In this document: positions 1 through 64,000 of the stretch, in pieces
How positions within the stretch are numbered: the first letter of the stretch is position 1
Layout: each line of letters opens with the position of its first letter
Origin: Mariniflexile sp. AS56
Lineage (GTDB): Bacteria; Bacteroidota; Bacteroidia; Flavobacteriales; Flavobacteriaceae
Reading direction: 5' to 3'
Assembly: GCF_030552475.1 (NCBI RefSeq)
Contig: NZ_JAUPED010000001.1
Location: 62,001-126,000, forward strand
Length of the DNA: 64,000 bases
Position numbers and translations under genes: made by a program
The notes under the pieces: generated by a model
The model's input: the letters and a program-made list of their open reading frames with translations, nothing else
What the model was told of the DNA's origin: nothing
Database searches by the model: none

Positions 1-729
1 GAGTCCGTACCGTTTTCCTGCTTCCAAAATACGCTCGGTATCTGCCACCGAGAAATAACCGGTTTCACAAAATACATCGATATATTCTGCCAATTGTTCC
101 TGTGCTATTTGCGGCAACATCGCGTCTATAAGTAAATCGATATAACCTGCTTTGTTATTTTTAAATTCATTGGGAACGGCATGTGCCCCTAAAAATGTCG
201 CTTTGATGGGAATGGAATAATTTGCTTTTAACCGTTTTATAACTCGAAGCATTTTTAATTCGGCTTCCACTGTTAACCCATAACCCGATTTAATTTCAAT
301 AGCTCCCGTACCCAGAGCCATCACTTCCTCCAGCCGTGTTTTACTTTGTTGGTATAAATCGACTTCTGTTGTTTCTTGAAGTTTTTTTGCTGAATTTAAA
401 ATACCGCCTCCTTTGTTAGCTATTTCTTGATACGAAAGCCCTTTTATTTTATCGACAAACTCGCTTTCTCTGTTTCCTGCATACACAATGTGTGTATGCG
501 AATCGCACCATGCGGGCATCACTATTTTACCTGTGGCATCGACAACATTTTCAACGGCCGCTTCTGGACAATCTGCCATGACACCAAATTGCTTAATAAT
601 GCCATCTTCCACCAATAAAAAGGCGTTTTTTATGGAAGGCAATTCAGCCATCTCTTTCCCCGAAACAAACCGCACATCACGGTCTCTTACTTGCAGTAAT
701 TCTTTTATATTTTTGAATAGCGTTCGCAT
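1..729 (-). CDS. hutI: Imidazolonepropionase, partial (N-terminal 243 residues)
   Basis: Third step of histidine degradation: hydrolyses imidazolone-5-propionate to N-formimidoyl-L-glutamate in the cytoplasm. The reading frame is open from its ATG to the left window edge, so the C-terminal part is missing. The amidohydrolase metal motif HTH is visible in the stretch CDSHTHIVYAGNRESEF, followed by GGGI and the EIKSGYGL stretch typical of HutI. Its ATG overlaps the hutU stop by one base (TAATG), which fixes the start and implies translational coupling. Last visible gene of the hutH-hutU-hutI operon. Identification is firm. Confidence 0.95.
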   Translation of the reverse strand, partial: MRTLFKNIKELLQVRDRDVRFVSGKEMAELPSIKNAFLLVEDGIIKQFGVMADCPEAAVENVVDATGKIVMPAWCDSHTHIVYAGNRESEFVDKIKGLSYQEIANKGGGILNSAKKLQETTEVDLYQQSKTRLEEVMALGTGAIEIKSGYGLTVEAELKMLRVIKRLKANYSIPIKATFLGAHAVPNEFKNNKAGYIDLLIDAMLPQIAQEQLAEYIDVFCETGYFSVADTERILEAGKRYGL

Positions 730-2726
730 TAAAATAAGTTTTCTAATAATTGGTTATCTACTAAATTGGGGATGGTTACTTTTAAGTTGGGTGTACGCGC
801 CATTTCGCGTTTTATGGCGAATAAAGCTTCGTCGTTTCGGGCCCAACTTCTGCGGGCAATTCCGTTATTCACATCAAAAAACAACATGCTTTTTAAACGA
901 GCTTCGGCTTCCTTAGTACCATCTAACAACATGCCAAAACCACCATTAATCACCTCACCCCAACCTACGCCACCGCCATTGTGAATGGAAACCCACGTAG
1001 CACCTCTAAAGCTATCACCAATAACGTTATGAATAGCCATATCTGCTGTAAATTTACTGCCATCGTAAATATTGGAGGTTTCACGATAGGGCGAATCGGT
1101 ACCGCTTACATCGTGATGGTCGCGCCCCAAAACCACCGCACCAATAGTTCCTTTAGCTACGGCATTGTTAAAAGCTTCGGCTATTTTTGCACGCCCTTCC
1201 GCATCGGCATATAAAATACGTGCTTGCGAGCCCACCACCATCTTATTTTTTTTAGCATCGGCAATCCAAGTAATATTATCTTGCATCTGCTGTTGAATTT
1301 CTACTGGAGCCGTTTTCATAATCTCCTGCAGAACCATCTTCGCGATCGCGTCTGTTTTATCTAAATCTTCTGGTTTCCCCGATGTGCACACCCAACGAAA
1401 GGGCCCGAAACCATAATCGAAACACATAGGTCCTAAAATATCCTGCACATAGGATGGGTATTTAAAATCGATACCATTCACAGCCATCACATCGGCTCCT
1501 GCTCGCGACGCTTCTAATAAAAAAGCATTGCCATAATCGAAAAAATAGGTGCCTTTTTGAACATGTTTGTTAATAGCTTCAGCATGTCTTCGCAACGATG
1601 CTTGTACTTTTTCTTTAAAAATCTCGGGTGATTCCCCTATGAGTTTATGAGATGCTTCATAAGACAAACCAACGGGGTAATAACCTCCCGTCCAAGGTAT
1701 ATGTAACGAGGTTTGATCGGACCCCACATGAACGAAAATGTTTTCCTCATAAAAGCGTTCCCAAACATCGACCACATTCCCAATATAAGCAATGGATACT
1801 ACTTCGTTATTTTTTTGAGCTTTTTTAACACGCGAAACCAACGCATCGAGCGTATCTACCAACACATCTACCCATCCTTGTTCATGGCGTTTTGTGGCTG
1901 CTTTGGGGTTTACTTCTGCAGCAACAGTAATACAACCTGCTATGTTCCCTGCTTTGGGCTGTGCGCCACTCATACCGCCCAAACCGGCGGTTAAAAACAG
2001 CTTACCTGCAGGTGTTTCGCCTTTTGGAAGCATCTTTCTAAAAGCATTCATCACCGTAATTGTGGTACCGTGAACAATGCCTTGCGGACCAATATACATA
2101 AACGAACCAGCTGTCATTTGCCCATATTGGGTAACACCCAAAGCATTAAATTTCTCCCAGTCGTCTGGTTTTGAATAATTGGGAATCATCATTCCATTTG
2201 TCACTACGACGCGAGGCGCTTCTTTAGATGATGGAAACAAACCCATGGGGTGTCCCGAATACATATGTAGTGTTTGTTCATCAGTCATATGCGATAAATA
2301 TTGCATGGTTAACAGGTATTGTGCCCAATTTTGAAACACCGCCCCATTGCCTCCATAAGTAATTAACTCTTCTGGGTGTTGCGCCACAGCAGGATCGAGG
2401 TTATTTTGAATCATAAGCATAATAGCCGCTGCCTGTGTACTTTTTGCAGGATATTCTGAAATGGCTCTGGCATATATTTTATAACTTGGTTTGAATCGAT
2501 ACATGTAAATACGACCAAAATCTTGTAATTCTTCAGCAAATTCTACGGCCAATTCTTTATGCCAACTTTTTGGAACATAGCGCAGGGCATTGCGTATAGC
2601 CAATTGCTTTTCTTCTAGAGATAAGATATCTTTTCGCTTCGGCACCCTATTCACATCTAAGGGATAGCTATGTTTTATTGGTAATTCGTTTGGAATCCCT
2701 TGTAATATCTGTTCTTTAAACGTCAT
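729..2726 (-). CDS. hutU: Urocanate hydratase (long form)
   Basis: Converts urocanate to 4-imidazolone-5-propionate with tightly bound NAD+ as electrophile; second step of histidine degradation. The NAD-binding stretch GLGGMSGAQ lies at residues 248-256, QGIVHGT at 215-221, and the conserved cysteine sits in FRWVCTSG at residue 447. At 665 residues it is about 100 longer than the classical 550-560 residue enzyme; the extra length is N-terminal and is a form commonly seen in Bacteroidota (recalled from the family, not tested here). It starts 7 bases after the hutH stop and overlaps hutI by one base, so the three genes form one operon. Confidence 0.96.
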   Translation of the reverse strand: MTFKEQILQGIPNELPIKHSYPLDVNRVPKRKDILSLEEKQLAIRNALRYVPKSWHKELAVEFAEELQDFGRIYMYRFKPSYKIYARAISEYPAKSTQAAAIMLMIQNNLDPAVAQHPEELITYGGNGAVFQNWAQYLLTMQYLSHMTDEQTLHMYSGHPMGLFPSSKEAPRVVVTNGMMIPNYSKPDDWEKFNALGVTQYGQMTAGSFMYIGPQGIVHGTTITVMNAFRKMLPKGETPAGKLFLTAGLGGMSGAQPKAGNIAGCITVAAEVNPKAATKRHEQGWVDVLVDTLDALVSRVKKAQKNNEVVSIAYIGNVVDVWERFYEENIFVHVGSDQTSLHIPWTGGYYPVGLSYEASHKLIGESPEIFKEKVQASLRRHAEAINKHVQKGTYFFDYGNAFLLEASRAGADVMAVNGIDFKYPSYVQDILGPMCFDYGFGPFRWVCTSGKPEDLDKTDAIAKMVLQEIMKTAPVEIQQQMQDNITWIADAKKNKMVVGSQARILYADAEGRAKIAEAFNNAVAKGTIGAVVLGRDHHDVSGTDSPYRETSNIYDGSKFTADMAIHNVIGDSFRGATWVSIHNGGGVGWGEVINGGFGMLLDGTKEAEARLKSMLFFDVNNGIARRSWARNDEALFAIKREMARTPNLKVTIPNLVDNQLLENLF

Positions 2727-2733
2727 AACCTTT

Positions 2734-4224
2734 CTATTTTACAATGAATTTTTGAGTTTTAACTAAGGTGATTAGTGCATTAATATCATCTTTAAGAATG
2801 CGGTCTTCTTCTAGTTTTGCAACTTTATTACGGATGATTTTAAAGTTACTTTCTATTATTTCAGAAAAAGTATTCGGGCGTCTAAACTCCATCGCTTGTG
2901 CGGCATACATGAGTTCTATCGCTAATATTTTATCAATATTTCCCAATATTTGGTTGAATTGTCGTCCCGAAATACTCCCCATAGACACATGATCTTCTTG
3001 CCCTAATGAAGTTGGAATACTATCTGCTGAAGGCGGAAAACACAACGACTTATTCTCGGTAACCAAAGCTGCAGTGGTATATTGCGGAATCATAAAACCA
3101 GAATTCAATCCACCACTTGCTGTTAATAAACGGGGTAATCCATACTTTCCTTCAATGAGTAAATAACACCTTCTATCTGAAATATTACCCAATTCTGAAG
3201 CAGCAATAGAACAATAATCCAAAGCCATAGCGAGTGGTTGGCCATGAAAATTACCTCCTGAAATCGCTTCCGTTTCACTTAACACAATAGGATTATCAGT
3301 CACTGAATTCATTTCAATTTCTGCCAAATCATTTAAATGATAATACGCATTTCTGGATGCACCGTGCACTTGCGGAATACAGCGCATAGAATACGGATCT
3401 TGCACACGGGCACAATCTTTATGCGACTTTATATTTTTAGATTTATAAAACAACATGCGCATACGTTTGGCAACTTCCACGTTACCTTTAAACGGACGAA
3501 TACTGTGCAACAATTCCTTAAATGGAGAAGCACTTCCTTGGTAGCCCTCCAAACTCATAGCGCCAGCAACATCGGCCAAATCGAGCAAATAGGCCATTTT
3601 TTTTAAGCCAGTAATGGCGTGTGCTAATATAAATTGCGTGCCATTTATAAGGGCTAAACCTTCTTTAGCAGCTAATTGTATGGGTTCTAAATCATGAGCT
3701 TCTAAAACAGTTTTTGCTGGCACTATAGCCTCATCTACCCAGAATTCGCCTTCACCAATTAAAGGTAAAAACAAATGAGACAAGGGTGCTAAATCGCCCG
3801 AAGCGCCCACAGAACCTTGCTCTGGAACCACAGGCAACAAATCATTTTCAATAAAATAAATAATACGTTCAATAACCTCTAAGCGAATCCCCGAAAAGCC
3901 TTTACTTAAAGCGTGTACTTTACAAATCATCATGATTTTTGACAACTCTTTCGCTATAGGATTCCCAACACCAACGGCATGGGTTATGAGCAGATTTTTT
4001 TGAAGCAGACTGGTTTCATCTGGTGAAATTTTAACATCACACAGAGGCCCGAAACCCGTATTAATACCATAAATAGCCTTCTTAGAAGCTGCCATAACTT
4101 CTACTTTTCGTCTTGAATCGTTAATTTTAGAAATTACGTATTCTGTCAAGACACCTTTTAAGCTTCCATTGGCTATATCCATAACACTCGTTACAGTTAA
4201 TCTATCGGTTCCGTAAACAAACAT
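2734..4224 (-). CDS. hutH: Histidine ammonia-lyase
   Basis: Deaminates L-histidine to trans-urocanate, the entry step of the Hut pathway. The prosthetic group MIO forms from the Ala-Ser-Gly triad, seen at residues 141-143 in GSVGASGDLAPLSH. The substrate-binding motif GTQF and the FHGQPLA stretch are also present. Length 496 residues is usual for the family. First gene of the minus-strand operon; its promoter lies in the 104-base gap it shares with a divergent LysR regulator, which suggests histidine- or urocanate-responsive control by that protein. Confidence 0.96.
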   Translation of the reverse strand: MFVYGTDRLTVTSVMDIANGSLKGVLTEYVISKINDSRRKVEVMAASKKAIYGINTGFGPLCDVKISPDETSLLQKNLLITHAVGVGNPIAKELSKIMMICKVHALSKGFSGIRLEVIERIIYFIENDLLPVVPEQGSVGASGDLAPLSHLFLPLIGEGEFWVDEAIVPAKTVLEAHDLEPIQLAAKEGLALINGTQFILAHAITGLKKMAYLLDLADVAGAMSLEGYQGSASPFKELLHSIRPFKGNVEVAKRMRMLFYKSKNIKSHKDCARVQDPYSMRCIPQVHGASRNAYYHLNDLAEIEMNSVTDNPIVLSETEAISGGNFHGQPLAMALDYCSIAASELGNISDRRCYLLIEGKYGLPRLLTASGGLNSGFMIPQYTTAALVTENKSLCFPPSADSIPTSLGQEDHVSMGSISGRQFNQILGNIDKILAIELMYAAQAMEFRRPNTFSEIIESNFKIIRNKVAKLEEDRILKDDINALITLVKTQKFIVK

Positions 4225-4246
4225 GCTCTTATATTTTAATTAAATA

Positions 4247-4299
4247 ATTAGGTATTCCACCCGACCATTACAAAATTATTGATAAATTTAATACCTAAT
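4247..4299. promoter_or_regulatory. hutH promoter region with inverted-repeat operator
   Basis: A perfect 10-bp inverted repeat, ATTAGGTATT at 4247-4256 and AATACCTAAT at 4290-4299, sits in the gap between hutH and the LysR gene. Between the arms, on the minus strand, TAATTTTG (4278 to 4271) matches the Bacteroidota -7 consensus TAnnTTTG and would serve hutH. One arm therefore covers the -35 region and the other lies just after the likely start of transcription. Best guess: binding site of the divergent LysR protein. A weaker plus-strand -7-like element (TATATTTA at 4307-4314) could serve the regulator gene. Confidence 0.6.
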
Positions 4300-4328
4300 A
4301 AGACCATATATTTAGATTATTAATAACC

Positions 4329-5225
4329 ATGAGTTATCAAATAGAATACAGACATTTAAAATATTTTTTGGCTGTTGCCGACCATTTGCACTTTAGAAAA
4401 GCCGCAGAAACCCTTTATATTTCGCAACCTGGTTTAAGTAGACAAATAAAAGAAATGGAAGAAAGTTTAGGTATTAAACTCTTTGAACGCCACAATAGAA
4501 GTGTAAAACTCACCACCGTTGGCACCTATTTAAAGGCTGAACTCAACAAAAACCTTAAAAATTTAGATGCTATTTTACACCATGCGAAGTTACTTGAAGA
4601 TGGTAAAGATGGACAATTAAACTTTGGCTATGTAGGTTCTGCCATGCAGAAAATTATACCAGAGTTATTATTAAACTTCACCAAAACACACCCAAATATT
4701 TTGTTTAGCCTCAAGGAAATGGACAACACTAAACAAATAGAAGGTTTACTGGCACAAGCTATTGATATTGGTTTTGTGAGGTTAGAAAAAGTACCTAGAG
4801 GTTTGGAACTTCACCCCATTGTAAAAGAACCTTTCTGTTTGGTACTTCCTAAAAACCACCCTCTTAACGCTTCAAATTTCAAAAATTTATCACAATGTAA
4901 AAAGGAACATTTCATTCTATTCGACCCCGAATACAGTGCTTCTTACTATGAAAAAGTGATGGAAATTTTTGATGACAACGGGTTTAATCCGCTGGTTTCA
5001 CACAACACCATACACGCCGGTTCTATCTATAAATTGGTTGAAAACAATTTCGGTATTTCTATTGTGCCTAAATCACTTCAAACGGAAAACAATGCCAACA
5101 TTAAGTTTATTGAATTAAGCAAAATCCCACAAAGAACCACACTATCAGTTATTTGGAACAAAGAAAACCAGAACCCGATATTAAGTAAGATTTTATCTAT
5201 AATTCACAAGGAAAACATAAAATAG
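4329..5225 (+). CDS. LysR-family transcriptional regulator (probable hut regulator)
   Basis: DNA-binding regulator of the LysR family, 298 residues, the usual length. The N-terminal winged helix-turn-helix (about residues 8-66) contains HLHFRKAAETLYISQPGLSR and IKEMEESLGIKLFER; the rest (about 90-295) is the periplasmic-binding-protein-like effector domain. It is divergent from hutH with a 104-base shared control region carrying a long inverted repeat, the usual arrangement for a LysR regulator and its target operon. The effector (perhaps urocanate or histidine) is inferred from context only. The family call is firm, the hut role likely. Confidence 0.9.
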   Translation: MSYQIEYRHLKYFLAVADHLHFRKAAETLYISQPGLSRQIKEMEESLGIKLFERHNRSVKLTTVGTYLKAELNKNLKNLDAILHHAKLLEDGKDGQLNFGYVGSAMQKIIPELLLNFTKTHPNILFSLKEMDNTKQIEGLLAQAIDIGFVRLEKVPRGLELHPIVKEPFCLVLPKNHPLNASNFKNLSQCKKEHFILFDPEYSASYYEKVMEIFDDNGFNPLVSHNTIHAGSIYKLVENNFGISIVPKSLQTENNANIKFIELSKIPQRTTLSVIWNKENQNPILSKILSIIHKENIK

Positions 5226-5246
5226 CTGAAATACAAAATAAATGAT

Positions 5247-5366
5247 TACCTTTGCCGCTTGAAATAATTCCTCAGAGTGAGGATGTGTTACTAGAAGTTT
5301 AGGTTTAAGTATGTCGATTCGCTTCTTATGTAACACCACATAAAACAATCGAATACTTATACAAGA
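5247..5366 (+). promoter_or_regulatory. Promoter and structured 5' leader of the DEAD-box helicase gene
   Basis: TACCTTTG at 5247-5254 fits the Bacteroidota -7 element, giving a leader of roughly 105 bases. The leader can fold into CCTCA/TGAGG (5271-5283) and a long hairpin: TAAGTAT (5306-5312) plus TCGATT (5314-5319) pair with AATCGA (5347-5352) plus ATACTTA (5353-5359), with G5313 bulged. Inside it is a 6-bp stem TTATGT/ACATAA (5326-5331 and 5338-5343) with loop AACACC. The structure ends 7 bases before the ATG, so it could control translation, for instance by temperature or by the helicase itself (inference). Confidence 0.6.
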
Positions 5367-7238
5367 ATGAACACATTCCAAGATTTAGGTCTTAATGAAG
5401 ACCTTTTACGCGCTATTACCGATTTAGGTTTTGAAAAACCAAGTGAAGTACAAGACAAAGCAATCCCTATTTTATTAGAATCTGAAACCGATTTAGTGGC
5501 ACTAGCCCAAACCGGAACAGGAAAAACGGCTGCCTTTGGTTTCCCAATGCTTCATAAAATTGATGTTAACAGTCGTACCACTCAAGGCCTAATTTTATCA
5601 CCTACTCGCGAACTTTGTTTGCAAATTACCAACGAAATGAAACTTTACGGAAAGTACTGTAAAGGATTAAATGTTGTTGCTGTTTATGGTGGTTCTAGCA
5701 TAACAGACCAAGCCAGAGACATTAAAAAAGGAGCACAAATTATTGTGGCTACTCCGGGTAGAATGAAAGATATGATTAACAGAAGGTTAGTTGATATCTC
5801 TAAAATAGAATATGCTGTTTTAGATGAAGCTGATGAAATGTTAAACATGGGCTTTAAAGAAGATATTACTGATATTCTTAGTTTCACCCCAAAAGAAAAA
5901 AACACATGGTTATTTTCTGCAACTATGCCAAGAGAAGTGGCAGCCATTGCAAAAAACTTTATGCGCAGCCCACAAGAAATTACGGTTGGAAATAAAAATG
6001 AAAGTACCAGTCAAGTATCGCACGAATATTATTTAGTTAATTCTAGAGACCGTTACGATGCTTTAAAACGTTTAGCAGATGCCAATCCAGATATTTTCTC
6101 GGTAGTTTTCTGTAGAACTAAAAATGACACTCAAAAAGTTGCTGAACGTCTTATTGAAGATGGTTACAGTGCAGGTGCATTACACGGCGATTTAAGTCAA
6201 AACCAACGTGATTTGGTTATGAAATCGTTTAGAAATAACCAAATCCAAATGCTTGTTGCTACCGATGTAGCTGCTCGTGGAATTGATGTAGATGATATTA
6301 CACACGTAATAAACTACCAACTTCCTGATGAAATCGAAACGTACACACACCGTTCTGGTCGTACAGGTCGTGCAGGAAAAACGGGAGTTTCTATGGTAAT
6401 CGTTTCTAAAAGTGAAGTGCGCAAAATAAAAAGTATCGAGCGTATTATAAACAAAGCTTTCGAGAAAAAAGACATTCCAAACGGTATGGCTATTTGTGAA
6501 GTACAACTTATGTCGCTTGCTAATAAAATTCACCATACAGAAGTTAATCACGAAATTGATAAATATTTAACAAGTATTAACGAATTGTTTGAAGATACAT
6601 CGAAAGATGAATTGATCAAAAAATTCTTCTCGGTTGAGTTTTCTCGTTTCTTCAACTATTACCAAAAATCTAAAAACCTAAACGTTTCAGAAGGTGATGT
6701 TCGCGATAGAGATAGTGGACGCGATGGCGGACGCGATTTTGGTGGAAGCGCAGATTCTACACGTTACTTTATTAACGTAGGTAGTAAAGATGGTTTCGAC
6801 TGGATGCAGTTAAAAGATTTTTTAAAAGAAGTTTTAGAACTTGGTAGAGACGACGTATTTAAAGTGGAAGTGAAAGACAGTTTCTCTTTCTTCAATACTG
6901 AAAACGAATTAAAAGATAAAATATTAGCTTTCTTTACAGATTACAAACACAACGGACGCTTTGTAAATGTTGAAGTTTCTGAAAACCGCGGTGGCGGCGG
7001 AAGACGTAACGACAGACGCGGTGGCGGAAGAAGTAGTGGTGGTGGAGAAAGACGTGGCGGCGGCGAACGTCGTTCTAGCTCTAGAAGTGATTCTGGAAGC
7101 AGAGGCGATAGAAGAAGCGGCAGCGGCGGTGATTTCAAATCAAATGGTTCTTCTCCAAACAGATCTGCAAGACGTTCTGGTGGAGACACTAAAACAAGTG
7201 ATTCTGGGGCATCAAGACCAAGACGTTCTAGACGCTAA
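5367..7238 (+). CDS. DEAD-box ATP-dependent RNA helicase with DbpA-type RNA-binding domain and RGG tail
   Basis: Cytoplasmic RNA helicase of the DeaD/CsdA/DbpA group, acting in ribosome assembly, RNA turnover or cold adaptation. Motifs in order: Q-motif region (residues 3-35), AQTGTGKT (47-54, Lys53), PTREL (79-83), TPGR (129-132), DEAD (153-156), SAT (about 184), ATDVAARGID, HRSGRTGRAG (about 330). A DbpA-like RRM fold follows at about 468-545. The last 75 residues are a basic Gly/Arg/Ser-rich tail with many RGG-type units, likely a non-specific RNA-binding extension. The leader is unusually structured. Exact orthology (DeaD, CsdA or RhlE-like) is not resolved. Confidence 0.95.
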   Translation: MNTFQDLGLNEDLLRAITDLGFEKPSEVQDKAIPILLESETDLVALAQTGTGKTAAFGFPMLHKIDVNSRTTQGLILSPTRELCLQITNEMKLYGKYCKGLNVVAVYGGSSITDQARDIKKGAQIIVATPGRMKDMINRRLVDISKIEYAVLDEADEMLNMGFKEDITDILSFTPKEKNTWLFSATMPREVAAIAKNFMRSPQEITVGNKNESTSQVSHEYYLVNSRDRYDALKRLADANPDIFSVVFCRTKNDTQKVAERLIEDGYSAGALHGDLSQNQRDLVMKSFRNNQIQMLVATDVAARGIDVDDITHVINYQLPDEIETYTHRSGRTGRAGKTGVSMVIVSKSEVRKIKSIERIINKAFEKKDIPNGMAICEVQLMSLANKIHHTEVNHEIDKYLTSINELFEDTSKDELIKKFFSVEFSRFFNYYQKSKNLNVSEGDVRDRDSGRDGGRDFGGSADSTRYFINVGSKDGFDWMQLKDFLKEVLELGRDDVFKVEVKDSFSFFNTENELKDKILAFFTDYKHNGRFVNVEVSENRGGGGRRNDRRGGGRSSGGGERRGGGERRSSSRSDSGSRGDRRSGSGGDFKSNGSSPNRSARRSGGDTKTSDSGASRPRRSRR

Positions 7239-7339
7239 TTAAACGTTTTTGTTAATTTTAAGTCAAAATAAAACATTGAAACACATTTTTAGTGTTTCGT
7301 TTAGTACTTTTAACCTTAATTTACGTTAACAATAATTAC

Positions 7340-8101
7340 ATGAAGAATTACGCACTCCTTTTTATATGTTTATTTATTTCAGCAACAGCAATGTCTCAAG
7401 AAATAAATAGTGTTATGGGAGTTGTTGTAAACTCAGCAAGTGGCGATCTACTTGAAAATGTAAACATTGTTAACTTAAACCAAGTTAAAGGAACAGCTAC
7501 TAACAGCGAAGGAAGCTTCCAAATTGTTGCTAAAGTAAACGACACATTACACTTATCGTTTTTAGGTTTTAAGTCTATAAAAGTACGTGTTACTAACGAC
7601 TGGTTAAAATTTGGTAGTTCTAAAATTGAACTTACCGAATTGGCATTAGCACTGGAAACAGTGGTAGTAAACCAGTTAAAATTAACAGGATATTTAGCCG
7701 TAGACATTAAACAAGTACCTATAGTTAACAATAATTACCGTTATAGTATTTCTGGTTTATCGAGCGGTTATGAAGCCGGAAAATCATCAACGATCACAAA
7801 AATTATTGGATCTATTTTTAATCCAGCCGATTTTCTGCATCGCATGTTTGGTAAAAGACCGAACGAAATGCGTAAGCTAAAAAAGATGAAGGAAGATGAT
7901 GAAATTAGAAACCTTTTGGCCTCTCGTTTTGACAGAGAAATGCTTTTGGCTTTATTACAAGTAGATAAAGTTGATTTAGATGAAATAGTAAGCCAGTGTA
8001 ACTACTCGAAAGGGTTTATACAAACGGCAAACGACCTTCAAATACTAGATGCTATTAGCGAATGTTATGAAGAATACAAGGTTTTGAATAGAAGCCGATA
8101 A
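7340..8101 (+). CDS. Carboxypeptidase-like regulatory-domain protein (secreted or envelope)
   Basis: Start chosen at the ATG at 7340, which gives a clean signal peptide (MKNYALLFICLFISATAMSQ). An upstream in-frame start would add 16 residues that do not look coding. Residues about 20-105 form a CarboxypepD_reg-like beta-sandwich (GVVVNSASGDLLENVNIVN, then GTATNSEGSFQI and LHLSFLGFKSIKV), a module often found on TonB receptors but here free-standing. The C-terminal 150 residues are charged and of unknown role. 253 residues. A terminator follows. Function beyond envelope location is unknown. Confidence 0.8.
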   Translation: MKNYALLFICLFISATAMSQEINSVMGVVVNSASGDLLENVNIVNLNQVKGTATNSEGSFQIVAKVNDTLHLSFLGFKSIKVRVTNDWLKFGSSKIELTELALALETVVVNQLKLTGYLAVDIKQVPIVNNNYRYSISGLSSGYEAGKSSTITKIIGSIFNPADFLHRMFGKRPNEMRKLKKMKEDDEIRNLLASRFDREMLLALLQVDKVDLDEIVSQCNYSKGFIQTANDLQILDAISECYEEYKVLNRSR

Positions 8102-8121
8102 CATCATAAAATTAAAACAAT

Positions 8122-8152
8122 AAAAAAAGGAAGCATTTGCTTCCTTTTTTTA
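8122..8152. terminator. Bidirectional intrinsic terminator
   Basis: GGAAGC / GCTTCC stem with ATTT loop, flanked by seven A on one side and seven T on the other, placed between two convergent genes, so it can stop transcription in both directions. Confidence 0.85.
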
Positions 8153-8169
8153 TGCCTTATACTTAGGTT

Positions 8170-8697
8170 TCACTTTTCTAAAATACGTTTTAAATTATAT
8201 AGACCTTCTAAAAAGTCGTTTCCAACCGTTTTTTCCATATTAAAAAACAACATAAAAACATTAAACGGCATGGGATTCTTACCCATAAACCCCCAAGTAA
8301 CTTCCGTTTGTGCTTCGGTGAATTTTTCAAGTTTTAAATAAGCATCCGATTCTGATTTCCACGGTTTAAAAAAACGCAGTTTGGATATCACACTTTCATT
8401 TTCAGTGATATTTAAAATCTCCTGTTCGCCCATTCCAACATCTTTATTACCTTCCCATTTAGTTATAAAACCTACTTCACCATCCGTCCCAACATAACTT
8501 TGCTTCATAGTAGGGTCTTTCTTTTTCCAAGGCGACCATTCATCTTGATTCTTAATAAATTTTAGATAGAGGAAAACATCCTCTATAGGTCTCTTAATAA
8601 CAAGACTTCTACGCACTTCATACTTTTGTGGCGTTACAAACATGACAATTAGTAACGATACCAAAACACCAATAAAAAGATACACCACCACCATCAT
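8170..8697 (-). CDS. SRPBCC-superfamily (polyketide cyclase-like) protein with N-terminal membrane anchor
   Basis: 175 residues. A hydrophobic segment (about residues 2-20) is followed by a START/SRPBCC-like domain: YEVRRSLVIKRPIEDVFLYL at its start, the SPWKKKDPTM motif typical of this group, then strand-rich sequence and a C-terminal helix. These proteins bind hydrophobic ligands in a cavity; no substrate can be named here. Convergent with the preceding gene across a shared terminator. The next gene upstream on the same strand, a SpoU methyltransferase, is 39 bases away and may be co-transcribed. Confidence 0.8.
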   Translation of the reverse strand: MMVVVYLFIGVLVSLLIVMFVTPQKYEVRRSLVIKRPIEDVFLYLKFIKNQDEWSPWKKKDPTMKQSYVGTDGEVGFITKWEGNKDVGMGEQEILNITENESVISKLRFFKPWKSESDAYLKLEKFTEAQTEVTWGFMGKNPMPFNVFMLFFNMEKTVGNDFLEGLYNLKRILEK

Positions 8698-8736
8698 AAC
8701 TCATTAATTTTAATCAAATTAAAGATACTAAAAAAA

Positions 8737-9390
8737 TTATTCGCTGTAATAGCGCGCTACTATTTCATCATAACTTTTAATTGTTTTCTTGATCCAATCC
8801 ATACGTTTTTCGAGTAATTCAGCTTCTGTTAATTGCCAATCTATGGTTGTTTGCTTTAATTTGGTTGTTACATGTTGAAGAATAATGGCTGCACTCACTG
8901 AAATATTCAAGCTTTCTGTAAAACCAACCATAGGGATTTTTAAATAACAATCCGCAGCATTTAATACCTCTTCAGATAAGCCTTCCGTTTCTCTTCCAAA
9001 GAAAAAACAAGACTTTTTAGTCACGTCAAAATCATGTAACTCGCAATCGTTGGTATGTGGTGTGGTAGCCACTATTTGATACCCTTTTTGTTTTAAATCG
9101 CTAATACAAGCCTTCACCGTTTGAAACCTATTTAAGTCTACCCATTTCTGGGCACCCATTGCAATTTCTCTATCAATATGTTTCGAATTTTGCTCTTCAA
9201 CAATATTCAACTCTTGTATACCAAAAACATCGCAACTACGCATTACGGCGCTCGTGTTATGTAATTGAAACACATCTTCGGTAGCAACAGTAAAATGTTT
9301 GGTGCGTTCGCCTAATACTTTAGTAAATTTATCTTTGCGTGCGTCGGTTAAAAAGGTTTCTAGGTGCTTTAAAAGATGTATATCTATCAT
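8737..9390 (-). CDS. trmH: SpoU/TrmH-family RNA 2'-O-methyltransferase
   Basis: SPOUT-class methyltransferase, 217 residues. The three knot motifs are visible: NTSAVMRSCDVFGIQ (motif 1 with the catalytic Arg, about residues 45-59), FFGRETEGLS (motif 2, about 129-138) and IPMVGFTESLNISVSAA (motif 3, about 152-168). Closest in length and motif spacing to TrmH, which methylates the ribose of G18 in tRNA using S-adenosylmethionine, but another RNA target cannot be excluded. A perfect palindromic terminator separates it from the CHRD gene upstream. Confidence 0.88.
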   Translation of the reverse strand: MIDIHLLKHLETFLTDARKDKFTKVLGERTKHFTVATEDVFQLHNTSAVMRSCDVFGIQELNIVEEQNSKHIDREIAMGAQKWVDLNRFQTVKACISDLKQKGYQIVATTPHTNDCELHDFDVTKKSCFFFGRETEGLSEEVLNAADCYLKIPMVGFTESLNISVSAAIILQHVTTKLKQTTIDWQLTEAELLEKRMDWIKKTIKSYDEIVARYYSE

Positions 9391-9403
9391 GCTTTAAAAA
9401 TAG

Positions 9404-9433
9404 AAAAACCCGATAAAATTTTATCGGGTTTTT
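9404..9433. terminator. Palindromic intrinsic terminator
   Basis: A perfect 30-base palindrome centred at 9418/9419: A5, then CCCGATAAAA and its complement, then T5. It lies after the CHRD gene (minus strand) and before trmH, so it most likely ends the CHRD transcript. Confidence 0.85.
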
Positions 9434-9459
9434 CAAATTCTTATTAAAACTAATTTAAA

Positions 9460-10278
9460 TTAATTGACTCCTACATTTCCTTGAGCTACAATGGTGCCTA
9501 AGTCTGCAGCACTTAAATGAACATTAACATACCCATTAATACTCAACACATCGCTATAATTAAACGAGGTATTATTATCTAATTTAGATACGTTTGTCAT
9601 GCTTGTACCCGTATTACCATTTACAGAGTTAAAAGTAAACAAAATACTTCCTGGAGCCGTAGCAACACTTCCTGTATGTATATGCGCGGGATGCATACCG
9701 TTATCAGGTGTATTTGCAATATTTAAAACCGCCAGAGCCTCACCGTTTTTACGTTCAAAAAATGTAGCAGTACCATTAATACCGGCAACATCCTTTTCAT
9801 TTAAAGTATAAACTGTCGATTTTCCTGTTAATTCATTTTGCCCTATATCTCCTTGAGCAACTAGAGTCGTTAATTCAGAACCACTTAAATGCACGTTTAC
9901 ATAACCATCAAAATCTAGCATTTCGGAAAATGAGACACTTGTACCATTATCAAGTTTGGAAAATGTTTTGGTACTAAACCCCGTATCACCATTAACCACC
10001 CCTAATGTAACTGCTATATCTCCGCTCTCTGCTGCTGTATTAAAATGGATATGTGCAGGATGACTTCCTCCAGACGACGTCCCTGTTAATTGCAACTCCA
10101 CAGTAGTTGAGTTATCCTCATTTTCAATAAATTTTGCTGTACCAGAAATATTGGGGTTAGCAACCGATTTTAATTGAAACGTTTGTGTCGCCGCTACAAC
10201 TGTATCCTTATCATCATCACAATTTGTTAAGAACAAAACGGGTAACACCAATAAAATGTTTAAAACTATCTTTTTCAT
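9460..10278 (-). CDS. CHRD-domain lipoprotein (two tandem CHRD domains)
   Basis: 272-residue predicted lipoprotein: signal peptide with lipobox LTNC (Cys20), followed by the acidic DDDKD that suits surface or outer-membrane lipoproteins. Two similar halves, about residues 32-150 and 155-272, each contain G-TA-F, the HPAHIHT/HFN motif and a closing GYVNVHLS stretch: tandem CHRD domains. CHRD domains (first described in chordin) are beta-rich extracellular folds with a conserved His motif, and their bacterial role is unknown. Monocistronic between a terminator and a divergent sirtuin gene. Confidence 0.88.
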   Translation of the reverse strand: MKKIVLNILLVLPVLFLTNCDDDKDTVVAATQTFQLKSVANPNISGTAKFIENEDNSTTVELQLTGTSSGGSHPAHIHFNTAAESGDIAVTLGVVNGDTGFSTKTFSKLDNGTSVSFSEMLDFDGYVNVHLSGSELTTLVAQGDIGQNELTGKSTVYTLNEKDVAGINGTATFFERKNGEALAVLNIANTPDNGMHPAHIHTGSVATAPGSILFTFNSVNGNTGTSMTNVSKLDNNTSFNYSDVLSINGYVNVHLSAADLGTIVAQGNVGVN

Positions 10279-10425
10279 ATTATAAATTTTTAGATTTAGA
10301 CAAAAGTAAACACATATAAAAAGGAAGTTTTGCTCATATGAAATAATGATTAACTCAAAGAATTTAACTACAATATCTGTATTGGTAAATAGATATTTAT
10401 TAATTTGCTACTAAAAAACAATTAA

Positions 10426-11103
10426 ATGAAACACCTAGTTGTACTTAGCGGCGCAGGAATCAGTGCCGAAAGTGGTATAAAAACCTTTAGAGATTCCGAT
10501 GGTTTATGGGAAGGACACGATGTTGCCGAAGTAGCCACACCTGAAGGTTTTGCGGCGAACCCCGAACTTGTTTTAGATTTTTACAACCAACGCCGCAATC
10601 AATTATTTGAAGTTACTCCCAATACAGCGCATTTTGATTTAGCAGCACTTGAAACCCAATATAAAGTAACCATTATCACCCAAAATGTAGACGATTTACA
10701 CGAACGTGCTGGCAGTAGCAACGTCATTCATTTACATGGCGAATTATTAAAATCGAGAAACGTTGTGGATGCTTTTACTTTTTACGACTGTAAAACCGAT
10801 ATTAACTTAGGTGATACCTGTGCCAACGGGCACCAATTACGTCCGCGTATTGTGTGGTTTGGTGAAGATGTACCCATGATTGAAAAGGCCGTAGACATTT
10901 GCCAAACAGCCGATATTCTTCTTATAATTGGTACCTCCATGCAAGTATATCCCGCAGCTGGTTTAATGCATTATGTTCCAACCAATACGCCCACTTATTT
11001 CATAGATCCTAAACCCAGTATCGCGAGCAACAAAAATTTAACCGTTATTGCCGAAAACGCAACAATTGGAACAAAAAAGCTAATGAAATTATTAATTACG
11101 TAA
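10426..11103 (+). CDS. cobB: NAD-dependent protein deacylase (sirtuin, CobB-like)
   Basis: Removes acyl groups from lysines using NAD+. Motifs: GAGISAESGI (9-18), TFRDSDGLW (20-28), TQNVDDLHERAG (85-96), catalytic His104 in IHLHGEL, and GTSMQVYPAAGL near the C-terminus. Tyr53 and Arg56 (FYNQRR) form the YxxR pair that in class III sirtuins such as SIRT5 and E. coli CobB selects succinyl- or malonyl-lysine. Only two cysteines (122 and 132) remain in the zinc-ribbon region, so the usual CxxC pairs are missing, a common state in short bacterial sirtuins. 225 residues. Confidence 0.93.
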   Translation: MKHLVVLSGAGISAESGIKTFRDSDGLWEGHDVAEVATPEGFAANPELVLDFYNQRRNQLFEVTPNTAHFDLAALETQYKVTIITQNVDDLHERAGSSNVIHLHGELLKSRNVVDAFTFYDCKTDINLGDTCANGHQLRPRIVWFGEDVPMIEKAVDICQTADILLIIGTSMQVYPAAGLMHYVPTNTPTYFIDPKPSIASNKNLTVIAENATIGTKKLMKLLIT

Positions 11104-11227
11104 TAAAACGGTATCAGAATATTATTATATGTTTTAATATTTTGAAATACCACTAATTAACATAAACAACTACGTTATATGCGTTTATTCACCTAATTTT
11201 GAAATAGGTATTTTAAACACAAAATTT

Positions 11228-12022
11228 ATGTGGCTACGAATTGGTTTCGACTTGTTATTTGAAATAGAAGTGCCAACACCCTTCATTCTAATGCTTCGTC
11301 CCAGAAGCGGCACCCAACAATGGGTAGCTCGTGATGAGTTTAAAATAAAACCAAATGTTCCTGTTATTGAATATACTGATGACTACGGAAACCTTTGCCA
11401 ACGCCTCATAGCACAACCGGGTTATTTTTCCATACAAACCAATGCTGATGTACAAATATCTGAATTTGTAGACATCGCTCCTGGCGCACCCTTTGTAGAA
11501 ATACAACATTTACCACACAACATTCTTAATTATTTATTACCAAGCAGGTATTGCGAATCGGATCGATTTAACGATTTAGCCATGGAAATCACAGCAGACT
11601 GCTTACCGGGTTACGACCAAGTAGCTACCATTGAAACCTGGCTTCGTAACAATATTAGCTATATTCCTGGATGTAGCGACTACCCAATTTCGGCCATTGA
11701 AGTTAATTACAAACAATCTGGAGTCTGTAGAGATTTAGCACATTTAGGCATTGCCTTGTGCCGAAGCCTAAGCATTCCTGCACGTATGGTGGTGGGTTAT
11801 TTACACAATTTAAAACCTATGGATATGCACGCCTGGTTTGAAGCCTATGTGGGCGGACGTTGGTACACCTTTGATGCCACCCAAACCGAAGCTAAAGGCG
11901 GTTATGTTGCAATTGGTTACGGGCATGATGCTGCCAATGTCGCCGTATTTAACCAATTCGGACCTTCAGTTTACCCTATTAAACAAGTGGTGAATGTGGC
12001 AGTGATTGAGGAAGTGGAATAA
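11228..12022 (+). CDS. Transglutaminase-like cysteine peptidase family protein
   Basis: 264 residues with a papain-like transglutaminase core: Cys167 in [19 protein letters not shown], His201 in [15 protein letters not shown] and Asp216 in YTFDAT form the expected triad. The N-terminal half (about 1-110) is the beta-rich domain usual in this bacterial group. No signal peptide is evident, so it is probably cytoplasmic. Members are thought to hydrolyse or transfer amide bonds, but the substrate here is unknown. It stands alone, with a 124-base gap to the sirtuin gene upstream. Confidence 0.87.
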
Positions 12023-12121
12023 CCTTATGATTCTAAAGTAAAACGGAGGGCATTGCTAATTAAAAAAGAAAGTTTATCAGATAGATTTAACTGAACGACC
12101 AACTTACAGACGCACTGCCTA

Positions 12122-12775
12122 TTACATATCATTTTTCAAATTCAAATAATAGTTCCTTTCTTGTTTTTCTAATTTATCGATGGCATAGCGAAGTGTTATA
12201 CGAGGCATCGTAACAGCATTCCTGTCAAGAAATTCCCTAAGTCGTCCTTCATTTTGTTTTCCTGCCTCCCGCAACCAACTACCAACAGCTTTTTGAACAT
12301 ACAAATCGGAATCATTCACAAGAATTTCAGCAATCTTGAAGGTATCTTCTACATCCTTTTTTCTAATAAAATAGTAGGTACTTACTATGGCCGTTCGTCT
12401 TTCCATCGCGTTATTAGATTTTGCTAAATCATACAATGGTTTTCTGTCCTTATCAAATAAGTAACCGCCTACTACATAAGGCGCAGCTCGATCTACTAGC
12501 CCCCAATTATCTATCCAAATATAATTATCTATATACGCCTTATAAACCGCTTCCTTTTCACCCTCTGTTGTTTTAATGTTTCGGGCTTTCCAATCCAAAA
12601 TAGAGACAGCAGCGAGTCGATAATCATCATTTTCATCTTGCAACAATGTAACAACCTCCATTACGGGCATATGCTGATATTCTTTCGCTAAAGAAAATAA
12701 TTCCCTTTTAGGAATACCTTTTGCATACTCCAAACCAATAATTTCCAAAGTTGCTTTAAACGCGTTTGCTGTCAT
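12122..12775 (-). CDS. DNA alkylation repair protein (AlkD-like HEAT-repeat glycosylase)
   Basis: 217 residues, all-helical, matching the AlkD/AlkC HEAT-like family that excises N3- and N7-alkylated bases. Residues corresponding to the known AlkD active site can be proposed: Trp91 and Asp95 in IDNWGLVDRAAP, Arg126 or Arg127 in MERRTAIVSTYYF, and Trp167 in QKAVGSWLREAG. The W-x3-D spacing equals that of Bacillus cereus AlkD (Trp109/Asp113). The gene is monocistronic. A catalytically active enzyme is likely but not proven. Confidence 0.85.
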   Translation of the reverse strand: MTANAFKATLEIIGLEYAKGIPKRELFSLAKEYQHMPVMEVVTLLQDENDDYRLAAVSILDWKARNIKTTEGEKEAVYKAYIDNYIWIDNWGLVDRAAPYVVGGYLFDKDRKPLYDLAKSNNAMERRTAIVSTYYFIRKKDVEDTFKIAEILVNDSDLYVQKAVGSWLREAGKQNEGRLREFLDRNAVTMPRITLRYAIDKLEKQERNYYLNLKNDM

Positions 12776-12977
12776 TTCATATGATTATTTATCTTCTAGT
12801 TTCTGGCATCAACCTTCAGCAGTACGATTCAATAAGCTTTATAAGTTGATATAAAAAAACAAAAAATATTAAATCTCTTTTATTGAATTTCATTCGAAAC
12901 AAAACGAATGTACTTTATTTGTTCTACAAAATCAAGCTTACAAACAGAGAATTATTTCAGAAACAACCATCAAAAAC

Positions 12978-14048
12978 CTAATCCAAATTCAAATAAGTAA
13001 ACAAACTGAACAATACCAAAATAACACTAAAAACAAATAGGTTAATTGAGTACACCAACGCACTTTTCACAAAAGACAGGAAGAATTTATCTTTATAAAA
13101 CAGACGATGTGCAGGGAAAAAATAATAGAACATAAACAGCACGCCAATTGATTTTAAACCTAAATGAACCCAAGCTAAACCTGGGGACACACTCAATAAA
13201 GGTTTCAGTTTATCTATAAAGAAGATCACTAAAATCATGATAAGTAAAAAGGAGAAATAATGCAGCGTAAATATGGCATGATCAAAATAATAGTACTTCT
13301 TTTTATTATTAAATATCCATAAAATAAAAGCAAATATGGGCATATAAATAAAGAGTACCTTCGGAAAGTTATTCCTAAACGACTCTGAAAACTCTTTGAA
13401 TATTTCTTCTTCGGTATGTTCCTCTTCTACCGTTAGCCATTTTTTAAGGAAATAATTTTTTATAGAATTCACCTCAATATTTTTCGCACCACTTTTTTGC
13501 AAGGAATCTAATTCATTAATATTTTCAAAGCCTAAATTTATAATGCCTTTAGAATTAATTTCCTTCGTTTCTTTTAATAGTTTTTTTATGGTATCGTTAC
13601 TCTCTTGAGAAATCACACCAATTTTTGTTAAGCCATTGATACCACGTTCTTCAATTCGCAAAGAATCTACGGATGGTATAATAGACTTTTGTGCCGGTAT
13701 TTGGCTTGTAGCAACTTCCTTCGGTTCTGTATTATTTGGAAAGACCGAGATCACAAAAAAGGTGATAAAACTAATAAAAATATAAAGCCTAATGGGGTTT
13801 AAATAATACAGACGCTTACCTGCCATATAAGCTTTAGATAAAGCTGCTGGCCTAAATAGCAAATTATAGATAGTTCTCCAAAACGCACTATCGTAATTAG
13901 TAAAATCTTTAAAAAAATGATTAAATATATGATGAAAGTTTTTACGGCTTGTTGTGTTTTCTTGTCCGCAATTAGGACAAAAACGTTTCTCAACATGGTG
14001 GCCACAATTTAGGCAGTTTTTATCATGACGCAAAGGTGCTTTTCCCAT
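12978..14048 (-). CDS. DUF3667 membrane protein with N-terminal zinc ribbon
   Basis: 356 residues. The N-terminus carries CLNCGHHVEKRFCPNCGQ (Cys17, Cys20, Cys29, Cys32 region), a two-CxxC zinc ribbon. It continues into the DUF3667 signature (HHIFNHFFKDFTNYDSAF, TIYNLLFRPAALSKAYMAGKR). About five hydrophobic segments follow: one near residue 90, separated by a 120-residue charged loop from four in the C-terminal third. Function unknown; the family is frequent in Bacteroidota. The 202-base gap before it (12776-12977) shows no gene. Confidence 0.82.
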   Translation of the reverse strand: MGKAPLRHDKNCLNCGHHVEKRFCPNCGQENTTSRKNFHHIFNHFFKDFTNYDSAFWRTIYNLLFRPAALSKAYMAGKRLYYLNPIRLYIFISFITFFVISVFPNNTEPKEVATSQIPAQKSIIPSVDSLRIEERGINGLTKIGVISQESNDTIKKLLKETKEINSKGIINLGFENINELDSLQKSGAKNIEVNSIKNYFLKKWLTVEEEHTEEEIFKEFSESFRNNFPKVLFIYMPIFAFILWIFNNKKKYYYFDHAIFTLHYFSFLLIMILVIFFIDKLKPLLSVSPGLAWVHLGLKSIGVLFMFYYFFPAHRLFYKDKFFLSFVKSALVYSINLFVFSVILVLFSLFTYLNLD

Positions 14049-14140
14049 AAGTTTAAGTGCTAATCAATGGCTATTGTTTAATTAACGACATTATTACACG
14101 TGCATTCTGTTTAAAAAAACAAGTTCTAAATGACGTGTGT

Positions 14141-14749
14141 TTATGATGCATTTTTAAATCCGTTAGGTAATGGTCTGTAAATATAATAATTCAAAACTTC
14201 TTCTATAGCAACTTTTAACGCTTCATTAATAGGCAAAATGGTATTACCTAAATAAAAATCAATCTGGTTAAGTTGCATGTAATAATCTGTAAAAATAGGC
14301 ACGTATAGACCTTTACTTATGGCTTCCTCTGCATCTTTATAGGCACCGCTTTGGTTTTCTTTAATAATACTACAGGTCGCTAACCTTAATTGCCCATACT
14401 TATCCCTGCTTGACGCATACCCAAACAAACGACAAATAAGCCCCCGGTATTGGTAGTTACCACAACGTCCATCAGTACTATTTAACGCCGCTAGTGGCTT
14501 GTAGATAAAGCAAGCCGTTTTGGTAGTGTTCTGTAATTCTATAAGTGTATTTTCTGCTTCACCATTTAAAAAAAGATGGAAAGCCCAAGGTAAAAACTCT
14601 AGTGGTGAGGCATCAATATGTGGCGTGGTGCAACATTTACCACAGCCTGCTATACAATGTAAATGGGTTTCGGTTTGAAATTTAGAAATTTCACCGTCAA
14701 GGCTTTCAAACAAATGTTCAACTTGCCTTACTTTAGATTCTATAGACAT
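14141..14749 (-). CDS. YkgJ-family cysteine cluster protein
   Basis: 202 residues. The N-terminal half has the cysteine pattern of the YkgJ/UPF0153 family: CIAGCGKCC (about residues 32-40), then CFIYKP and RCGNYQYRGLICRLFG. Such proteins are thought to bind zinc or an iron-sulphur cluster. The role is unknown. It lies 86 bases downstream of a histidine kinase gene on the same strand, but a functional link is not supported by anything else. Confidence 0.83.
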   Translation of the reverse strand: MSIESKVRQVEHLFESLDGEISKFQTETHLHCIAGCGKCCTTPHIDASPLEFLPWAFHLFLNGEAENTLIELQNTTKTACFIYKPLAALNSTDGRCGNYQYRGLICRLFGYASSRDKYGQLRLATCSIIKENQSGAYKDAEEAISKGLYVPIFTDYYMQLNQIDFYLGNTILPINEALKVAIEEVLNYYIYRPLPNGFKNAS

Positions 14750-14834
14750 TAATTTTTAACGAATGTAGTCTAATTAAAGCGGCAATCGTTTTAAATGAAG
14801 AAATACTTTAAATATATGATTTTCAAACACATAA

Positions 14835-15905
14835 TTAACTCATCACAAAACCCATGGGCAAGGTGAAATAGAACACAGAACCTTTATCAATAGTGCTTTT
14901 CACACCAATTTCACCTTGATGTAAAGTGATTATTTTTTTAGAAATCGCGAGTCCTAAACCTGTGCTAGATTCTCCATCCGTTGGTTGTGTGGTTGTTTTT
15001 TGAAAATAATTAAACAACTTTTCAAGTTCCTTTTCTTGAATGCCTTTACCGTTATCTATTATTTCTGTGCGCACAAAATTGCTATCACTTTTTAATATTC
15101 TAATAGTAATGTGGCTATTTTGAACCGAATATTTAATAGCATTCGAAATTAAATTCCCCATGACTTGGCTTAAATAATTGGCATCAAAACCTAAAGAAAT
15201 AGTTTCCATTGGAGCGTCTAAACTGATGGTGATTTTTTTATTATTGGCAAGAATTTGATTGAACAGCATTTGTTGTCGCACAAACTCCACATAATTGTGC
15301 TGCTCTATATTCAACACTACTTTACCTGACTCTATCGTAGAGACACTCAATAAATTTTTTAAAACGCCCAGAGTATTCGAACTTAAGGTTTCGATGATTT
15401 CAAGCCCTTCAATTAAATCCTTTTTTGTGTTTTCACTATCGTGAATTAATAGATGTGAAAAGGAATTTATAGCACTTATAGGATTGTTTAAATCGTGTGC
15501 TGCCACACCTATCATTTTATTTTTTTCATTATTAAGAAGCTGTAAATCGTTATTAATACCATTTAGTTTCATCTCCTTAATCCGTAAATTAAATAATGAA
15601 AAACCAATTAGTAAAAATATGAAAAGCCTAACAAGCGCATTCCATACAGGAAAACAAAACATGGAGAAATCACGATTTGCATACTCTGAAATAAACCAAC
15701 AACAAGCTGCCACTAAAGCCAAACTTATTATAGAGACTTTATTTGTGGCACGATGTTTCGAAAATAAAGCAATGGGAATAATATAAAAAAAGGAGAAGGA
15801 AAGCTCTACCCCTGTTTTAAAATCGATGACCCCAATGACTAATATAGCTACGAGTGTTAACAAGAAACCCAAATAACTAGTTTCAAACCTATTAAACATA
15901 AGCAT
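14835..15905 (-). CDS. Membrane-bound sensor histidine kinase
   Basis: 356 residues. Three to four transmembrane segments fill residues 10-105; there is no sizeable periplasmic sensor domain, so the stimulus may be sensed in or near the membrane. Then HisKA with phospho-acceptor His137 (VAAHDLNNPISAINSF), N-box NLISNAIKYS, G1 DNGKGI, F-box region and G2 STGLGLAISKKI. No response regulator gene lies next to it, so it is an orphan whose partner cannot be named. Confidence 0.92.
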   Translation of the reverse strand: MLMFNRFETSYLGFLLTLVAILVIGVIDFKTGVELSFSFFYIIPIALFSKHRATNKVSIISLALVAACCWFISEYANRDFSMFCFPVWNALVRLFIFLLIGFSLFNLRIKEMKLNGINNDLQLLNNEKNKMIGVAAHDLNNPISAINSFSHLLIHDSENTKKDLIEGLEIIETLSSNTLGVLKNLLSVSTIESGKVVLNIEQHNYVEFVRQQMLFNQILANNKKITISLDAPMETISLGFDANYLSQVMGNLISNAIKYSVQNSHITIRILKSDSNFVRTEIIDNGKGIQEKELEKLFNYFQKTTTQPTDGESSTGLGLAISKKIITLHQGEIGVKSTIDKGSVFYFTLPMGFVMS

Positions 15906-15989
15906 GATTTATATAAATTAAGTCGTAAATAAGCACGATTAAAAACCGGCGTTACGTCTAGTAAATATATATAAATTATAAACGTGTAT

Positions 15990-17627
15990 TTATTTTTTTA
16001 AGTCTATTTGTTTTAAGTTTTCAATGCGATTTCTAACCAAGAAATCGTCTATAGTTTCAAAGTGTTCTATAACGCGTTGGTCTTTAAATTCGAATACCTT
16101 TTGCGACAAACCTTGAAGAAAATCACGATCATGCGACACCAAAATAAGGGTACCATCAAAATTCAATAAGGCTTCCTTTAAAACATCTTTCGATTTCAAA
16201 TCTAAGTGGTTTGTAGGCTCATCGAGAATTAACAAATTAACAGGTTCTAAAAGCAATTTCACCATAGCCAATCGGGTTTTTTCACCCCCAGAAAGCACAC
16301 TCACTTTTTTATCGATATCGTCGCCCTTAAACATAAAACCACCTAGAATGCTTTTAATTTGGGTACGTACATCGCCTTCCGCTACCTCATCAACCGTTTG
16401 GAAAATCGTTAAATTCTCATCCAATAACGATGCTTGGTTTTGGGCAAAGTAGCCCACCTTTACATTATGACCCAAAGCGCAGGCACCTTCAAAATCTATT
16501 TCACCTAAAATAGATTTAATCATGGTCGATTTCCCTTCACCATTTCTACCAACAAAGGATACTTTCTCACCACGAGCAATAGACATGTTTGCATTTTTAA
16601 ACACCACATGTTCATCATAAGATTTCGATAAATCTTTTACGGTTACCGGATAATCTCCCGAACGTGGCGCTGGTGGAAAACGCAGTTTTAAAGCCGAAGT
16701 ATCCACCTCATCAATTTCAATAATTTCCAACTTTTCTAACATGCGCTCGCGCGATGTTACCTGGTTAGTTTTAGAGTAAGTTCCTTTAAAACGCTCAATA
16801 AACGCCATATTATCGGCAATATACTTTTGTTGTTCTTGGTATGCTTTTACTTGGTGTGCACGTCTATCTTCACGCAATTGTAAGTAGTGTGTATAGTTGG
16901 CTTTGTAATCGTAAATACGCCCCATAGTAACCTCAATGGTTCGGTTGGTAATGTTATCGATAAAGGCTTTATCATGCGATATAACCACCACCGCTTTGGC
17001 TTTATTTAATAAAAAATCTTCCAACCAAATAACCGATTCGATATCGATATGGTTGGTAGGCTCATCCAACAAAATTAAGTCGGGTTTTTGCAATAATATT
17101 TTGACCAACTCAATACGCATGCGGTAACCACCACTAAATTCGCTGGTTAATCGCGTAAAATCGTCGCGTTTAAAACCCAAACCAGCCAAGGCTTTTTCAA
17201 CTTCGGCATCGTAATTCACGTCTTCTAAAGCGTAATATTTTTCACCTAAATCTGAAACCTTTTCAATAATTTTCATGTAATCGTCCGATTCGTAATCGGT
17301 TCTGGTTTCCAATTCCTTATTGAGGCGATCCATTTCGTCACGCATTTCAAAAACATGATTAAAGGCTTTAGAAGCTTCTTCAAAAACAGTACAATCATCT
17401 TCAGTTAATAAATGTTGAGGCAAATAAGCAATCACCGCATCTTTTGGGTAACGAACATGCCCACGCGAAGCTTTTTGTTCACCTGCAACAATTTTCATCA
17501 TTGTAGATTTCCCTGCACCATTTTTCCCCATAAGGGCAATTTTATCATTTTCATTTATGGTGAAAGACACATCACTAAATAAGGCCGTTCCGCCAAACTC
17601 TACCGCTAAATTATCAACTGAAATCAT
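15990..17627 (-). CDS. ABC-F family ATPase (YbiT-like translation factor)
   Basis: 545 residues, two ABC ATPase domains and no transmembrane part. Domain 1 (about 1-255): Walker A GKNGAGKST, signature LTSEFSGGYRMR, Walker B LILLDEPTNHID. The P-site tRNA interaction linker follows (about 255-320, rich in Lys, Arg and Gln). Domain 2 (about 325-530): GRNGEGKST, LSGGEKTRLA, LLILDEPTNHLD. ABC-F proteins bind the ribosomal E site and modulate elongation or resolve stalls; some give antibiotic resistance. Length and missing C-terminal coiled coil suggest the YbiT rather than the Uup subgroup. Confidence 0.92.
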   Translation of the reverse strand: MISVDNLAVEFGGTALFSDVSFTINENDKIALMGKNGAGKSTMMKIVAGEQKASRGHVRYPKDAVIAYLPQHLLTEDDCTVFEEASKAFNHVFEMRDEMDRLNKELETRTDYESDDYMKIIEKVSDLGEKYYALEDVNYDAEVEKALAGLGFKRDDFTRLTSEFSGGYRMRIELVKILLQKPDLILLDEPTNHIDIESVIWLEDFLLNKAKAVVVISHDKAFIDNITNRTIEVTMGRIYDYKANYTHYLQLREDRRAHQVKAYQEQQKYIADNMAFIERFKGTYSKTNQVTSRERMLEKLEIIEIDEVDTSALKLRFPPAPRSGDYPVTVKDLSKSYDEHVVFKNANMSIARGEKVSFVGRNGEGKSTMIKSILGEIDFEGACALGHNVKVGYFAQNQASLLDENLTIFQTVDEVAEGDVRTQIKSILGGFMFKGDDIDKKVSVLSGGEKTRLAMVKLLLEPVNLLILDEPTNHLDLKSKDVLKEALLNFDGTLILVSHDRDFLQGLSQKVFEFKDQRVIEHFETIDDFLVRNRIENLKQIDLKK

Positions 17628-17724
17628 AGTAAATTTTTAAAAATGCAAAGCTATAAAAAAGCAGCATAGTAAAAAGAAATATTATAATAATGAAAACAGT
17701 TGTACTTCAATATATTAAAAAGAG

Positions 17725-17732
17725 TATCTTTG
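17725..17732 (+). promoter_or_regulatory. -7 element of the J-domain/KTSC gene
   Basis: TATCTTTG is a full match to TAnnTTTG, with TTG at 17700-17702 upstream. It lies inside a longer possible reading frame (ATG at 17690), so it argues that translation begins at the ATG at 17759. Confidence 0.6.
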
Positions 17733-17758
17733 CGCCTTATTTCAAAAAAAAGCTTAGA

Positions 17759-18205
17759 ATGAAACGTATTAACGAGTATAAAAAATTGTTTAGTGTTGAG
17801 AAAGAAATGACACTTAAACAACTGAAAACCACTTACAGAAATTTAGTAAAAGAGTGGCATCCTGATAAGTTTCAAGCGGGCGACGACAAAGCTCTTGAAG
17901 CAGAATTAATGAGTAGAAAAGTGATTGATGCTTACCATTTTTTAGTAAGTATTGCTCCTGAAACTACGGCTGCTAATTTAGACGATTATAACGAAACTAT
18001 TACTAGCCCAATTGTAGATTGGCAACATAAAGGAATGCTTTTAGAAATTACTTTCTTAGACGGCAATACTTATGAGTATTTTGGTGTGAACAAGGCGTTA
18101 TATGTTAAACTTTGTCAATCTGATAAATTAACACGTTTTGCAAAACGTAACATTTTCAATACGTTTACTTATAGAAAAATAAAAAAGAGCGAGGTTGAGG
18201 CTTAA
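17759..18205 (+). CDS. J-domain-like protein with C-terminal KTSC domain
   Basis: Start set at 17759 because a -7 promoter element lies just upstream inside the longer frame beginning at 17690; the shorter product has 148 residues. The N-terminal half is J-domain-like, with NLVKEWHPDKFQAGDDKALE containing the HPD tripeptide that stimulates DnaK ATPase. The C-terminal part (about 85-145) resembles a KTSC domain (LLEITFLDGNTYEYFGVNKA, then FNTFTYRKI), a small domain seen in RNA- or nucleotide-linked proteins. The fusion suggests a DnaK co-chaperone guided to a particular client. Monocistronic. Confidence 0.78.
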   Translation: MKRINEYKKLFSVEKEMTLKQLKTTYRNLVKEWHPDKFQAGDDKALEAELMSRKVIDAYHFLVSIAPETTAANLDDYNETITSPIVDWQHKGMLLEITFLDGNTYEYFGVNKALYVKLCQSDKLTRFAKRNIFNTFTYRKIKKSEVEA

Positions 18206-18262
18206 TTAAAATCTTAACGCAACCTTTCCGCACTTTGCACATCTAGGTAATAAAAACTAAGC

Positions 18263-18814
18263 ATGAAATTAAAATTGAATGTATTATTTTTTATTACCTT
18301 TTTTTCTGCCATTACCCTAAGTTGTGATACTAGCAGCACTACAAGAGTAAAAAACACGGCTGAATACAACTCCAGTTTAGACACTTGGAATACTTTAAAA
18401 GAAACCCATGGAACGTCTTACACCTACTCCATTCGTTTTAGTTCATTTTCCAGAAACGGCAGTACAACAACAATTACTGTAAACAATAATGCTGTGATTT
18501 CTAGAATATATGAAGCCTATTCCATGTACGATAGCACAGGCAATTATCTGGGATACGAAAACAGGCTTATCTTAGATTCTTATACTGAAAACGAGGCTAG
18601 CATAGGCTCTAACAACAATGGCGCTTTACCACTAACCATTGATGCTTTGTACACGGCATGTTTAAGTAAATACTTAATCGTTGATACCGATAAAAACACT
18701 GTTGTTTTTAATGTAGATGATTCAAGTATTATTAAAGACTGTTATTATATTCCAAACGGGTGTCAAGACGACTGCTCTTTTGGCATCAACATCTCTGATT
18801 TTAGTTGGTTATAA
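18263..18814 (+). CDS. Putative lipoprotein, DUF6174-like
   Basis: 183 residues with an N-terminal signal peptide ending in a lipobox (ITLSC, Cys21). The mature part begins with a helix containing W-x-TLKETHGTSYTYSIRF, like the W...YxYxxR stretch of the DUF6174 family. Strand-rich sequence follows, with four cysteines near the C-terminus (CYYIPNGCQDDC and others). The family match is from memory and uncertain. Located in the cell envelope. Convergent with the next gene, 16 bases apart. Confidence 0.6.
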   Translation: MKLKLNVLFFITFFSAITLSCDTSSTTRVKNTAEYNSSLDTWNTLKETHGTSYTYSIRFSSFSRNGSTTTITVNNNAVISRIYEAYSMYDSTGNYLGYENRLILDSYTENEASIGSNNNGALPLTIDALYTACLSKYLIVDTDKNTVVFNVDDSSIIKDCYYIPNGCQDDCSFGINISDFSWL

Positions 18815-18830
18815 GCTGAATAAAGCGAGG

Positions 18831-20063
18831 TTATTTATTTTTCTCTTCAATCCATTTACTCATAAACTTAGTGCTTTGCATGGCGTGATGCTGTAACATA
18901 CGCCCTGTGAAGTTGTTTAGGCGTTTATTGTCGCGTTCACGTAATGCTTCTTCAATGATTGAAGCCAATTTTTCCTGAAATTCAACTTTATTAAAACGCT
19001 TACTAACTATTTGAAATCCGTTTTGCTGCTTGTTAACCCAAACATTTTCATCTTTATATAGTTGAACTGCTTTGTTTGCAAAAGCTTCTGGATTATCTTC
19101 AATGAATCCGTTAACTTTCAAATTACCAAACATGCCTTCTGCCCCAACAGTTGTTGTAACGCAAGGCGTCCCGTTTTGTATGGCATCTACCAATTTCCCT
19201 TTCAAACCAGCTCCAAAACGAATGGGCGCTAAACATACTTTGGCGGTTTTCATGACATCATTTACATTATCTGCAAATCCTTTCACTAAAAACCCCTCTT
19301 TTTCGTTGTGAAGTTGCGTTACTTTTTGAGACGCATAGGCCCCATAAATATGTAAGCTTGCTTTAGGAAGTTGTTTTCTTATTAATGGCCAAATGGATTC
19401 TTTTAAGTACAAAACTGCATTATAATTCGGTTCATGCAGAAAATTGCCAATGCTTATAAAATCTTGTCTTTCCTCAAATTTTGGCAGTTTTTGAATATTT
19501 TCTTCTGAAAGAGCATCTAACATAAAAGGCAAATACACCAATAAGTCGCTGGGGACATTAAATTTATTTTTTAGAAAATCTATTTCAGTTTCTGATATCA
19601 CTAAGCTTAAATCACTTCTATAGATACTGGCAATTTCACGTTTTGCAAAATCGTTGAATAAGTACGAGGTATCAAAAGGCTTTCCGTCTTTAAACGCTTG
19701 ATGTCTGCCTTTACGTAAGCTATGTAAATCTTCCGTATCGATAATTCGCAAGGCATCGGGGCATTGTTCTGCGACACGCCAACCGAATTGTTCTTCCATC
19801 ATAAAACGGTCGAATAAAACAATTTGAGGATTCAGTTCTGTTATAAAAATATCAAAACTCGCGTTATTAAGCTCTATAGATATTTGTTTAACACCTATAC
19901 TTGCTAAATCGAAGGCATTGTCACTTTTAGCACAAGGACTCGCAAAACTGATTTGATAATTTTGAGATTGAAAAAAATAAATCAACTCCATCATGTGGCT
20001 ACCAGCCGCAGAACTTTTGGGCTCTGGCCATACATAACCAATAATTAGTATTTTATTCTCCAT
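18831..20063 (-). CDS. Glycosyltransferase, GT4-like
   Basis: 410 residues with a GT-B two-Rossmann layout. The N-terminus KILIIGYVWPEPKSSAAGSH resembles GT4 enzymes; the C-terminal half has GNFLHEPNYNAV, LHIYGA, VKGFADNV, and the donor-site stretch APIRFGAGLKGKLVDA followed by GTPCVTTTVGAEGM, which is typical of GT4/GT1 glycosyltransferases. No signal peptide; cytoplasmic or peripheral membrane. Acceptor and sugar are unknown. It is not in an obvious polysaccharide cluster. Confidence 0.8.
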   Translation of the reverse strand: MENKILIIGYVWPEPKSSAAGSHMMELIYFFQSQNYQISFASPCAKSDNAFDLASIGVKQISIELNNASFDIFITELNPQIVLFDRFMMEEQFGWRVAEQCPDALRIIDTEDLHSLRKGRHQAFKDGKPFDTSYLFNDFAKREIASIYRSDLSLVISETEIDFLKNKFNVPSDLLVYLPFMLDALSEENIQKLPKFEERQDFISIGNFLHEPNYNAVLYLKESIWPLIRKQLPKASLHIYGAYASQKVTQLHNEKEGFLVKGFADNVNDVMKTAKVCLAPIRFGAGLKGKLVDAIQNGTPCVTTTVGAEGMFGNLKVNGFIEDNPEAFANKAVQLYKDENVWVNKQQNGFQIVSKRFNKVEFQEKLASIIEEALRERDNKRLNNFTGRMLQHHAMQSTKFMSKWIEEKNK

Positions 20064-20149
20064 AAAAACATCTCAACGTATAAATATTTAAAAATAAAAC
20101 ACCAAACTCCAATCATGTAGTATGGAGCATGGACGCTTTACTTTTTGAA

Positions 20150-20626
20150 TTACTCGGGCTTCGGCATTAAACTATACGTAAAGCGTACTTGTTTTGCCCA
20201 TTCTATAACCGACGCTATTTGCATCTCGGTAAGTTTTGCTTCGTCATGCGTCCATGTATACGATTCCAACGGCATCTCTTTAGCTTCAACCATTTCTATT
20301 AATTCTTCAAATTTATGGTCTTTTCTCTTTATCGAGTTCCCTTCCCAATTTGACACATTAAAATGTTTTTTCCCATCTTTCACATGGTTCGCTAACCAAT
20401 AATTTACAGGGGTAATTTTATTATACCACGGATAGCGGGTTACATCGCTATGACAGTCGTAGCACGTTTCCTTCAAAATAAGCTTAACATCTTCTGGCGG
20501 GTTTGTTTCTGCTAAAAACGCATCAACCGAAGTTAGGTCACCTTCATTTCTATCTGGTCCAAAAAATTGTGCTATCCCAAAAAGAACTAATAACATTATC
20601 AAAATATTTTTCACTACTTTCATCAC
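20150..20626 (-). CDS. Haem-binding domain protein, membrane-anchored
   Basis: 158 residues. One N-terminal transmembrane segment (about 5-22) is followed by a periplasmic domain with CYDCHS (Cys55, Cys58, His59), a c-type haem attachment motif, and the sequence YPWYNKITPVNYWLANHV characteristic of the Haem_bd family. A later Met (EMPLESYTW) could be the second haem ligand. Probably an electron-transfer or haem-sensing protein of the periplasm. Divergent from the next gene with a 36-base gap. Confidence 0.85.
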   Translation of the reverse strand: MMKVVKNILIMLLVLFGIAQFFGPDRNEGDLTSVDAFLAETNPPEDVKLILKETCYDCHSDVTRYPWYNKITPVNYWLANHVKDGKKHFNVSNWEGNSIKRKDHKFEELIEMVEAKEMPLESYTWTHDEAKLTEMQIASVIEWAKQVRFTYSLMPKPE

Positions 20627-20662
20627 CGTTTTGTTTAGAGTTTAAAAATAGCAAATTAAAAT

Positions 20663-21226
20663 ATGAGTATAGATGAATTTTATTCTGAATTAAATTATGT
20701 CGATGCTTCACGCGAAAACCGACTAAAATATGCACAGCTTGTTTTAGACGATTTGACTTTATTTCCCAAGTTAATTGAACTGGTGTTTAGAGTAGACGAC
20801 AAACTATCTTGTCGTGCCGCTGGGATTTTTGAATTTGTTTGTGAACATTATATTTATGCCATAGTACCTTATCTAGACCTTTTTTGCAGTAATATTAAAA
20901 ATGTGCACTTAGATTCCGCCATGCGACCAGTAGCCAAAGTGTGTCATTTTATAGCACAAGAATCGAACTCTAAACAAGCCAACACCCTACAAAAGGTATT
21001 AAAACCCAAACACAAAGAACAACTTATTGAAGTCTGTTTTGATTGGATGATAGGCAATCACAAAATAGCCCCAAAGGCCTATGCCATGGACACTTTATTT
21101 AATTTAGGTTACGATTACCCGTGGGTACACCCACAATTAACTCAAATTTTAGAGAAAGATTTCCCCTTGCAAAGTGCCGGCTATAAAGCACGAGCGAAAC
21201 GCATTCTAAAAAAGCTAAATAAGTAA
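20663..21226 (+). CDS. Hypothetical helical protein upstream of purB
   Basis: 187 residues, no signal peptide, predicted all-helical with HEAT-like spacing (for example DDLTLFPKLIELVFRVDD, and KLSCRAAGIFEFVCEHY). I recognise it as a protein often found next to purB in Flavobacteriaceae and sometimes mislabelled adenylosuccinate lyase, but it has none of that enzyme's motifs. Function unknown. A separate purB promoter lies 59 bases after its stop, so co-transcription is possible but not required. Confidence 0.7.
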   Translation: MSIDEFYSELNYVDASRENRLKYAQLVLDDLTLFPKLIELVFRVDDKLSCRAAGIFEFVCEHYIYAIVPYLDLFCSNIKNVHLDSAMRPVAKVCHFIAQESNSKQANTLQKVLKPKHKEQLIEVCFDWMIGNHKIAPKAYAMDTLFNLGYDYPWVHPQLTQILEKDFPLQSAGYKARAKRILKKLNK

Positions 21227-21284
21227 CGCGATACAGGTCTCATCATTTTTGATTGCTGATAAACATTTAGTCATGGATGTTTCC

Positions 21285-21292
21285 TATCTTTG
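21285..21292 (+). promoter_or_regulatory. -7 element of purB
   Basis: TATCTTTG is a full match to TAnnTTTG, 27 bases before the purB ATG at 21319. It lies within the longer possible frame starting at 21277, which supports the downstream start. Confidence 0.6.
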
Positions 21293-21318
21293 CAGCTTCA
21301 AAAAAACTCAAACAACAC

Positions 21319-22662
21319 ATGTCATTATCTCCCTTAAACGCTATCTCACCAATTGATGGTAGATACAGAAGTAAAGTAAACGAATTAGCACCTTTTTTCT
21401 CTGAAGAAGCTTTAATAAAATACCGTGTTCTAGTAGAAGTAGAATATTTTATTGCACTTTGCGAAATTCCGTTACCACAACTTAAAGATGTTAATGCTAA
21501 TGTTTTTGACGATTTAAGAGCTATTTACAAAAACTTTAGTACGGAAGATGCGCTTGCGATAAAGAAAATTGAAAGCGTTACTAACCACGATGTCAAAGCG
21601 GTTGAGTATTTTATAAAAGAAAAATTTGATGGGCTAGGTTTATCGAAATTTAAAGAATTTATTCACTTCGGATTAACGTCTCAAGACATAAACAACACCG
21701 CTATTCCTTTAAGTATTAAGGAAGCTATCAACGATGTTTATGTACCAGAATACACCATTGTTGTAAATAAACTAAAAGCATTATCTAAAGACTGGGCTAC
21801 TATCTCTATGTTAGCAAGAACCCACGGACAGCCAGCCTCTCCAACCAGATTAGGAAAGGAAATTGAGGTGTTCGCTGTAAGATTACAAGAACAATTTAAT
21901 TTATTAAATGATATACCAAGCGCTGCTAAATTTGGTGGTGCAACTGGTAATTTTAATGCACACCATGTGGCTTACCCAAACATTGATTGGAAAGCATTTG
22001 GAAGCAAATTTGTTCAAGAAAAGTTAGGCTTACACCATTCGTTTCCAACAACGCAAATAGAGCATTACGACCATATGGCTGGTTTATTTGATACTTTAAA
22101 ACGTATCAACACCATTATTATCGATTTAAATCGTGATATATGGACATACGTGTCTATGGATTATTTCAAACAAAAAATTAAAGCTGGAGAAGTTGGAAGT
22201 AGCGCCATGCCACACAAAGTAAACCCAATTGATTTTGAAAATAGTGAAGGTAACTTAGGTATTGCAAATGCTATTTTCGAGCATTTATCGGCAAAACTAC
22301 CACTTTCAAGATTACAACGTGACTTAACTGATAGTACGGTTTTAAGAAATGTAGGCGTGCCTTTTGGACATACTTTAATTGGTTTTAAATCGACTTTAAA
22401 AGGTTTGGACAAATTATTATTAAACGAAGCTAAGTTTGCTGAAGATTTAGAAAACAACTGGGCAGTGGTTGCTGAAGCGATTCAAACCATATTACGTAGA
22501 GAAGCTTACCCAAACCCATATGAAGCTTTAAAAGGTTTAACACGTACTAACGAAAAAATAAATCAAGCCTCCATTTCAAATTTTATTGATACATTAGAGG
22601 TGTCCAACACAATAAAAGACGAATTAAAACGTATTACACCTAGTAATTACACAGGAATTTAA
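21319..22662 (+). CDS. purB: Adenylosuccinate lyase
   Basis: Catalyses two steps in purine synthesis: SAICAR to AICAR plus fumarate, and adenylosuccinate to AMP plus fumarate. Start at 21319 gives MSLSPLNAISPIDGRYR, the usual N-terminus of the long (E. coli-like) PurB; 447 residues. Family signatures: HFGLTSQDINNTA, ARTHGQPASPTRLGKE, and the mobile catalytic loop GEVGSSAMPHKVNPIDFEN with the catalytic serine. Followed after 9 bases by a small membrane protein gene and then a terminator. Confidence 0.96.
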   Translation: MSLSPLNAISPIDGRYRSKVNELAPFFSEEALIKYRVLVEVEYFIALCEIPLPQLKDVNANVFDDLRAIYKNFSTEDALAIKKIESVTNHDVKAVEYFIKEKFDGLGLSKFKEFIHFGLTSQDINNTAIPLSIKEAINDVYVPEYTIVVNKLKALSKDWATISMLARTHGQPASPTRLGKEIEVFAVRLQEQFNLLNDIPSAAKFGGATGNFNAHHVAYPNIDWKAFGSKFVQEKLGLHHSFPTTQIEHYDHMAGLFDTLKRINTIIIDLNRDIWTYVSMDYFKQKIKAGEVGSSAMPHKVNPIDFENSEGNLGIANAIFEHLSAKLPLSRLQRDLTDSTVLRNVGVPFGHTLIGFKSTLKGLDKLLLNEAKFAEDLENNWAVVAEAIQTILRREAYPNPYEALKGLTRTNEKINQASISNFIDTLEVSNTIKDELKRITPSNYTGI

Positions 22663-22671
22663 ATCTAAACT

Positions 22672-22857
22672 ATGCTAAACGACAGACAATCACTAATACT
22701 ATGCGGTTTGGTAACCGGTTGTTTTTTTGTGTCTGGTGTTCTAGAAATTTTAGATAATTATATTATAAAAACGGTTTTAACAATCCTTTTTCTTGTGATA
22801 ATGATTAACATTTTTATCACAAAATCGAAAAAGGAAGAACAAAACGATTTAAAATAA
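22672..22857 (+). CDS. Small two-helix membrane protein
   Basis: 61 residues: two hydrophobic segments (about 7-25 and 32-50) and a charged Lys/Glu-rich C-terminus. Only 9 bases after purB and before the shared terminator, so it is co-transcribed with purB. No family recognised; function unknown. Its length, the tight spacing and a proper hydropathy pattern support a real gene. Confidence 0.6.
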   Translation: MLNDRQSLILCGLVTGCFFVSGVLEILDNYIIKTVLTILFLVIMINIFITKSKKEEQNDLK

Positions 22858-22891
22858 AAAGGTTTGCCAAACTTCTGGCAAACCTTTTTTT
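22856..22891 (+). terminator. Intrinsic terminator of the purB operon
   Basis: Stem GGTTTGCCA (22861-22869) and TGGCAAACC (22876-22884) with a six-base loop, followed by six T; A-rich on the other side. Confidence 0.88.
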
Positions 22892-22945
22892 ATAATTAAT
22901 TACGCTGCTGTAATAAAGATACTTTCTAATTATACAGCTTAAAAT

Positions 22946-23488
22946 TTATTTAAAGAAGTTTATTATATCATGAACTTGGTCTTCGTCCATATTAGATTTT
23001 TGTAAAACACTAATTAGAGTTACCATTTTATCAGGGCTCATACCGTCTCCTAAAACACGTACAATCCCGAAACCCATTTCCTTCGAGCTTCCAAAAACCA
23101 CCACTTCATCAGCTTCTTCATCATTTCCTAGATATTTCACAACCACTTTATTACCTCTATCGCTAAATTCTGCAAGGTCATTATACTTCTCGTGGCTTAA
23201 AATAGTTTTAATTTTTGCTAATTCTATTTCTAAGGTTTCACTATCCGTTTCATTGGTTTTGTATCCCAGAAAGTTTAAGCGTTTTACAGAATGATAAGCT
23301 TCCTTTTGTTCCTCTGTTAATTCAGATTCATCTATTTTCAACATAGAAATAGGCACATCTTGCGTTATAAAGTTCTTAGACTCTTGGTTGTCTACAAAAT
23401 AACGCTGTAAACTAGCCCCGTCATTACAACTCACGAACACAAAGGTTGCGAGTAAAAGTAATAACATATGATTGATTGTTCGTTTCAT
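22946..23488 (-). CDS. DUF4252 lipoprotein (second copy of pair)
   Basis: 180 residues with signal peptide and lipobox (FVSC, Cys21). The body resembles DUF4252: KNFITQDVPISMLKIDES, a central ALK-type region, VKYLGNDEEADEVVVFGSSK, and a C-terminal helix SVLQKSNMDEDQVHDIINFF. It is the last gene of the sigma/anti-sigma/DUF4252/DUF4252 operon and starts 16 bases after the stop of its neighbour. The family's function is unknown; envelope location and linkage to an ECF sigma factor suggest a stress-response output or sensor. Confidence 0.8.
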   Translation of the reverse strand: MKRTINHMLLLLLATFVFVSCNDGASLQRYFVDNQESKNFITQDVPISMLKIDESELTEEQKEAYHSVKRLNFLGYKTNETDSETLEIELAKIKTILSHEKYNDLAEFSDRGNKVVVKYLGNDEEADEVVVFGSSKEMGFGIVRVLGDGMSPDKMVTLISVLQKSNMDEDQVHDIINFFK

Positions 23489-23504
23489 GATTGCTAAGTG
23501 CTAC

Positions 23505-24068
23505 TTATTTTCGTTTCTTTTTATCTAAATGATTTCCTCCGGGAATATTCATTTTATCCGTCAACTTCGAAATTTCATTTAAATTAATATCACCAGTAAG
23601 TGATACAATGACAGTTTCAAAACGTCTTTGTTGCCCATTCACATCTACGCCCTCTTTCATGACTTTATTAATTCCGTTAACAAAAATTAAAAGCTCATTA
23701 ACATGGTTGGCATCTTTACCTTCTTTTATATAAAATTTCACTTCAGAACCTTCATCTTTCACCTCCATTAATTCTTCTAAAGAACTTGAACGCGATTTAA
23801 CCCATTTACTAATATCGGCAGAAATGCTTTTGTTATCGGTAACAATGGTTTTAAAACTCGTGATGCTTTTTACCATATCCATATAAGCTTTGGCTTCTGG
23901 TTCTTCTACATTAATACCCATTTTTGCTATCATTTGAAACATTTTGGGTTTAATGGACACATAGGTCACATCGGAATTATCATTATATTTTTCAAAAATA
24001 TCTTGAGCCATTCCGCTTAGAGGCAATAACATCATTGCCATTACGAATACTAGTATATACTTATTCAT
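23505..24068 (-). CDS. DUF4252 secreted protein (first copy of pair)
   Basis: Start chosen at 24068, which gives MNKYILVFVMAMMLLPLSGM as a normal signal peptide; an upstream ATG at 24101 would add 11 polar residues before it. 187 residues. Contains the DUF4252 pattern with FEKYNDNSDVTYVSIKPKMF near the mature N-terminus and FETVIVSLTGDINLNEIS toward the end, with a basic tail (KKKRK). It is a divergent paralogue of the next gene, suggesting an old duplication. Third gene of the ECF operon. Confidence 0.82.
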   Translation of the reverse strand: MNKYILVFVMAMMLLPLSGMAQDIFEKYNDNSDVTYVSIKPKMFQMIAKMGINVEEPEAKAYMDMVKSITSFKTIVTDNKSISADISKWVKSRSSSLEELMEVKDEGSEVKFYIKEGKDANHVNELLIFVNGINKVMKEGVDVNGQQRRFETVIVSLTGDINLNEISKLTDKMNIPGGNHLDKKKRK

Positions 24069-24142
24069 TTTATTTGTTTTTAATTGATTTGATGTATCCA
24101 TTTGTTTGTTTTTTACACTGAAATAAATTCAGCTTAGGTTCA

Positions 24143-24628
24143 TTATTTTTTAAAGATGATACTTGTCGCGTTTCCAATTTCATTTAAATACCCTAAAGTT
24201 CCAGTACCTTTATTTACTTCTTCTAGGTAATTCACTGTTGAAACGCCTTTATTAAAATGATTTGAAATCATGGCTAACTGTTTCGTAACCTCGTTAAACG
24301 CATCTTCAGGGTTATTATAAGTTCCATACGCATATTCCTGATACGTTGAAACAGCTGGTTTTTTAAAATAAACCATCACAACAAGAACCGCTACGGCAGC
24401 TACAGCAATCCATCTATAGGTAAACACCTTTTTAGTTTTTAATGGAAGGTCTTTAGTAAATTGTTCTTGTTTACTTACCGAAAAATAGGCGAACATAGGC
24501 TTATACACCTCTAAATGCGGCGCTACAGTTTCTTGCGAAAAATAGTTTTTTAGCGCTTGCTCTTCTTTTAGTGATGTGTCACCGTTCTCGTATTTCTCGA
24601 GCAACTTTTCTATATTATTTAACACCAT
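24143..24628 (-). CDS. Putative anti-sigma factor, single-pass membrane protein
   Basis: 161 residues. The cytoplasmic N-terminal part (1-88) has IEKLLEKYENGDTSLKEEQALKNYF, the layout common to Bacteroidota anti-sigma-type proteins. One transmembrane helix (about 90-107) and a short periplasmic tail follow. Its ATG lies 14 bases inside the end of the ECF sigma gene, which implies coupled expression and a direct partnership. No zinc-binding HxxxCxxC motif is seen, so it is not a ZAS-type anti-sigma. Confidence 0.75.
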   Translation of the reverse strand: MVLNNIEKLLEKYENGDTSLKEEQALKNYFSQETVAPHLEVYKPMFAYFSVSKQEQFTKDLPLKTKKVFTYRWIAVAAVAVLVVMVYFKKPAVSTYQEYAYGTYNNPEDAFNEVTKQLAMISNHFNKGVSTVNYLEEVNKGTGTLGYLNEIGNATSIIFKK

Positions 24629-25124
24629 AATTATGTGTACTCGTTAATTTTTCTCTTATCGTTTTTCTGGCTCTAGACAAAGCGACCCGAACCGCTGTAT
24701 TATTCATGTCTAGCATTTTTGCAATCTCGTCTAAATTGTATGCTTCTATATCCCGTAATTGAATGACTAATTTTTGTTGCTCGGGCAAATCTTCAATTAT
24801 TTTAGCCACCCAATGGACACTATCGTTTAGTTCTATTTGTTTTTGTAAAGGTGTTTGACCATCTTCATAATTATTATGCACAATTTTTAAATTTTGCGCT
24901 TGCTTCGATTTCAATTTATCAAAACAAAAATTTTTGGTCATGGTCATTGAAAACGCTTCAACATTCTTATAATCTTCAATCTTTGTTTTATTACTCCACA
25001 ACTTCAACAGCACCTCTTGTGTCGCATCTTCTGCTTCCTCGGTAGATACCAGTAATCGTTTTGCCAAACGAAACACTTTATCTTTAAAAGGCATCACAAT
25101 ATTTAAAAACTCTGTTTGAGTCAT
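24615..25124 (-). CDS. ECF RNA polymerase sigma factor
   Basis: 169 residues: sigma-70 region 2 (about 10-80; DKVFRLAKRLL, EEAEDATQEVLLKLW) and region 4 (about 112-160; LPEQQKLVIQLRDIEAYNLD with EIAKMLDMNNTAVRVALSRARKTIR). No extra C-terminal domain. First gene of a four-gene operon with its likely anti-sigma and two DUF4252 proteins. An ECF-type promoter lies upstream, so it probably activates its own operon. Confidence 0.93.
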   Translation of the reverse strand: MTQTEFLNIVMPFKDKVFRLAKRLLVSTEEAEDATQEVLLKLWSNKTKIEDYKNVEAFSMTMTKNFCFDKLKSKQAQNLKIVHNNYEDGQTPLQKQIELNDSVHWVAKIIEDLPEQQKLVIQLRDIEAYNLDEIAKMLDMNNTAVRVALSRARKTIREKLTSTHNYGVK

Positions 25125-25177
25125 TTTTTGGTTGCTTGGTTGGTTGAAACGGCCTTATTTGGGCTATTTAATATTAC

Positions 25178-25203
25178 GACGAGTGTACATCTAAATTGTT
25201 ACA
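25178..25203 (-). promoter_or_regulatory. ECF-type (autoregulated) promoter of the sigma operon
   Basis: On the minus strand TGTAACA (25203 to 25197) is followed, 16 bases after the GTAAC core, by CGTC (25181 to 25178). This GTAAC-N16-CGTC layout matches the general ECF promoter pattern (an AAC core at -35 and CGTC at -10). The start of transcription would fall about 45 bases before the sigma ATG. Confidence 0.65.
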
Positions 25204-25266
25204 ATTTATTTTTTATTAAATAATAATGTAAGTACATTTACGACTATTGATGTTAAAAATCATTTT

Positions 25267-26766
25267 ATGAAAACAGAAAAATTGCTCCTAAATCTACTAT
25301 TTATTTTTATTATTAGCTCAGTATCCTTAGTTAGTTGTTCTAAAAACGATGAAGCTGTGACAGATGTTGTCGCAGAATTAAATAATGAAATAAACGATTT
25401 CGTTTGGCAAGGGCTAAATAATATTTACTTATGGAAAGAAAACATACCAAATCTCGCCGATAATAAATTCACTACACAAGATGAATATTATACATTTCTA
25501 AATCGCTATAATACCCCTGAAAATTTATTTGATGATTTACTATACCAAAAAGGAGTTGTAGATAAATTTAGTTTATTAATTGAAGACTATGTGGTTTGGG
25601 AAAATGCCCTTCAAGGCACCTCTAAAACCGACGGTTTAAATTTCAATTTAGCAAGACTAGGTAATTCTAATGATATTTTTGGCTATGTAGAATATATTGC
25701 AAATGGCTCTGATGCTAGCACTAAAGATATAAACAGAGGTGATTTTTTCCTAACGGCTGATGGCCAACAACTCACCGTTGACAATTATATAGGTTTGTTA
25801 TTTGGCGATAATGATGCTTATACATTAGGAATGGCAGATATTACGAATGGATCGATTTTTTTAAATGGTAAAACAGTCGCATTAAACAAATATGATTTTA
25901 CTGAAAACCCTATATTAATTAACAAAACCATAGAGGCAAGCGGCACTAAAATTGGCTACCTGATGTACAATCAATTTACAAGAAATTCTGATCTTGAATT
26001 AAACAACGCTATAGCCCAATTAAAATCTAACGGAATTACTGAGTTAGTTATCGATTTAAGATACAACCCAGGAGGCGACGGAGACGTCACAACAATTCTA
26101 TCAAGTATGATTACGGGGCAATTTTTAAATGATATTTTTTACACCGAAGTTTGGAATACTGATTATCAAAATTATTTTGAAACTAATCAACCAGAATCAC
26201 TAATTAATAGATTTACAGATAAATTATTTGACAATTCTGCTTTAACAAGTCTTAACTTAAATAAAGTATATGTGCTTACAACAAACGGAACCGCTTCTGC
26301 AAGCGAATTACTTATTAATGGATTAAACCCTTACATAGATGTGGTTCAAATTGGAACTACTACATATGGAAAATATGTTGGTTCGGTCACCTTGTATGAC
26401 TCTAATGATTTCGGAAAAGACAACGCAAACCCTAATCATAAATACGCGTTACAACCAATCGCAATTAAAGCAACAAACTCGAAAGGCGTAAGTGATTATT
26501 ATAATGGCATTCCCCCGAATCACACCATAACCTATGAAACATCTTCTGGAGCTGTTTATGAAGGTGAAAACATTTTAAACATGGGTATCTTAGGCGATGT
26601 AAATGAACCCTTTTTAGCAAAAGCTATTTCCTTAATTACAGGAAGTACGACTAAGTCTAGTAATTCATCTAAAGCCATTGGTATTCATTTTAAAAATGTT
26701 GCAGACTCCAAAGAATTCACCCCTATAGGCAAAACGATGAATTTTGAATATAAATCAAAAAAATAA
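25267..26766 (+). CDS. S41-family (C-terminal processing) peptidase lipoprotein, copy 1
   Basis: 499 residues. Lipoprotein signal with lipobox (LVSC, Cys24) and a following KNDE. Order: helical N-terminal domain (IYLWKENIPNLAD), a degenerate PDZ domain (about 120-205), then the S41 peptidase domain. Nucleophile Ser344 lies in NGTASASELLING and Lys369 in TTYGKYVGS, exactly 25 residues apart as in the Prc/CtpA Ser-Lys dyad. Likely an outer-membrane-attached periplasmic or surface protease. Tandem with a close paralogue, 40 bases apart. A weak -7 element (TACATTTA, 25233-25240) precedes it. Confidence 0.9.
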   Translation: MKTEKLLLNLLFIFIISSVSLVSCSKNDEAVTDVVAELNNEINDFVWQGLNNIYLWKENIPNLADNKFTTQDEYYTFLNRYNTPENLFDDLLYQKGVVDKFSLLIEDYVVWENALQGTSKTDGLNFNLARLGNSNDIFGYVEYIANGSDASTKDINRGDFFLTADGQQLTVDNYIGLLFGDNDAYTLGMADITNGSIFLNGKTVALNKYDFTENPILINKTIEASGTKIGYLMYNQFTRNSDLELNNAIAQLKSNGITELVIDLRYNPGGDGDVTTILSSMITGQFLNDIFYTEVWNTDYQNYFETNQPESLINRFTDKLFDNSALTSLNLNKVYVLTTNGTASASELLINGLNPYIDVVQIGTTTYGKYVGSVTLYDSNDFGKDNANPNHKYALQPIAIKATNSKGVSDYYNGIPPNHTITYETSSGAVYEGENILNMGILGDVNEPFLAKAISLITGSTTKSSNSSKAIGIHFKNVADSKEFTPIGKTMNFEYKSKK

Positions 26767-26806
26767 CACAACATAGAAACATTAAATTTCTGTTTATCCC
26801 CATTTC

Positions 26807-28288
26807 ATGAAAACTTATAAATCCTTACTCCTACTTATTACCATTTCCTTTTTAACCACCAGCTGTTTTAAAGACGATGACGACACTCAAATTTCAGGAA
26901 ACTCCATCAACGATTTTGTATGGAAAGGCATGAACACGTTTTACCTTTATAAAGACAATATCCCAAATCTTGCTAACGACAGGTTTACATCAAACGCAGA
27001 TTATGCCGATTTTATAAACAGCTATTCAAGCCCCGAAGCATTATTTGAAAGCCTTATTCACCAACGTGAAACTGTAGATAAATACAGCTGGATTGTGGAT
27101 GATTATATTGCATTAGAACAATTATTCAGTGGTGTTTCTACAAGTAATGGTATGGAATTTAAACTATTTTTAGAACCAAATAGCACAACAAAGGTTATAG
27201 GTATTGTACGCTTAGTTTTAACAAACAGCGATGCAGATTCCAAAGGTTTAAAACGCGGAGATGTGTTCAATGCCATTAACGGGACACCTTTAACAACCTC
27301 TAATTTCAATAGCTTATTAGGAACCAATGCTTACACTTTAAATTTAGCTACCTACAACACGAATAACACCACAGAAACCAGTGATGACACTGTAGTTTCA
27401 AAAAACGAATCGATTGCCCTTAACAAGGTTGAGTATTCTGAAAACCCTATTTACACATCTAAAATATTAACTGTAAAAGGTGAAAACGTTGGCTACTTAA
27501 TGTACAACGGCTTTACAGCAAACTACGACACACAATTGAATGCTGTTTTTGGAGAATTTAAATCCAACAATGTAAAACACTTGGTTTTAGATTTAAGATA
27601 CAACTCTGGAGGATCTGTAAACTCTGCCATTCTTTTATCAAGTATGATTACAGGTCAATTTAATGGAGAAATATTTAGTACAGAACAATGGAACACCGAA
27701 TTCCAACAAGCTTTTGAAGACAACAATCCCGAATTATTAATTAACAGGTTTACAAACAACAATAAAGGAACTGCTTTAAATAGTTTAAACCTTCAAAAAG
27801 TTCACATTTTAGCAACAGACGCTTCTGCTTCTGCCAGCGAATTGGTTATAAACAGTCTAGACCCTTATATTAACGTGATACACATTGGCGATTTTACCAC
27901 AGGAAAATACCAAGCCTCTACAACTTTATACGATTCGGATGATTTTGGTCGCCAAGGAGCCAGCCAAAACCATGCTTATGCTATGCAGCCACTTATTTTT
28001 AAATCGTTGAATAAAGTAGGCCATACAGATTATGACACCGGCTTAACACCCGACATTGAACTTAAAGAAAGTTTTATAAACCTAGGTGTTTTAGGTGATG
28101 TAAATGAACGTCTTTTAGCTGCTGCTTTAGCAGATATTGAAGGTTCTATTAGTAAATTGGAAAGCATAAAATCTAAATCCTCAGAAACCATAAAACCTTT
28201 TAAAGATAGTAATAGTTTTGAGCCTTTTAATAATGAAATGCACGTTGACAAAGAGATTCCATTCGATTTGATAAAAAGAAATAAATAA
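26807..28288 (+). CDS. S41-family (C-terminal processing) peptidase lipoprotein, copy 2
   Basis: 493 residues, clear paralogue of the preceding gene along its whole length (shared NIPNLA, SSMITGQF, ENPI/ENPIYT, LINRF and LGDVNE stretches). Lipobox TTSC (Cys20) followed by FKDDDD. PDZ-like domain in the middle, then the S41 domain with nucleophilic Ser in DASASASELV and Lys in FTTGKYQAS, again 25 residues apart. Both copies appear catalytically intact, so they may differ in substrate. A strong terminator follows directly. Confidence 0.9.
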   Translation: MKTYKSLLLLITISFLTTSCFKDDDDTQISGNSINDFVWKGMNTFYLYKDNIPNLANDRFTSNADYADFINSYSSPEALFESLIHQRETVDKYSWIVDDYIALEQLFSGVSTSNGMEFKLFLEPNSTTKVIGIVRLVLTNSDADSKGLKRGDVFNAINGTPLTTSNFNSLLGTNAYTLNLATYNTNNTTETSDDTVVSKNESIALNKVEYSENPIYTSKILTVKGENVGYLMYNGFTANYDTQLNAVFGEFKSNNVKHLVLDLRYNSGGSVNSAILLSSMITGQFNGEIFSTEQWNTEFQQAFEDNNPELLINRFTNNNKGTALNSLNLQKVHILATDASASASELVINSLDPYINVIHIGDFTTGKYQASTTLYDSDDFGRQGASQNHAYAMQPLIFKSLNKVGHTDYDTGLTPDIELKESFINLGVLGDVNERLLAAALADIEGSISKLESIKSKSSETIKPFKDSNSFEPFNNEMHVDKEIPFDLIKRNK

Positions 28289-28290
28289 TA

Positions 28291-28328
28291 AAAAAAGGGA
28301 GGCTGTTAAACAGCCTCCCTTTTTTTTT
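28291..28328 (+). terminator. Intrinsic terminator of the S41 peptidase pair
   Basis: Stem GGGAGGCTG (28297-28305) and CAGCCTCCC (28311-28319), loop TTAAA, then nine T; six A before the stem allow use from the other strand too. Confidence 0.9.
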
Positions 28329-28369
28329 CACTCCATAGGTTATAATCTTCCTATAAAACTTACAACTTC

Positions 28370-29428
28370 TTAATTATTGAAGTAAATTTTTGAAGCTCCT
28401 AAACCTACAGGAAATGTATTTGTTATTGTTTTTGAAGACAAATCATAAACCACTAATTCACTTTGTGCCGAGAAACTAGCATCAGCAACATATAATTTAT
28501 TATTGTTTACAGATAAGCCATACGCATAACTCGCCGTTAAATCGATTATAGAACTTGTTGGCAAACTAGTACTTGCATCGCCCATAGTATACACTTTATT
28601 GGCAGATACGTAGTACAAGGCTCCATTATTATAAGCCATTAAACCTGGATGCACACCATTAGCAAAATTGAAATTTGAAATAATAGAATTATCAGACACA
28701 TTAATCTTAACAATACTTCCATCTGTATTTCCTATAACATTCCAACTAGCATCATATTGAACAGCACCGCTACATAAAACCACAAGATCTCCTGCGTTAT
28801 TAATAACCATTTCATCTGGGTTATCGTTTACAGTAATTGTTGCTACATCGTTTGTTGCTGTATTAATTACAGTTACAATATTATTAGATCCGTATCCACC
28901 TTTATGAGAAACAAACAGTTTATTACCAACTGCTAAAATTTGCTCTGGCCCTTCACCTACAGCGATAGTGCTTTCAACTGTATTTGTAGCTAAATCTACA
29001 ACCGCAATAAAGTCATCTGAAGCCACGCCTCCTTCGCCCCAGTTCGTTACGTACCCTTTTCCGTTCAAAAAAGCGATATATCTTGGAGTAGATAATCCCG
29101 TAGTAATTGTTGTTTTTTTTTCAAATGTATAACGGTTAACAACATTGATAGTATTTGCATTATCGGTAACAATATAAGCGTCAGAATCGTTAAAACCGAC
29201 AGACTGCAAGTAAACACCTAACTCTTCATTGTTCACATTAAAATATATTTGATTCTCAGTTGTCATGAAATCATTTGAAATGAAAGATATAGATGATGGC
29301 CCGCCTTCGCAGCTTACTAAAATACCGTTTTCATAATCTCCTAAAGGCAATACAACCGCATCGTCGTCATTCGAACATGACAATACAAATAATGACAATG
29401 TAAAAATTGATAAAATAATCTTCTTCAT
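28370..29428 (-). CDS. DUF5074 / YncE-like beta-propeller lipoprotein (cobalamin locus)
   Basis: Start at 29428 gives MKKIILSIFTLSLFVLSCSN, a lipoprotein signal with Cys18; 352 residues. The rest is a repeated beta-propeller pattern (for example VVDLATNTVESTIAVGEGPE, VTVINTATNDVATITVNDNP) as in YncE and DUF5074 proteins. It starts 17 bases after the stop of the BtuB-like receptor and shares its riboswitch-controlled transcript. DUF5074 proteins often accompany cobalamin receptors in Bacteroidota, so a surface role in corrinoid capture is likely but unproven. Confidence 0.85.
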   Translation of the reverse strand: MKKIILSIFTLSLFVLSCSNDDDAVVLPLGDYENGILVSCEGGPSSISFISNDFMTTENQIYFNVNNEELGVYLQSVGFNDSDAYIVTDNANTINVVNRYTFEKKTTITTGLSTPRYIAFLNGKGYVTNWGEGGVASDDFIAVVDLATNTVESTIAVGEGPEQILAVGNKLFVSHKGGYGSNNIVTVINTATNDVATITVNDNPDEMVINNAGDLVVLCSGAVQYDASWNVIGNTDGSIVKINVSDNSIISNFNFANGVHPGLMAYNNGALYYVSANKVYTMGDASTSLPTSSIIDLTASYAYGLSVNNNKLYVADASFSAQSELVVYDLSSKTITNTFPVGLGASKIYFNN

Positions 29429-29444
29429 AATACTAGTTTGTTTT

Positions 29445-31295
29445 TTAAAATTGATAATATAATTGAATGTTAAAATTCCTGTTAGGCATTGGTCTAAATG
29501 CCACATTTTGGTAATTTTTATTGTATATATTTTTAATTAAAACACCTGCTTTAAGCTGCTGTTTTTTAGTTTTTAAAACACTGTAATTAAACCCGATATT
29601 CGACACAGCATAGGCTTCTAAGGAATAAAAACGTCCCCTTAAATTATCTGTAGTCGTAAATACATTTCCATTATATAGATACTGGTAATAGACTGAAAAC
29701 TTCTTACAACTATAAGCAACAGCCAAATTCGCCTTATAAAATGGCACGTAAATAAGTTGCTTTTTCGTTTCAATATTTTCAGAAACCGTATAAGAATAAT
29801 GACTCGTAATATTAAAGTGATGTGCTTTAAAATGAAATCTGGTTTCAAATTCTAATTCAGCACCATAACTATTAACCTTGGCTACATTTTTGGGAGACCA
29901 TATACCAGAAGTGTTGGGTTGCCATTGAATTAAATCGGATGTATTTATGTAATAACTATTCAATTTGACATTGAAATGTTTATGAGTAAATTGATGCCCC
30001 AAATCAACCTGATAAGACGACTCTGGCACCAAATTCAAATTACCACCAGGGTTCCAATACAAATCATTAAAGGTTGGCACTCTATAATTTTTAGAAGCAT
30101 TTAACTTAACCTCATAAAACTTATTAACGGTATAACCTGCATCAACCGCAAATACGAACGGGCTCGTAAAACCTGATGTGAAATCCTTTCTAACATTAAG
30201 GTTGTAAACTATTTTATTTGTAGCCTTATGGTTCATTAATAGCGTAGCAGAGAAAGCCTCACGTTCTGGGCTCCCAAAACTACTACCAGAACCTTTATAC
30301 TTATTATAATCTAATACCGTTTTAAACTGAAGTTTGTTTGAAACCTTCAAATTCAAATTATAATTAACCAAATAGGTATTCACTTTTCCGAAGGAATAAT
30401 TACTTTTTTCTTTATTTTCAAAGTACCTAAACTGTTCTTGTAAAGAAGCCACTTTTAGTTTTGAAGTGTACTTATTTGCAATACGTGACCACTCTAACAT
30501 GGTACGGTAATTCTCATCTTCATAGCCACTTTTAGACGGCGTACTTACCGTTCCAGAAAAATGTCTGTCTCCAATAAACGTTTGGTGATACATTTTCAAT
30601 ACATCTTTATTTGAAACAAAATACCCTAAGTTAAAATTGAAGTTGACATTATTATATTGTCCGTTTTCATTAACCTTATTCGTCCCCAAATATTTATAAT
30701 CATTATCTGAATTTATATAAGAAACACCTGCGTTTATAGATATTTCATTGCTACCATACGATGAATTAAAACTCGTTTGTTTGGTATTAAAACTCCCAAA
30801 AGACACCTGAAATTTGTTTTCAAAATGATTTTCAAAAAGCAATTTATTATTTAAATGAATGCTACCACCAATAGCACCACTACCGTATTGCACGCTTCCG
30901 CCACCACTTCTTACAGTGACATCGCTAAAATTATTTACATTAATGGTATTAAAATCTGTTTGTCCGGTAAGTTGAGAATTAATATTAATACCATTCCAAA
31001 TCACAGCTGTTTGTGACGCATTTGTACCTCTAAAAGATGGTGAAGACACCATACCATACCCATTCTCCTTGAAATACAAATTACTATTAAACGCTAGTAA
31101 ACCTGTTAAAGATTGCGCATTATTTGCCAAAACAGAATCGTTTAGAACACGCACTTTTACGCCAGAAGTATAGGCACGTAATTTGGTATCGCTTAAAACA
31201 ACTTCATCTAAATACTGAATAGAATCTGTCACTGTTTGAGCCAAACTGCTAAAACACCAACATACAAGTACCAAAAAAACGCTTATCTTTTTCAT
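29445..31295 (-). CDS. TonB-dependent outer-membrane receptor, BtuB-like (corrinoid uptake)
   Basis: Start at 31295 gives a good signal peptide (MKKISVFLVLVCWCFSSLAQ); a longer frame would run into the riboswitch. 616 residues: plug domain (about 30-150, with SPSFRGTNASQTAVIWNGI and GSGAIGGSIHL) and a 22-strand barrel ending in an aromatic residue (FNIQLYYQF). Size and riboswitch control point to cobalamin or another corrinoid. Co-transcribed with the DUF5074 lipoprotein. The inner-membrane part is encoded by the divergent operon. Confidence 0.9.
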   Translation of the reverse strand: MKKISVFLVLVCWCFSSLAQTVTDSIQYLDEVVLSDTKLRAYTSGVKVRVLNDSVLANNAQSLTGLLAFNSNLYFKENGYGMVSSPSFRGTNASQTAVIWNGININSQLTGQTDFNTINVNNFSDVTVRSGGGSVQYGSGAIGGSIHLNNKLLFENHFENKFQVSFGSFNTKQTSFNSSYGSNEISINAGVSYINSDNDYKYLGTNKVNENGQYNNVNFNFNLGYFVSNKDVLKMYHQTFIGDRHFSGTVSTPSKSGYEDENYRTMLEWSRIANKYTSKLKVASLQEQFRYFENKEKSNYSFGKVNTYLVNYNLNLKVSNKLQFKTVLDYNKYKGSGSSFGSPEREAFSATLLMNHKATNKIVYNLNVRKDFTSGFTSPFVFAVDAGYTVNKFYEVKLNASKNYRVPTFNDLYWNPGGNLNLVPESSYQVDLGHQFTHKHFNVKLNSYYINTSDLIQWQPNTSGIWSPKNVAKVNSYGAELEFETRFHFKAHHFNITSHYSYTVSENIETKKQLIYVPFYKANLAVAYSCKKFSVYYQYLYNGNVFTTTDNLRGRFYSLEAYAVSNIGFNYSVLKTKKQQLKAGVLIKNIYNKNYQNVAFRPMPNRNFNIQLYYQF

Positions 31296-31339
31296 AAATC
31301 TTGAATACCTTTTCCCGAAAGTAATTTTAGATGATGAAA

Positions 31340-31515
31340 TTGGCAGGTCTCCTGACTTGCGTCCTCGTGTTGGTCTTCCCATCCCGATACATCGGAACAG
31401 TGACTTTGAAGTTTAACACGAAGCTTAATAGCCTACAGTTGCGGGAACAGTTCAAGAATTGCTTAGTCACGATTTTTAGAATCGCAAATCAACGTACTTG
31501 ATTCCCTTTTAATTC
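31340..31515 (-). promoter_or_regulatory. Cobalamin riboswitch
   Basis: Read on the minus strand, the leader carries the B12 box AAGTCAGGAGACCTGCC (31358 to 31342), one base different from the usual AAGCCAGGAGACCTGCC. It also has the conserved core stretch TTCCCGCAACTGTA (about 31449 to 31436) and AAGTCACTG. Order and spacing fit the AdoCbl/cobalamin class. It ends 45 bases before the BtuB-like receptor start and should repress it when corrinoid is abundant. Its probable promoter is TACTTTTG on the minus strand (31557 to 31550). Confidence 0.93.
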
Positions 31516-31549
31516 ATCTACTTGAAATAGATAAAACCAAATTTCGCTG

Positions 31550-31606
31550 CAAAAGTAAACATTTTGTCTAATGATTTATTCAAAACACTAAATAATCTTA
31601 CTTTTG
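31550..31606. promoter_or_regulatory. Divergent promoters of the two cobalamin transcripts
   Basis: Two identical -7 elements TACTTTTG face away from each other: 31557 to 31550 on the minus strand (riboswitch and receptor) and 31599-31606 on the plus strand (binding-protein operon). The plus-strand element is followed by only 20 bases before the proposed TTG start, so that transcript has no room for a riboswitch. Confidence 0.6.
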
Positions 31607-31626
31607 AGACATTAAAACATACACAC

Positions 31627-32769
31627 TTGAAAAAAATAATAATCTGTTTCCTACTTACAAGTTTTTTTACATGTAAAAACGACACCAAAGCCCCTAATGA
31701 AATTAAACAAGATATTGAAACATCTGCCTATAAATATGCTCAAGGCTTTTCAATTACTAACAACGAAAACTTTAAAATACTAACGGTTTCAAACCCTTGG
31801 CCCAAAGCGGAGAAAACATATAAATACGCATTGGTTCACAAAAACATGCTATCAAAAATAACATTAAACAAAGATGAATTTGATGGTATTATTACCATTC
31901 CTATTGAAAAAATAGTGGTTACCAGCACCACACACATTCCTGCTTTAGAATTATTGAATGTAGAACAAACCTTGGTTGGTTTCCCGGGAACAGATTATAT
32001 TTCGTCTGAAAAAACAAGACAACGCATTGACGACGGAAAAGTTAGGGAGTTAGGAAAAAATGCAGGTATTAACACCGAAGTTTTATTAGAAGTAAAACCC
32101 GATGTGGTTATTGGTTTTGGTATTGATGGTAATAATAAAACTTTTGAGACGATTAAAAAATCGGGCATTCCTGTTATTTTTAATGGTGATTGGGTAGAAG
32201 CATCGCCGCTTGCAAAAGCAGAATGGATTAAGTTTTTCGGTGTATTATTCAATAAACAAAAACAAGCCGATTCTATTTTCAACACGATTGAAAAAGATTA
32301 CCTAAACGCAAAAAAACTGGCTAAAGATGCTAAAACCAAACCTAGCGTTTTAAGTGGCGCTATGCACAACGATGTTTGGTATTTGCCCAATGGAACCAGC
32401 ACCGAAGCGCAACTTTTAAAGGACGCCAACGTTAATTATTTATGGAGCGACTCGAAAGGCTCCGGTAGTTTGTCGCTAAATTTTGAAACCGTTTTCATGA
32501 AAGCTAAAGATGCCGATATTTGGTTAAGCCCTTCAAATTATGCAAGTAGAGAAGCGCTTAAAAATGCCAACACGCACAACACCATGTTTAAGGCGTTTCA
32601 AAACAACAATATTTATTCTACTATAAACACCAAAGGAACATCTGGCGGGATTTTATATTTTGAGTTGGGCACCACCCGCCCCGATTTGGTTTTAAAAGAT
32701 CTTATTAAAATTTGTCATCCAAAACTCTTAAAAAATCATGACCTTTACTTTTTTAAACATTTAGACTAA
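31627..32769 (+). CDS. btuF: ABC transporter substrate-binding lipoprotein, BtuF-like
   Basis: Helical-backbone (class III) binding protein for cobalamin or a related chelate. I place the start at a TTG (31627): it begins a proper lipoprotein signal (KKIIICFLLTSFFTC, lipobox FFTC), and the promoter -7 element lies upstream inside the longer ATG frame at 31564. 380 residues. Typical stretches: KIVVTSTTHIPALELLNVEQ, VGFPGTDYISS, KPDVVIGFG and DIWLSPSNYAS. Followed with no gap by the permease gene. The corrinoid role is inferred from the adjacent riboswitch. Confidence 0.85.
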   Translation: MKKIIICFLLTSFFTCKNDTKAPNEIKQDIETSAYKYAQGFSITNNENFKILTVSNPWPKAEKTYKYALVHKNMLSKITLNKDEFDGIITIPIEKIVVTSTTHIPALELLNVEQTLVGFPGTDYISSEKTRQRIDDGKVRELGKNAGINTEVLLEVKPDVVIGFGIDGNNKTFETIKKSGIPVIFNGDWVEASPLAKAEWIKFFGVLFNKQKQADSIFNTIEKDYLNAKKLAKDAKTKPSVLSGAMHNDVWYLPNGTSTEAQLLKDANVNYLWSDSKGSGSLSLNFETVFMKAKDADIWLSPSNYASREALKNANTHNTMFKAFQNNNIYSTINTKGTSGGILYFELGTTRPDLVLKDLIKICHPKLLKNHDLYFFKHLD

Positions 32770-33801
32770 TTGCCGGATACAAAAACATACAATATTTCTT
32801 TTTTAGTATTAGTTCTTATACTCATACTCTGTTTTTTAATAAACATAAGTTTAGGTTCTGTATACATTCCCCTTAAAGATGTTTTCAATAGTCTTATTGG
32901 CGCCACTACGGAACAGGAAACTTGGCAACATATCATTCAAAATTACAGATTACCTAAAGCTTTTACCGCTATTTTAGTAGGTTCTGGTTTAGGTATTTCG
33001 GGTTTATTAATGCAGACCTTATTTAGAAACCCCTTGGCAGGCCCTTTTGTACTAGGTATTAGTTCGGGTGCGAGTTTGGGGGTTGCTTTAGTTATATTGG
33101 GTTCATCGGTATTTGGAGGTGTTTTCGTTACCCTTTTAATGTCAAAATGGAGTATTGTTATCGCTGCCAGTTTAGGTAGTTTTTTAGTATTACTAGCCGT
33201 TTTAATGGTATCTATAAAAGTACGCGACACCATGGCCATACTTATTATAGGGCTTATGTTTGCGAGTATCACATCTGCCATTGTAAGTGTGCTTTCCTAT
33301 TTTGGTTCTGCACAGCAATTACAGCAATATATTTTCTGGGGTTTTGGTAGTTTAGGCAACCTATCTTGGAGTGAATTAGGGGTGTTTTTCATCATTTATG
33401 CCATTGGTATTCTTGTTTGTCTGGCTTCAATAAAATCGCTAAACACCTTGCTTTTAGGTGAGAATTATGCCAAAAGTTTGGGCTTGAATATTAAAAGAAG
33501 CAGACTAGCCATTATCATTTCAACCAGTTTATTAGCAGGTACTATTACGGCGTTTACAGGACCTATTGCATTTATTGGACTAGCTATTCCGCATTTAACC
33601 CGTCAAGTTTTCAACACCTCGAACCATAAAATTTTAGTACCAGCTGTGTTTTTATTCGGGGCTATTGTAATGCTTATTTGCGACACCATTGCCCAAATAC
33701 CCAATAGCGATTACACCTTACCTATTAACGCCATAACGTCTTTAGTTGGCGCACCGGTGGTGATTTGGTTGCTGGTTAGAAAACGTAATATGGTGTTTTA
33801 A
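32770..33801 (+). CDS. btuC: FecCD/BtuC-family ABC transporter permease
   Basis: 343 residues with about ten transmembrane helices. Family signatures: NYRLPKAFTAILVGSGLGIS, GLLMQTLFRNPLAGPFVLGI, and GPIAFIGLAIPHLTRQVF (the coupling-helix region). The start must be near 32770, since the first transmembrane segment begins ten residues later; the codon there is TTG, directly after the previous stop. With the BtuF- and BtuD-like proteins it forms the inner-membrane importer for corrinoids. Confidence 0.92.
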   Translation: MPDTKTYNISFLVLVLILILCFLINISLGSVYIPLKDVFNSLIGATTEQETWQHIIQNYRLPKAFTAILVGSGLGISGLLMQTLFRNPLAGPFVLGISSGASLGVALVILGSSVFGGVFVTLLMSKWSIVIAASLGSFLVLLAVLMVSIKVRDTMAILIIGLMFASITSAIVSVLSYFGSAQQLQQYIFWGFGSLGNLSWSELGVFFIIYAIGILVCLASIKSLNTLLLGENYAKSLGLNIKRSRLAIIISTSLLAGTITAFTGPIAFIGLAIPHLTRQVFNTSNHKILVPAVFLFGAIVMLICDTIAQIPNSDYTLPINAITSLVGAPVVIWLLVRKRNMVF

Positions 33802-33833
33802 TTAAGATTTGTTAGATTAATATAAAAATAAGA

Positions 33834-34628
33834 TTGTCAGATAAAAACCAACATATCATACTGAAAACCAAAGACTTATCTATTGGTTACACCTCTAAAA
33901 AAGAACGCATCATTGTGGCTTCTAATATTAATATTGAGTTACACAAAGGCGCATTGGTTGGTTTAGTAGGCGGTAATGGTATTGGAAAATCGACCCTTTT
34001 ACGAACACTTACTCATGTTCAAGACGCTTTAAGCGGCGAGGTTTTTATCGCTGAAAGAAATATAAAACAGTTTCCTGCGCTCGATTTAGCCAAAGTAATG
34101 AGTCTGGTTTTAACAGAACAAATGATGTCTAAAAACTTATCGGTTTTCGAATTGGTTGCTCTGGGCAGACAACCGTACACCAATTGGGTTGGAAATTTAT
34201 CTGAGAACGATATTGCTTGTATAAACACCGCACTTATCCAGACCAATATTACAGATTTAAAACATAAAAGATGTTTCGAATTAAGCGACGGACAATTTCA
34301 AAAAGTAATGATTGCACGTGCGTTGGCACAAGATACCGACTTGATTATTTTAGATGAACCCACCTCACATCTAGACATGTATCACAAAGCTTATATATTG
34401 AAACTGCTTCAGCAATTAGCAAAAGAAACGGGTAAAACCATTCTGTTTTCATCACACGAAATAGATTTAGCCATTCAACTTTGCGACACCATGATTGTGA
34501 TGTCTAAAAACCAAGTGGTTACAGACACTCCTTGCAACCTCATTTCAAACGGGACATTTGAAACCTTATTCCCTAAAGATTTAATTGCTTTTGATGAAAA
34601 AACGGGGAGTTTTCGAGTGAAAAAGTAA
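33834..34628 (+). CDS. btuD: ABC transporter ATP-binding protein, BtuD-like
   Basis: 264 residues, FepC/BtuD type. Walker A GGNGIGKSTLLRTL (about residues 43-56), Q-loop in SLVLTEQ, signature ELSDGQFQKVMIARALAQ (LSDGQ variant of LSGGQ), Walker B LIILDEPTSHLD, His-loop FSSHEID. The ABC fold begins within ten residues of the TTG at 33834 and there is no closer ATG, so TTG is the likely start codon. Ends 5 bases from the convergent 253-residue hypothetical gene. Confidence 0.9.
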   Translation: MSDKNQHIILKTKDLSIGYTSKKERIIVASNINIELHKGALVGLVGGNGIGKSTLLRTLTHVQDALSGEVFIAERNIKQFPALDLAKVMSLVLTEQMMSKNLSVFELVALGRQPYTNWVGNLSENDIACINTALIQTNITDLKHKRCFELSDGQFQKVMIARALAQDTDLIILDEPTSHLDMYHKAYILKLLQQLAKETGKTILFSSHEIDLAIQLCDTMIVMSKNQVVTDTPCNLISNGTFETLFPKDLIAFDEKTGSFRVKK

Positions 34629-34633
34629 ATGTC

Positions 34634-35395
34634 TTATAAACTCTCTTCTGAAGGTTTTTCTGTTTTAGGTTTTAGATTATGTGCAACTAAAGTTGAAAAA
34701 GGCTGAACATCAATAAAACATTTCTTAGGTAAATATTGTTCACTAAATTTCATTTGATTAGAATTAAACCATTTTACTTTGTATAACACTTTTGCCACTA
34801 TTTTCTTCTTTTCACCATTAGGATAAAATAAATCTTCGCCTAATTCTTCTTTATATCCACATAAAACAAATTCTGGTGTAGAGTAATTAACAACATATTG
34901 AATCGTTTCCTTTTTTTCTTCAACTGGCTTTCCTTTTTCTTTTTTAATTTCAGTTTTTACAGAACTTCGCTTTTTAAGTATCTCAAGTTTTTTTGTTTTG
35001 AAATAGATTATGTTTCCATATTTATAACTTGGATTTTTATAACCTGACACTTCATCTATAAGACTTTTATATTCTGGGTCTTCGACTGTATTTCCATCCA
35101 TTTTTGAAATATAAAACTTAGTAAAATCCATCAGCATAGACTCATAAACTATTAATTCCTTAAACTCATTCTTATTATCATCAAAAAAGATACAAGTATA
35201 TTTTATTCTTTCAGCTATGGTTTTACCATTAGATGTATCAACAACTTTCTTTTTTTCATCTTCAAAAAACACTTCTATCACAACCATAAATGGAGGAACT
35301 AATTTCCCATCCCCTTTTATATACCTGTCATAAAGTAATGGATGCGTCTTAAAAGTTACAATATTCCCAATTTTAAATTGATTGTCTAAACTCAT
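34634..35395 (-). CDS. Hypothetical protein with two YodC/DUF2158-like halves
   Basis: 253 residues, no signal peptide, lysine-rich. I do not recognise the whole protein. Both halves show a similar order of motifs. First half: KIGNIVTFKTHPLLYD, PPFMVVIEV, KYTCIFFDDNKNEFKELIVY. Second half: KYGNIIYFKTKKLEIL, PEFVLCGY, VLYKVKWFNSNQMKFSEQYL. This resembles the small SH3-like barrel of DUF2158/YodC proteins (GDxVxLKSGGPxMTV then CxWF), joined by a basic linker (about 140-160). An internal duplication is my inference. It lies next to the reverse transcriptase system, so it could be accessory cargo. Confidence 0.6.
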   Translation of the reverse strand: MSLDNQFKIGNIVTFKTHPLLYDRYIKGDGKLVPPFMVVIEVFFEDEKKKVVDTSNGKTIAERIKYTCIFFDDNKNEFKELIVYESMLMDFTKFYISKMDGNTVEDPEYKSLIDEVSGYKNPSYKYGNIIYFKTKKLEILKKRSSVKTEIKKEKGKPVEEKKETIQYVVNYSTPEFVLCGYKEELGEDLFYPNGEKKKIVAKVLYKVKWFNSNQMKFSEQYLPKKCFIDVQPFSTLVAHNLKPKTEKPSEESL

Positions 35396-35407
35396 TGTCT
35401 TATTTTT

Positions 35408-35728
35408 TTATAAATATAAAAAAAATACTACATTTACACTAAAGCAAGGAAGTTCTTTAGTTAAAAAGAAATAAAACATTTGTTGAACTACTGTATTGGT
35501 TTTTAACCAATCACTTAATCCGACTTTTTCAAGAAAAAGGATAATAAATATGGAGATTAAGGAAGATGTATAAGCTGCTGGTTTATCCAGCAAGTATAAC
35601 GTTATAAATGCTGTATAAACCAGCAACTTCTGTAAGATACAGAAATATTTATAAGTTATAGTTATTAGACGACACAATTTAGTTAATGTTACAATCATTT
35701 CTAGAGGGCTTAAGTTTAAATTAGACAA
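35408..35728 (-). other. Open antisense reading frame across the structured RNA (doubtful gene)
   Basis: A TTG-initiated frame of 106 codons (open without a stop back to about 35792) runs opposite to the hairpin-rich region upstream of the reverse transcriptase. The product would be very hydrophobic (rich in Leu, Ile, Phe, Tyr) with one or two possible membrane segments. It has no recognisable family. It may be chance, a small membrane protein, or, more speculatively, coding content meant to be exposed only after reverse transcription. Confidence 0.2.
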
Positions 35729-35860
35729 TATATTATACCGACAAAGTATAATGAACGTACAATTGCAACGTGAGTCGAGAATTCGGCTAATAGTTCAATC
35801 CTTTATAAGGTGTAAGTTTTATTCTGTTATAAATACGTGCGAGAGCTTCCTTTTCTTTTT
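35489..35860 (+). ncRNA. Candidate structured non-coding RNA of the reverse transcriptase system
   Basis: The 470 bases between the hypothetical gene and the reverse transcriptase contain no convincing plus-strand gene but a chain of perfect hairpins: ATTGGTT/AACCAAT (35495-35511), CTTTTT/AAAAAG (35524-35539), a double hairpin with complementary loops (35576-35625), TTCTGTA/TACAGAA (35628-35644) and ATTATAC/GTATAAT (35732-35752). A -7-like element AACATTTG (35475-35482, one mismatch) precedes the first hairpin. Retrons, DRT2, DRT3 and DRT9 all keep a template RNA at this position. Ends are approximate. Confidence 0.55.
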
Positions 35861-35865
35861 TTATT

Positions 35866-37374
35866 ATGATAGAGCAAAAAGATTGGTTTAAAGACAGAGG
35901 TTATCCACATTTTACTAATAAGACTCCAATGTCTATTAGAAAAAATATTGAGCGCTTTGTAACCAATCAAAAAAAAGTGTCTCAACATTCCTTTTCTCCA
36001 CTTATCTTTAAAGAAATTAAGCAGAGACGCTATAAATTATCTGATTTTAATGGAGAATTGAGACGTTCTCACAAAAAAATAAAGAAAGGAAAATTTGTTT
36101 CAAACACAAAAATTAGAGAAATATTATACGCAACGCATATAGATGCTCATATCTATTCTTATTACACGCAACAAATTATCACTCCAAAATATGAAGCCTA
36201 CTTAAAGCAAAACCCATTGCTTTCAAATTCAATAACTGCTTATAGACAAATTGAAACCGACGATAAACTAAAGTTTAAAAACAATGTACATTTTGCTAAA
36301 GATGTATTTGATGAAATTAAACGAAGAGAAAGCTGTGTAACGCTTGTTTTAGATATAGAAAACTTCTTTCCTAGTTTAGATCATAAAAAATTAAAATTGG
36401 CTTGGGCAAAAATATTAGGCTACAAAACATTACCTAAAGATCACTTTAATATTTTCAAAGCCACTACCCGATTTTCTTATGTAAAATTGAAAGACCTAAA
36501 AACTAAAAATGGTCATTTTGATGAAAAAGAATTATCAAAATTCAGAAAAGAAGGGAAGCATACCTTTTTCAGAAGTATTAAGGAATTAATAGATTCTGAT
36601 ATAATAATTCATAAAAATCAAAAACAAAACGACCAAAAAGAATTGATTGGTATCCCACAAGGACTGCCTATTAGCGCATTGCTAGCTAATATTTATATGA
36701 TTGCATTTGACGAAGCTGTTATAAATGAATTAACATTAAAACACAATATTTTTTATCGTAGATACTCTGATGATATTGTAATGATTTGCAATGAAAATCA
36801 AATAAAATCAATTGAAGACTTTGTCGAAAATGAGATAGAAAAAAATGAATTGACAGTATCATTAGAGAAAACAGAAAAAACACTTTTCAAATTAAATAAT
36901 GGTCGTTTACAATCCTATGGAATCGATAAAGATGGAGTTTTAAATCATAACATGCCATTAAATTATTTAGGGTTTGAATTTTATGGTTATCAAACTTTAA
37001 TTAAGTCCAAAAACTTAGCTAAGTTTTATAGAGAAATGAAACAAACCATTAAGCGAAAACATAAGCGGGTAGAAGTCGTTAAAGAAAAACATCTTTTAGA
37101 TGAAGCTCCAGTATTTAAAAGAAAAATTTATAGACTTTTTAGTTTTAAAGGAGAGAAATCGAGAATGCTCCCGGCAAAAAGGACTGATTTTGTTGATGGA
37201 AAAGCAATAACAAAATATTATTATAGAAAATTCCGAGGCAATTTTTTAAGATACGCTTATAGAGCTTCAGATGATTTGGAAGCACCTGAAATTAAAAGAC
37301 AATTACGAAATCATTGGAAAATACTTCAAAAAACATTGAAGAAATATGATTTTTCAAATGTTAAGAAAGATTAG
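35866..37374 (+). CDS. Reverse transcriptase, unknown-group/defence-associated (DRT-like)
   Basis: 502 residues. Palm motifs: A with Asp163 (LVLDIENFFPSLDH), B IGIPQGLPISALLANIYM, C Tyr300-Ser-Asp-Asp303 (YRRYSDDIVMIC), then KTEKT and LNYLGFEFYG. The N-terminus has WFKDRGYPHFT and YATHIDAHIYSYYTQ, which I associate with unknown-group (UG) enzymes, possibly the DRT2-like branch. The NAxxH and VTG marks of retrons are absent, as are maturase and endonuclease domains of group II introns. The basic C-terminal 120 residues may bind RNA. AT-rich, flanked by unrelated housekeeping genes. Subtype uncertain. Confidence 0.88.
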   Translation: MIEQKDWFKDRGYPHFTNKTPMSIRKNIERFVTNQKKVSQHSFSPLIFKEIKQRRYKLSDFNGELRRSHKKIKKGKFVSNTKIREILYATHIDAHIYSYYTQQIITPKYEAYLKQNPLLSNSITAYRQIETDDKLKFKNNVHFAKDVFDEIKRRESCVTLVLDIENFFPSLDHKKLKLAWAKILGYKTLPKDHFNIFKATTRFSYVKLKDLKTKNGHFDEKELSKFRKEGKHTFFRSIKELIDSDIIIHKNQKQNDQKELIGIPQGLPISALLANIYMIAFDEAVINELTLKHNIFYRRYSDDIVMICNENQIKSIEDFVENEIEKNELTVSLEKTEKTLFKLNNGRLQSYGIDKDGVLNHNMPLNYLGFEFYGYQTLIKSKNLAKFYREMKQTIKRKHKRVEVVKEKHLLDEAPVFKRKIYRLFSFKGEKSRMLPAKRTDFVDGKAITKYYYRKFRGNFLRYAYRASDDLEAPEIKRQLRNHWKILQKTLKKYDFSNVKKD

Positions 37375-37434
37375 GGTTTCACAATTACAAACCTTTATAA
37401 TTTATTACTTTTACGGTTATAAGATTTAAATAAT

Positions 37435-38751
37435 ATGAACGACAACCTAATTCTAATTCTTGCCATACTTATCGCTGGCGGAATAGGTGCTTATATAGGC
37501 ATGACCATTACCAAACTAAAAAGTAAAAGCGAACAAAGCACTTTAGAAGAGCGCCAAAGTCAATTAAACACGACTATTAGCGAACTGAAACAAACTATTG
37601 ATAAGGTTGAAAGAGAACGTGAAGACATTCGTCGTGAGAAAGACTTTTTAAATTCTGAATTAACACGTAAAAACACCGAATACGAAAACCTACAACAATT
37701 AAGTGCTAAACGCGATCAAGAAATTGAAGAACGCCAAGAGCAACTGCGTAAAGATTTTGAGTTATTGGCTAATAAAATTTTAGAGGAGAAATCTGAAAAA
37801 TTCACTAACAAAAACAAAGAAAATTTAGATGCTATTCTAAAACCACTTCAAGATAAAATTAAAACTTTTGAAGATAAAGTAGATTTAACTCAAAAGGAAA
37901 GCATTAGTATGCATTCCGCTTTAAAAGAGCAATTAGTTGGTTTAAAAGACTTGAACCAACAAATGACTAAAGAGGCTACCAACCTGACGCGTGCTTTAAA
38001 AGGCGATAGTAAAATGCAAGGAAACTGGGGCGAATTGGTTTTAGAACGCGTACTAGAAAAATCGGGCTTAGAAAAAGACAGAGAGTATTTTGTACAACAA
38101 AGTTTTACCCGCGAAAATGGCACACGAGTGCTGCCCGATGTAGTGCTTCATCTTCCCGACGGTAAAAAAATGATTATCGATTCTAAAGTATCTTTAACCG
38201 ATTATGAGCGTTTAGTGAATGCCGATGATGAGGATAAAGCACGTTACTTAAAAGCCCATATTAATTCGGTTAAAAAGCACGTAGACCAACTTTCAGAAAA
38301 AAATTATCAAGATTTATACGATATAGAATCACCCGATTTTGTTTTAATGTTCATCCCTATAGAACCTGCTTTTGCTGTGGTTGTTAATGATGACAATAGT
38401 ATATACAACAAAGCCTTCGAGAAAAACATCGTCATAGTAACACCTTCTACCCTTTTAGCCACTTTACGTACTATTGATAGTATGTGGACCAACGAAAAGC
38501 AACAACAAAATGCTATTGAAATTGCACGACAAGCAGGTGCACTTTATGATAAATTTGAAGGTTTAGTTTCTGATTTAACCGGTGTTGGTAAAAAAATTGA
38601 TGCTGCTAAAAGCGATTATTCGGCTGCCATGAATAAGTTGGTTGATGGTAAAGGAAATTTAATATCGAGTGTTGAACGTCTTAAAAAAATGGGTGCTAAA
38701 GCTAAAAAAGCCTTACCTGAAGCCATTATTAAGCGTGCTGAAGAAGATTAA
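37435..38751 (+). CDS. rmuC: DNA recombination protein RmuC homologue
   Basis: 438 residues: one N-terminal transmembrane helix (about 4-22), a long coiled coil rich in Glu, Lys and Gln (about 25-130), then the RmuC domain with GNWGELVLERVLEKSGL, LPDVVLHLPDGKKMIIDSKV, and FVLMFIPIEPAF. The domain is a restriction-endonuclease-like fold. RmuC limits inversions at short repeats and has been linked to phage restriction in E. coli. It starts 60 bases after the reverse transcriptase stop; a link between the two is not shown. Confidence 0.93.
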   Translation: MNDNLILILAILIAGGIGAYIGMTITKLKSKSEQSTLEERQSQLNTTISELKQTIDKVEREREDIRREKDFLNSELTRKNTEYENLQQLSAKRDQEIEERQEQLRKDFELLANKILEEKSEKFTNKNKENLDAILKPLQDKIKTFEDKVDLTQKESISMHSALKEQLVGLKDLNQQMTKEATNLTRALKGDSKMQGNWGELVLERVLEKSGLEKDREYFVQQSFTRENGTRVLPDVVLHLPDGKKMIIDSKVSLTDYERLVNADDEDKARYLKAHINSVKKHVDQLSEKNYQDLYDIESPDFVLMFIPIEPAFAVVVNDDNSIYNKAFEKNIVIVTPSTLLATLRTIDSMWTNEKQQQNAIEIARQAGALYDKFEGLVSDLTGVGKKIDAAKSDYSAAMNKLVDGKGNLISSVERLKKMGAKAKKALPEAIIKRAEED

Positions 38752-38764
38752 CCCCCGAACACAC

Positions 38765-38839
38765 ATCATGTATTTAAGTGATATATTTGTTTATCATGTA
38801 ATTAAGTGATATATTTGTTTATCATGTAATTAAGTGATA
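38765..38839 (+). repeat. 28-bp tandem repeats carrying promoter and operator of the satD operon
   Basis: Copies at 38765-38792 and 38793-38820 differ at one base; a partial third copy spans 38821-38839. Each full copy holds the -7 promoter element TATATTTG (38782-38789 and 38810-38817) flanked by TTAAGTGATA and TTATCA, an inverted TGATA/TATCA pair. The three TTAAGTGATA boxes look like spaced operator sites; the SatD protein just downstream has a C-terminal helix-turn-helix that may bind them. Confidence 0.75.
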
Positions 38840-38855
38840 CTTAAATTTTAACGGA

Positions 38856-39467
38856 ATGATAAGCGTTATAACAGGAGATATTATAAACTCCAGAAAACAA
38901 ACAGACCCTGAAATATGGATAAATACCTTAAAAAAGGCATTATCCTATTTAAGTCCTGATACTACTTATTGGGAACTATATAGAGGAGATAGTTTTCAAA
39001 TAGAACTAAGCGACTACGCGAACAGTTTCATGGCCGCTATTTATATAAAAGCAGCTATTAAAATGATTAAAGACTTAGACGTTAGGCTGGCTATTGGTAT
39101 TGGAAGCAAAACCTTTAAAGGGCACGATGTAACAGAATCTAACGGTGATGCTTTTGTGTTCTCAGGTGAAGTTTTAGAAACTTTAAAAAAGGAAAAACAA
39201 AACTTACGCATCAAAACCAACAACAACGCTATTAATGAAGAGTTAAATTTATACTTTAAATTAGCGTTAATTACCATGGATAGCTGGAGTGTTAATTCCG
39301 CCGAAATTGTAAAACTAAGCATCGAAAATCCCGAAGCGTTACAAACCGAGTTAGGCAAACTAATAGGTATTAACCAAAACGCCATTAGCAACCGCCAGAA
39401 ACGGGCTCATTTAGATGAAATTTTAGAGTTAAACCAAATGTACAAACACAAAACAAGTTTATTATGA
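38856..39467 (+). CDS. SatD-family protein
   Basis: 203 residues. N-terminal MISVITGDIINSRKQTD with YWELYRGDSFQIEL and VRLAIGIGS suggest the nucleotide-cyclase-like fold used by SatD proteins (named from an acid-tolerance locus of Streptococcus mutans). The C-terminal 50 residues contain ELGKLIGINQNAISNRQKRA, a helix-turn-helix. It may thus couple a ligand to DNA binding and regulate its own promoter repeats. The stop overlaps the next start (ATGA), so it is coupled to the DUF3307 gene. Confidence 0.8.
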   Translation: MISVITGDIINSRKQTDPEIWINTLKKALSYLSPDTTYWELYRGDSFQIELSDYANSFMAAIYIKAAIKMIKDLDVRLAIGIGSKTFKGHDVTESNGDAFVFSGEVLETLKKEKQNLRIKTNNNAINEELNLYFKLALITMDSWSVNSAEIVKLSIENPEALQTELGKLIGINQNAISNRQKRAHLDEILELNQMYKHKTSLL

Positions 39468-40180
39468 TGGTTTTAATAAAGCTTTTGTTAGCACACATTA
39501 TCGGCGATTTTTTTCTTCAACCTAGAAAATGGGTTAAAGAAAAGGAGAAGAAAAAACTAAAATCGAAAAAGCTCTATCTGCATGTTTTAATTCATGTGGC
39601 TTTAACGAGTATCTTCCTTTGGGATCTTTCATTATGGCCCATAATTTTAAGTATAGGTATTACGCATTTAATTATTGACGCTGCGAAATTGTTATATCAA
39701 AAGAAAAAAACAAAGCGTCTGTTGTTTTTTATTGACCAACTGCTACATATAGCTGTTATTTATTTTTGCTATTATCTATTTACTGAAAACGCCTTCAACT
39801 TAAGCTTTTTGGTGACCGAAAACAGCTTATTGCTTGCAGCCTGCTTGCTATTCTTAACAATTCCCACCTCTATAATTATGAAAACCATTTTTTTTAAGTG
39901 GAATATTTCAGAACTTACTAAAAATAACCAATCACTAGAGGATGCAGGGAAATATATTGGTATTTTAGAGCGTGTTTTGGTGTTTATTTTCATCATAGTA
40001 GGACACTGGGAAGCTGTTGGCTTTTTAATTACGGCGAAATCTGTTTTTAGATTTGGCGATTTAAAAGAGTCGAAACACAGACAACTCACAGAATATATTT
40101 TAATAGGAACTTTAATAAGTTTTGGAATTGCAATAATAACGGGAATTATCTACTCGACTATAACTTTACATTATGCTTAG
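39464..40180 (+). CDS. DUF3307 membrane protein
   Basis: 238 residues, about six transmembrane segments. The N-terminus LLLAHIIGDFFLQPRKWVKE and LYLHVLIHVALTSIFLW match the DUF3307 pattern (AHxxGDFxLQ...K...HxxxH). Function unknown. SatD and DUF3307 genes are often found as a pair, and here they overlap by four bases. The 3' end overlaps the thioesterase gene by eight bases, so all three form one operon. Confidence 0.82.
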   Translation: MMVLIKLLLAHIIGDFFLQPRKWVKEKEKKKLKSKKLYLHVLIHVALTSIFLWDLSLWPIILSIGITHLIIDAAKLLYQKKKTKRLLFFIDQLLHIAVIYFCYYLFTENAFNLSFLVTENSLLLAACLLFLTIPTSIIMKTIFFKWNISELTKNNQSLEDAGKYIGILERVLVFIFIIVGHWEAVGFLITAKSVFRFGDLKESKHRQLTEYILIGTLISFGIAIITGIIYSTITLHYA

Positions 40181-40718
40181 AACAACTGAAGAATCGCAAA
40201 TAACAATTACACAATTAATGCTACCGTCGCACTCTAATTTTAGCGGCAAAATTCATGGAGGTTATATTTTAGGCCTTATGGATCAAATAGCATTTGCCTG
40301 CGCCTCTAAACATTCAAGAAATTATTGTGTAACAGCATCTGTAAACAAGGTCGATTTTTTAAACCCTATTGAAGTTGGTGAACTTGTTACACTTAAAGCA
40401 TCAGTTAACTATACCGGAAAAACATCGATGGTTATTGGTGTTCGAATTGAATCTGAAAACATTCAAACAGGCGAAAAAAAACATTGTAATTCGTCGTATT
40501 TCACCATGGTTGCCAAAGATGAAAACGGAAAAAACGTGCCAGTTCCTGGTATTATTTTAGATTCAAAAAACAAAGTAAGACGCTTTGCTAGAAGTATAGC
40601 CAGACAAGAACAAGCAAGAAACAGAACCTCTGCCTTTAAAACTTCAGAATTTAAAGTAGAATTGTATTTAGAATGTTTGAAAGACCAAAATGCCAAAATT
40701 GAGTTAACAGACAATTAA
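40173..40718 (+). CDS. Acyl-CoA thioesterase (hotdog fold)
   Basis: 181 residues, YciA/ACOT-type hotdog protein: ITQLMLPSHSNFSGKIHGGY starts the domain, then ILGLMDQIAFACASKHSRNY with the conserved Asp, and VDFLNPIEVGELVTLKASV. It hydrolyses acyl-CoA thioesters in the cytoplasm; preferred chain length is unknown. The C-terminal basic stretch (RRFARSIARQEQARNR) is an extension. Translationally coupled to DUF3307 by an eight-base overlap, an arrangement that hints at a membrane- or lipid-related job for the operon. Confidence 0.88.
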   Translation: MLRTTEESQITITQLMLPSHSNFSGKIHGGYILGLMDQIAFACASKHSRNYCVTASVNKVDFLNPIEVGELVTLKASVNYTGKTSMVIGVRIESENIQTGEKKHCNSSYFTMVAKDENGKNVPVPGIILDSKNKVRRFARSIARQEQARNRTSAFKTSEFKVELYLECLKDQNAKIELTDN

Positions 40719-40812
40719 ATGCTCATTTTGTAAGTATTCTATTTTTTTTACTACTACACATCCATAAATACCTTAAATTTATATACTATAAATTAAGTAT
40801 TAAACTAAAAGG

Positions 40813-41190
40813 ATGCGTAAATGGCTTATTTTAGTAATTCTTCTTTTAGCCGGTTTCGCTGGCTATAACTACATATACCAAAGTCATAGAGACATACACG
40901 AAGAGCAAGCCGCTTACACGCTATCTGCACAGGCTTTGAGTACCGCTTTTTTAAAGACCCCTTCCGAGTCAGAATTAAAATATCTTAATAAAACCATAGA
41001 AATCTCTGGAAACATTACAGAAATAAATAAAAAAGATTTAACTTTAAACGAAAGTGTTTTCTGCCAATTTAGTAATCTTATTACTTTACCATCAAAGAAA
41101 GGCACAAACATTAAAATAAAAGGACGTGTTATAGGCTATGATGATTTGCTAGAGCAAGTAAAAGTAGACCAGTGTTTTATAGTGGATTAA
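40813..41190 (+). CDS. OB-fold protein of the tRNA_anti-like family, membrane-anchored
   Basis: 125 residues. N-terminal transmembrane segment (about 4-22), then a short helix and an OB-like domain (about 55-123; TIEISGNITEINKKDLTLNE, TNIKIKGRVIGYDDLLEQVK). This matches the small tRNA_anti-like proteins of Bacteroidota. Binding partner unknown. It lies 23 bases before the cupredoxin gene and may be the first gene of the extracytoplasmic redox cluster. Confidence 0.75.
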   Translation: MRKWLILVILLLAGFAGYNYIYQSHRDIHEEQAAYTLSAQALSTAFLKTPSESELKYLNKTIEISGNITEINKKDLTLNESVFCQFSNLITLPSKKGTNIKIKGRVIGYDDLLEQVKVDQCFIVD

Positions 41191-41213
41191 ATATTAACTT
41201 TAAATCTTAAAAT

Positions 41214-41795
41214 ATGAAAACAAAACTACTTTCTCTTTTATTCTTCGTTTTTACTATTTATGTTGCTGCCCAAACAACATACAATCTTAACTGGAAACTT
41301 AATATTGGCACCAACATAGATCTAACTGTAAATATAAACGACATAGTTACATGGACTTGGACGGATGGAATAATCCACAACGTTACAAGTAGTTCTGGAA
41401 GTTCTGAAACATTTAATAGCCCAGATTTAACGGGTAACGGACAAACATATTCGTACACCTTTACTAAAGCCGGATCAAACCCTTATGTATGCACCTATCA
41501 TTCCGGCAATATGAGCGGAACCATTACCGTGAGCGCTCCTTTAGGTATTGAAGATGCGTCTATTTCTAATTTCAGTATTTCTCCCAACCCAGCAAAAAAT
41601 TATATAAAAATACAATTACCTCAATCTATAGCAGAAGCTAAAATTGAAGTATTCAATATTCTAGGTAAACAAATATATAGCAACGCCAATTATAGAGATA
41701 ACCCCATAGATATCACTTCTTGGGAACGCGGTATTACACTCATCAAAGTCTCTTCAGAAGGCCAATCAAAAATTAAAAAATTCATAAAGCAGTAA
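41214..41795 (+). CDS. Plastocyanin/azurin-like copper protein with T9SS sorting domain
   Basis: 193 residues. Signal peptide (MKTKLLSLLFFVFTIYVAAQ), a cupredoxin domain (about 22-105) with type 1 copper ligands His in IIHNVTS, Cys and His in YVCTYHSGNM and the closing Met, then a type IX C-terminal sorting domain (about 118-193; NFSISPNPAKNYIKIQL to KKFIKQ). It should be exported by T9SS and attached to or released from the cell surface, carrying electrons there. Followed by DUF5777, cytochrome-like and YceI genes in the same orientation. Confidence 0.9.
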   Translation: MKTKLLSLLFFVFTIYVAAQTTYNLNWKLNIGTNIDLTVNINDIVTWTWTDGIIHNVTSSSGSSETFNSPDLTGNGQTYSYTFTKAGSNPYVCTYHSGNMSGTITVSAPLGIEDASISNFSISPNPAKNYIKIQLPQSIAEAKIEVFNILGKQIYSNANYRDNPIDITSWERGITLIKVSSEGQSKIKKFIKQ

Positions 41796-41819
41796 CCCAA
41801 TTAAAGAACCCCATTATTA

Positions 41820-42668
41820 ATGAGAAACCTATTAATACTCCTTTTATTTTCGTCCTTAGTTACCAATTCACAAAACGACTTACTTACTGAAATTGATACT
41901 GATTCCACAGGAACTGAATACGCAACAGCAGCCTTTAAAGGTTTGAAAATTGTAAATTTTGAATCGACCAAATTAGTAGCAAAGAAAGAACTTCAATTTA
42001 TTGTATCTCACCGATTTGGCTCAATAAAAAATGGCATCAACACTTTTTTTGGTTTGGATGAAGCTGTCACTCGACTCAACTTTGTTTTAGGAGTCACTGA
42101 TGGATTAAATGTAGGTGTTTCAAGAAGCTCTTATTTAAAAGTTTATGATGTCTCCTTAAAATACCGCCTATTAAGACAGGAAGAAAACGGCTTTCCTTTT
42201 ACCATAGTGGGTTACAATTCCATTTTAATAAACACCGCCTTAGACAAGGAAAATTTGCCTTTACTGGAATTTAAACACCGCCTAGGTTATACGGCACAAA
42301 TACTAATTTCTAGAAAAGTAAACACCGATTTATCGCTGGAACTAGCGCCTACATTTTTTCATGATAACTATGTTGTTGTGGATGCACAAGACAATTCGCA
42401 ATTTGCCTTAGGTTTTGGTGGCCGCTACAAATTAAGTACACGCTGGTCTTTAAACGCCGATTATGGCTGGCATTTAAACAGAGCCAGCAACTCACCTTTT
42501 AAAAACCCATTATCTATTGGAGTTGATTTAGAAACGGGTGGACACGTGTTCCAAATGCATTTTACAAACGCCCAACCCATGGATGCTAATGGCTTTTTAG
42601 GACAAGGAACAGGAGACTGGAGCGACGGCGATATTTATTTTGGATTTAATTTAAGTAGACAATTTTAA
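41820..42668 (+). CDS. DUF5777-family beta-barrel protein
   Basis: 282 residues with a signal peptide (about 1-19) and alternating amphipathic strands ending in Phe (YFGFNLSRQF), as in outer-membrane barrels. Stretches such as ELQFIVSHRFGSIKNG, FFGLDEAVTRLNFVLGVTDG and LNVGVSRS are those of DUF5777. The role is unknown; these proteins recur next to cytochrome and YceI genes. 24 bases after the cupredoxin gene and 30 before the cytochrome-like gene, so probably one operon. Confidence 0.8.
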   Translation: MRNLLILLLFSSLVTNSQNDLLTEIDTDSTGTEYATAAFKGLKIVNFESTKLVAKKELQFIVSHRFGSIKNGINTFFGLDEAVTRLNFVLGVTDGLNVGVSRSSYLKVYDVSLKYRLLRQEENGFPFTIVGYNSILINTALDKENLPLLEFKHRLGYTAQILISRKVNTDLSLELAPTFFHDNYVVVDAQDNSQFALGFGGRYKLSTRWSLNADYGWHLNRASNSPFKNPLSIGVDLETGGHVFQMHFTNAQPMDANGFLGQGTGDWSDGDIYFGFNLSRQF

Positions 42669-42698
42669 TAAAAACACTAATACAAATACCCTACAACT

Positions 42699-43073
42699 AT
42701 GAAAAAGATACTATTAACAAGCATAATGTTTACAACCATTCTTTTTGGTTGCAGCAGTTCTAGCAACGACGATTTAACGGAAGCGTCTCCTAATCCAGAT
42801 CCAGACCCTGCACCAACAACTAAGGTAACATACAATGGCAGTGTGAAGGCCATTATAACCTCAAATTGTAATAACTGCCATGGAAGTCCGGTTAGAAATG
42901 GCGCTCCCATGTCTTTAACAACCTATGCGCAAGTAAAAGCATCTGTAGAAACCGGAAGCCTAATTGCAAGAATAAACAGCACCAGTAACCCTATGCCGCA
43001 GTCTGGATTAATGTCTCAAAACAACAGAACTTTAATTCAACAATGGAAAGATGATGGGTTTCTAGAAAACTAA
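42699..43073 (+). CDS. Cytochrome c-like lipoprotein
   Basis: 124 residues. Lipobox LFGC (Cys18), a Pro/Asp-rich spacer, then a single haem-attachment motif CNNCH (Cys57, Cys60, His61) and a Met-containing stretch NPMPQSGLM near residue 96 as probable sixth ligand. A one-haem cytochrome of the envelope, likely exchanging electrons with the nearby cupredoxin. Only five bases separate it from the YceI gene. Confidence 0.85.
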   Translation: MKKILLTSIMFTTILFGCSSSSNDDLTEASPNPDPDPAPTTKVTYNGSVKAIITSNCNNCHGSPVRNGAPMSLTTYAQVKASVETGSLIARINSTSNPMPQSGLMSQNNRTLIQQWKDDGFLEN

Positions 43074-43078
43074 ACACC

Positions 43079-43621
43079 ATGAAACATTTAATATACCTAC
43101 TAGCATTTTTTAGCCTTAATTTAGTTGCACAAAGCAAGTATATTACAAAAACGGGCGTGGTAAATTTTGAAGCTTCAGTAGCCTCTTTTGAAGAAGTAAA
43201 AGCGATGAACCAGTCGGTTACAGCAATCATTGAAACTAAAAGCGGTGCATTTGCTGCCTTGGTTTTAGTGAAGGGGTTTCGATTTAAAAACGCTCTCATG
43301 GAAGAGCACTTTAATGAAAACTATGCCGAATCGGACCAATTCCCTAAAGCTACTTTTAAAGGAAATTTAGAAGATTTTTCCATTGATAAATTAAGTGCTA
43401 CTTCTATATTTAAAATGAATGGTTCTTTAACATTTCATGGGAAAACGAAAAAACTAGAGTCCATTCCTTTAAAGCTATCAAGAGAAGGTGATTTTATAAA
43501 TGTATCTGGAAGCTTCCTTTTAAATACTTCAGATTTTGATATAAAAATACCTAAAGTCGTAAAAGACAAAGTATCAGAAACCGTTGAAGTTTCCTTAAAT
43601 TTCAAATTAAAAAAGACATAA
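43079..43621 (+). CDS. YceI-family periplasmic lipid-binding protein
   Basis: 180 residues: signal peptide (about 1-18) and a lipocalin-like YceI barrel, with KYITKTGVVNFEASVASFEE at the start, FPKATFKGNLEDFS and LTFHGKTKKLESIPL further on, and a closing VEVSLNFKLKK. YceI proteins bind isoprenoid lipids such as quinones, which fits the redox neighbours (cupredoxin, cytochrome). Last gene of that cluster; a bidirectional terminator follows. Confidence 0.9.
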   Translation: MKHLIYLLAFFSLNLVAQSKYITKTGVVNFEASVASFEEVKAMNQSVTAIIETKSGAFAALVLVKGFRFKNALMEEHFNENYAESDQFPKATFKGNLEDFSIDKLSATSIFKMNGSLTFHGKTKKLESIPLKLSREGDFINVSGSFLLNTSDFDIKIPKVVKDKVSETVEVSLNFKLKKT

Positions 43622-43647
43622 AAAAAGCCGCTTAAAGCGGCTTTTTA
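43621..43647. terminator. Bidirectional intrinsic terminator
   Basis: GCCGC / GCGGC stem with TTAAA loop, six A before and five T after, between the convergent YceI and carB genes. Confidence 0.88.
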
Positions 43648-43651
43648 ATTT

Positions 43652-46504
43652 TTATTTATTCAAATACATTTTTCGTCTCGAGTATAATTCATAAAACTCA
43701 TCGTCTTTTAAACTATCTATAAACAAAATGCTTTCGCCTGTACTTTTCATTTCTGGTCCTAACTTCTTATTCACATTATGAAACTTATTGAAAGAGAATA
43801 CCGGTTGCTTAATAGCAAACCCTGTTAATTGCGGATTAAAGTTAAAATCTTTCACCTTCTTTTCCCCCAACATCACTTTAGTAGCATAGTTTACATAAGG
43901 TTCTCCGTAAGCTTTCGCTATAAACGGTACCGTACGAGATGCTCTTGGATTGGCTTCGATGATGTAAACAATATCATCTTTAATAGCAAACTGAATATTT
44001 ATTAAACCAACTGTATTAAGTGCTAAAGCAATTTTTTTAGTGTGGTCTTTAATTTGTTGCATTACAAATTCACCTAAGTTGAATGGAGGCAACATAGAAT
44101 TACTATCACCTGAATGTATACCACAAGGCTCAATATGTTCCATGATACCAATAATATACACATCTTCTCCATCACAAATAGCATCAGCCTCTGCTTCAAT
44201 AGCGCCTTCTAAATAATGATCTAACAACAACTGATTCCCTGGCATTTGGCTTAATAAGTCAACCACATGCTTTTCAAGTTCTTGTTTATTGATAACAATT
44301 TTCATCCCTTGTCCACCAAGTACGTAAGATGGGCGCACTAATATTGGGAAATCCAATACATCTGCAATCGCAGAAGCTTCATCTGCAGTTGTTGCAATAT
44401 CAAACTCTGGGTAAGGAATATTGTTTTCTTTTAATAGGTTTGAAAAATGACCTCTATCTTCGGCTAAATCAAGAGACTCATAACTAGTTCCTATAATTTT
44501 AATACCGTATTTAGTTAATTTTTCAGCAAGTTTTAAAGCGGTTTGTCCACCTAATTGCACGATAACACCTTCTGGTTTTTCATGCTTAATAATGTCATAA
44601 ATATGCTCCCAGAACACAGGTTCGAAGTATAATTTATCAGCAGTATCAAAATCGGTTGAAACCGTTTCAGGGTTACAGTTAATCATGATGGTTTCATAAC
44701 CACATTCAGCGGCTGCTAAAACACCATGTACACAACAGTAATCGAACTCGATACCTTGCCCAATTCTGTTTGGTCCTGAACCTAAAACAATAATTTTCTT
44801 TTTATCTGTAACGATACTCTCGTTATCTGCATAACGTTTTCCTTCTGCAGTTTCCATATCACTTTCAAAAGTTGAATAATAATAGGGAGTTTTTGCTTTA
44901 AATTCGGCAGCACAGGTATCTACTAATTTATAGACACGGTTCACACCAAATTCTTCACGTTTATTGTAAACCTGACTTTCTAAACAGCCCAACATGTGTG
45001 CTATTTGACGGTCACCATAACCTTTTTGCTTAGCTTCAAGCAATAAATCTTTTTGGATGGTATCAATTGTAAACGTAGAAATTTCTTTTTGAAGCAAGTG
45101 TAATTCCTCATATTGTCTCAAGAACCACATATCAATTTTTGTGATTTCATGAATTCTACTTAAAGGAATTCCCATAGCAATAGCATCGTAAATAATAAAT
45201 ACACGATCCCAAGAAGCATAGGTAAGTTTTTCTATAATTTGCTCGTAGTTCTTATTTTCTTTACCATCTGCACCTAAACCATTTCGCTTAATTTCTAGCG
45301 ATTGTGTTGCTTTATGTAGCGCTTCTTGGAATGAACGACCAATACCCATCACTTCTCCTACCGATTTCATTTGAAGACCTAAAGTTCTATCAGACCCTTC
45401 AAATTTATCGAAATTCCAACGAGGTATTTTTACGATTACATAATCTAAAGTCGGCTCAAATAAAGCTGAAGTAGATTTTGTAATTTGATTCTGTAATTCA
45501 TCTAAATGATAACCCAACGCTAATTTAGCCGCAATTTTCGCAATAGGATACCCTGTTGCTTTACTTGCTAGTGCCGACGAACGCGATACACGAGGATTAA
45601 TTTCAATAGCAATAATATCTTCTTTTTCATCTGGACTTACGGCAAACTGCACGTTACATCCCCCTGCGAAATCACCAATACTACGCATCATATGGATAGC
45701 CATATCACGCATTTTTTGGTACGTTTTATCACTTAAAGTCATCGCTGGTGCTACTGTAATAGAATCTCCTGTATGAATACCAATCGGATCCATATTTTCA
45801 ATAGAACAGATTATTACAACATTATCATTTGAATCTCTAAGCAACTCTAACTCATACTCTTTCCAACCAATTAAGGCTTTATCAATCATCACCTCATGAA
45901 TAGGAGACACCTCTAATCCACGTGTTAATAACTCATCAAAATCTTCTTCTTTATGAACAAAAGAAGCGCCTTCACCACCTAAAGTAAATGAAGCCCTAAT
46001 TATTAAAGGAAAACCATACTCTTGCGCAATCTCTTTACCTTTTAAGTAAGAAGTAGCCGTTGCTTGAGGCGCCATTGGAATCCCAATTTTAAGCATCAAT
46101 TCTCTAAACTTCTCTCTGTCTTCGGTAATATTAATAGCGTCAATATCTACACCAATAATTTCTACATCAAAATCTTTCCAAATCCCCTTTTCATCTGCTT
46201 CTATGCATAAATTTAACGCCGTTTGTCCTCCCATAGTAGGTAACACAGCGTCAATATGTGGATGTTCTTTTAGAATTTTAATTAATGATTTGGTTGTAAG
46301 TGGCAACAAGTATACATGATCGGCCATTGATGGGTCGGTCATGATGGTTGCAGGATTGGAGTTAATTAAAATAGTTTCAATTCCATCCTCCCTTAAAGAG
46401 CGTAAAGCTTGCGTTCCTGAATAATCGAATTCGCATGCTTGCCCTATAACAATAGGACCAGATCCAATAATTAGAATAGATTTAAGTTTTGAATTTTTAG
46501 GCAT
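43652..46504 (-). CDS. carB: Carbamoyl-phosphate synthase large subunit, short form
   Basis: Makes carbamoyl phosphate from bicarbonate, ammonia (from the CarA glutaminase) and two ATP, for pyrimidines and arginine. 950 residues: two ATP-grasp halves (about 1-400 and 555-935), each with pre-ATP-grasp SGPIVIGQACEFDYSG or SGPNRIGQGIEFDYC, and the oligomerisation domain between. It stops after MKSTGESILF, so the C-terminal MGS-like allosteric domain of the usual 1070-residue enzyme is missing. No carA lies nearby. Regulation by UMP, IMP or ornithine through that domain is therefore not expected. Confidence 0.95.
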   Translation of the reverse strand: MPKNSKLKSILIIGSGPIVIGQACEFDYSGTQALRSLREDGIETILINSNPATIMTDPSMADHVYLLPLTTKSLIKILKEHPHIDAVLPTMGGQTALNLCIEADEKGIWKDFDVEIIGVDIDAINITEDREKFRELMLKIGIPMAPQATATSYLKGKEIAQEYGFPLIIRASFTLGGEGASFVHKEEDFDELLTRGLEVSPIHEVMIDKALIGWKEYELELLRDSNDNVVIICSIENMDPIGIHTGDSITVAPAMTLSDKTYQKMRDMAIHMMRSIGDFAGGCNVQFAVSPDEKEDIIAIEINPRVSRSSALASKATGYPIAKIAAKLALGYHLDELQNQITKSTSALFEPTLDYVIVKIPRWNFDKFEGSDRTLGLQMKSVGEVMGIGRSFQEALHKATQSLEIKRNGLGADGKENKNYEQIIEKLTYASWDRVFIIYDAIAMGIPLSRIHEITKIDMWFLRQYEELHLLQKEISTFTIDTIQKDLLLEAKQKGYGDRQIAHMLGCLESQVYNKREEFGVNRVYKLVDTCAAEFKAKTPYYYSTFESDMETAEGKRYADNESIVTDKKKIIVLGSGPNRIGQGIEFDYCCVHGVLAAAECGYETIMINCNPETVSTDFDTADKLYFEPVFWEHIYDIIKHEKPEGVIVQLGGQTALKLAEKLTKYGIKIIGTSYESLDLAEDRGHFSNLLKENNIPYPEFDIATTADEASAIADVLDFPILVRPSYVLGGQGMKIVINKQELEKHVVDLLSQMPGNQLLLDHYLEGAIEAEADAICDGEDVYIIGIMEHIEPCGIHSGDSNSMLPPFNLGEFVMQQIKDHTKKIALALNTVGLINIQFAIKDDIVYIIEANPRASRTVPFIAKAYGEPYVNYATKVMLGEKKVKDFNFNPQLTGFAIKQPVFSFNKFHNVNKKLGPEMKSTGESILFIDSLKDDEFYELYSRRKMYLNK

Positions 46505-46561
46505 TTTTACTGTTTAATAAGTGTTTTATAATATGTTACAAAAATAGGCATTAACAGATAT

Positions 46562-46590
46562 AAAAAAAGGCATTACACTTAAGTAATACC
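46562..46590 (-). terminator. Intrinsic terminator of rpmH
   Basis: On the minus strand GGTATTAC and GTAATGCC pair (one G-T wobble) around TTAAGT, followed by seven T; located 27 bases after the rpmH stop. Confidence 0.8.
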
Positions 46591-46616
46591 TTATTAATAT
46601 CAACAATTGTTAATCA

Positions 46617-46778
46617 TTATTTTTTATGTCTAGATTCAGAAGATACAGACAATTTCTTTCTACCCTTAGCTCTTCTACGAGCAAGTACTTTTCTTCCATT
46701 AACAGAAGCCATTCTTTCTCTAAAACCATGCTTGTTTCTTCTTTTTCTTTTCGATGGCTGAAATGTTCTTTTACTCAT
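46617..46778 (-). CDS. rpmH: 50S ribosomal protein L34
   Basis: 53 residues, highly basic: begins [19 protein letters not shown] and continues with [19 protein letters not shown], the standard L34 sequence. Part of the large ribosomal subunit. A full Bacteroidota promoter lies 70-100 bases upstream and a terminator directly follows, so it is transcribed alone; rnpA and dnaA are not next to it here. Confidence 0.97.
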
Positions 46779-46847
46779 TACCTTATATCTTTAAAATTCT
46801 GAATTGTACTTTTTTTTTGTTCGTTTGGCTTTCTCCAAAACTGAGCG

Positions 46848-46878
46848 CAAATATACAAAGAGTTTTTACTTTGACAAA
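46848..46878 (-). promoter_or_regulatory. rpmH promoter
   Basis: On the minus strand TTTG (46878 to 46875), 19 bases, then TATATTTG (46855 to 46848): a perfect Bacteroidota housekeeping promoter. The predicted leader is about 60 bases. The rest of the 46779-47071 gap shows no gene. Confidence 0.8.
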
Positions 46879-47071
46879 TGTTATTTTAAAAATATTTAGA
46901 ATTAATTTTTCAGAATCAAATTTAAGCAATATTCCTTTATTTATTTGGGTTCATGAACACCTTTTTGTTAATTATCTATGGATTGATTTTGACAAAAATT
47001 TAGTTTCTTTGCATTTACAATTAAATTAGACGCTAAAAAAACATCTAATACAACCATTCAAACACTATAAA

Positions 47072-47647
47072 ATGTACAATAAAATTATAAAATTAATAAT
47101 AGCTGCAGGAATCATTGCTTTTGCAGTTTACCAATTCATAGAAGGAAACATAGGTAACGGTATTATGTTTATACTACTTTCACTTATTTTCGTGTTGCTT
47201 TATTTTAAAAACGAGTTTATTTTATTAGCATTTTTAAGGTTGCGTAAGCAAGATTTTGAAGGCGCAAAAAAATGGTTAGACAAAATTAAAAACCCAGAAG
47301 CCGCCTTAGTTACGAAGCAACAAGGCTACTATTATTACTTACATGGGTTAATGGTTTCTCAAACAAACATGAATGAAGCTGAAAAATATTTCAAAAAAGC
47401 GGTGACATTAGGTTTATCTATGAGTCATGATTTAGCCATGGCAAAACTGAACTTATCGGGTATTGCTTTTTCTAAACGCAGAAAAATTGAAGCTGAGAAA
47501 CTGCTTTCTGAAGCTCAAAAATTAGACAAACAAGGCATGTTAGCCGATCAAATAAAAATGATGAAGGAAAACATGAAACGTGCCCAAGCACCTAACCAAC
47601 ATTTTGGTGCAGGTGGCTCTGTTCGATCTCAAAAAAGAAGAGGTTAG
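47072..47647 (+). CDS. Membrane protein with TPR-like C-terminal domain
   Basis: 191 residues: two transmembrane helices (about 6-22 and 28-56), then a helical domain with tetratricopeptide-like pairs (FEGAKKWLDKIKNPEAAL, YYYLHGLMVSQTNMNEAEKY, AKLNLSGIAFSKRRKIEAEK) and a Gly/Arg-rich tail. TPR regions mediate protein contacts; the partner is unknown. Monocistronic, with a strong terminator 45 bases after the stop. Confidence 0.78.
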   Translation: MYNKIIKLIIAAGIIAFAVYQFIEGNIGNGIMFILLSLIFVLLYFKNEFILLAFLRLRKQDFEGAKKWLDKIKNPEAALVTKQQGYYYYLHGLMVSQTNMNEAEKYFKKAVTLGLSMSHDLAMAKLNLSGIAFSKRRKIEAEKLLSEAQKLDKQGMLADQIKMMKENMKRAQAPNQHFGAGGSVRSQKRRG

Positions 47648-47691
47648 ATTTCCCATAATGAGGTTTTCATTTTAGTAAAACCTTTCAAAAT

Positions 47692-47737
47692 AAAAAAAGA
47701 CCAACAAAAACATTATGTTTTTGTTGGTCTTTTTTTT
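47692..47737 (+). terminator. Strong intrinsic terminator
   Basis: A 14-bp perfect stem (GACCAACAAAAACA, 47699-47712, and its complement 47716-47729) with loop TTA and eight T; seven A precede it. A weaker hairpin AGGTTTT/AAAACCT (47661-47683) lies just upstream. Confidence 0.92.
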
Positions 47738-47872
47738 GTTCAAAAATAAGGCTCTCCCCCTATTTTCAATAAGAACTTGTGCTTAAAGCTGGTTCTTTTT
47801 CTCCCAAAACTTATTTTATTTCTTTTCAACCCCTATCTGTCTAATAATCAATACAACTTAATTTATTATTTA

Positions 47873-47921
47873 TATTTAGTCTAAATAAACTTTGTGTATT
47901 TAATTTTCAATTCTATATTTG
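47873..47921 (+). promoter_or_regulatory. Siderophore-receptor promoter with iron-box-like palindrome
   Basis: TTTG (47891-47894), 19 bases, then TATATTTG (47914-47921) is a perfect Bacteroidota promoter. A 15-base palindrome TATTTAGTCTAAATA (47873-47887) abuts the -33 element and a half-site CTAAATAAA recurs at 47942-47950 before the ATG. Position and AT-rich dyad suit an iron-responsive repressor (Fur or DtxR family); the identity of the regulator is inference. The remaining 47738-47870 shows nothing else. Confidence 0.6.
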
Positions 47922-47953
47922 CCGAGTTATTTATAATCAATCTAAATAAAGTC

Positions 47954-50332
47954 ATGTATAAAAAATTAAGTTTATTACTCATTCTAACCATTCAAGTCTC
48001 ATTTGCCCAATCGAAAATAACGGGCACAATTAATAATGAAAAACAAGAACCAATCCCTTTCGCTAGTATTCTAATTGAAAGTTCTTCAAAAGGTACCTCG
48101 GCAAACGAATATGGTTATTTTGAATTACCAACTACAATCAACGGAAACTACAACATCAAAGCATCGGCTGTTGGATACAAATCATCAACAAAAACGATTC
48201 AAATAAAAAATAATCAAAGCATTAACCTTAGTTTTATACTGGTAAATGATTCAGAACTAGATGAAATTGAGCTTTTTGGAGACCGAAACAAACACCCCGA
48301 TAAAATTGAAGCGCTCACCAGACTGCCATTAGCGCCTTACGAGCAAATTCAAAGTATTTCTATTATTTCAGAAAAAGTAATTGAACAACAGGGAAACCTC
48401 ACCATTTCGGATGCTACAAAAAATGTTCCTGGTGTATACACCTTCGCTACTTATGGAAACAAACGCGAAAGCATGTCCTCTCGTGGGTTTAGAGGTATTC
48501 CTATATTAAAAAATGGCGTGCGTGTGCATTCCGATTTTAGAGGTACTGGTATTTTAACAGATATGCAAGGTGTTGATAATATTCAAGTTTTAAAAGGTGC
48601 TGCTTCTATAACACAAGGTGTGGCAACCGACTTAGGAAGCCCTGGTGGCGTAATAAACATTGTTACAAAAACACCTAAATATTATTCTGGAGGCAATGCA
48701 TCGGTACGTTTGGGCAGTTTCGGGCAGGCACGTACCACCTTTGATGTTTTTGGACCTGTAGCAAATACCGAACATTTAGCATTTAGAATTGACGGTGCTC
48801 TAGAACGTGCAGATGGTTACAGAAATGGAATTTCATCGGAACGTTTTTACATCAACCCATCTTTGGAATGGAAATTAGACGATAAAACAACTTTAACTCT
48901 TGAAATGGACTTCTTTGATGATAGCAGAACACCCGATGTTGGAACTATTAACTTAGGAGAAAACGACACCAATGCTATTTATGATTTGCCATACAACCAG
49001 TTTTTAGGATTTGAAAACGACAAATCATTAACAAAAAGCACCTCCTATTCCATACGATTCAACAGAGATATTACAGATAAATTAAGTTTAAAAGCCGCTT
49101 TATATAAATCGGTTTTAGATTTAGATGATAAAGGAGCAAGCCTAGGATCTGTTATAAATGATGAATTTGGAGATCCTATCTACAACGAACGTAAACGTGG
49201 TTATTCCATATCAACACGTAATGATGAGAACAGTGTTTTACAATTCGATTTAGTTGGAGACGATTTAAAAACAGGTAACATATCGCATACGTTTCAAGTT
49301 GGTTTCGACTACAGAACCACAATATTCAATACCACAAGCCAAAGTGTTTCTACCATAGATACTATTAATGCGTTTACAAATAACACAAGAACTTTACCAG
49401 GTAGTCTGGATTTTGGAGCCGTAAGCATAGAAGGTTCCCAATCACGAGCACTGGGTTTAGTTGCTCAAGATGTGATTACATTTAACCATTGGTTAAAAAC
49501 ATTTTTGGGCTTCCGTTATAGCACAACACAAACCGATGCCGCTACAGAGACAACCCAAAGCGATGCTTTTAACCCTTTAATGGGCATTATTGTAACACCT
49601 CATAAAAACATCAACTTGTTTGTATCTTACACCAATAGTTCTTACCCAAGATCGGGCACACGATTAGATATTAATGGCAACCAATTAGGTAATGAACGTT
49701 TCGACCAATTTGAAACAGGCATAAAAACGAATTGGTTAGATAGCCGATTACGCTTTAATTTCACCTTCTTTAAAATAAACAACAAAGACATTAACCTTCC
49801 TGTTTATGATGAAAATTGGGTTGCTACAGCTTATTACCAAAAAGGAGGAAATGACGAACGAAAAGGTATAGAGGTAGAATTAACAGGACGTATTCATAAT
49901 AATCTAGAACTCATTACCGGGTATTCTTATATCGATGCACAATATAAAGAACACACCTCATATGTTTACGGTTCCGCCCCTTTAAACACACCAAAACACA
50001 CTTTCAATGCCTATGCAAATTATAAATTTCATGGTGATTTAGAAGGTTTATCAGCCGGAGCTGGTATATATTTTACAGGCGAAAGACCAATAAATGATTG
50101 GAGCGCCGGTGCCGTAACACATGAAGGGATTGTACCCAACCAAGAACCATTTAATGTAGAGGCATATACACAGGTAAATTTACAAGCCGCTTATCATTTT
50201 AATAAACATTGGAATTTAAGATTTTTACTAAACAACGTCTTTAACGAAATTGGCTATAACGCTTACAGAACAAGTTATATCAACCAAACCGACCCAAGAA
50301 ATTTTGCAGGCGTATTAACTTATAAATTTTAA
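47954..50332 (+). CDS. TonB-dependent siderophore receptor
   Basis: Start at 47954 gives MYKKLSLLLILTIQVSFAQS, a clean signal peptide; 792 residues. A CarboxypepD_reg domain (about 20-105: TGTINNEKQEPIPFASILIE) precedes the plug (about 120-235: QIQSISIISEKVIEQQGN, SSRGFRG, LKGAASITQGVATDLGSPGG) and a barrel ending in LTYKF. The plug wording is that of ferric-siderophore receptors (FhuE/FpvA type). Followed by a PepSY membrane protein, the usual partner for iron release. Confidence 0.9.
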   Translation: MYKKLSLLLILTIQVSFAQSKITGTINNEKQEPIPFASILIESSSKGTSANEYGYFELPTTINGNYNIKASAVGYKSSTKTIQIKNNQSINLSFILVNDSELDEIELFGDRNKHPDKIEALTRLPLAPYEQIQSISIISEKVIEQQGNLTISDATKNVPGVYTFATYGNKRESMSSRGFRGIPILKNGVRVHSDFRGTGILTDMQGVDNIQVLKGAASITQGVATDLGSPGGVINIVTKTPKYYSGGNASVRLGSFGQARTTFDVFGPVANTEHLAFRIDGALERADGYRNGISSERFYINPSLEWKLDDKTTLTLEMDFFDDSRTPDVGTINLGENDTNAIYDLPYNQFLGFENDKSLTKSTSYSIRFNRDITDKLSLKAALYKSVLDLDDKGASLGSVINDEFGDPIYNERKRGYSISTRNDENSVLQFDLVGDDLKTGNISHTFQVGFDYRTTIFNTTSQSVSTIDTINAFTNNTRTLPGSLDFGAVSIEGSQSRALGLVAQDVITFNHWLKTFLGFRYSTTQTDAATETTQSDAFNPLMGIIVTPHKNINLFVSYTNSSYPRSGTRLDINGNQLGNERFDQFETGIKTNWLDSRLRFNFTFFKINNKDINLPVYDENWVATAYYQKGGNDERKGIEVELTGRIHNNLELITGYSYIDAQYKEHTSYVYGSAPLNTPKHTFNAYANYKFHGDLEGLSAGAGIYFTGERPINDWSAGAVTHEGIVPNQEPFNVEAYTQVNLQAAYHFNKHWNLRFLLNNVFNEIGYNAYRTSYINQTDPRNFAGVLTYKF

Positions 50333-50353
50333 TTTTTAGTAATCAACTGACTC

Positions 50354-50384
50354 AAAGTACAACTTTAACTAGTTGTACTTTTTT
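50354..50384 (+). terminator. Hairpin between receptor and PepSY gene (terminator or attenuator)
   Basis: 11-bp stem AAAGTACAACT (50354-50364) and its complement (50371-50381), loop TTAACT, six T. It lies between two genes that probably act together, so partial readthrough would lower the PepSY protein relative to the receptor. Confidence 0.7.
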
Positions 50385-50404
50385 GTAGTTAAACATCTAT
50401 TTTA

Positions 50405-51538
50405 ATGAAAAAAACAACATTCAGCATTAGAAAATTTATTAACGATATCCATTTATGGTTAGGCTTAGCAAGTGGTATTATTATATTTTTAGTATGCTTT
50501 AGCGGAACCATTTTAGCTTTTGAACATGAAATAAAAACATACTTTACTGAAGAAGTTATCGTTGAAGCTACATCCAACAAACTACCTTTAGAAAATTTAG
50601 TTAATACACTAAAACAATCTAACAATGGCTTTGTTACGGGTGTAACCATACCCGTAGAAGCAAACGAACCTTATCTATTTTCTGTAAAGAAAGATTTGAA
50701 AGAACGTCGAGGCACTCAAATATTAGTTAACCCTTACACCTCAAGTATTCATAAAATTGAAAAAACAAAAACAGACACATTCCTATTCACCATGTTTAAA
50801 CTACATCGATGGTTACTTTTAGAAACTACTATAGGTAGACCTATAGTAGGCGTTGCCACCATTATTTTTCTATTACTTGCTGTTTCAGGAATTGTTTTGT
50901 GGTTTCCAAAGAAATTAAAATGGAAGCATATAAAGCATGGACTAAAAATTAAAACCGGTGCCAATTGGAAACGTATTAATCACGATTTACACAACACACT
51001 CGGTTTTTACGCCTGCATCATCATAGTAATTATGGGTGTTACTGGCTTATGCTGGTCGTTTCAAAGTTACAGAGAAGGTTTGAGTACTATTTTGAATGCT
51101 AAAATTTTTGAAAGAACAACGCCCGAATTTAATTTGGATGCTAAAAACAAACCCGTTTCTCTAGATGAAGCCTTGAAAATAGCCAATACGACTTTAAATT
51201 ATAAAGGAGAACTCGCTGTTACTTTTCCGAATAAAAAAAACAATTATTATACTTTCAGAAAATCGAATGAGGAAAATTGGTCGCCTGTAACAACAGATAA
51301 CTTATACATGGATTCTTCGGGAAGTATTTTAGCTATAGAATGGTTTAAAGACAAACCCTTAAACATAAAAATAGCAGCACTAATACGCCCTATACATACA
51401 GGTGAAATTTTTGGTACACTATCAAAAATCATTTATTTTATAGCCTGCCTCATAGCAACAAGTCTTCCTGTGACAGGTACTATTATCTGGTTGAACAAAT
51501 TAAAAAAGAAACGTAAAAAGACAATCACCACTTCATAA
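50405..51538 (+). CDS. PepSY-associated transmembrane protein (ferric-siderophore reductase-like)
   Basis: 377 residues, four transmembrane helices (about 20-42, 139-160, 195-215, 338-362) and two periplasmic PepSY-type regions. The N-terminus FINDIHLWLGLASGIIIFLV and the HRWLL and HDLHNTLGFYA stretches supply the membrane-facing histidines of this family, also named iron-regulated membrane protein PiuB. Such proteins are thought to reduce ferric siderophores at the inner membrane. Located 72 bases after the siderophore receptor. Confidence 0.88.
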   Translation: MKKTTFSIRKFINDIHLWLGLASGIIIFLVCFSGTILAFEHEIKTYFTEEVIVEATSNKLPLENLVNTLKQSNNGFVTGVTIPVEANEPYLFSVKKDLKERRGTQILVNPYTSSIHKIEKTKTDTFLFTMFKLHRWLLLETTIGRPIVGVATIIFLLLAVSGIVLWFPKKLKWKHIKHGLKIKTGANWKRINHDLHNTLGFYACIIIVIMGVTGLCWSFQSYREGLSTILNAKIFERTTPEFNLDAKNKPVSLDEALKIANTTLNYKGELAVTFPNKKNNYYTFRKSNEENWSPVTTDNLYMDSSGSILAIEWFKDKPLNIKIAALIRPIHTGEIFGTLSKIIYFIACLIATSLPVTGTIIWLNKLKKKRKKTITTS

Positions 51539-51557
51539 AAGCATGAAATTCAATTAT

Positions 51558-51593
51558 AAAAAAAGGCGTAAAACTTAGTTTCACGCCTTTTTA
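51558..51593. terminator. Bidirectional intrinsic terminator
   Basis: GGCGT (51565-51569) and ACGCC (51583-51587), extended by a partly paired AAAAC/GTTTC, with seven A before and five T after, between convergent genes. Confidence 0.82.
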
Positions 51594-51616
51594 ATAAATT
51601 ATTAGTGGACTTTTCC

Positions 51617-52543
51617 CTATTGAACATCATAGTATCCCTTTTCAGGAATCTCTATTGTGTAATTTTTTCTTGACCTATTATTAAGTTTAGGCTCACGCAA
51701 CCAAGGGTTGTGAATTTTCAATATTTTATAATTGATTCCATATTGTTCAGCGAAGGCAGTGAAATCTGTAACTTCCGTATTAATTTCAACTTTATAGGTA
51801 GGCACATTTGAATACAAGTCTTTATCTCTAAAATTAAAACCATATTTCGCTGGATGCGTTAAAATTTCTTTAAGCGCCACAATTCTAAACACATAACGGC
51901 CTGTTTCTTCACCCAATAGCAAATCATAATAATTTTTCACATTTTGCTCTCTTAAATATCTAGAAACCCCCGCATTACCCGCATTATATGCAGCAGCAGC
52001 TAAAGTCCAAGACCCTAAACTTTCTTTTGATTTCAATAAGTACTCACAAGCTACTTCTGTAGCTTTTTCTAAATGATAACGCTCATCCACATTATCATTA
52101 ACCTCCAACCCATTTTCGCGTGCAGTTGCAGGCATTATTTGCCAAACGCCTCGTGCCCCAGCTGGAGACACCGCATTTGTTAATCCACTTTCTATTACGG
52201 CTAAATATTTAAAATCGTCTGGCACACCATACTTTGCCAAAATAGGCTCAATAATGGAGAAATATTTCTTGGCACGTTTAAACATTAACAAGCCGTTAGA
52301 CTGCCAATAGGTATTAACCAAAAGTTCTTTATCCATACGTTCTAAAATATCCGGACTTTTAAGCGGCATAGGTTCTCCTGCAAAATCTAAATTGCTAGGT
52401 ACTTGAAGCGCGTAAACATTATAATCGTTTATAAGCTTCGTTTCAAAATTAGCATCGGTAGGCGCATCTTGAATGGCATAAACAAATAGTGCACACAAAC
52501 TTAATAACCCCACAAACGCCAGTATTCTCTGTATAATCTTCAT
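51617..52543 (-). CDS. Lytic transglycosylase (SLT family, MltD-like)
   Basis: 308 residues: N-terminal signal or anchor (about 5-24), helical linker, then an SLT domain with catalytic Glu118 in FKYLAVIESGL, GARGVWQIMPATARENGL and AAAAYNAGNAGVSRYL. The C-terminal region (about 240-305) resembles a degenerate LysM, FAEQYGINYKILKIHNPWL. It cleaves peptidoglycan with 1,6-anhydro product formation in the periplasm. It starts 35 bases after an alpha/beta hydrolase gene on the same strand. Confidence 0.9.
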   Translation of the reverse strand: MKIIQRILAFVGLLSLCALFVYAIQDAPTDANFETKLINDYNVYALQVPSNLDFAGEPMPLKSPDILERMDKELLVNTYWQSNGLLMFKRAKKYFSIIEPILAKYGVPDDFKYLAVIESGLTNAVSPAGARGVWQIMPATARENGLEVNDNVDERYHLEKATEVACEYLLKSKESLGSWTLAAAAYNAGNAGVSRYLREQNVKNYYDLLLGEETGRYVFRIVALKEILTHPAKYGFNFRDKDLYSNVPTYKVEINTEVTDFTAFAEQYGINYKILKIHNPWLREPKLNNRSRKNYTIEIPEKGYYDVQ

Positions 52544-52578
52544 TTTTAAAAAGTTTTATTTAAAGGTAAATATTTTGT

Positions 52579-53244
52579 TTAATTCTCTAAAATTATCCTT
52601 GGTAAATTTTCGTTAAACCACTTATATTTATTGATAATCATGATATGAGTTCCTCCTTTTATCACAGTACAGTCTGAAATGTTTTTAATAGGAAATACCG
52701 CATCACAATCGCCATGAATATGAACCATATCTTTTCTACTTATTTCTTGATTCCAGCAAACCATTTCTTTAACAGCCCAACTTAAATAAGCAGCGTCATT
52801 TACCGACAAATATTTTTTATATAACTCAAGTCGTTTGGTAATATTGCTCCCAAAAGCATACTTTGTGAAAAGCTCCATATTGCTTACCAATTGCGTTGGC
52901 AGTAATTTATAGGCCTTGGTTGTTTTGGCTAGCGTCATTTTTCTTGGTAATTCCTGCACAGACTTGACACTAGAAATAATAATGAGTTTCCTAACTGATA
53001 TATGTTTACACATTTCTTGAACCAACACCCCACCAAAGGACACGCCTATTAACACGACACGATCATGGCTTATGTGCGTCGTCATTCGCAAAGCATAGGC
53101 ACTTATCGTTTCATTTTTTAAAGGCAACATCCACTCTAAATAATGAATTTCAAATTGATTTTCAGGCAATTTAATATATTCAAAAATTTTAGGACTTGCA
53201 GCCATTCCTGGCATCAAATACACATGTATTAGTTCGGCGCTCAT
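52579..53244 (-). CDS. Alpha/beta hydrolase
   Basis: 221 residues, cytoplasmic. Nucleophile elbow GVSFGG (Ser69), oxyanion region LMPGMAAS near the start, acid residue in HIHGDCDAVFPI and catalytic His in KGGTHIMI. A compact single-domain hydrolase; the substrate is unknown, most likely an ester or thioester. Neighbouring lytic transglycosylase gene may be co-transcribed. Confidence 0.82.
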   Translation of the reverse strand: MSAELIHVYLMPGMAASPKIFEYIKLPENQFEIHYLEWMLPLKNETISAYALRMTTHISHDRVVLIGVSFGGVLVQEMCKHISVRKLIIISSVKSVQELPRKMTLAKTTKAYKLLPTQLVSNMELFTKYAFGSNITKRLELYKKYLSVNDAAYLSWAVKEMVCWNQEISRKDMVHIHGDCDAVFPIKNISDCTVIKGGTHIMIINKYKWFNENLPRIILEN

Positions 53245-53413
53245 TCGGTCTCATTTAAAATCCAAATCCCTTAAAACTCTAACAGTTTATTTCATAAGGG
53301 ATTAACAATCACATTACTTTTTAGTAACGATTATTTTTTGTACTTTTGCAAAACAAATTTATAAAATAGTACTCACTATTTTAAGTTTACTACAAAATTA
53401 AAAAATACTTACC

Positions 53414-53710
53414 ATGGTTGAAGTTGCAGAATTAGTAGACAATGATTTCTTACGTCAATTTGAACTAAAAATCGACAATCATTTAGCTAAAATTGAATAC
53501 TCTTTACAAGAGCGAAAGATTTTTTTAACAAAACTTGTTATCCCAGAAGAAATTAATGACGAAGGGTTTAGCAAAGAATTTTTAACAGCCGTTTTTCAAC
53601 AAATTGAAGAACGTAATTTAAGTGTTGTTCCTACAAGTCCTGAAATAGCGAAGTTTGTAAGAGGCAACAGAAAGTACAAACGTATGTTACCCGTAGGTTT
53701 GAGAATCTAA
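53414..53710 (+). CDS. Small GNAT-like N-acetyltransferase (Acetyltransf_CG type)
   Basis: 98 residues, matching the single-domain GCN5-related family often named YjdJ: strands NHLAKIEYSL and KIFLTKLVIPEE, then FSKEFLTAVFQQIEERNLSV and the closing VPTSPEIAKFVRGNRKYKRM. Probably binds acetyl-CoA; the acceptor is unknown. A -7 element TACTTTTG at 53341-53348 lies 66 bases upstream, and a terminator follows. Confidence 0.85.
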   Translation: MVEVAELVDNDFLRQFELKIDNHLAKIEYSLQERKIFLTKLVIPEEINDEGFSKEFLTAVFQQIEERNLSVVPTSPEIAKFVRGNRKYKRMLPVGLRI

Positions 53711-53739
53711 TTTTATTTACTGATTACAAAAAAAATACA

Positions 53740-53771
53740 AAATCTGAAGTTTATAGCTTCAGATTTTTTTT
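53740..53771 (+). terminator. Intrinsic terminator
   Basis: 10-bp stem AAATCTGAAG (53740-53749) and CTTCAGATTT (53757-53766), loop TTTATAG, within a long T run. Confidence 0.88.
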
Positions 53772-53784
53772 TGTGTTAACCACA

Positions 53785-54288
53785 TTATTGTTTGGTATAA
53801 ACTACGGTTAAGTCTTTAGTTGCAACTACTTCCGTAAAATCTTCATTGTATATTTTAATAGCATCAAGAAACACACGTGTTAAACGACGTCCATTTACCG
53901 TAGCGACAGCTTCATTAATCAAAATTAAATCACCTTTTTTAGTATAATTTGATGCATAACTGATAATTCCCTCATCGTCGCAAGCAATATTAAAGGTATA
54001 CGAATTTGTAGTACCATTTTGCAAAGCTATTTCAACCGTTGGATTAAATGTTTTATTTGAAGACACGACGCCTGTAGATTCAAAAACCATAGTTTCATCA
54101 TTCTGGCAATCAATTTCATCTAAAAGATTCACACTTATAACGCCGTCGTTATTCATATCAAATCCATCAGCAACTTGCCACTCCGTTAGCTTCCAAGAAC
54201 CTTCAACGGAAAAATCATCATCACTATCATTAAAGCAACTAAGCAATAATAACGGGACAACACAAAGCATGGGTACTATTTTATTCAT
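53785..54288 (-). CDS. Lipocalin-like lipoprotein
   Basis: Start at 54288 gives a lipoprotein signal (MNKIVPMLCVVPLLLLSC, Cys18) followed by FNDSDDD; 167 residues. The mature part begins VEGSWKLTEWQVADGFDMNN, and the later FESTGVVSSNKTFNP and ILINEAVATVNGR fit the small lipocalin-like proteins of Flavobacteriaceae. Envelope located; ligand unknown. Confidence 0.72.
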   Translation of the reverse strand: MNKIVPMLCVVPLLLLSCFNDSDDDFSVEGSWKLTEWQVADGFDMNNDGVISVNLLDEIDCQNDETMVFESTGVVSSNKTFNPTVEIALQNGTTNSYTFNIACDDEGIISYASNYTKKGDLILINEAVATVNGRRLTRVFLDAIKIYNEDFTEVVATKDLTVVYTKQ

Positions 54289-54399
54289 ATTTGGGACATG
54301 ATTCACTACTATTTGTAATAATACAAAACAAGATCTAATTTCAATCATAAATAAGTTAAACGAAATATAATTCGGGTGATTTGTAGCTAAATTAGTGTT

Positions 54400-55725
54400 T
54401 TAGTTTGAAAACACTTCAACAAAATCAAAACGGACCAACCCATCATCATCTATTTTTGTTAGCGAGACGTCATGCAAGGTGTTTACAAGTTCTGGGTTCC
54501 AAGGCGACTTTACTTTTACATAATTTTCAGTAAAACCATAAATATAACCTTCCTTGTTTTCTCCTTCAAACAACACTGTTCTACGACTTCCTAGCTGGCT
54601 TTCATAAAAAGCACGGCGTTTTTTAACAGATAAACCACGTAACATTTTGCTACGCTTACTTCTCACATTCATCGGCACTACACCATCCATCTCTGCAGCC
54701 TCTGTATTATCCCGTTCCGAATAAGTAAATACGTGTAAATATGAAATTTCTAATTCGGTTAAAAAATTATACGTTTCTAAAAAATGCTCATCACTTTCAC
54801 CCGGAAAACCGACAATAACATCCACTCCAATACATGCATGTGGCATCACTTCTTTTATTTTTGAAACACGATCTACATACAACTCACGCATGTAACGACG
54901 TTTCATTTTTTTAAGAATTTCATTGCTTCCAGACTGCAAAGGAATATGAAAATGAGGTACAAAAGCCCTCGATTTTGAAACCAGATCGATGGTTTCGTTC
55001 TTTAAAAGATTCGGTTCTATAGAAGAAATTCGCAAACGCTCGATACCTTCAACTTTATCTAATTCGGTTACTAAATCTAAAAAGGTGTGTTCGTGTTTCT
55101 TATTTCCAAATTCACCTTTACCATAATCACCAATATTCACACCTGTTAAAACAATTTCTTTGATGTTTTGGGCTGAAATTTCACGCGCATTCTCCAATAC
55201 ATTTTGTACCGTATCACTTCTAGAAATACCACGTGCCAACGGGATAGTACAATAGGTGCATTTATAGTCGCAACCATCTTGTACTTTTAAAAAGGCGCGC
55301 GTTCTATCGCCAATAGAATAACTTCCAACATAAAAATCGGCTTCCTCTATTTCGCAAGAATGCACTTCGCCAAAATCATTTTTAGAAAGGTCGTTTATAT
55401 AATCGGTGATTTTAAATTTTTCCGTAGCACCTAAAACCAAATCCACACCATTAACATCGGCCAATTCTTGTGGTTTTAACTGCGCATAACACCCAACAGC
55501 AGCAACAAAAGCTTCTGAATTTGCTTTTTGAGCTTGCTTTACAATGCTTTTAAAACGCTTATCTGCATTTTCGGTAACCGAACAAGTGTTAATAACATAT
55601 ATATCGGCTTTCTCAGAAAAATCTACACGATCGAAACCTTCATCTGTAAAACCTCTCGCAATGGTAGAGGTTTCAGAAAAATTAAGTTTACAACCAAGTG
55701 TATAAAATGCAACTTTTTTTCTCAT
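54400..55725 (-). CDS. mtaB: tRNA (N6-L-threonylcarbamoyladenosine(37)-C2)-methylthiotransferase
   Basis: Adds a methylthio group to t6A37 of tRNAs reading ANN codons. 441 residues: UPF0004 domain with Cys12, Cys48 and Cys79 (LGCKLNFSE, NTCSVTENADKR, VGCYAQ), radical SAM domain with C152-x3-C156-x2-C159 (CDYKCTYC) and PLARG, and a C-terminal TRAM-like part. Both [4Fe-4S] ligand sets are intact. CSVTENADKR separates MtaB from MiaB and RimO. Divergent from the oligopeptide-binding gene. Confidence 0.94.
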   Translation of the reverse strand: MRKKVAFYTLGCKLNFSETSTIARGFTDEGFDRVDFSEKADIYVINTCSVTENADKRFKSIVKQAQKANSEAFVAAVGCYAQLKPQELADVNGVDLVLGATEKFKITDYINDLSKNDFGEVHSCEIEEADFYVGSYSIGDRTRAFLKVQDGCDYKCTYCTIPLARGISRSDTVQNVLENAREISAQNIKEIVLTGVNIGDYGKGEFGNKKHEHTFLDLVTELDKVEGIERLRISSIEPNLLKNETIDLVSKSRAFVPHFHIPLQSGSNEILKKMKRRYMRELYVDRVSKIKEVMPHACIGVDVIVGFPGESDEHFLETYNFLTELEISYLHVFTYSERDNTEAAEMDGVVPMNVRSKRSKMLRGLSVKKRRAFYESQLGSRRTVLFEGENKEGYIYGFTENYVKVKSPWNPELVNTLHDVSLTKIDDDGLVRFDFVEVFSN

Positions 55726-55815
55726 TTATTGTTTTGCTATTTCCATGAAGGTAGAAATCTCATTATATTTACCTTCTTTCGTAATAAGTCTGCAAATTTA
55801 CAATTAATAAACTAT

Positions 55816-57435
55816 ATGGTAAAACATGTTTTAAAACAAATAACAAACTATTTATCAATTAGTTGTATTATAGTACTCGCCACTTCTTGCGGAAACAATG
55901 CCCCTTCAAAGAATAGCCATTTAGTTTTTAAATACAACGAACACAAGAACATAGGCTCTCTAGATCCTGCATTTTCAAAAGATATTGCCGATATATGGGC
56001 CACCAACCAACTGTTTAACGGCTTGGTTCAAATGGATGAAAATTTAAACGTGCAGCCTTGTATTGCCAAAAACTGGATGCTTTCAGAAGATGCGCTCACA
56101 TATTCATTTTCATTGCGCAACGATGTCTACTTTCATAAAGATATTCTATTTGGAACCGATTCCACAAGAACCGTTACCGCCAGCGATTTTGAATACAGTT
56201 TAAAACGTTTATTAGACCCTCTAGTGGCTTCACCAGGCAGTTGGGTTTTAGCCAAGGTTGATACCTTTAAAGCCGTAAACGATACCCTATTCCAAATTAA
56301 ATTAAAGCAAGCATTTCCTGCTTTTTTGGGTTTATTGACTATGAAATACTGCTCGGTAGTTCCCAAAGAAATTATTGAACATTATGGCAGTGATTTTCGG
56401 TCACACCCCATTGGCACTGGTCCTTTTAAATTCAAGCGTTGGGAAGAGAACATCAAACTAGTTTTCAGAAAAAACAATCATTATTTTGAAGTAGATGAAA
56501 AAGGAAAACCACTACCCTATTTAGAAGCCGTTTCTATTACATTTTTACCCGACAAACAAAGTGAGTTTTTGCAGTTTGCACAAGGGAATATCGATTTTGT
56601 TTCAGGTTTAGATGCTTCTTATAAAGATGAAATTTTAACAGCCGATGGACAACTTCGGGCTACCTATTCAAAAGACGTAAATATGATTCGAGGCCCCTAC
56701 TTAAACACCGAATACCTGGCGTTTTATATGGATTCTGATGTTACAGAAATACAATCGGAACTGATTAGAAAAGCAGTAAATTATGGTTTCGACAGAAAAA
56801 AAATGATGATTTATTTGCGAAACGGTGTGGGCATTCCTGCAAACGGAGGTTTTATCCCAAAAGGGTTACCAGGATATAACGAGTCTATTGGCTTCACCTT
56901 TCAACCTGAAAAAGCTAAAGAACTAATCAATCAATTTAAAATTGAAACTGGGAATAAAAACCCTGAAATATCGATAACTACCACGAGTAATTATTTAAGT
57001 TTTTGCGAATACATTCAGCGGGAGCTTCAAAAAATCGGTTTAGTGGTTCAAGTAGATGTGATTCCTGCTGCAACTTTAAAAGACGCCAAAGCAAATGGGA
57101 AATTGAATTTATTTAGAGCCAGTTGGGTTGCCGATTACCCAGATGCAGAAAATTATTTATCACTTTTCTACAGTAAAAACTTCGCCCCAAACGGACCGAA
57201 CTATACTCATTTTAAAAGTGAGGTTTTTGATACTTGGTATGAAAAAGCATTTACTGAAACAAACACGACTGCGAGACAACGACTTTACACCCGAATGGAT
57301 TCTTTAGTGATGAAAAAAGCTCCAATAGTACCGCTGTTTTATGATGAAGTAGTACGTTTTACCCGAAAAAATGTAAAAAACTTAGGCATTAACCCTATTA
57401 ATTTATTAGAATTAAAACGAGTTACAAAGAATTGA
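55816..57435 (+). CDS. ABC transporter substrate-binding lipoprotein (DppA/OppA type)
   Basis: Start at 55816 gives a lipoprotein signal (lipobox ATSC, Cys25); a longer frame reaching into mtaB is not coding. 539 residues of the SBP_bac_5 family: IGSLDPAFSKDIADIWATNQ, LFNGLVQMDENLNVQPCIAK, YSFSLRNDVYFHKD, HPIGTGPFKF, and the C-terminal WVADYPDAENYLSLFYS typical of peptide binders. No permease or ATPase gene is adjacent. Overlaps the 3' end of the convergent YhhN gene by 14 bases. Confidence 0.9.
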   Translation: MVKHVLKQITNYLSISCIIVLATSCGNNAPSKNSHLVFKYNEHKNIGSLDPAFSKDIADIWATNQLFNGLVQMDENLNVQPCIAKNWMLSEDALTYSFSLRNDVYFHKDILFGTDSTRTVTASDFEYSLKRLLDPLVASPGSWVLAKVDTFKAVNDTLFQIKLKQAFPAFLGLLTMKYCSVVPKEIIEHYGSDFRSHPIGTGPFKFKRWEENIKLVFRKNNHYFEVDEKGKPLPYLEAVSITFLPDKQSEFLQFAQGNIDFVSGLDASYKDEILTADGQLRATYSKDVNMIRGPYLNTEYLAFYMDSDVTEIQSELIRKAVNYGFDRKKMMIYLRNGVGIPANGGFIPKGLPGYNESIGFTFQPEKAKELINQFKIETGNKNPEISITTTSNYLSFCEYIQRELQKIGLVVQVDVIPAATLKDAKANGKLNLFRASWVADYPDAENYLSLFYSKNFAPNGPNYTHFKSEVFDTWYEKAFTETNTTARQRLYTRMDSLVMKKAPIVPLFYDEVVRFTRKNVKNLGINPINLLELKRVTKN

Positions 57436-58122
57436 TAGTTGTCTCCCTTCTTTGCTCTTTCACAATCCCAACGATTATAAAATAAAGAGCCAACCCGTAA
57501 AAGAGCATGATTAAAACATCTTGAAATGGTAGATCTTGCTTAAATGTTTTGATAGTCATCATACTTTCTGACATAATATACAAGACAATACCAACGCACA
57601 CATACACATAACTGATGTTATTAACAGCTACCTTTCTTAAAAAAGCAAACTGAAAAAGCAAAAGTGTAATAAAAAAGCTAATAAGAGCAGGCACATAAAA
57701 AAAATCCAAACTATCAAAAAGAAAGCTTATAATACCCACGGTATAAATAAACATCGCGATAGAAAATGGTATGAGTCTAGAAATATTAAAATCGAATTTA
57801 TGGGAAAAACGAAAACTCAAAAACACTTTTCCTAAGGAGTAAAAAAACAGACTAACTCCCAAAAAAACAACCTCCGTATGGTTTATAATTAAGATATCTC
57901 CAATAAAAAGCATAAGTAAGGCTAAGCACAGCCATAAATGCTTTTTCTTATTGATTTCTCTATTGTTTAAATAATAATATAGAAACAACGCTATAATAAC
58001 AAGTGGTTTTGAGAAATAGCGATAGGGATAGGCAGAACAATATAATTTAACTAATATATCTATTACAAGTATGCAAAAAAAAGTATGCTAAACTTTCTTT
58101 CATCTTTTAGTAGGTCAATCAT
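57422..58122 (-). pseudogene. YhhN-family (lysoplasmalogenase-like) membrane protein, frameshifted
   Basis: From 58075 down, one frame encodes a YhhN-type protein with about seven transmembrane helices (YRYFSKPLVIIALFLYYYL, LMLFIGDILI, SLGKVFLSFRFSHK, YIMSESMMTIKTF), but it has no start codon before a stop. The first helix is in another frame, from the ATG at 58122 (MIDLLKDERKFSILFF), which stops soon after. The two join if the run of eight A at 58075-58082 (plus strand) had nine, giving about 233 residues, a normal family length. Sequencing error, slipped-strand switching or true decay are all possible. A shorter product from TTG at 57988 is a weak alternative. Confidence 0.72.
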
Positions 58123-58224
58123 TCTAGGGAGCAATGCGTTAACTCAATAACTAATGAAAAATGTGATAAACATCAAAAAAACTTCATGTTTATCCTTCAA
58201 TATACTGATTTCTTACTTAATAAG

Positions 58225-59121
58225 CTAGATTTTCGAAAAATAATACACATCATCCGCCCCCTTTCCTCCATCTCTTTTTGATGATAGAAAACCAGTTTTA
58301 TTAGCACTATCCATAACCAAACTAAAATCATCTTTAGGACTATTGATAGGCTTCGGAAGTTTTTCGGCCTTTCCAAAAACACCTTCTGCAGTCATTTTAC
58401 TTCTATAAATATCAAAACCACCATACCCGTTAGGTCTGTTAGAAGCAAAATACAAGGTATTATCCGCAGCAACAAAAGGAAACATTTCTTTACTATAAGA
58501 GTTCACTTTACTTCCTAAATTTTTAGGCTCACTAAAGGAATTATCATCTAAAATATCAACTTTAAAAATATCGGAGCCACCTCTAGTTGTTTCTTTACCA
58601 CCTTTAAGATTCGATGTAAAATATAGCGTTTTCCCGTCCATACTTATTGTAGGGTGTGCGTAGGAATATTTAGGATCGCAAAATGATAAGGTTTCAAAAT
58701 GAGTCCACCCAACGCCTGCTTCAAACTCCCCCACTTTTATTTGAAAATTATCTTCACTAAAATCATCACTTGTCGTTGTGGTTAAATAAAGCTTTTTAAT
58801 ATCTGGAGACAGGGTTGCACTCGTGATATACTTGATGTTTTCATCAGGCGCAATTTCAATGTTTTTAATATTGGTAATAGCACCATTTTCAGACACCTCG
58901 CCTTCTAAAATTGACAATATAGGATTGCCTTGAAACCGCTTCAAGCGACCTTTAGCGTCCAATAAGAAAGATGTGAATATAAGTTTAGAATCGCTTACCA
59001 ACATGAGCCCGAAATGAGGATATTCGGTATTCATATCCAGGTTTTTAACGGTGTATTTTTCGGACTGAGCATGCAAAAAAAGCCCCATTAGAAAACATGC
59101 GGAACATAATAGTTTCATCAT
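58225..59121 (-). CDS. PD40 (WD40-like) repeat protein, secreted
   Basis: 298 residues with a signal peptide (MMKLLCSACFLMGLFLHAQS). It contains several PD40/TolB-type propeller repeats: YAHPTISMDGKTLYFTSNLK, MFPFVAADNTLYFASNRPNG, FGGFDIYRS-type endings and DDFSLVMDSANKTGFLSSKR. In Bacteroidota such repeats often precede an OmpA domain, which is absent here. Probably periplasmic; role unknown. Confidence 0.8.
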   Translation of the reverse strand: MMKLLCSACFLMGLFLHAQSEKYTVKNLDMNTEYPHFGLMLVSDSKLIFTSFLLDAKGRLKRFQGNPILSILEGEVSENGAITNIKNIEIAPDENIKYITSATLSPDIKKLYLTTTTSDDFSEDNFQIKVGEFEAGVGWTHFETLSFCDPKYSYAHPTISMDGKTLYFTSNLKGGKETTRGGSDIFKVDILDDNSFSEPKNLGSKVNSYSKEMFPFVAADNTLYFASNRPNGYGGFDIYRSKMTAEGVFGKAEKLPKPINSPKDDFSLVMDSANKTGFLSSKRDGGKGADDVYYFSKI

Positions 59122-59190
59122 AAAATCAATGTGTTACACACAAATATAACCATTTGATTTTAAACCGATTCTCTTAAATAAATTGATTTT

Positions 59191-60366
59191 TTATTCGCGT
59201 CTGTACTTTTTAGTTTCTTCAAACACGTGTTCTAAAATAGCTTTATCTTGTTCTGTAAATTCGATTTGACGTCTCGACATAACAATATCTGCCACTTCAA
59301 AAGCCTTTTTAGTTAAATAAACGGTAAAACCAGCGCTACCGCCCCAACTAAAACTTGGCACAAAATTTCTAGGAAACCCACTACCAAAAAGATTAGCACT
59401 TACTCCTATAACGGTACCCGTATTAAACATCGTGTTGATTCCACATTTACTGTGGTCACCCATCATGAGTCCGCAAAATTGCAAGCCTGTTCTAGCAAAC
59501 CCTTCTGTTTGATAGTCCCAAAGGCGCACTTCTGCATAATTATTTTTTAAGTTTGAATTATTAGTATCGGCACCTAAATTACACCATTCACCTAAAACAG
59601 AATTCCCTAAAAAGCCCTCATGACCTTTGTTTGAATAAGCAAACAACACCGAATTATTAACTTCTCCACCAACTTTACTAAAAGGCCCAATAGTGGTTGG
59701 CCCATAAATTTTAGACCCCATTTTAACAACAGATTCTTCACATAAAGCAAAGGGACCACGAATTAAGGAACCTTCCATAATCAAGGCATCTTTACCTATA
59801 TAAATAGGTCCGTTACTCGCATTTAATGTTGTAAATTCTAATGTGGCGCCTTCTTCTATAAAAATATTTTCAGCAGCTATCACATTATTACTTGACGGAA
59901 TGGGTTGCGACCTTCTTCCATCAGTTAATAGATTGAAATCTTCTTGAATGGCTTCACCATTTTTTGAAAATATATCCCAAGTATGTTCTACTTTAAGAAC
60001 ATCGGCATCAAACTCAATGGCTTCGTAAGTATCAAAATCAACTTCTTCTTGTGAATCTTTTGAAAAGAAAGCTAGTACATCTTCATCTTTAAAAATAGCT
60101 TGGTTTTCTTGCAAGTCTTTAACCATCTCTACCAATTCCAAATTAGGAAGGTACGAGGCGTTTATCATCACATTCTCATCCATTTCCACCATAGGATACT
60201 TATCAGACAAATAATCTTCAGTAATTGTTGTGGTGGTAGAATCTAAAAACGTTTCCCATTTCTCGCGAATGGTTAAAATACCTATTCTTATATCGGCTAC
60301 TGGACGGGTAAATGTAAATGGCAATAAATTATTGCGTGAAGGTCCATCAAAAAGAATATAGTTCAT
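59191..60366 (-). CDS. GlmU-family putative sugar nucleotidyltransferase
   Basis: Start at 60366 gives MNYILFDGPSRNNLLPFTFT; 391 residues. The N-terminal part is a divergent nucleotidyltransferase-like domain with TRPVADIRIGILTIREKW in place of the classical GxGTRM motif. The C-terminal half is a left-handed beta-helix of hexapeptide repeats (AENIFIEEGATLEF, PIYIGKDALIMEGSLIRGPF, GSKIYGPTTIGPFSKVGGEV). This group is labelled GlmU family in Bacteroidota, but the changed motif leaves the activity open. Envelope or sugar-nucleotide metabolism is likely. Confidence 0.82.
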   Translation of the reverse strand: MNYILFDGPSRNNLLPFTFTRPVADIRIGILTIREKWETFLDSTTTTITEDYLSDKYPMVEMDENVMINASYLPNLELVEMVKDLQENQAIFKDEDVLAFFSKDSQEEVDFDTYEAIEFDADVLKVEHTWDIFSKNGEAIQEDFNLLTDGRRSQPIPSSNNVIAAENIFIEEGATLEFTTLNASNGPIYIGKDALIMEGSLIRGPFALCEESVVKMGSKIYGPTTIGPFSKVGGEVNNSVLFAYSNKGHEGFLGNSVLGEWCNLGADTNNSNLKNNYAEVRLWDYQTEGFARTGLQFCGLMMGDHSKCGINTMFNTGTVIGVSANLFGSGFPRNFVPSFSWGGSAGFTVYLTKKAFEVADIVMSRRQIEFTEQDKAILEHVFEETKKYRRE

Positions 60367-60465
60367 ACAGAAGTTTAAAATTAAAAAATTCAAGATTTAA
60401 AGTTACTCACCCAAAACTTAAACTTACTAGTTATCTAATTCAAAAGTAGGCTAATTGTACAAAAT

Positions 60466-60494
60466 AAAAAAGCCTTCAATATAAATTTGAAGGC
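60466..60494 (-). terminator. Intrinsic terminator of rpmE2
   Basis: On the minus strand GCCTTCAA and TTGAAGGC pair around a seven-base loop and are followed by six T; 24 bases after the rpmE2 stop. Confidence 0.85.
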
Positions 60495-60517
60495 TTTGTA
60501 TAATATATTTGTTAAGC

Positions 60518-60769
60518 TTATTTACTAAACTTAGCGTATTTGTTTTTGAATTTATCAATACGACCAGCCGTATCAATTAATTTAGACTTACCTGTGTAAA
60601 ACGGGTGCGATGTTCTAGAAATCTCCATCTTGATAAGTGGATACTCAACACCATCAACATCTAAAGTTTCATTTGTATTTGCTGTAGATTTAGTTAAAAA
60701 CACATCTTCGTTAGACATATCTTTAAATGCTACAATTCTATAATTTTCTGGATGTATATCTTTTTTCAT
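60518..60769 (-). CDS. rpmE2: 50S ribosomal protein L31, type B
   Basis: 83 residues: [20 protein letters not shown], then [20 protein letters not shown] and [11 protein letters not shown]. It lacks the CxxC zinc ligands of type A L31, so this is the zinc-independent form, and no type A copy is present in this window. Transcribed alone from a clear promoter. Confidence 0.95.
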
Positions 60770-60807
60770 CGCTTAAAGCTTTAATATTCTTTTCAATTTT
60801 GGAAGTG

Positions 60808-60837
60808 CAAAAATAAGCATTTTTTACAATCTTGCAA
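60808..60837 (-). promoter_or_regulatory. rpmE2 promoter
   Basis: On the minus strand TTG (60837 to 60835), 19 bases, then TATTTTTG (60815 to 60808), matching the Bacteroidota promoter pattern. About 32 bases of leader precede the ATG. Confidence 0.7.
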
Positions 60838-60927
60838 TAAATTTTGCATTTTTTATTACTATTATTATTGTAACGAATGACTACCTTTGAATACTAACTA
60901 TAAAACTAATCACAAAAATACAATATT

Positions 60928-61461
60928 ATGGACACAAATTTAAAGGATTTAGCAATAAACTACGGCTTATACCTCGGCATATCTTTATCTTTATTTACTG
61001 TTTTAGGATACGCTTTCAACTTAGCCTTATTAGTGAATTTCTGGATAATGCTCGTAATCATTCCAATAGCCATTATATCCGTTGGTATTTTCTCTACTGC
61101 AAAAGCCAAAATATTGCTTAACGGTTTTTTAACTTTTAAAGAAGCATTTTCATCATACTTTATTACTGTAGCCATAGGAATAATGATAAGCACATTTGTT
61201 ACCATACTCATTTTTAATTTTATTGACACAAATGCTGCATTGGAAGCTAAAAGTATTCTTGTAGAAAACACTACAAATATGCTAACAGGAATGGGCGCTC
61301 CTGTTGAAGCTATTGCAGAAAGCATTGACAATATAGAATCTCAAGACACATATGCAATAGGTATTCAACTAAAATCTTTAGCTCAAAGTATTATCTTTTT
61401 TGCTATTATCGGATTAATAGTTGCTGCTGCAATGAAAAAAAGTAAACCTGACACCGAATAA
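60928..61461 (+). CDS. DUF4199 membrane protein
   Basis: 177 residues with four transmembrane helices (about 10-30, 33-52, 72-95, 148-168). The layout and the stretch KILLNGFLTFKEAFSSYFIT are those of DUF4199, a Bacteroidota family of unknown role. It is followed after 41 bases by a family 2 glycosyltransferase, a pairing I recall from many flavobacteria, so the two may work on the same membrane glycan or lipid. Confidence 0.83.
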   Translation: MDTNLKDLAINYGLYLGISLSLFTVLGYAFNLALLVNFWIMLVIIPIAIISVGIFSTAKAKILLNGFLTFKEAFSSYFITVAIGIMISTFVTILIFNFIDTNAALEAKSILVENTTNMLTGMGAPVEAIAESIDNIESQDTYAIGIQLKSLAQSIIFFAIIGLIVAAAMKKSKPDTE

Positions 61462-61502
61462 ATTCTGTATTTTTGGAGCATCAACTTTTTGAAAGCTTTT
61501 AA

Positions 61503-62453
61503 ATGAACATATCAGTAGTCATACCACTACTTAACGAACAAGAATCTTTAACCGAGTTACACGATTGGATTGCAAAAGTGATGCAAACCAATCGTTTTTC
61601 GTATGAAATCATTTTTATAGATGATGGTAGTACCGATGCTTCTTGGCAAACTATAAGCGATTTAGCAGCGCAAAACGCACATGTAAAAGGCATTCGTTTC
61701 TTAAAGAACTTTGGAAAATCGCAAGCTTTACATGCTGGTTTTGAAAAAGCTTCGGGCGATGTGGTTATTACCATGGATGCCGATTTACAAGACAATCCAG
61801 ACGAAATCCCAGAACTTTACAACATGATTGTAAGCGATGGTCACGATTTAGTTTCTGGCTGGAAAAAGAAACGTTACGATTCTGTTATTTCAAAAAACTT
61901 ACCGTCCAAATTATTTAATTGGGCAGCCAGAAAAACATCAGGCGTAAAACTGAATGATTTTAACTGCGGATTAAAAGCTTACAAACTAGAAGTTGTAAAA
62001 AACGTAGATGTTAATGGTGAAATGCACCGCTACATACCTGTGTTGGCTAAAAATGCTGGTTTTATAAAAATTACCGAAAAGGTTGTTAAACATCAAGCCA
62101 GAAAATATGGCGAAACCAAATTTGGCATGAATCGTTTTGTAAATGGTTTTCTAGACCTCATAACCATCTGGTTTTTATCACGTTTCGGCAAACGCCCTAT
62201 GCATTTATTTGGTGCTTTAGGCTTCATTATGTTTGCTATTGGCTTTGGCTTCGCTTTCTATTTAGGAGTCGATAAGTTATTTTTAAATAGAGCAGGAAGA
62301 CTTATAACCGAGCGTCCTCAATTCTATTTATCGCTTTCAACTATGGTTATTGGCACTCAATTTTTTGTCGCTGGTTTTTTGGGTGAAATTATTTTGCGCA
62401 CCAAACAAGATAAAAAACGCTACGCCATTAAAGAAGCCTTAAATTTAGAATAA
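61503..62453 (+). CDS. Family 2 glycosyltransferase (polyprenyl-phosphate type)
   Basis: 316 residues. GT-A domain: MNISVVIPLLNEQESLTELH, FIDDGSTDASW, and the metal site Asp92-Ala-Asp94 in TMDADLQDNPDE. Two C-terminal transmembrane helices (about 235-262 and 272-302) as in GtrB, ArnC and DPMS enzymes, which move a sugar from a nucleotide to polyprenyl phosphate at the cytoplasmic face. Sugar unknown. Possibly one operon with DUF4199. Confidence 0.9.
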   Translation: MNISVVIPLLNEQESLTELHDWIAKVMQTNRFSYEIIFIDDGSTDASWQTISDLAAQNAHVKGIRFLKNFGKSQALHAGFEKASGDVVITMDADLQDNPDEIPELYNMIVSDGHDLVSGWKKKRYDSVISKNLPSKLFNWAARKTSGVKLNDFNCGLKAYKLEVVKNVDVNGEMHRYIPVLAKNAGFIKITEKVVKHQARKYGETKFGMNRFVNGFLDLITIWFLSRFGKRPMHLFGALGFIMFAIGFGFAFYLGVDKLFLNRAGRLITERPQFYLSLSTMVIGTQFFVAGFLGEIILRTKQDKKRYAIKEALNLE

Positions 62454-62814
62454 GCAATTACACGATCAAAACTCAAAGCAATACATAGTTTTCACTTATT
62501 AATGTAATAACCAAAAAGCCTCTTAATGAGGGCAACAGTAAAAAAAACTGACTCATTTTCAATTAAAAAGACCTCTTGGATTATTAAAATATCATATATA
62601 TTTTCACACAACACACCTTCACACACTCATATATTTATTAATTTTAAATAGTAAATCATGAGTAATCTTTAACACAACAGGTGAATTCTACTTTTTTTTT
62701 TAATTCAACAAGAAAAATTCATTCTATATCATAAGATTTCACTTCAAATTAGTACCTTTTACCAAAATATTCTCTTACAATTTATTACTTTTGAAACTTA
62801 TTATTTAAGACATT
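62454..62814. other. Intergenic region without a gene
   Basis: 361 AT-rich bases. A weak hairpin GCCTC/GAGGGC (62518-62533) lies soon after the glycosyltransferase but lacks a T run. A -7 element TACTTTTG at 62786-62793 should drive the phosphohexomutase. No open frame, RNA gene or repeat was seen. Confidence 0.6.
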
Positions 62815-64000
62815 ATGATACACATTGAACCAAAAATTTTAGATCGAATTAACTCCTGGTTAACCCCTACTTTTGATGCAGAAACCCAATCTATTATAAA
62901 AAATAGCATTGCAAACAACCCAAAAGACATTCAAGAAAGTTTTTATAAAGACCTAGAATTTGGTACCGGTGGTATGCGTGGTGTTATGGGCGTAGGCACC
63001 AACCGTATAAATAAGTACACATTAGGTAAAAGCACACAAGGCTTAAGCGACTATTTAAACACATCATTTCCAAACGAAACACCAAAGGCAGTCATTGCTT
63101 ACGATTGTAGAAACAATAGTAAATCGCTTGCTAAATTGGTAGCCGATGTGTTTTCTGCAAACGGAATACAGGTCTATTTATTTGAAGATTTACGTGCAAC
63201 TCCAGAATTATCGTTCGCAGTAAAACATTTAAATTGCCATTGTGGTATTGTATTAACAGCATCACACAACCCACCAGAATATAACGGTTACAAAGTATAT
63301 TGGCAAGATGGTGGTCAACTAGTACCGCCACAAGATGGAGAGATTGTTAATGTTATTGATAATTTAAAATATTCAGATATTAAGTTTGAAGCAAACGATT
63401 CGCTTATTGAATATATAGGTAAAGAAGTTGATGATGCCTTTATAAATGAATCTGTTAAAAATGCAAACTTTAATACGCCTGCAGAAGCAAAAGACAATTT
63501 AACTATTGTTTTCACCTCACTTCACGGAACATCTATAACAGCAGTTCCAGAAACTTTGAAGCGAGCAGGATTTAAAAACGTTCATATTGTAAAAGAGCAA
63601 GAAGTACCAGATGGTAATTTCCCAACAGTAGCTTCTCCAAACCCTGAAGAACCTGCAGCCTTAAAAATGGCTTTAGAATTGGCTGAGAAAGTGAATGCAG
63701 ATATTGTTATTGGTACCGATCCAGACTGCGACCGTTTAGGTGTTGCGGTGCGTAATTCTGATAACAAATTACAATTACTTAACGGAAATCAGACCATGTT
63801 AATGATGACCGATTTCTTATTAAAACAATGGAAAGAAGCCGGGAAAATTAAAGGAAAAGAATTTATCGCTTCTACGATTGTTTCTACACCCATGTTAAAT
63901 AAACTTGCCGATGCTTATAAAGTAGACAGCAAAATTGTTTTAACAGGATTTAAATGGATAGCTAAACTTATTAAAGATTTCCCAGAACTTGATTTTATAG
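62815..64000 (+). CDS. Phosphohexomutase (phosphoglucomutase/phosphomannomutase), partial
   Basis: First 395 residues; the gene runs off the right edge. Alpha-D-phosphohexomutase family: FGTGGMRGVMGVGTNRINKY near the start, phosphoserine loop LTASHNPPEYNGYK (Ser150), and metal-binding loop GTDPDCDRLG (about residue 300). It converts glucose-1-phosphate to glucose-6-phosphate or the mannose equivalents. The long N-terminal part (DRINSWLTPTFDAETQSI) fits the roughly 570-residue bacterial PGM2-like subgroup. Substrate preference cannot be read from the visible part. Confidence 0.93.
   Translation, partial: MIHIEPKILDRINSWLTPTFDAETQSIIKNSIANNPKDIQESFYKDLEFGTGGMRGVMGVGTNRINKYTLGKSTQGLSDYLNTSFPNETPKAVIAYDCRNNSKSLAKLVADVFSANGIQVYLFEDLRATPELSFAVKHLNCHCGIVLTASHNPPEYNGYKVYWQDGGQLVPPQDGEIVNVIDNLKYSDIKFEANDSLIEYIGKEVDDAFINESVKNANFNTPAEAKDNLTIVFTSLHGTSITAVPETLKRAGFKNVHIVKEQEVPDGNFPTVASPNPEEPAALKMALELAEKVNADIVIGTDPDCDRLGVAVRNSDNKLQLLNGNQTMLMMTDFLLKQWKEAGKIKGKEFIASTIVSTPMLNKLADAYKVDSKIVLTGFKWIAKLIKDFPELDFI

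What the first reader, a model, noticed from the sequence alone, without database searches (positions are those of the whole stretch)
35489..37374. Reverse transcriptase with its own structured RNA: candidate anti-phage DRT-type system
Seen: a 502-residue reverse transcriptase with intact YSDD, no retron NAxxH/VTG marks and no intron or mobile-element parts, preceded by about 370 bases of non-coding sequence with at least five perfect hairpins. Known: unknown-group reverse transcriptases such as DRT2, DRT3 and DRT9 defend against phage by copying a neighbouring non-coding RNA. Inferred: this is such a system. The WFKDRGYPHFT N-terminus may place it near DRT2, but a Flavobacteriaceae version with this RNA could be new.
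Basis: partly seen in the sequence, partly recalled or inferred. Interest (0 to 1): 0.88.

Follow-up and report, generated by a model that had tools for sequence, protein, structure and literature searches.

The report
Reverse transcriptase assembling a hidden gene
[quoted passage not shown] across its relatives the hidden gene looks like a cassette that has been exchanged, and the system travels with an unexplained partner protein.

Summary
Observation confirmed, interpretation largely right. The 502-residue enzyme is a DRT2 (UG2) reverse transcriptase by PADLOC, PDB sequence and fold. The RNA before it covaries strongly. I decoded its template: 189 nt (35568-35756) between two GTA triplets, divisible by three, its antisense concatemer free of stops, as the DRT2 Neo mechanism requires. 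The same holds in 34 of 39 loci (window included), 17 of 18 non-redundant templates and 6 of 6 loci tested after the rule was fixed. A Bacteroidota-type promoter forms across the repeat junction in 14 of 39, the window with one mismatch; 25 lack it. Differences from Klebsiella DRT2: a YodC-like gene beside the RT in 34 of 34 close loci; the template behaves as a swappable cassette, unrelated between the window and its 92%-identical relative inside near-identical scaffolds; in two relatives, probably four, the hidden ORF ends just after the junction. No expression, cDNA or phage data exist; YodC's role is unknown. New variant of a known kind.

The parts
34634..35395 (-). YodC-like partner protein (253 aa, PADLOC RTasYodC), divergent from the RT; the model reads as two tandem SH3-like beta barrels (my reading)
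   Evidence: PADLOC PDLC03806 E 3.6e-92; next to the RT in 34 of 34 loci that hold the RT 5' part; AlphaFold2 pLDDT 88.4; no PDB fold match at E<=1e-3
35429..35436 (+). -7 element TACATTTA (TAnnTTTR) of the likely ncRNA promoter
   Evidence: sequence; a TAnnTTTA-like box is common at this place in the alignment; Bacteroidota consensus from PMC2483708 (passages); transcription start not tested
35442..35567 (+). 5' handle of the ncRNA: 5' strands of the long-range helices (35448-35457, 35468-35477, 35482-35490), hairpin 35492-35513, stem-loop 35514-35561 that ends 6 nt before the template
   Evidence: covariation, coordinates
35568..35756 (+). template (one repeat unit, 189 nt), from GTA-1 (35568-35570) to just before GTA-2 (35757-35759); hypervariable, exchanged as a cassette between relatives
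35570..35755 (-). hidden ORF (neo), 62 linear codons; the 63rd spans the repeat junction; likely start codon ATG at 35698-35696
   Evidence: stop-free in the antisense concatemer; coordinates (ATG read)
35591..35593 (-). TTG, possible -33 element; only in the concatemer does it lie 20 nt upstream of TACGTTCA (35570-35568 joined to 35756-35752)
   Evidence: one mismatch to TTG-N18..21-TAnnTTTR
35757..35865 (+). 3' scaffold of the ncRNA: GTA-2 in a 3-bp stem (35756-35758/35768-35770), hairpin 35773-35788, 3' strands of the long-range helices (to 35850)
35866..37374 (+). DRT2 (UG2) reverse transcriptase, 502 aa, YSDD

Best explanation
A DRT2-type abortive-infection system of Flavobacteriaceae. 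SHOWN by sequence: a DRT2 reverse transcriptase; a conserved ncRNA scaffold enclosing a hypervariable template, mostly 171-192 nt; template length a multiple of three and antisense concatemer stop-free in most homologues; Bacteroidota-type promoter halves joined across the repeat junction in about a third; a YodC-like partner; template exchange between relatives. INFERRED by analogy with Klebsiella DRT2: the RT holds the ncRNA; on phage infection it copies the template, jumps from GTA-1 back to GTA-2 and spools out tandem repeats; these become double-stranded, the junction promoter fires, and the RNA is translated into a hydrophobic repetitive Neo protein (63 codons per unit here) that stops growth. 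The YodC-like protein most likely regulates or licenses this machine (a nucleic-acid-binding regulator of the divergent promoter or of the RT-RNA complex); that last step is a guess, about even between the two. Swapping templates would let a lineage change its effector while keeping the machine.
For: RT identity: (35 of 35 aligned RTs match both Drt2 models: 33 Bacteroidota rows, window included, and 2 Klebsiella-like controls; other RT models match them too, far more weakly). RNA covariation. Hidden ORF: 28 of 33 units, all 28 whose length divides by three, expected 0.56 from shuffles, sense strand 0 of 28; 6 of 6 further loci with ends set by the 8-nt spacing rule; 17 of 18 non-redundant templates. 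Moving the unit end by +1 or +2 nt drops 28 open to 0 or 2. The frame offset relative to the junction differs between templates (0, 1 or 2), yet the circle still closes. Positive control: in two Klebsiella-like loci the ACA rule gave the published design (117 nt, antisense open, TTGACA|TATAAT across the junction), though a 105-nt ACA pair was open too in each. Promoter: strict form 7 of 39, all across the junction, 0 elsewhere, shuffles mean 0.18, max 2; with one mismatch, a form chosen after I had seen the junctions, 14 of 39 including the window, shuffles mean 0.50, max 4; -33 side alone shuffled mean 2.58, max 9, 0 of 500 as high. Hydrophobic product: mean GRAVY 0.81 in 34 Neo units against 0.15 for shuffles and -0.09 for the other antisense frames. 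Partner gene 34 of 34.
Against: No transcript, cDNA, peptide or phage data. Five of 39 units are not endless. The end triplets are not identical in 8 of 39 (counted by eye), six of them in one template class (T2). 25 of 39 junctions show no promoter even with one mismatch. Frame alone fixes the junction only to within multiples of three. A third control, Photobacterium DRT2 (53% to Klebsiella), gave no open ACA unit. NCBIfam Drt2 scored 370.5, under its cut-off of 390. Differences by codon position are only weakly biased (214/210/245 over 17 overlapping pairs), so selection on the amino acids is weak or masked.
Confidence: 0.85

Rival explanations
1. The antisense open frame is an ordinary small gene on the minus strand (for example the 106-codon ORF 35408-35728), not a product of concatenated cDNA.
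For: A long minus-strand ORF exists in the linear genome; antisense ORFs of 90 aa or more lie upstream of the RT in several distant loci too.
Against: A linear gene need not have a template length divisible by three, nor stay open when its two ends are joined; yet 34 of 39 units do, with the frame at different offsets to the junction in unrelated template classes. The strict promoter matches occur only across the junction.
Confidence: 0.06
2. The RNA templates some other repetitive DNA (as in DRT9, DRT3 or DRT10) and the open frame is incidental; the DNA, not a protein, is the effector.
For: ncRNA-bearing DRTs vary widely in product (abstracts and passages); the Klebsiella archetype is described as RT plus ncRNA only.
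Against: Fold and sequence are DRT2, far from DRT9 (Foldseek 1.8e-35 against 8.9e-11); stop avoidance specific to the antisense strand has no reason under this reading.
Confidence: 0.06
3. Group II intron, retron or other non-defence RT.
For: Weak shared RT-domain hits.
Against: Group II model 60.4 bits against a cut-off of 300, St85 retron model 59.5 against 235; no intron RNA at Rfam thresholds; fixed neighbourhood in many genera.
Confidence: 0.01

Closest known systems
Klebsiella pneumoniae DRT2 (KpnDRT2, PDB 9c0i; PMC12039810, PMC11100668)
   Same: UG2 RT with the same fold; ncRNA upstream with a hypervariable template between conserved ends; template divisible by three; antisense stop-free concatemer; promoter formed across the repeat junction in part of the loci; hydrophobic product
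   Different: Units of 171-192 nt in 38 of 39 loci (105 in L030) against 111-129 nt in the paper (section 4); mostly GTA instead of ACA at the ends; Bacteroidota TTG/TAnnTTTR promoter instead of sigma-70; RT 502 against 425 aa, 33-34% identical to two Klebsiella-like RTs; YodC-like partner gene; template swapping; some ORFs finite. The Klebsiella RNA fold was not compared with this one
PADLOC RTasYodC / RTasWYL-YodC (PDLC03806, PDLC03787)
   Same: The 34634-35395 protein is a member by profile (E 3.6e-92); the association with an RT is already implied by the family name
   Different: No function found in the papers searched; I add that all 5 hits in 395 genomes of the phylum sit beside an RT homologous to the window's and that gene orientation can flip (L046-L049)
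DRT9 (UG28)
   Same: RT plus upstream ncRNA, next best fold
   Different: Makes poly-dA from a U-rich loop (passages of PMC12483538); no coding template

Membership tests
DRT2 (UG2) | RT belongs to the DRT2 clade | tested here: met
   PADLOC 2.4e-136, PDB DRT2 5.2e-52, Foldseek 9c0i 1.8e-35, TM 0.86 by target length, 0.74 by query
DRT2 (UG2) | NCBIfam NF041746 equivalog cut-off (390 bits) | tested here: not met
   370.5 bits, just under: a divergent member of the clade rather than a clear equivalog
DRT2 (UG2) | Intact RT active site (Y-x-D-D) | tested here: met
   YSDD; D302 and D303 invariant in 35 aligned RTs
DRT2 (UG2) | Structured ncRNA directly upstream, conserved ends, variable template | tested here: met
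DRT2 (UG2) | Same trinucleotide at both template ends (ACA-1/ACA-2 in Klebsiella) | tested here: inconclusive
   GTA not ACA; identical triplets in 31 of 39 loci, incl. GTC/GTC (L034) and GTT/GTT (L043); differs in 8
DRT2 (UG2) | Repeat unit divisible by three, stop-free antisense concatemer | tested here: met
   window 189 nt, open; 34 of 39 loci, window included
DRT2 (UG2) | Promoter formed across the repeat junction | tested here: inconclusive
   window one mismatch; 14 of 39 loci with at most one mismatch, 7 strict
DRT2 (UG2) | Tower, buttress and pseudoknot wrapped on the thumb; DNA primer on the RNA 3' end | not tested
   pseudoknots not modelled; no biochemistry
DRT2 (UG2) | Phage-triggered concatemeric cDNA, abortive infection | not testable with these tools
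   needs infection experiments
DRT2 (UG2) | RT plus ncRNA only, no partner gene (Klebsiella archetype) | tested here: not met
   YodC-like neighbour in 34 of 34 close loci
Group II intron | RT/maturase profile and intron RNA | tested here: not met
   60.4 bits against 300; no Rfam intron at gathering score
Retron | retron RT profile | tested here: not met
   St85 model 59.5 against 235; PADLOC retron RTs far below Drt2. NAxxH/VTG marks not tested separately

The most novel reading that the evidence does not exclude
In this clade the RNA-hidden effector gene is an exchangeable cassette: lineages keep the RT, the RNA scaffold and the chromosomal site and swap the template for an unrelated one, so one RNA-writing machine serves many effectors; and the encoded protein need not be never-ending, since in L003 and L024 (and probably L006, L007) concatenation supplies only a promoter and a stop codon for a 56-58 residue protein. 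The YodC-like protein would be an obligate regulator or trigger partner that Klebsiella DRT2 lacks.
Probability: 0.5. Interest if true: 0.87.

Novelty: new variant of a known kind. Interest (0 to 1): 0.74.

Why it matters
[quoted passage not shown] Here Neo can be read in such a clade, in another phylum with its own promoter type, with longer units. That makes testable whether 'never-ending' is needed, whether the template is a modular effector slot, and what the YodC-like partner does. Exchange of the template alone would mean that an effector repertoire is stored inside RNA genes, invisible to gene finders.

Tried and rejected
Rejected: group II intron, retron, DRT9-like homopolymer template, plain antisense gene (see rivals).

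Led nowhere: Foldseek of the YodC-like model (no hit at E<=1e-3); viral-contig scan for close relatives of the RT (none); codon-position test of Neo (weak); the frame scan on 12 DRT2 loci without YodC was inconclusive (best antisense 11 of 12 but sense 8 of 12, columns chosen for the best score); more relatives from order and genus searches (few new); ACA rule on Photobacterium DRT2. A by-eye template classification (21 changes against a least possible 10, shuffled mean 25.6) was replaced by an alignment-score one.

Rows dropped: L036-L038 (RT fragments without the 5' end); L023 (ncRNA deleted, YodC gene cut short; counted in 34 of 34 but not in the 33 units); L039-L042, L044 and L086 (same identity or position values as L008, L031, L011, L012, L027, L028; taken as the same genomes, not proved) were not counted. 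RNA fold A2 used 25 of 33 rows (left out L019, L021, L025, L026, L027, L030, L032, L033). One search left out L034 and L035 (RT cut by contig end). A5 left out L030. The RT tree has 37 Bacteroidota rows (31 of the 33 unit loci, without L034 and L035, plus L043 and L045-L049) and 2 controls.

Full report
WHAT IS THERE. The ORF at 35866-37374 (+) encodes 502 residues with an intact YSDD. PADLOC calls it Drt2 (E 2.4e-136; next RT type UG17, 4.7e-26). It aligns over residues 6-429 to a solved Klebsiella DRT2 chain (E 5.2e-52), and an AlphaFold2 model (pLDDT 86.4, 35 aligned sequences) matches 9c0i best (Foldseek E 1.8e-35, TM 0.86 by target length; next DRT9 at 8.9e-11). NCBIfam's Drt2 equivalog scores 370.5 against a cut-off of 390, so this is a divergent member. 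A divergent gene at 34634-35395 (-) is PADLOC RTasYodC (E 3.6e-92); the 470 bases between the two hold the RNA.

RELATIVES. A scan of genome contigs gave 36 loci. In 34 of 34 loci that hold the RT's 5' part (33 of those 36, plus the window's own L001) the YodC-like gene lies next to it; in L023 it is cut short and the RNA between is gone. In a sample of 397 family genomes, 26 had an RT match at E<=1e-30; 12 of the 26 have the YodC-like gene within the fetched upstream flank (about 0.6 to 1.5 kb, tblastn E<=0.01), and the 14 without it are all under 40% identical. In L046-L049 (50-55% RT identity) it lies upstream in the same direction, so the link outlives a change of orientation. A search of 395 genomes of the phylum with the RTasYodC profile hit 5, all 5 beside an RT homologous to the window's; of the three distant ones (RT 41-43% identical over the part held) two were scanned and are RTasWYL-YodC, 416 and 377 aa. 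The model of the window's protein (pLDDT 88.4) reads to me as two SH3-like barrels; no PDB match at E<=1e-3.

THE RNA. Across 33 aligned loci the two ends are conserved and the middle is not. On 25 of them RNAalifold gives 54 pairs; 98.1% of cells form standard pairs and 16 pairs have changes on both sides, 0 of 500 shuffles as good, and sliding the partners by 1-3 columns drops pairing to 32-50%. The RNA's two ends pair with each other, and a stem-loop ends 6 nt before the template on its 5' side. The structure was derived from the same alignment, so the slid control is partly favoured, and the rows are related.

THE HIDDEN GENE. In DRT2 a template is copied into tandem repeats; a promoter and an antisense, stop-free ORF (neo) arise across the repeat junction (PMC12039810, sections 4, 10 and 23 read; PMC11100668, sections 7, 8, 10 and 11 read). 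I scanned pairs of alignment columns around the template: the best antisense score was 28 of 33 loci open, the best sense score 10. One of the tied best pairs is GTA-1 to GTA-2. With it, 28 of 33 units are divisible by three and all 28 are stop-free in antisense; shuffles predict 0.56; sense is 0 of 28. Six further loci (RT 50-75% identical), with ends placed by the 8-nt spacing to the neighbouring conserved parts before I looked at frames, were 6 of 6. Templates under 68% identical to each other: 17 of 18. Together 34 of 39, the window included. Because columns were chosen on the first 33, the six later loci and the two Klebsiella-like controls (117 nt, ACA ends, TTGACA|TATAAT; a 105-nt ACA pair was open too) carry the most weight. 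End triplets are the same in 31 of 39, including GTC/GTC and GTT/GTT, and differ in 8 (by eye). The window's unit is 35568-35756, 63 codons, GRAVY 0.92 (mean of 34: 0.81; shuffles 0.15).

PROMOTER. For Bacteroidota a -33/-7 consensus TTTG / TAnnTTTG is described (PMC2483708, passages). TTG-N18..21-TAnnTTTR occurs in 7 of 39 concatemers, always across the junction and never elsewhere. Allowing one mismatch in the -7 box and requiring it within 3 nt of the junction, a form chosen after seeing the junctions, gives 14 of 39, the window included (TTG-N20-TACGTTCA); full shuffles mean 0.50, shuffling only the -33 side mean 2.58, 0 of 500 as high. In 25 of 39 no such promoter is seen.

CASSETTE EXCHANGE. 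The window and L003 (Mariniflexile fucanivorans) share 92% of RT residues. Their 3' scaffold and the start of the RT gene are identical from about 35774 to 35923, the 5' handle is about 0.9, but the template is 0.38-0.50 in 60-nt windows with sharp edges near the two GTAs; overall template identity 0.57 equals shuffled sequence (0.56 mean, 0.61 max), alignment z 0.5. Conversely L008, with RT DNA only 81% identical, shares the window's template at 87%, and L005/L031 share 97% of the template but 83% of RT DNA. Scoring all 39 templates gives six classes and four singletons. On the RT tree (quick search, SH-aLRT) the window's class, 7 loci, needs 7 changes, at least 6 forced by well-supported branches. 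All six classes together need 14 changes against a least possible 5, but still fewer than shuffled labels (mean 18.7, 0 of 200 as low): three classes (T1, T5, T6) do cluster, so inheritance and exchange both act. Sister RTs with unrelated templates: L001/L003 (support 99), L014/L015 (100), L028/L029 (100). Some deep branches of this tree are long and unsure.

FINITE FORMS. In L003 and L024 stops lie in frame between the junction and the ATG, so no endless frame is possible; in all of L003, L024, L006, L007 the ORF runs from ATG across the junction and stops 3-4 codons later (56, 58, 58, 58 residues). Unit lengths are 182, 185, 181, 181, yet the ATG-to-junction distances (158, 161, 161, 161) share one phase. 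These four templates are related (class T1), so this is not four independent events. Extra untemplated bases at the junction could still rescue L006 and L007. L025 is open in no frame (172 nt) and may be decayed.

PLACE. An ABC uptake operon (btuCD-like, named by me from its sequence and the nearby cobalamin riboswitch) and rmuC (Pfam RmuC) were both found around the system in 17 of the 36 loci (some contigs end too early to tell); in a same-genus genome (G323) about 100 bases separate the two genes instead. So in these lineages the system sits at one chromosomal site while its template changes.

LITERATURE. I found nothing in the held library on DRT2 in Bacteroidota, on YodC with DRT2, on finite Neo or on template exchange (search listings 13, 14, 25, 32, 90, 120; find passages). 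Mestre et al. 2022 is not held; that the RTas names come from it is recalled. Most subscription papers and all supplements were out of reach, so this is a weak negative.

VERDICT. A DRT2 system by clade and by decoded template, with real differences. The mechanism steps after the sequence (cDNA, transcription, toxicity, phage defence) are inferred from Klebsiella.

Noticed in passing
31325-31556 (-): Cobalamin riboswitch (Rfam RF00174, 95.6 bits) ahead of a gene that looks like a TonB receptor, next to what looks like a vitamin B12-type ABC uptake operon (labels mine).
   Followed up: no
L002 29-1225 (-): The window's genome has another reverse transcriptase on contig C24, 398 aa; best PADLOC match is the generic RT model, and it looks to me like a group II intron maturase.
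   Followed up: partly
L023 4529-5001: In Tenacibaculum dicentrarchi the ncRNA and the start of the YodC-like gene are missing while the RT remains: a natural loss of the RNA.
   Followed up: partly
L066, L067, L068: Distant RTs (41-43% identical over the part held) have a longer YodC-like protein (377-416 aa by ORF) divergent from the RT, with a gap of roughly 420-440 nt; L066 and L068 match RTasWYL-YodC.
   Followed up: partly
L050-L063: A second set of Flavobacteriaceae DRT2-like RTs (32-39% identical) without a YodC-like gene in the fetched flank; some show antisense ORFs upstream, template not resolved.
   Followed up: partly
L005/L006/L007/L011/L013/L031 YodC-like genes: RTs 83-85% identical to the window's go with YodC-like proteins only about 37-43% identical, so the partner also diverges or is exchanged faster than the RT.
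   Followed up: no
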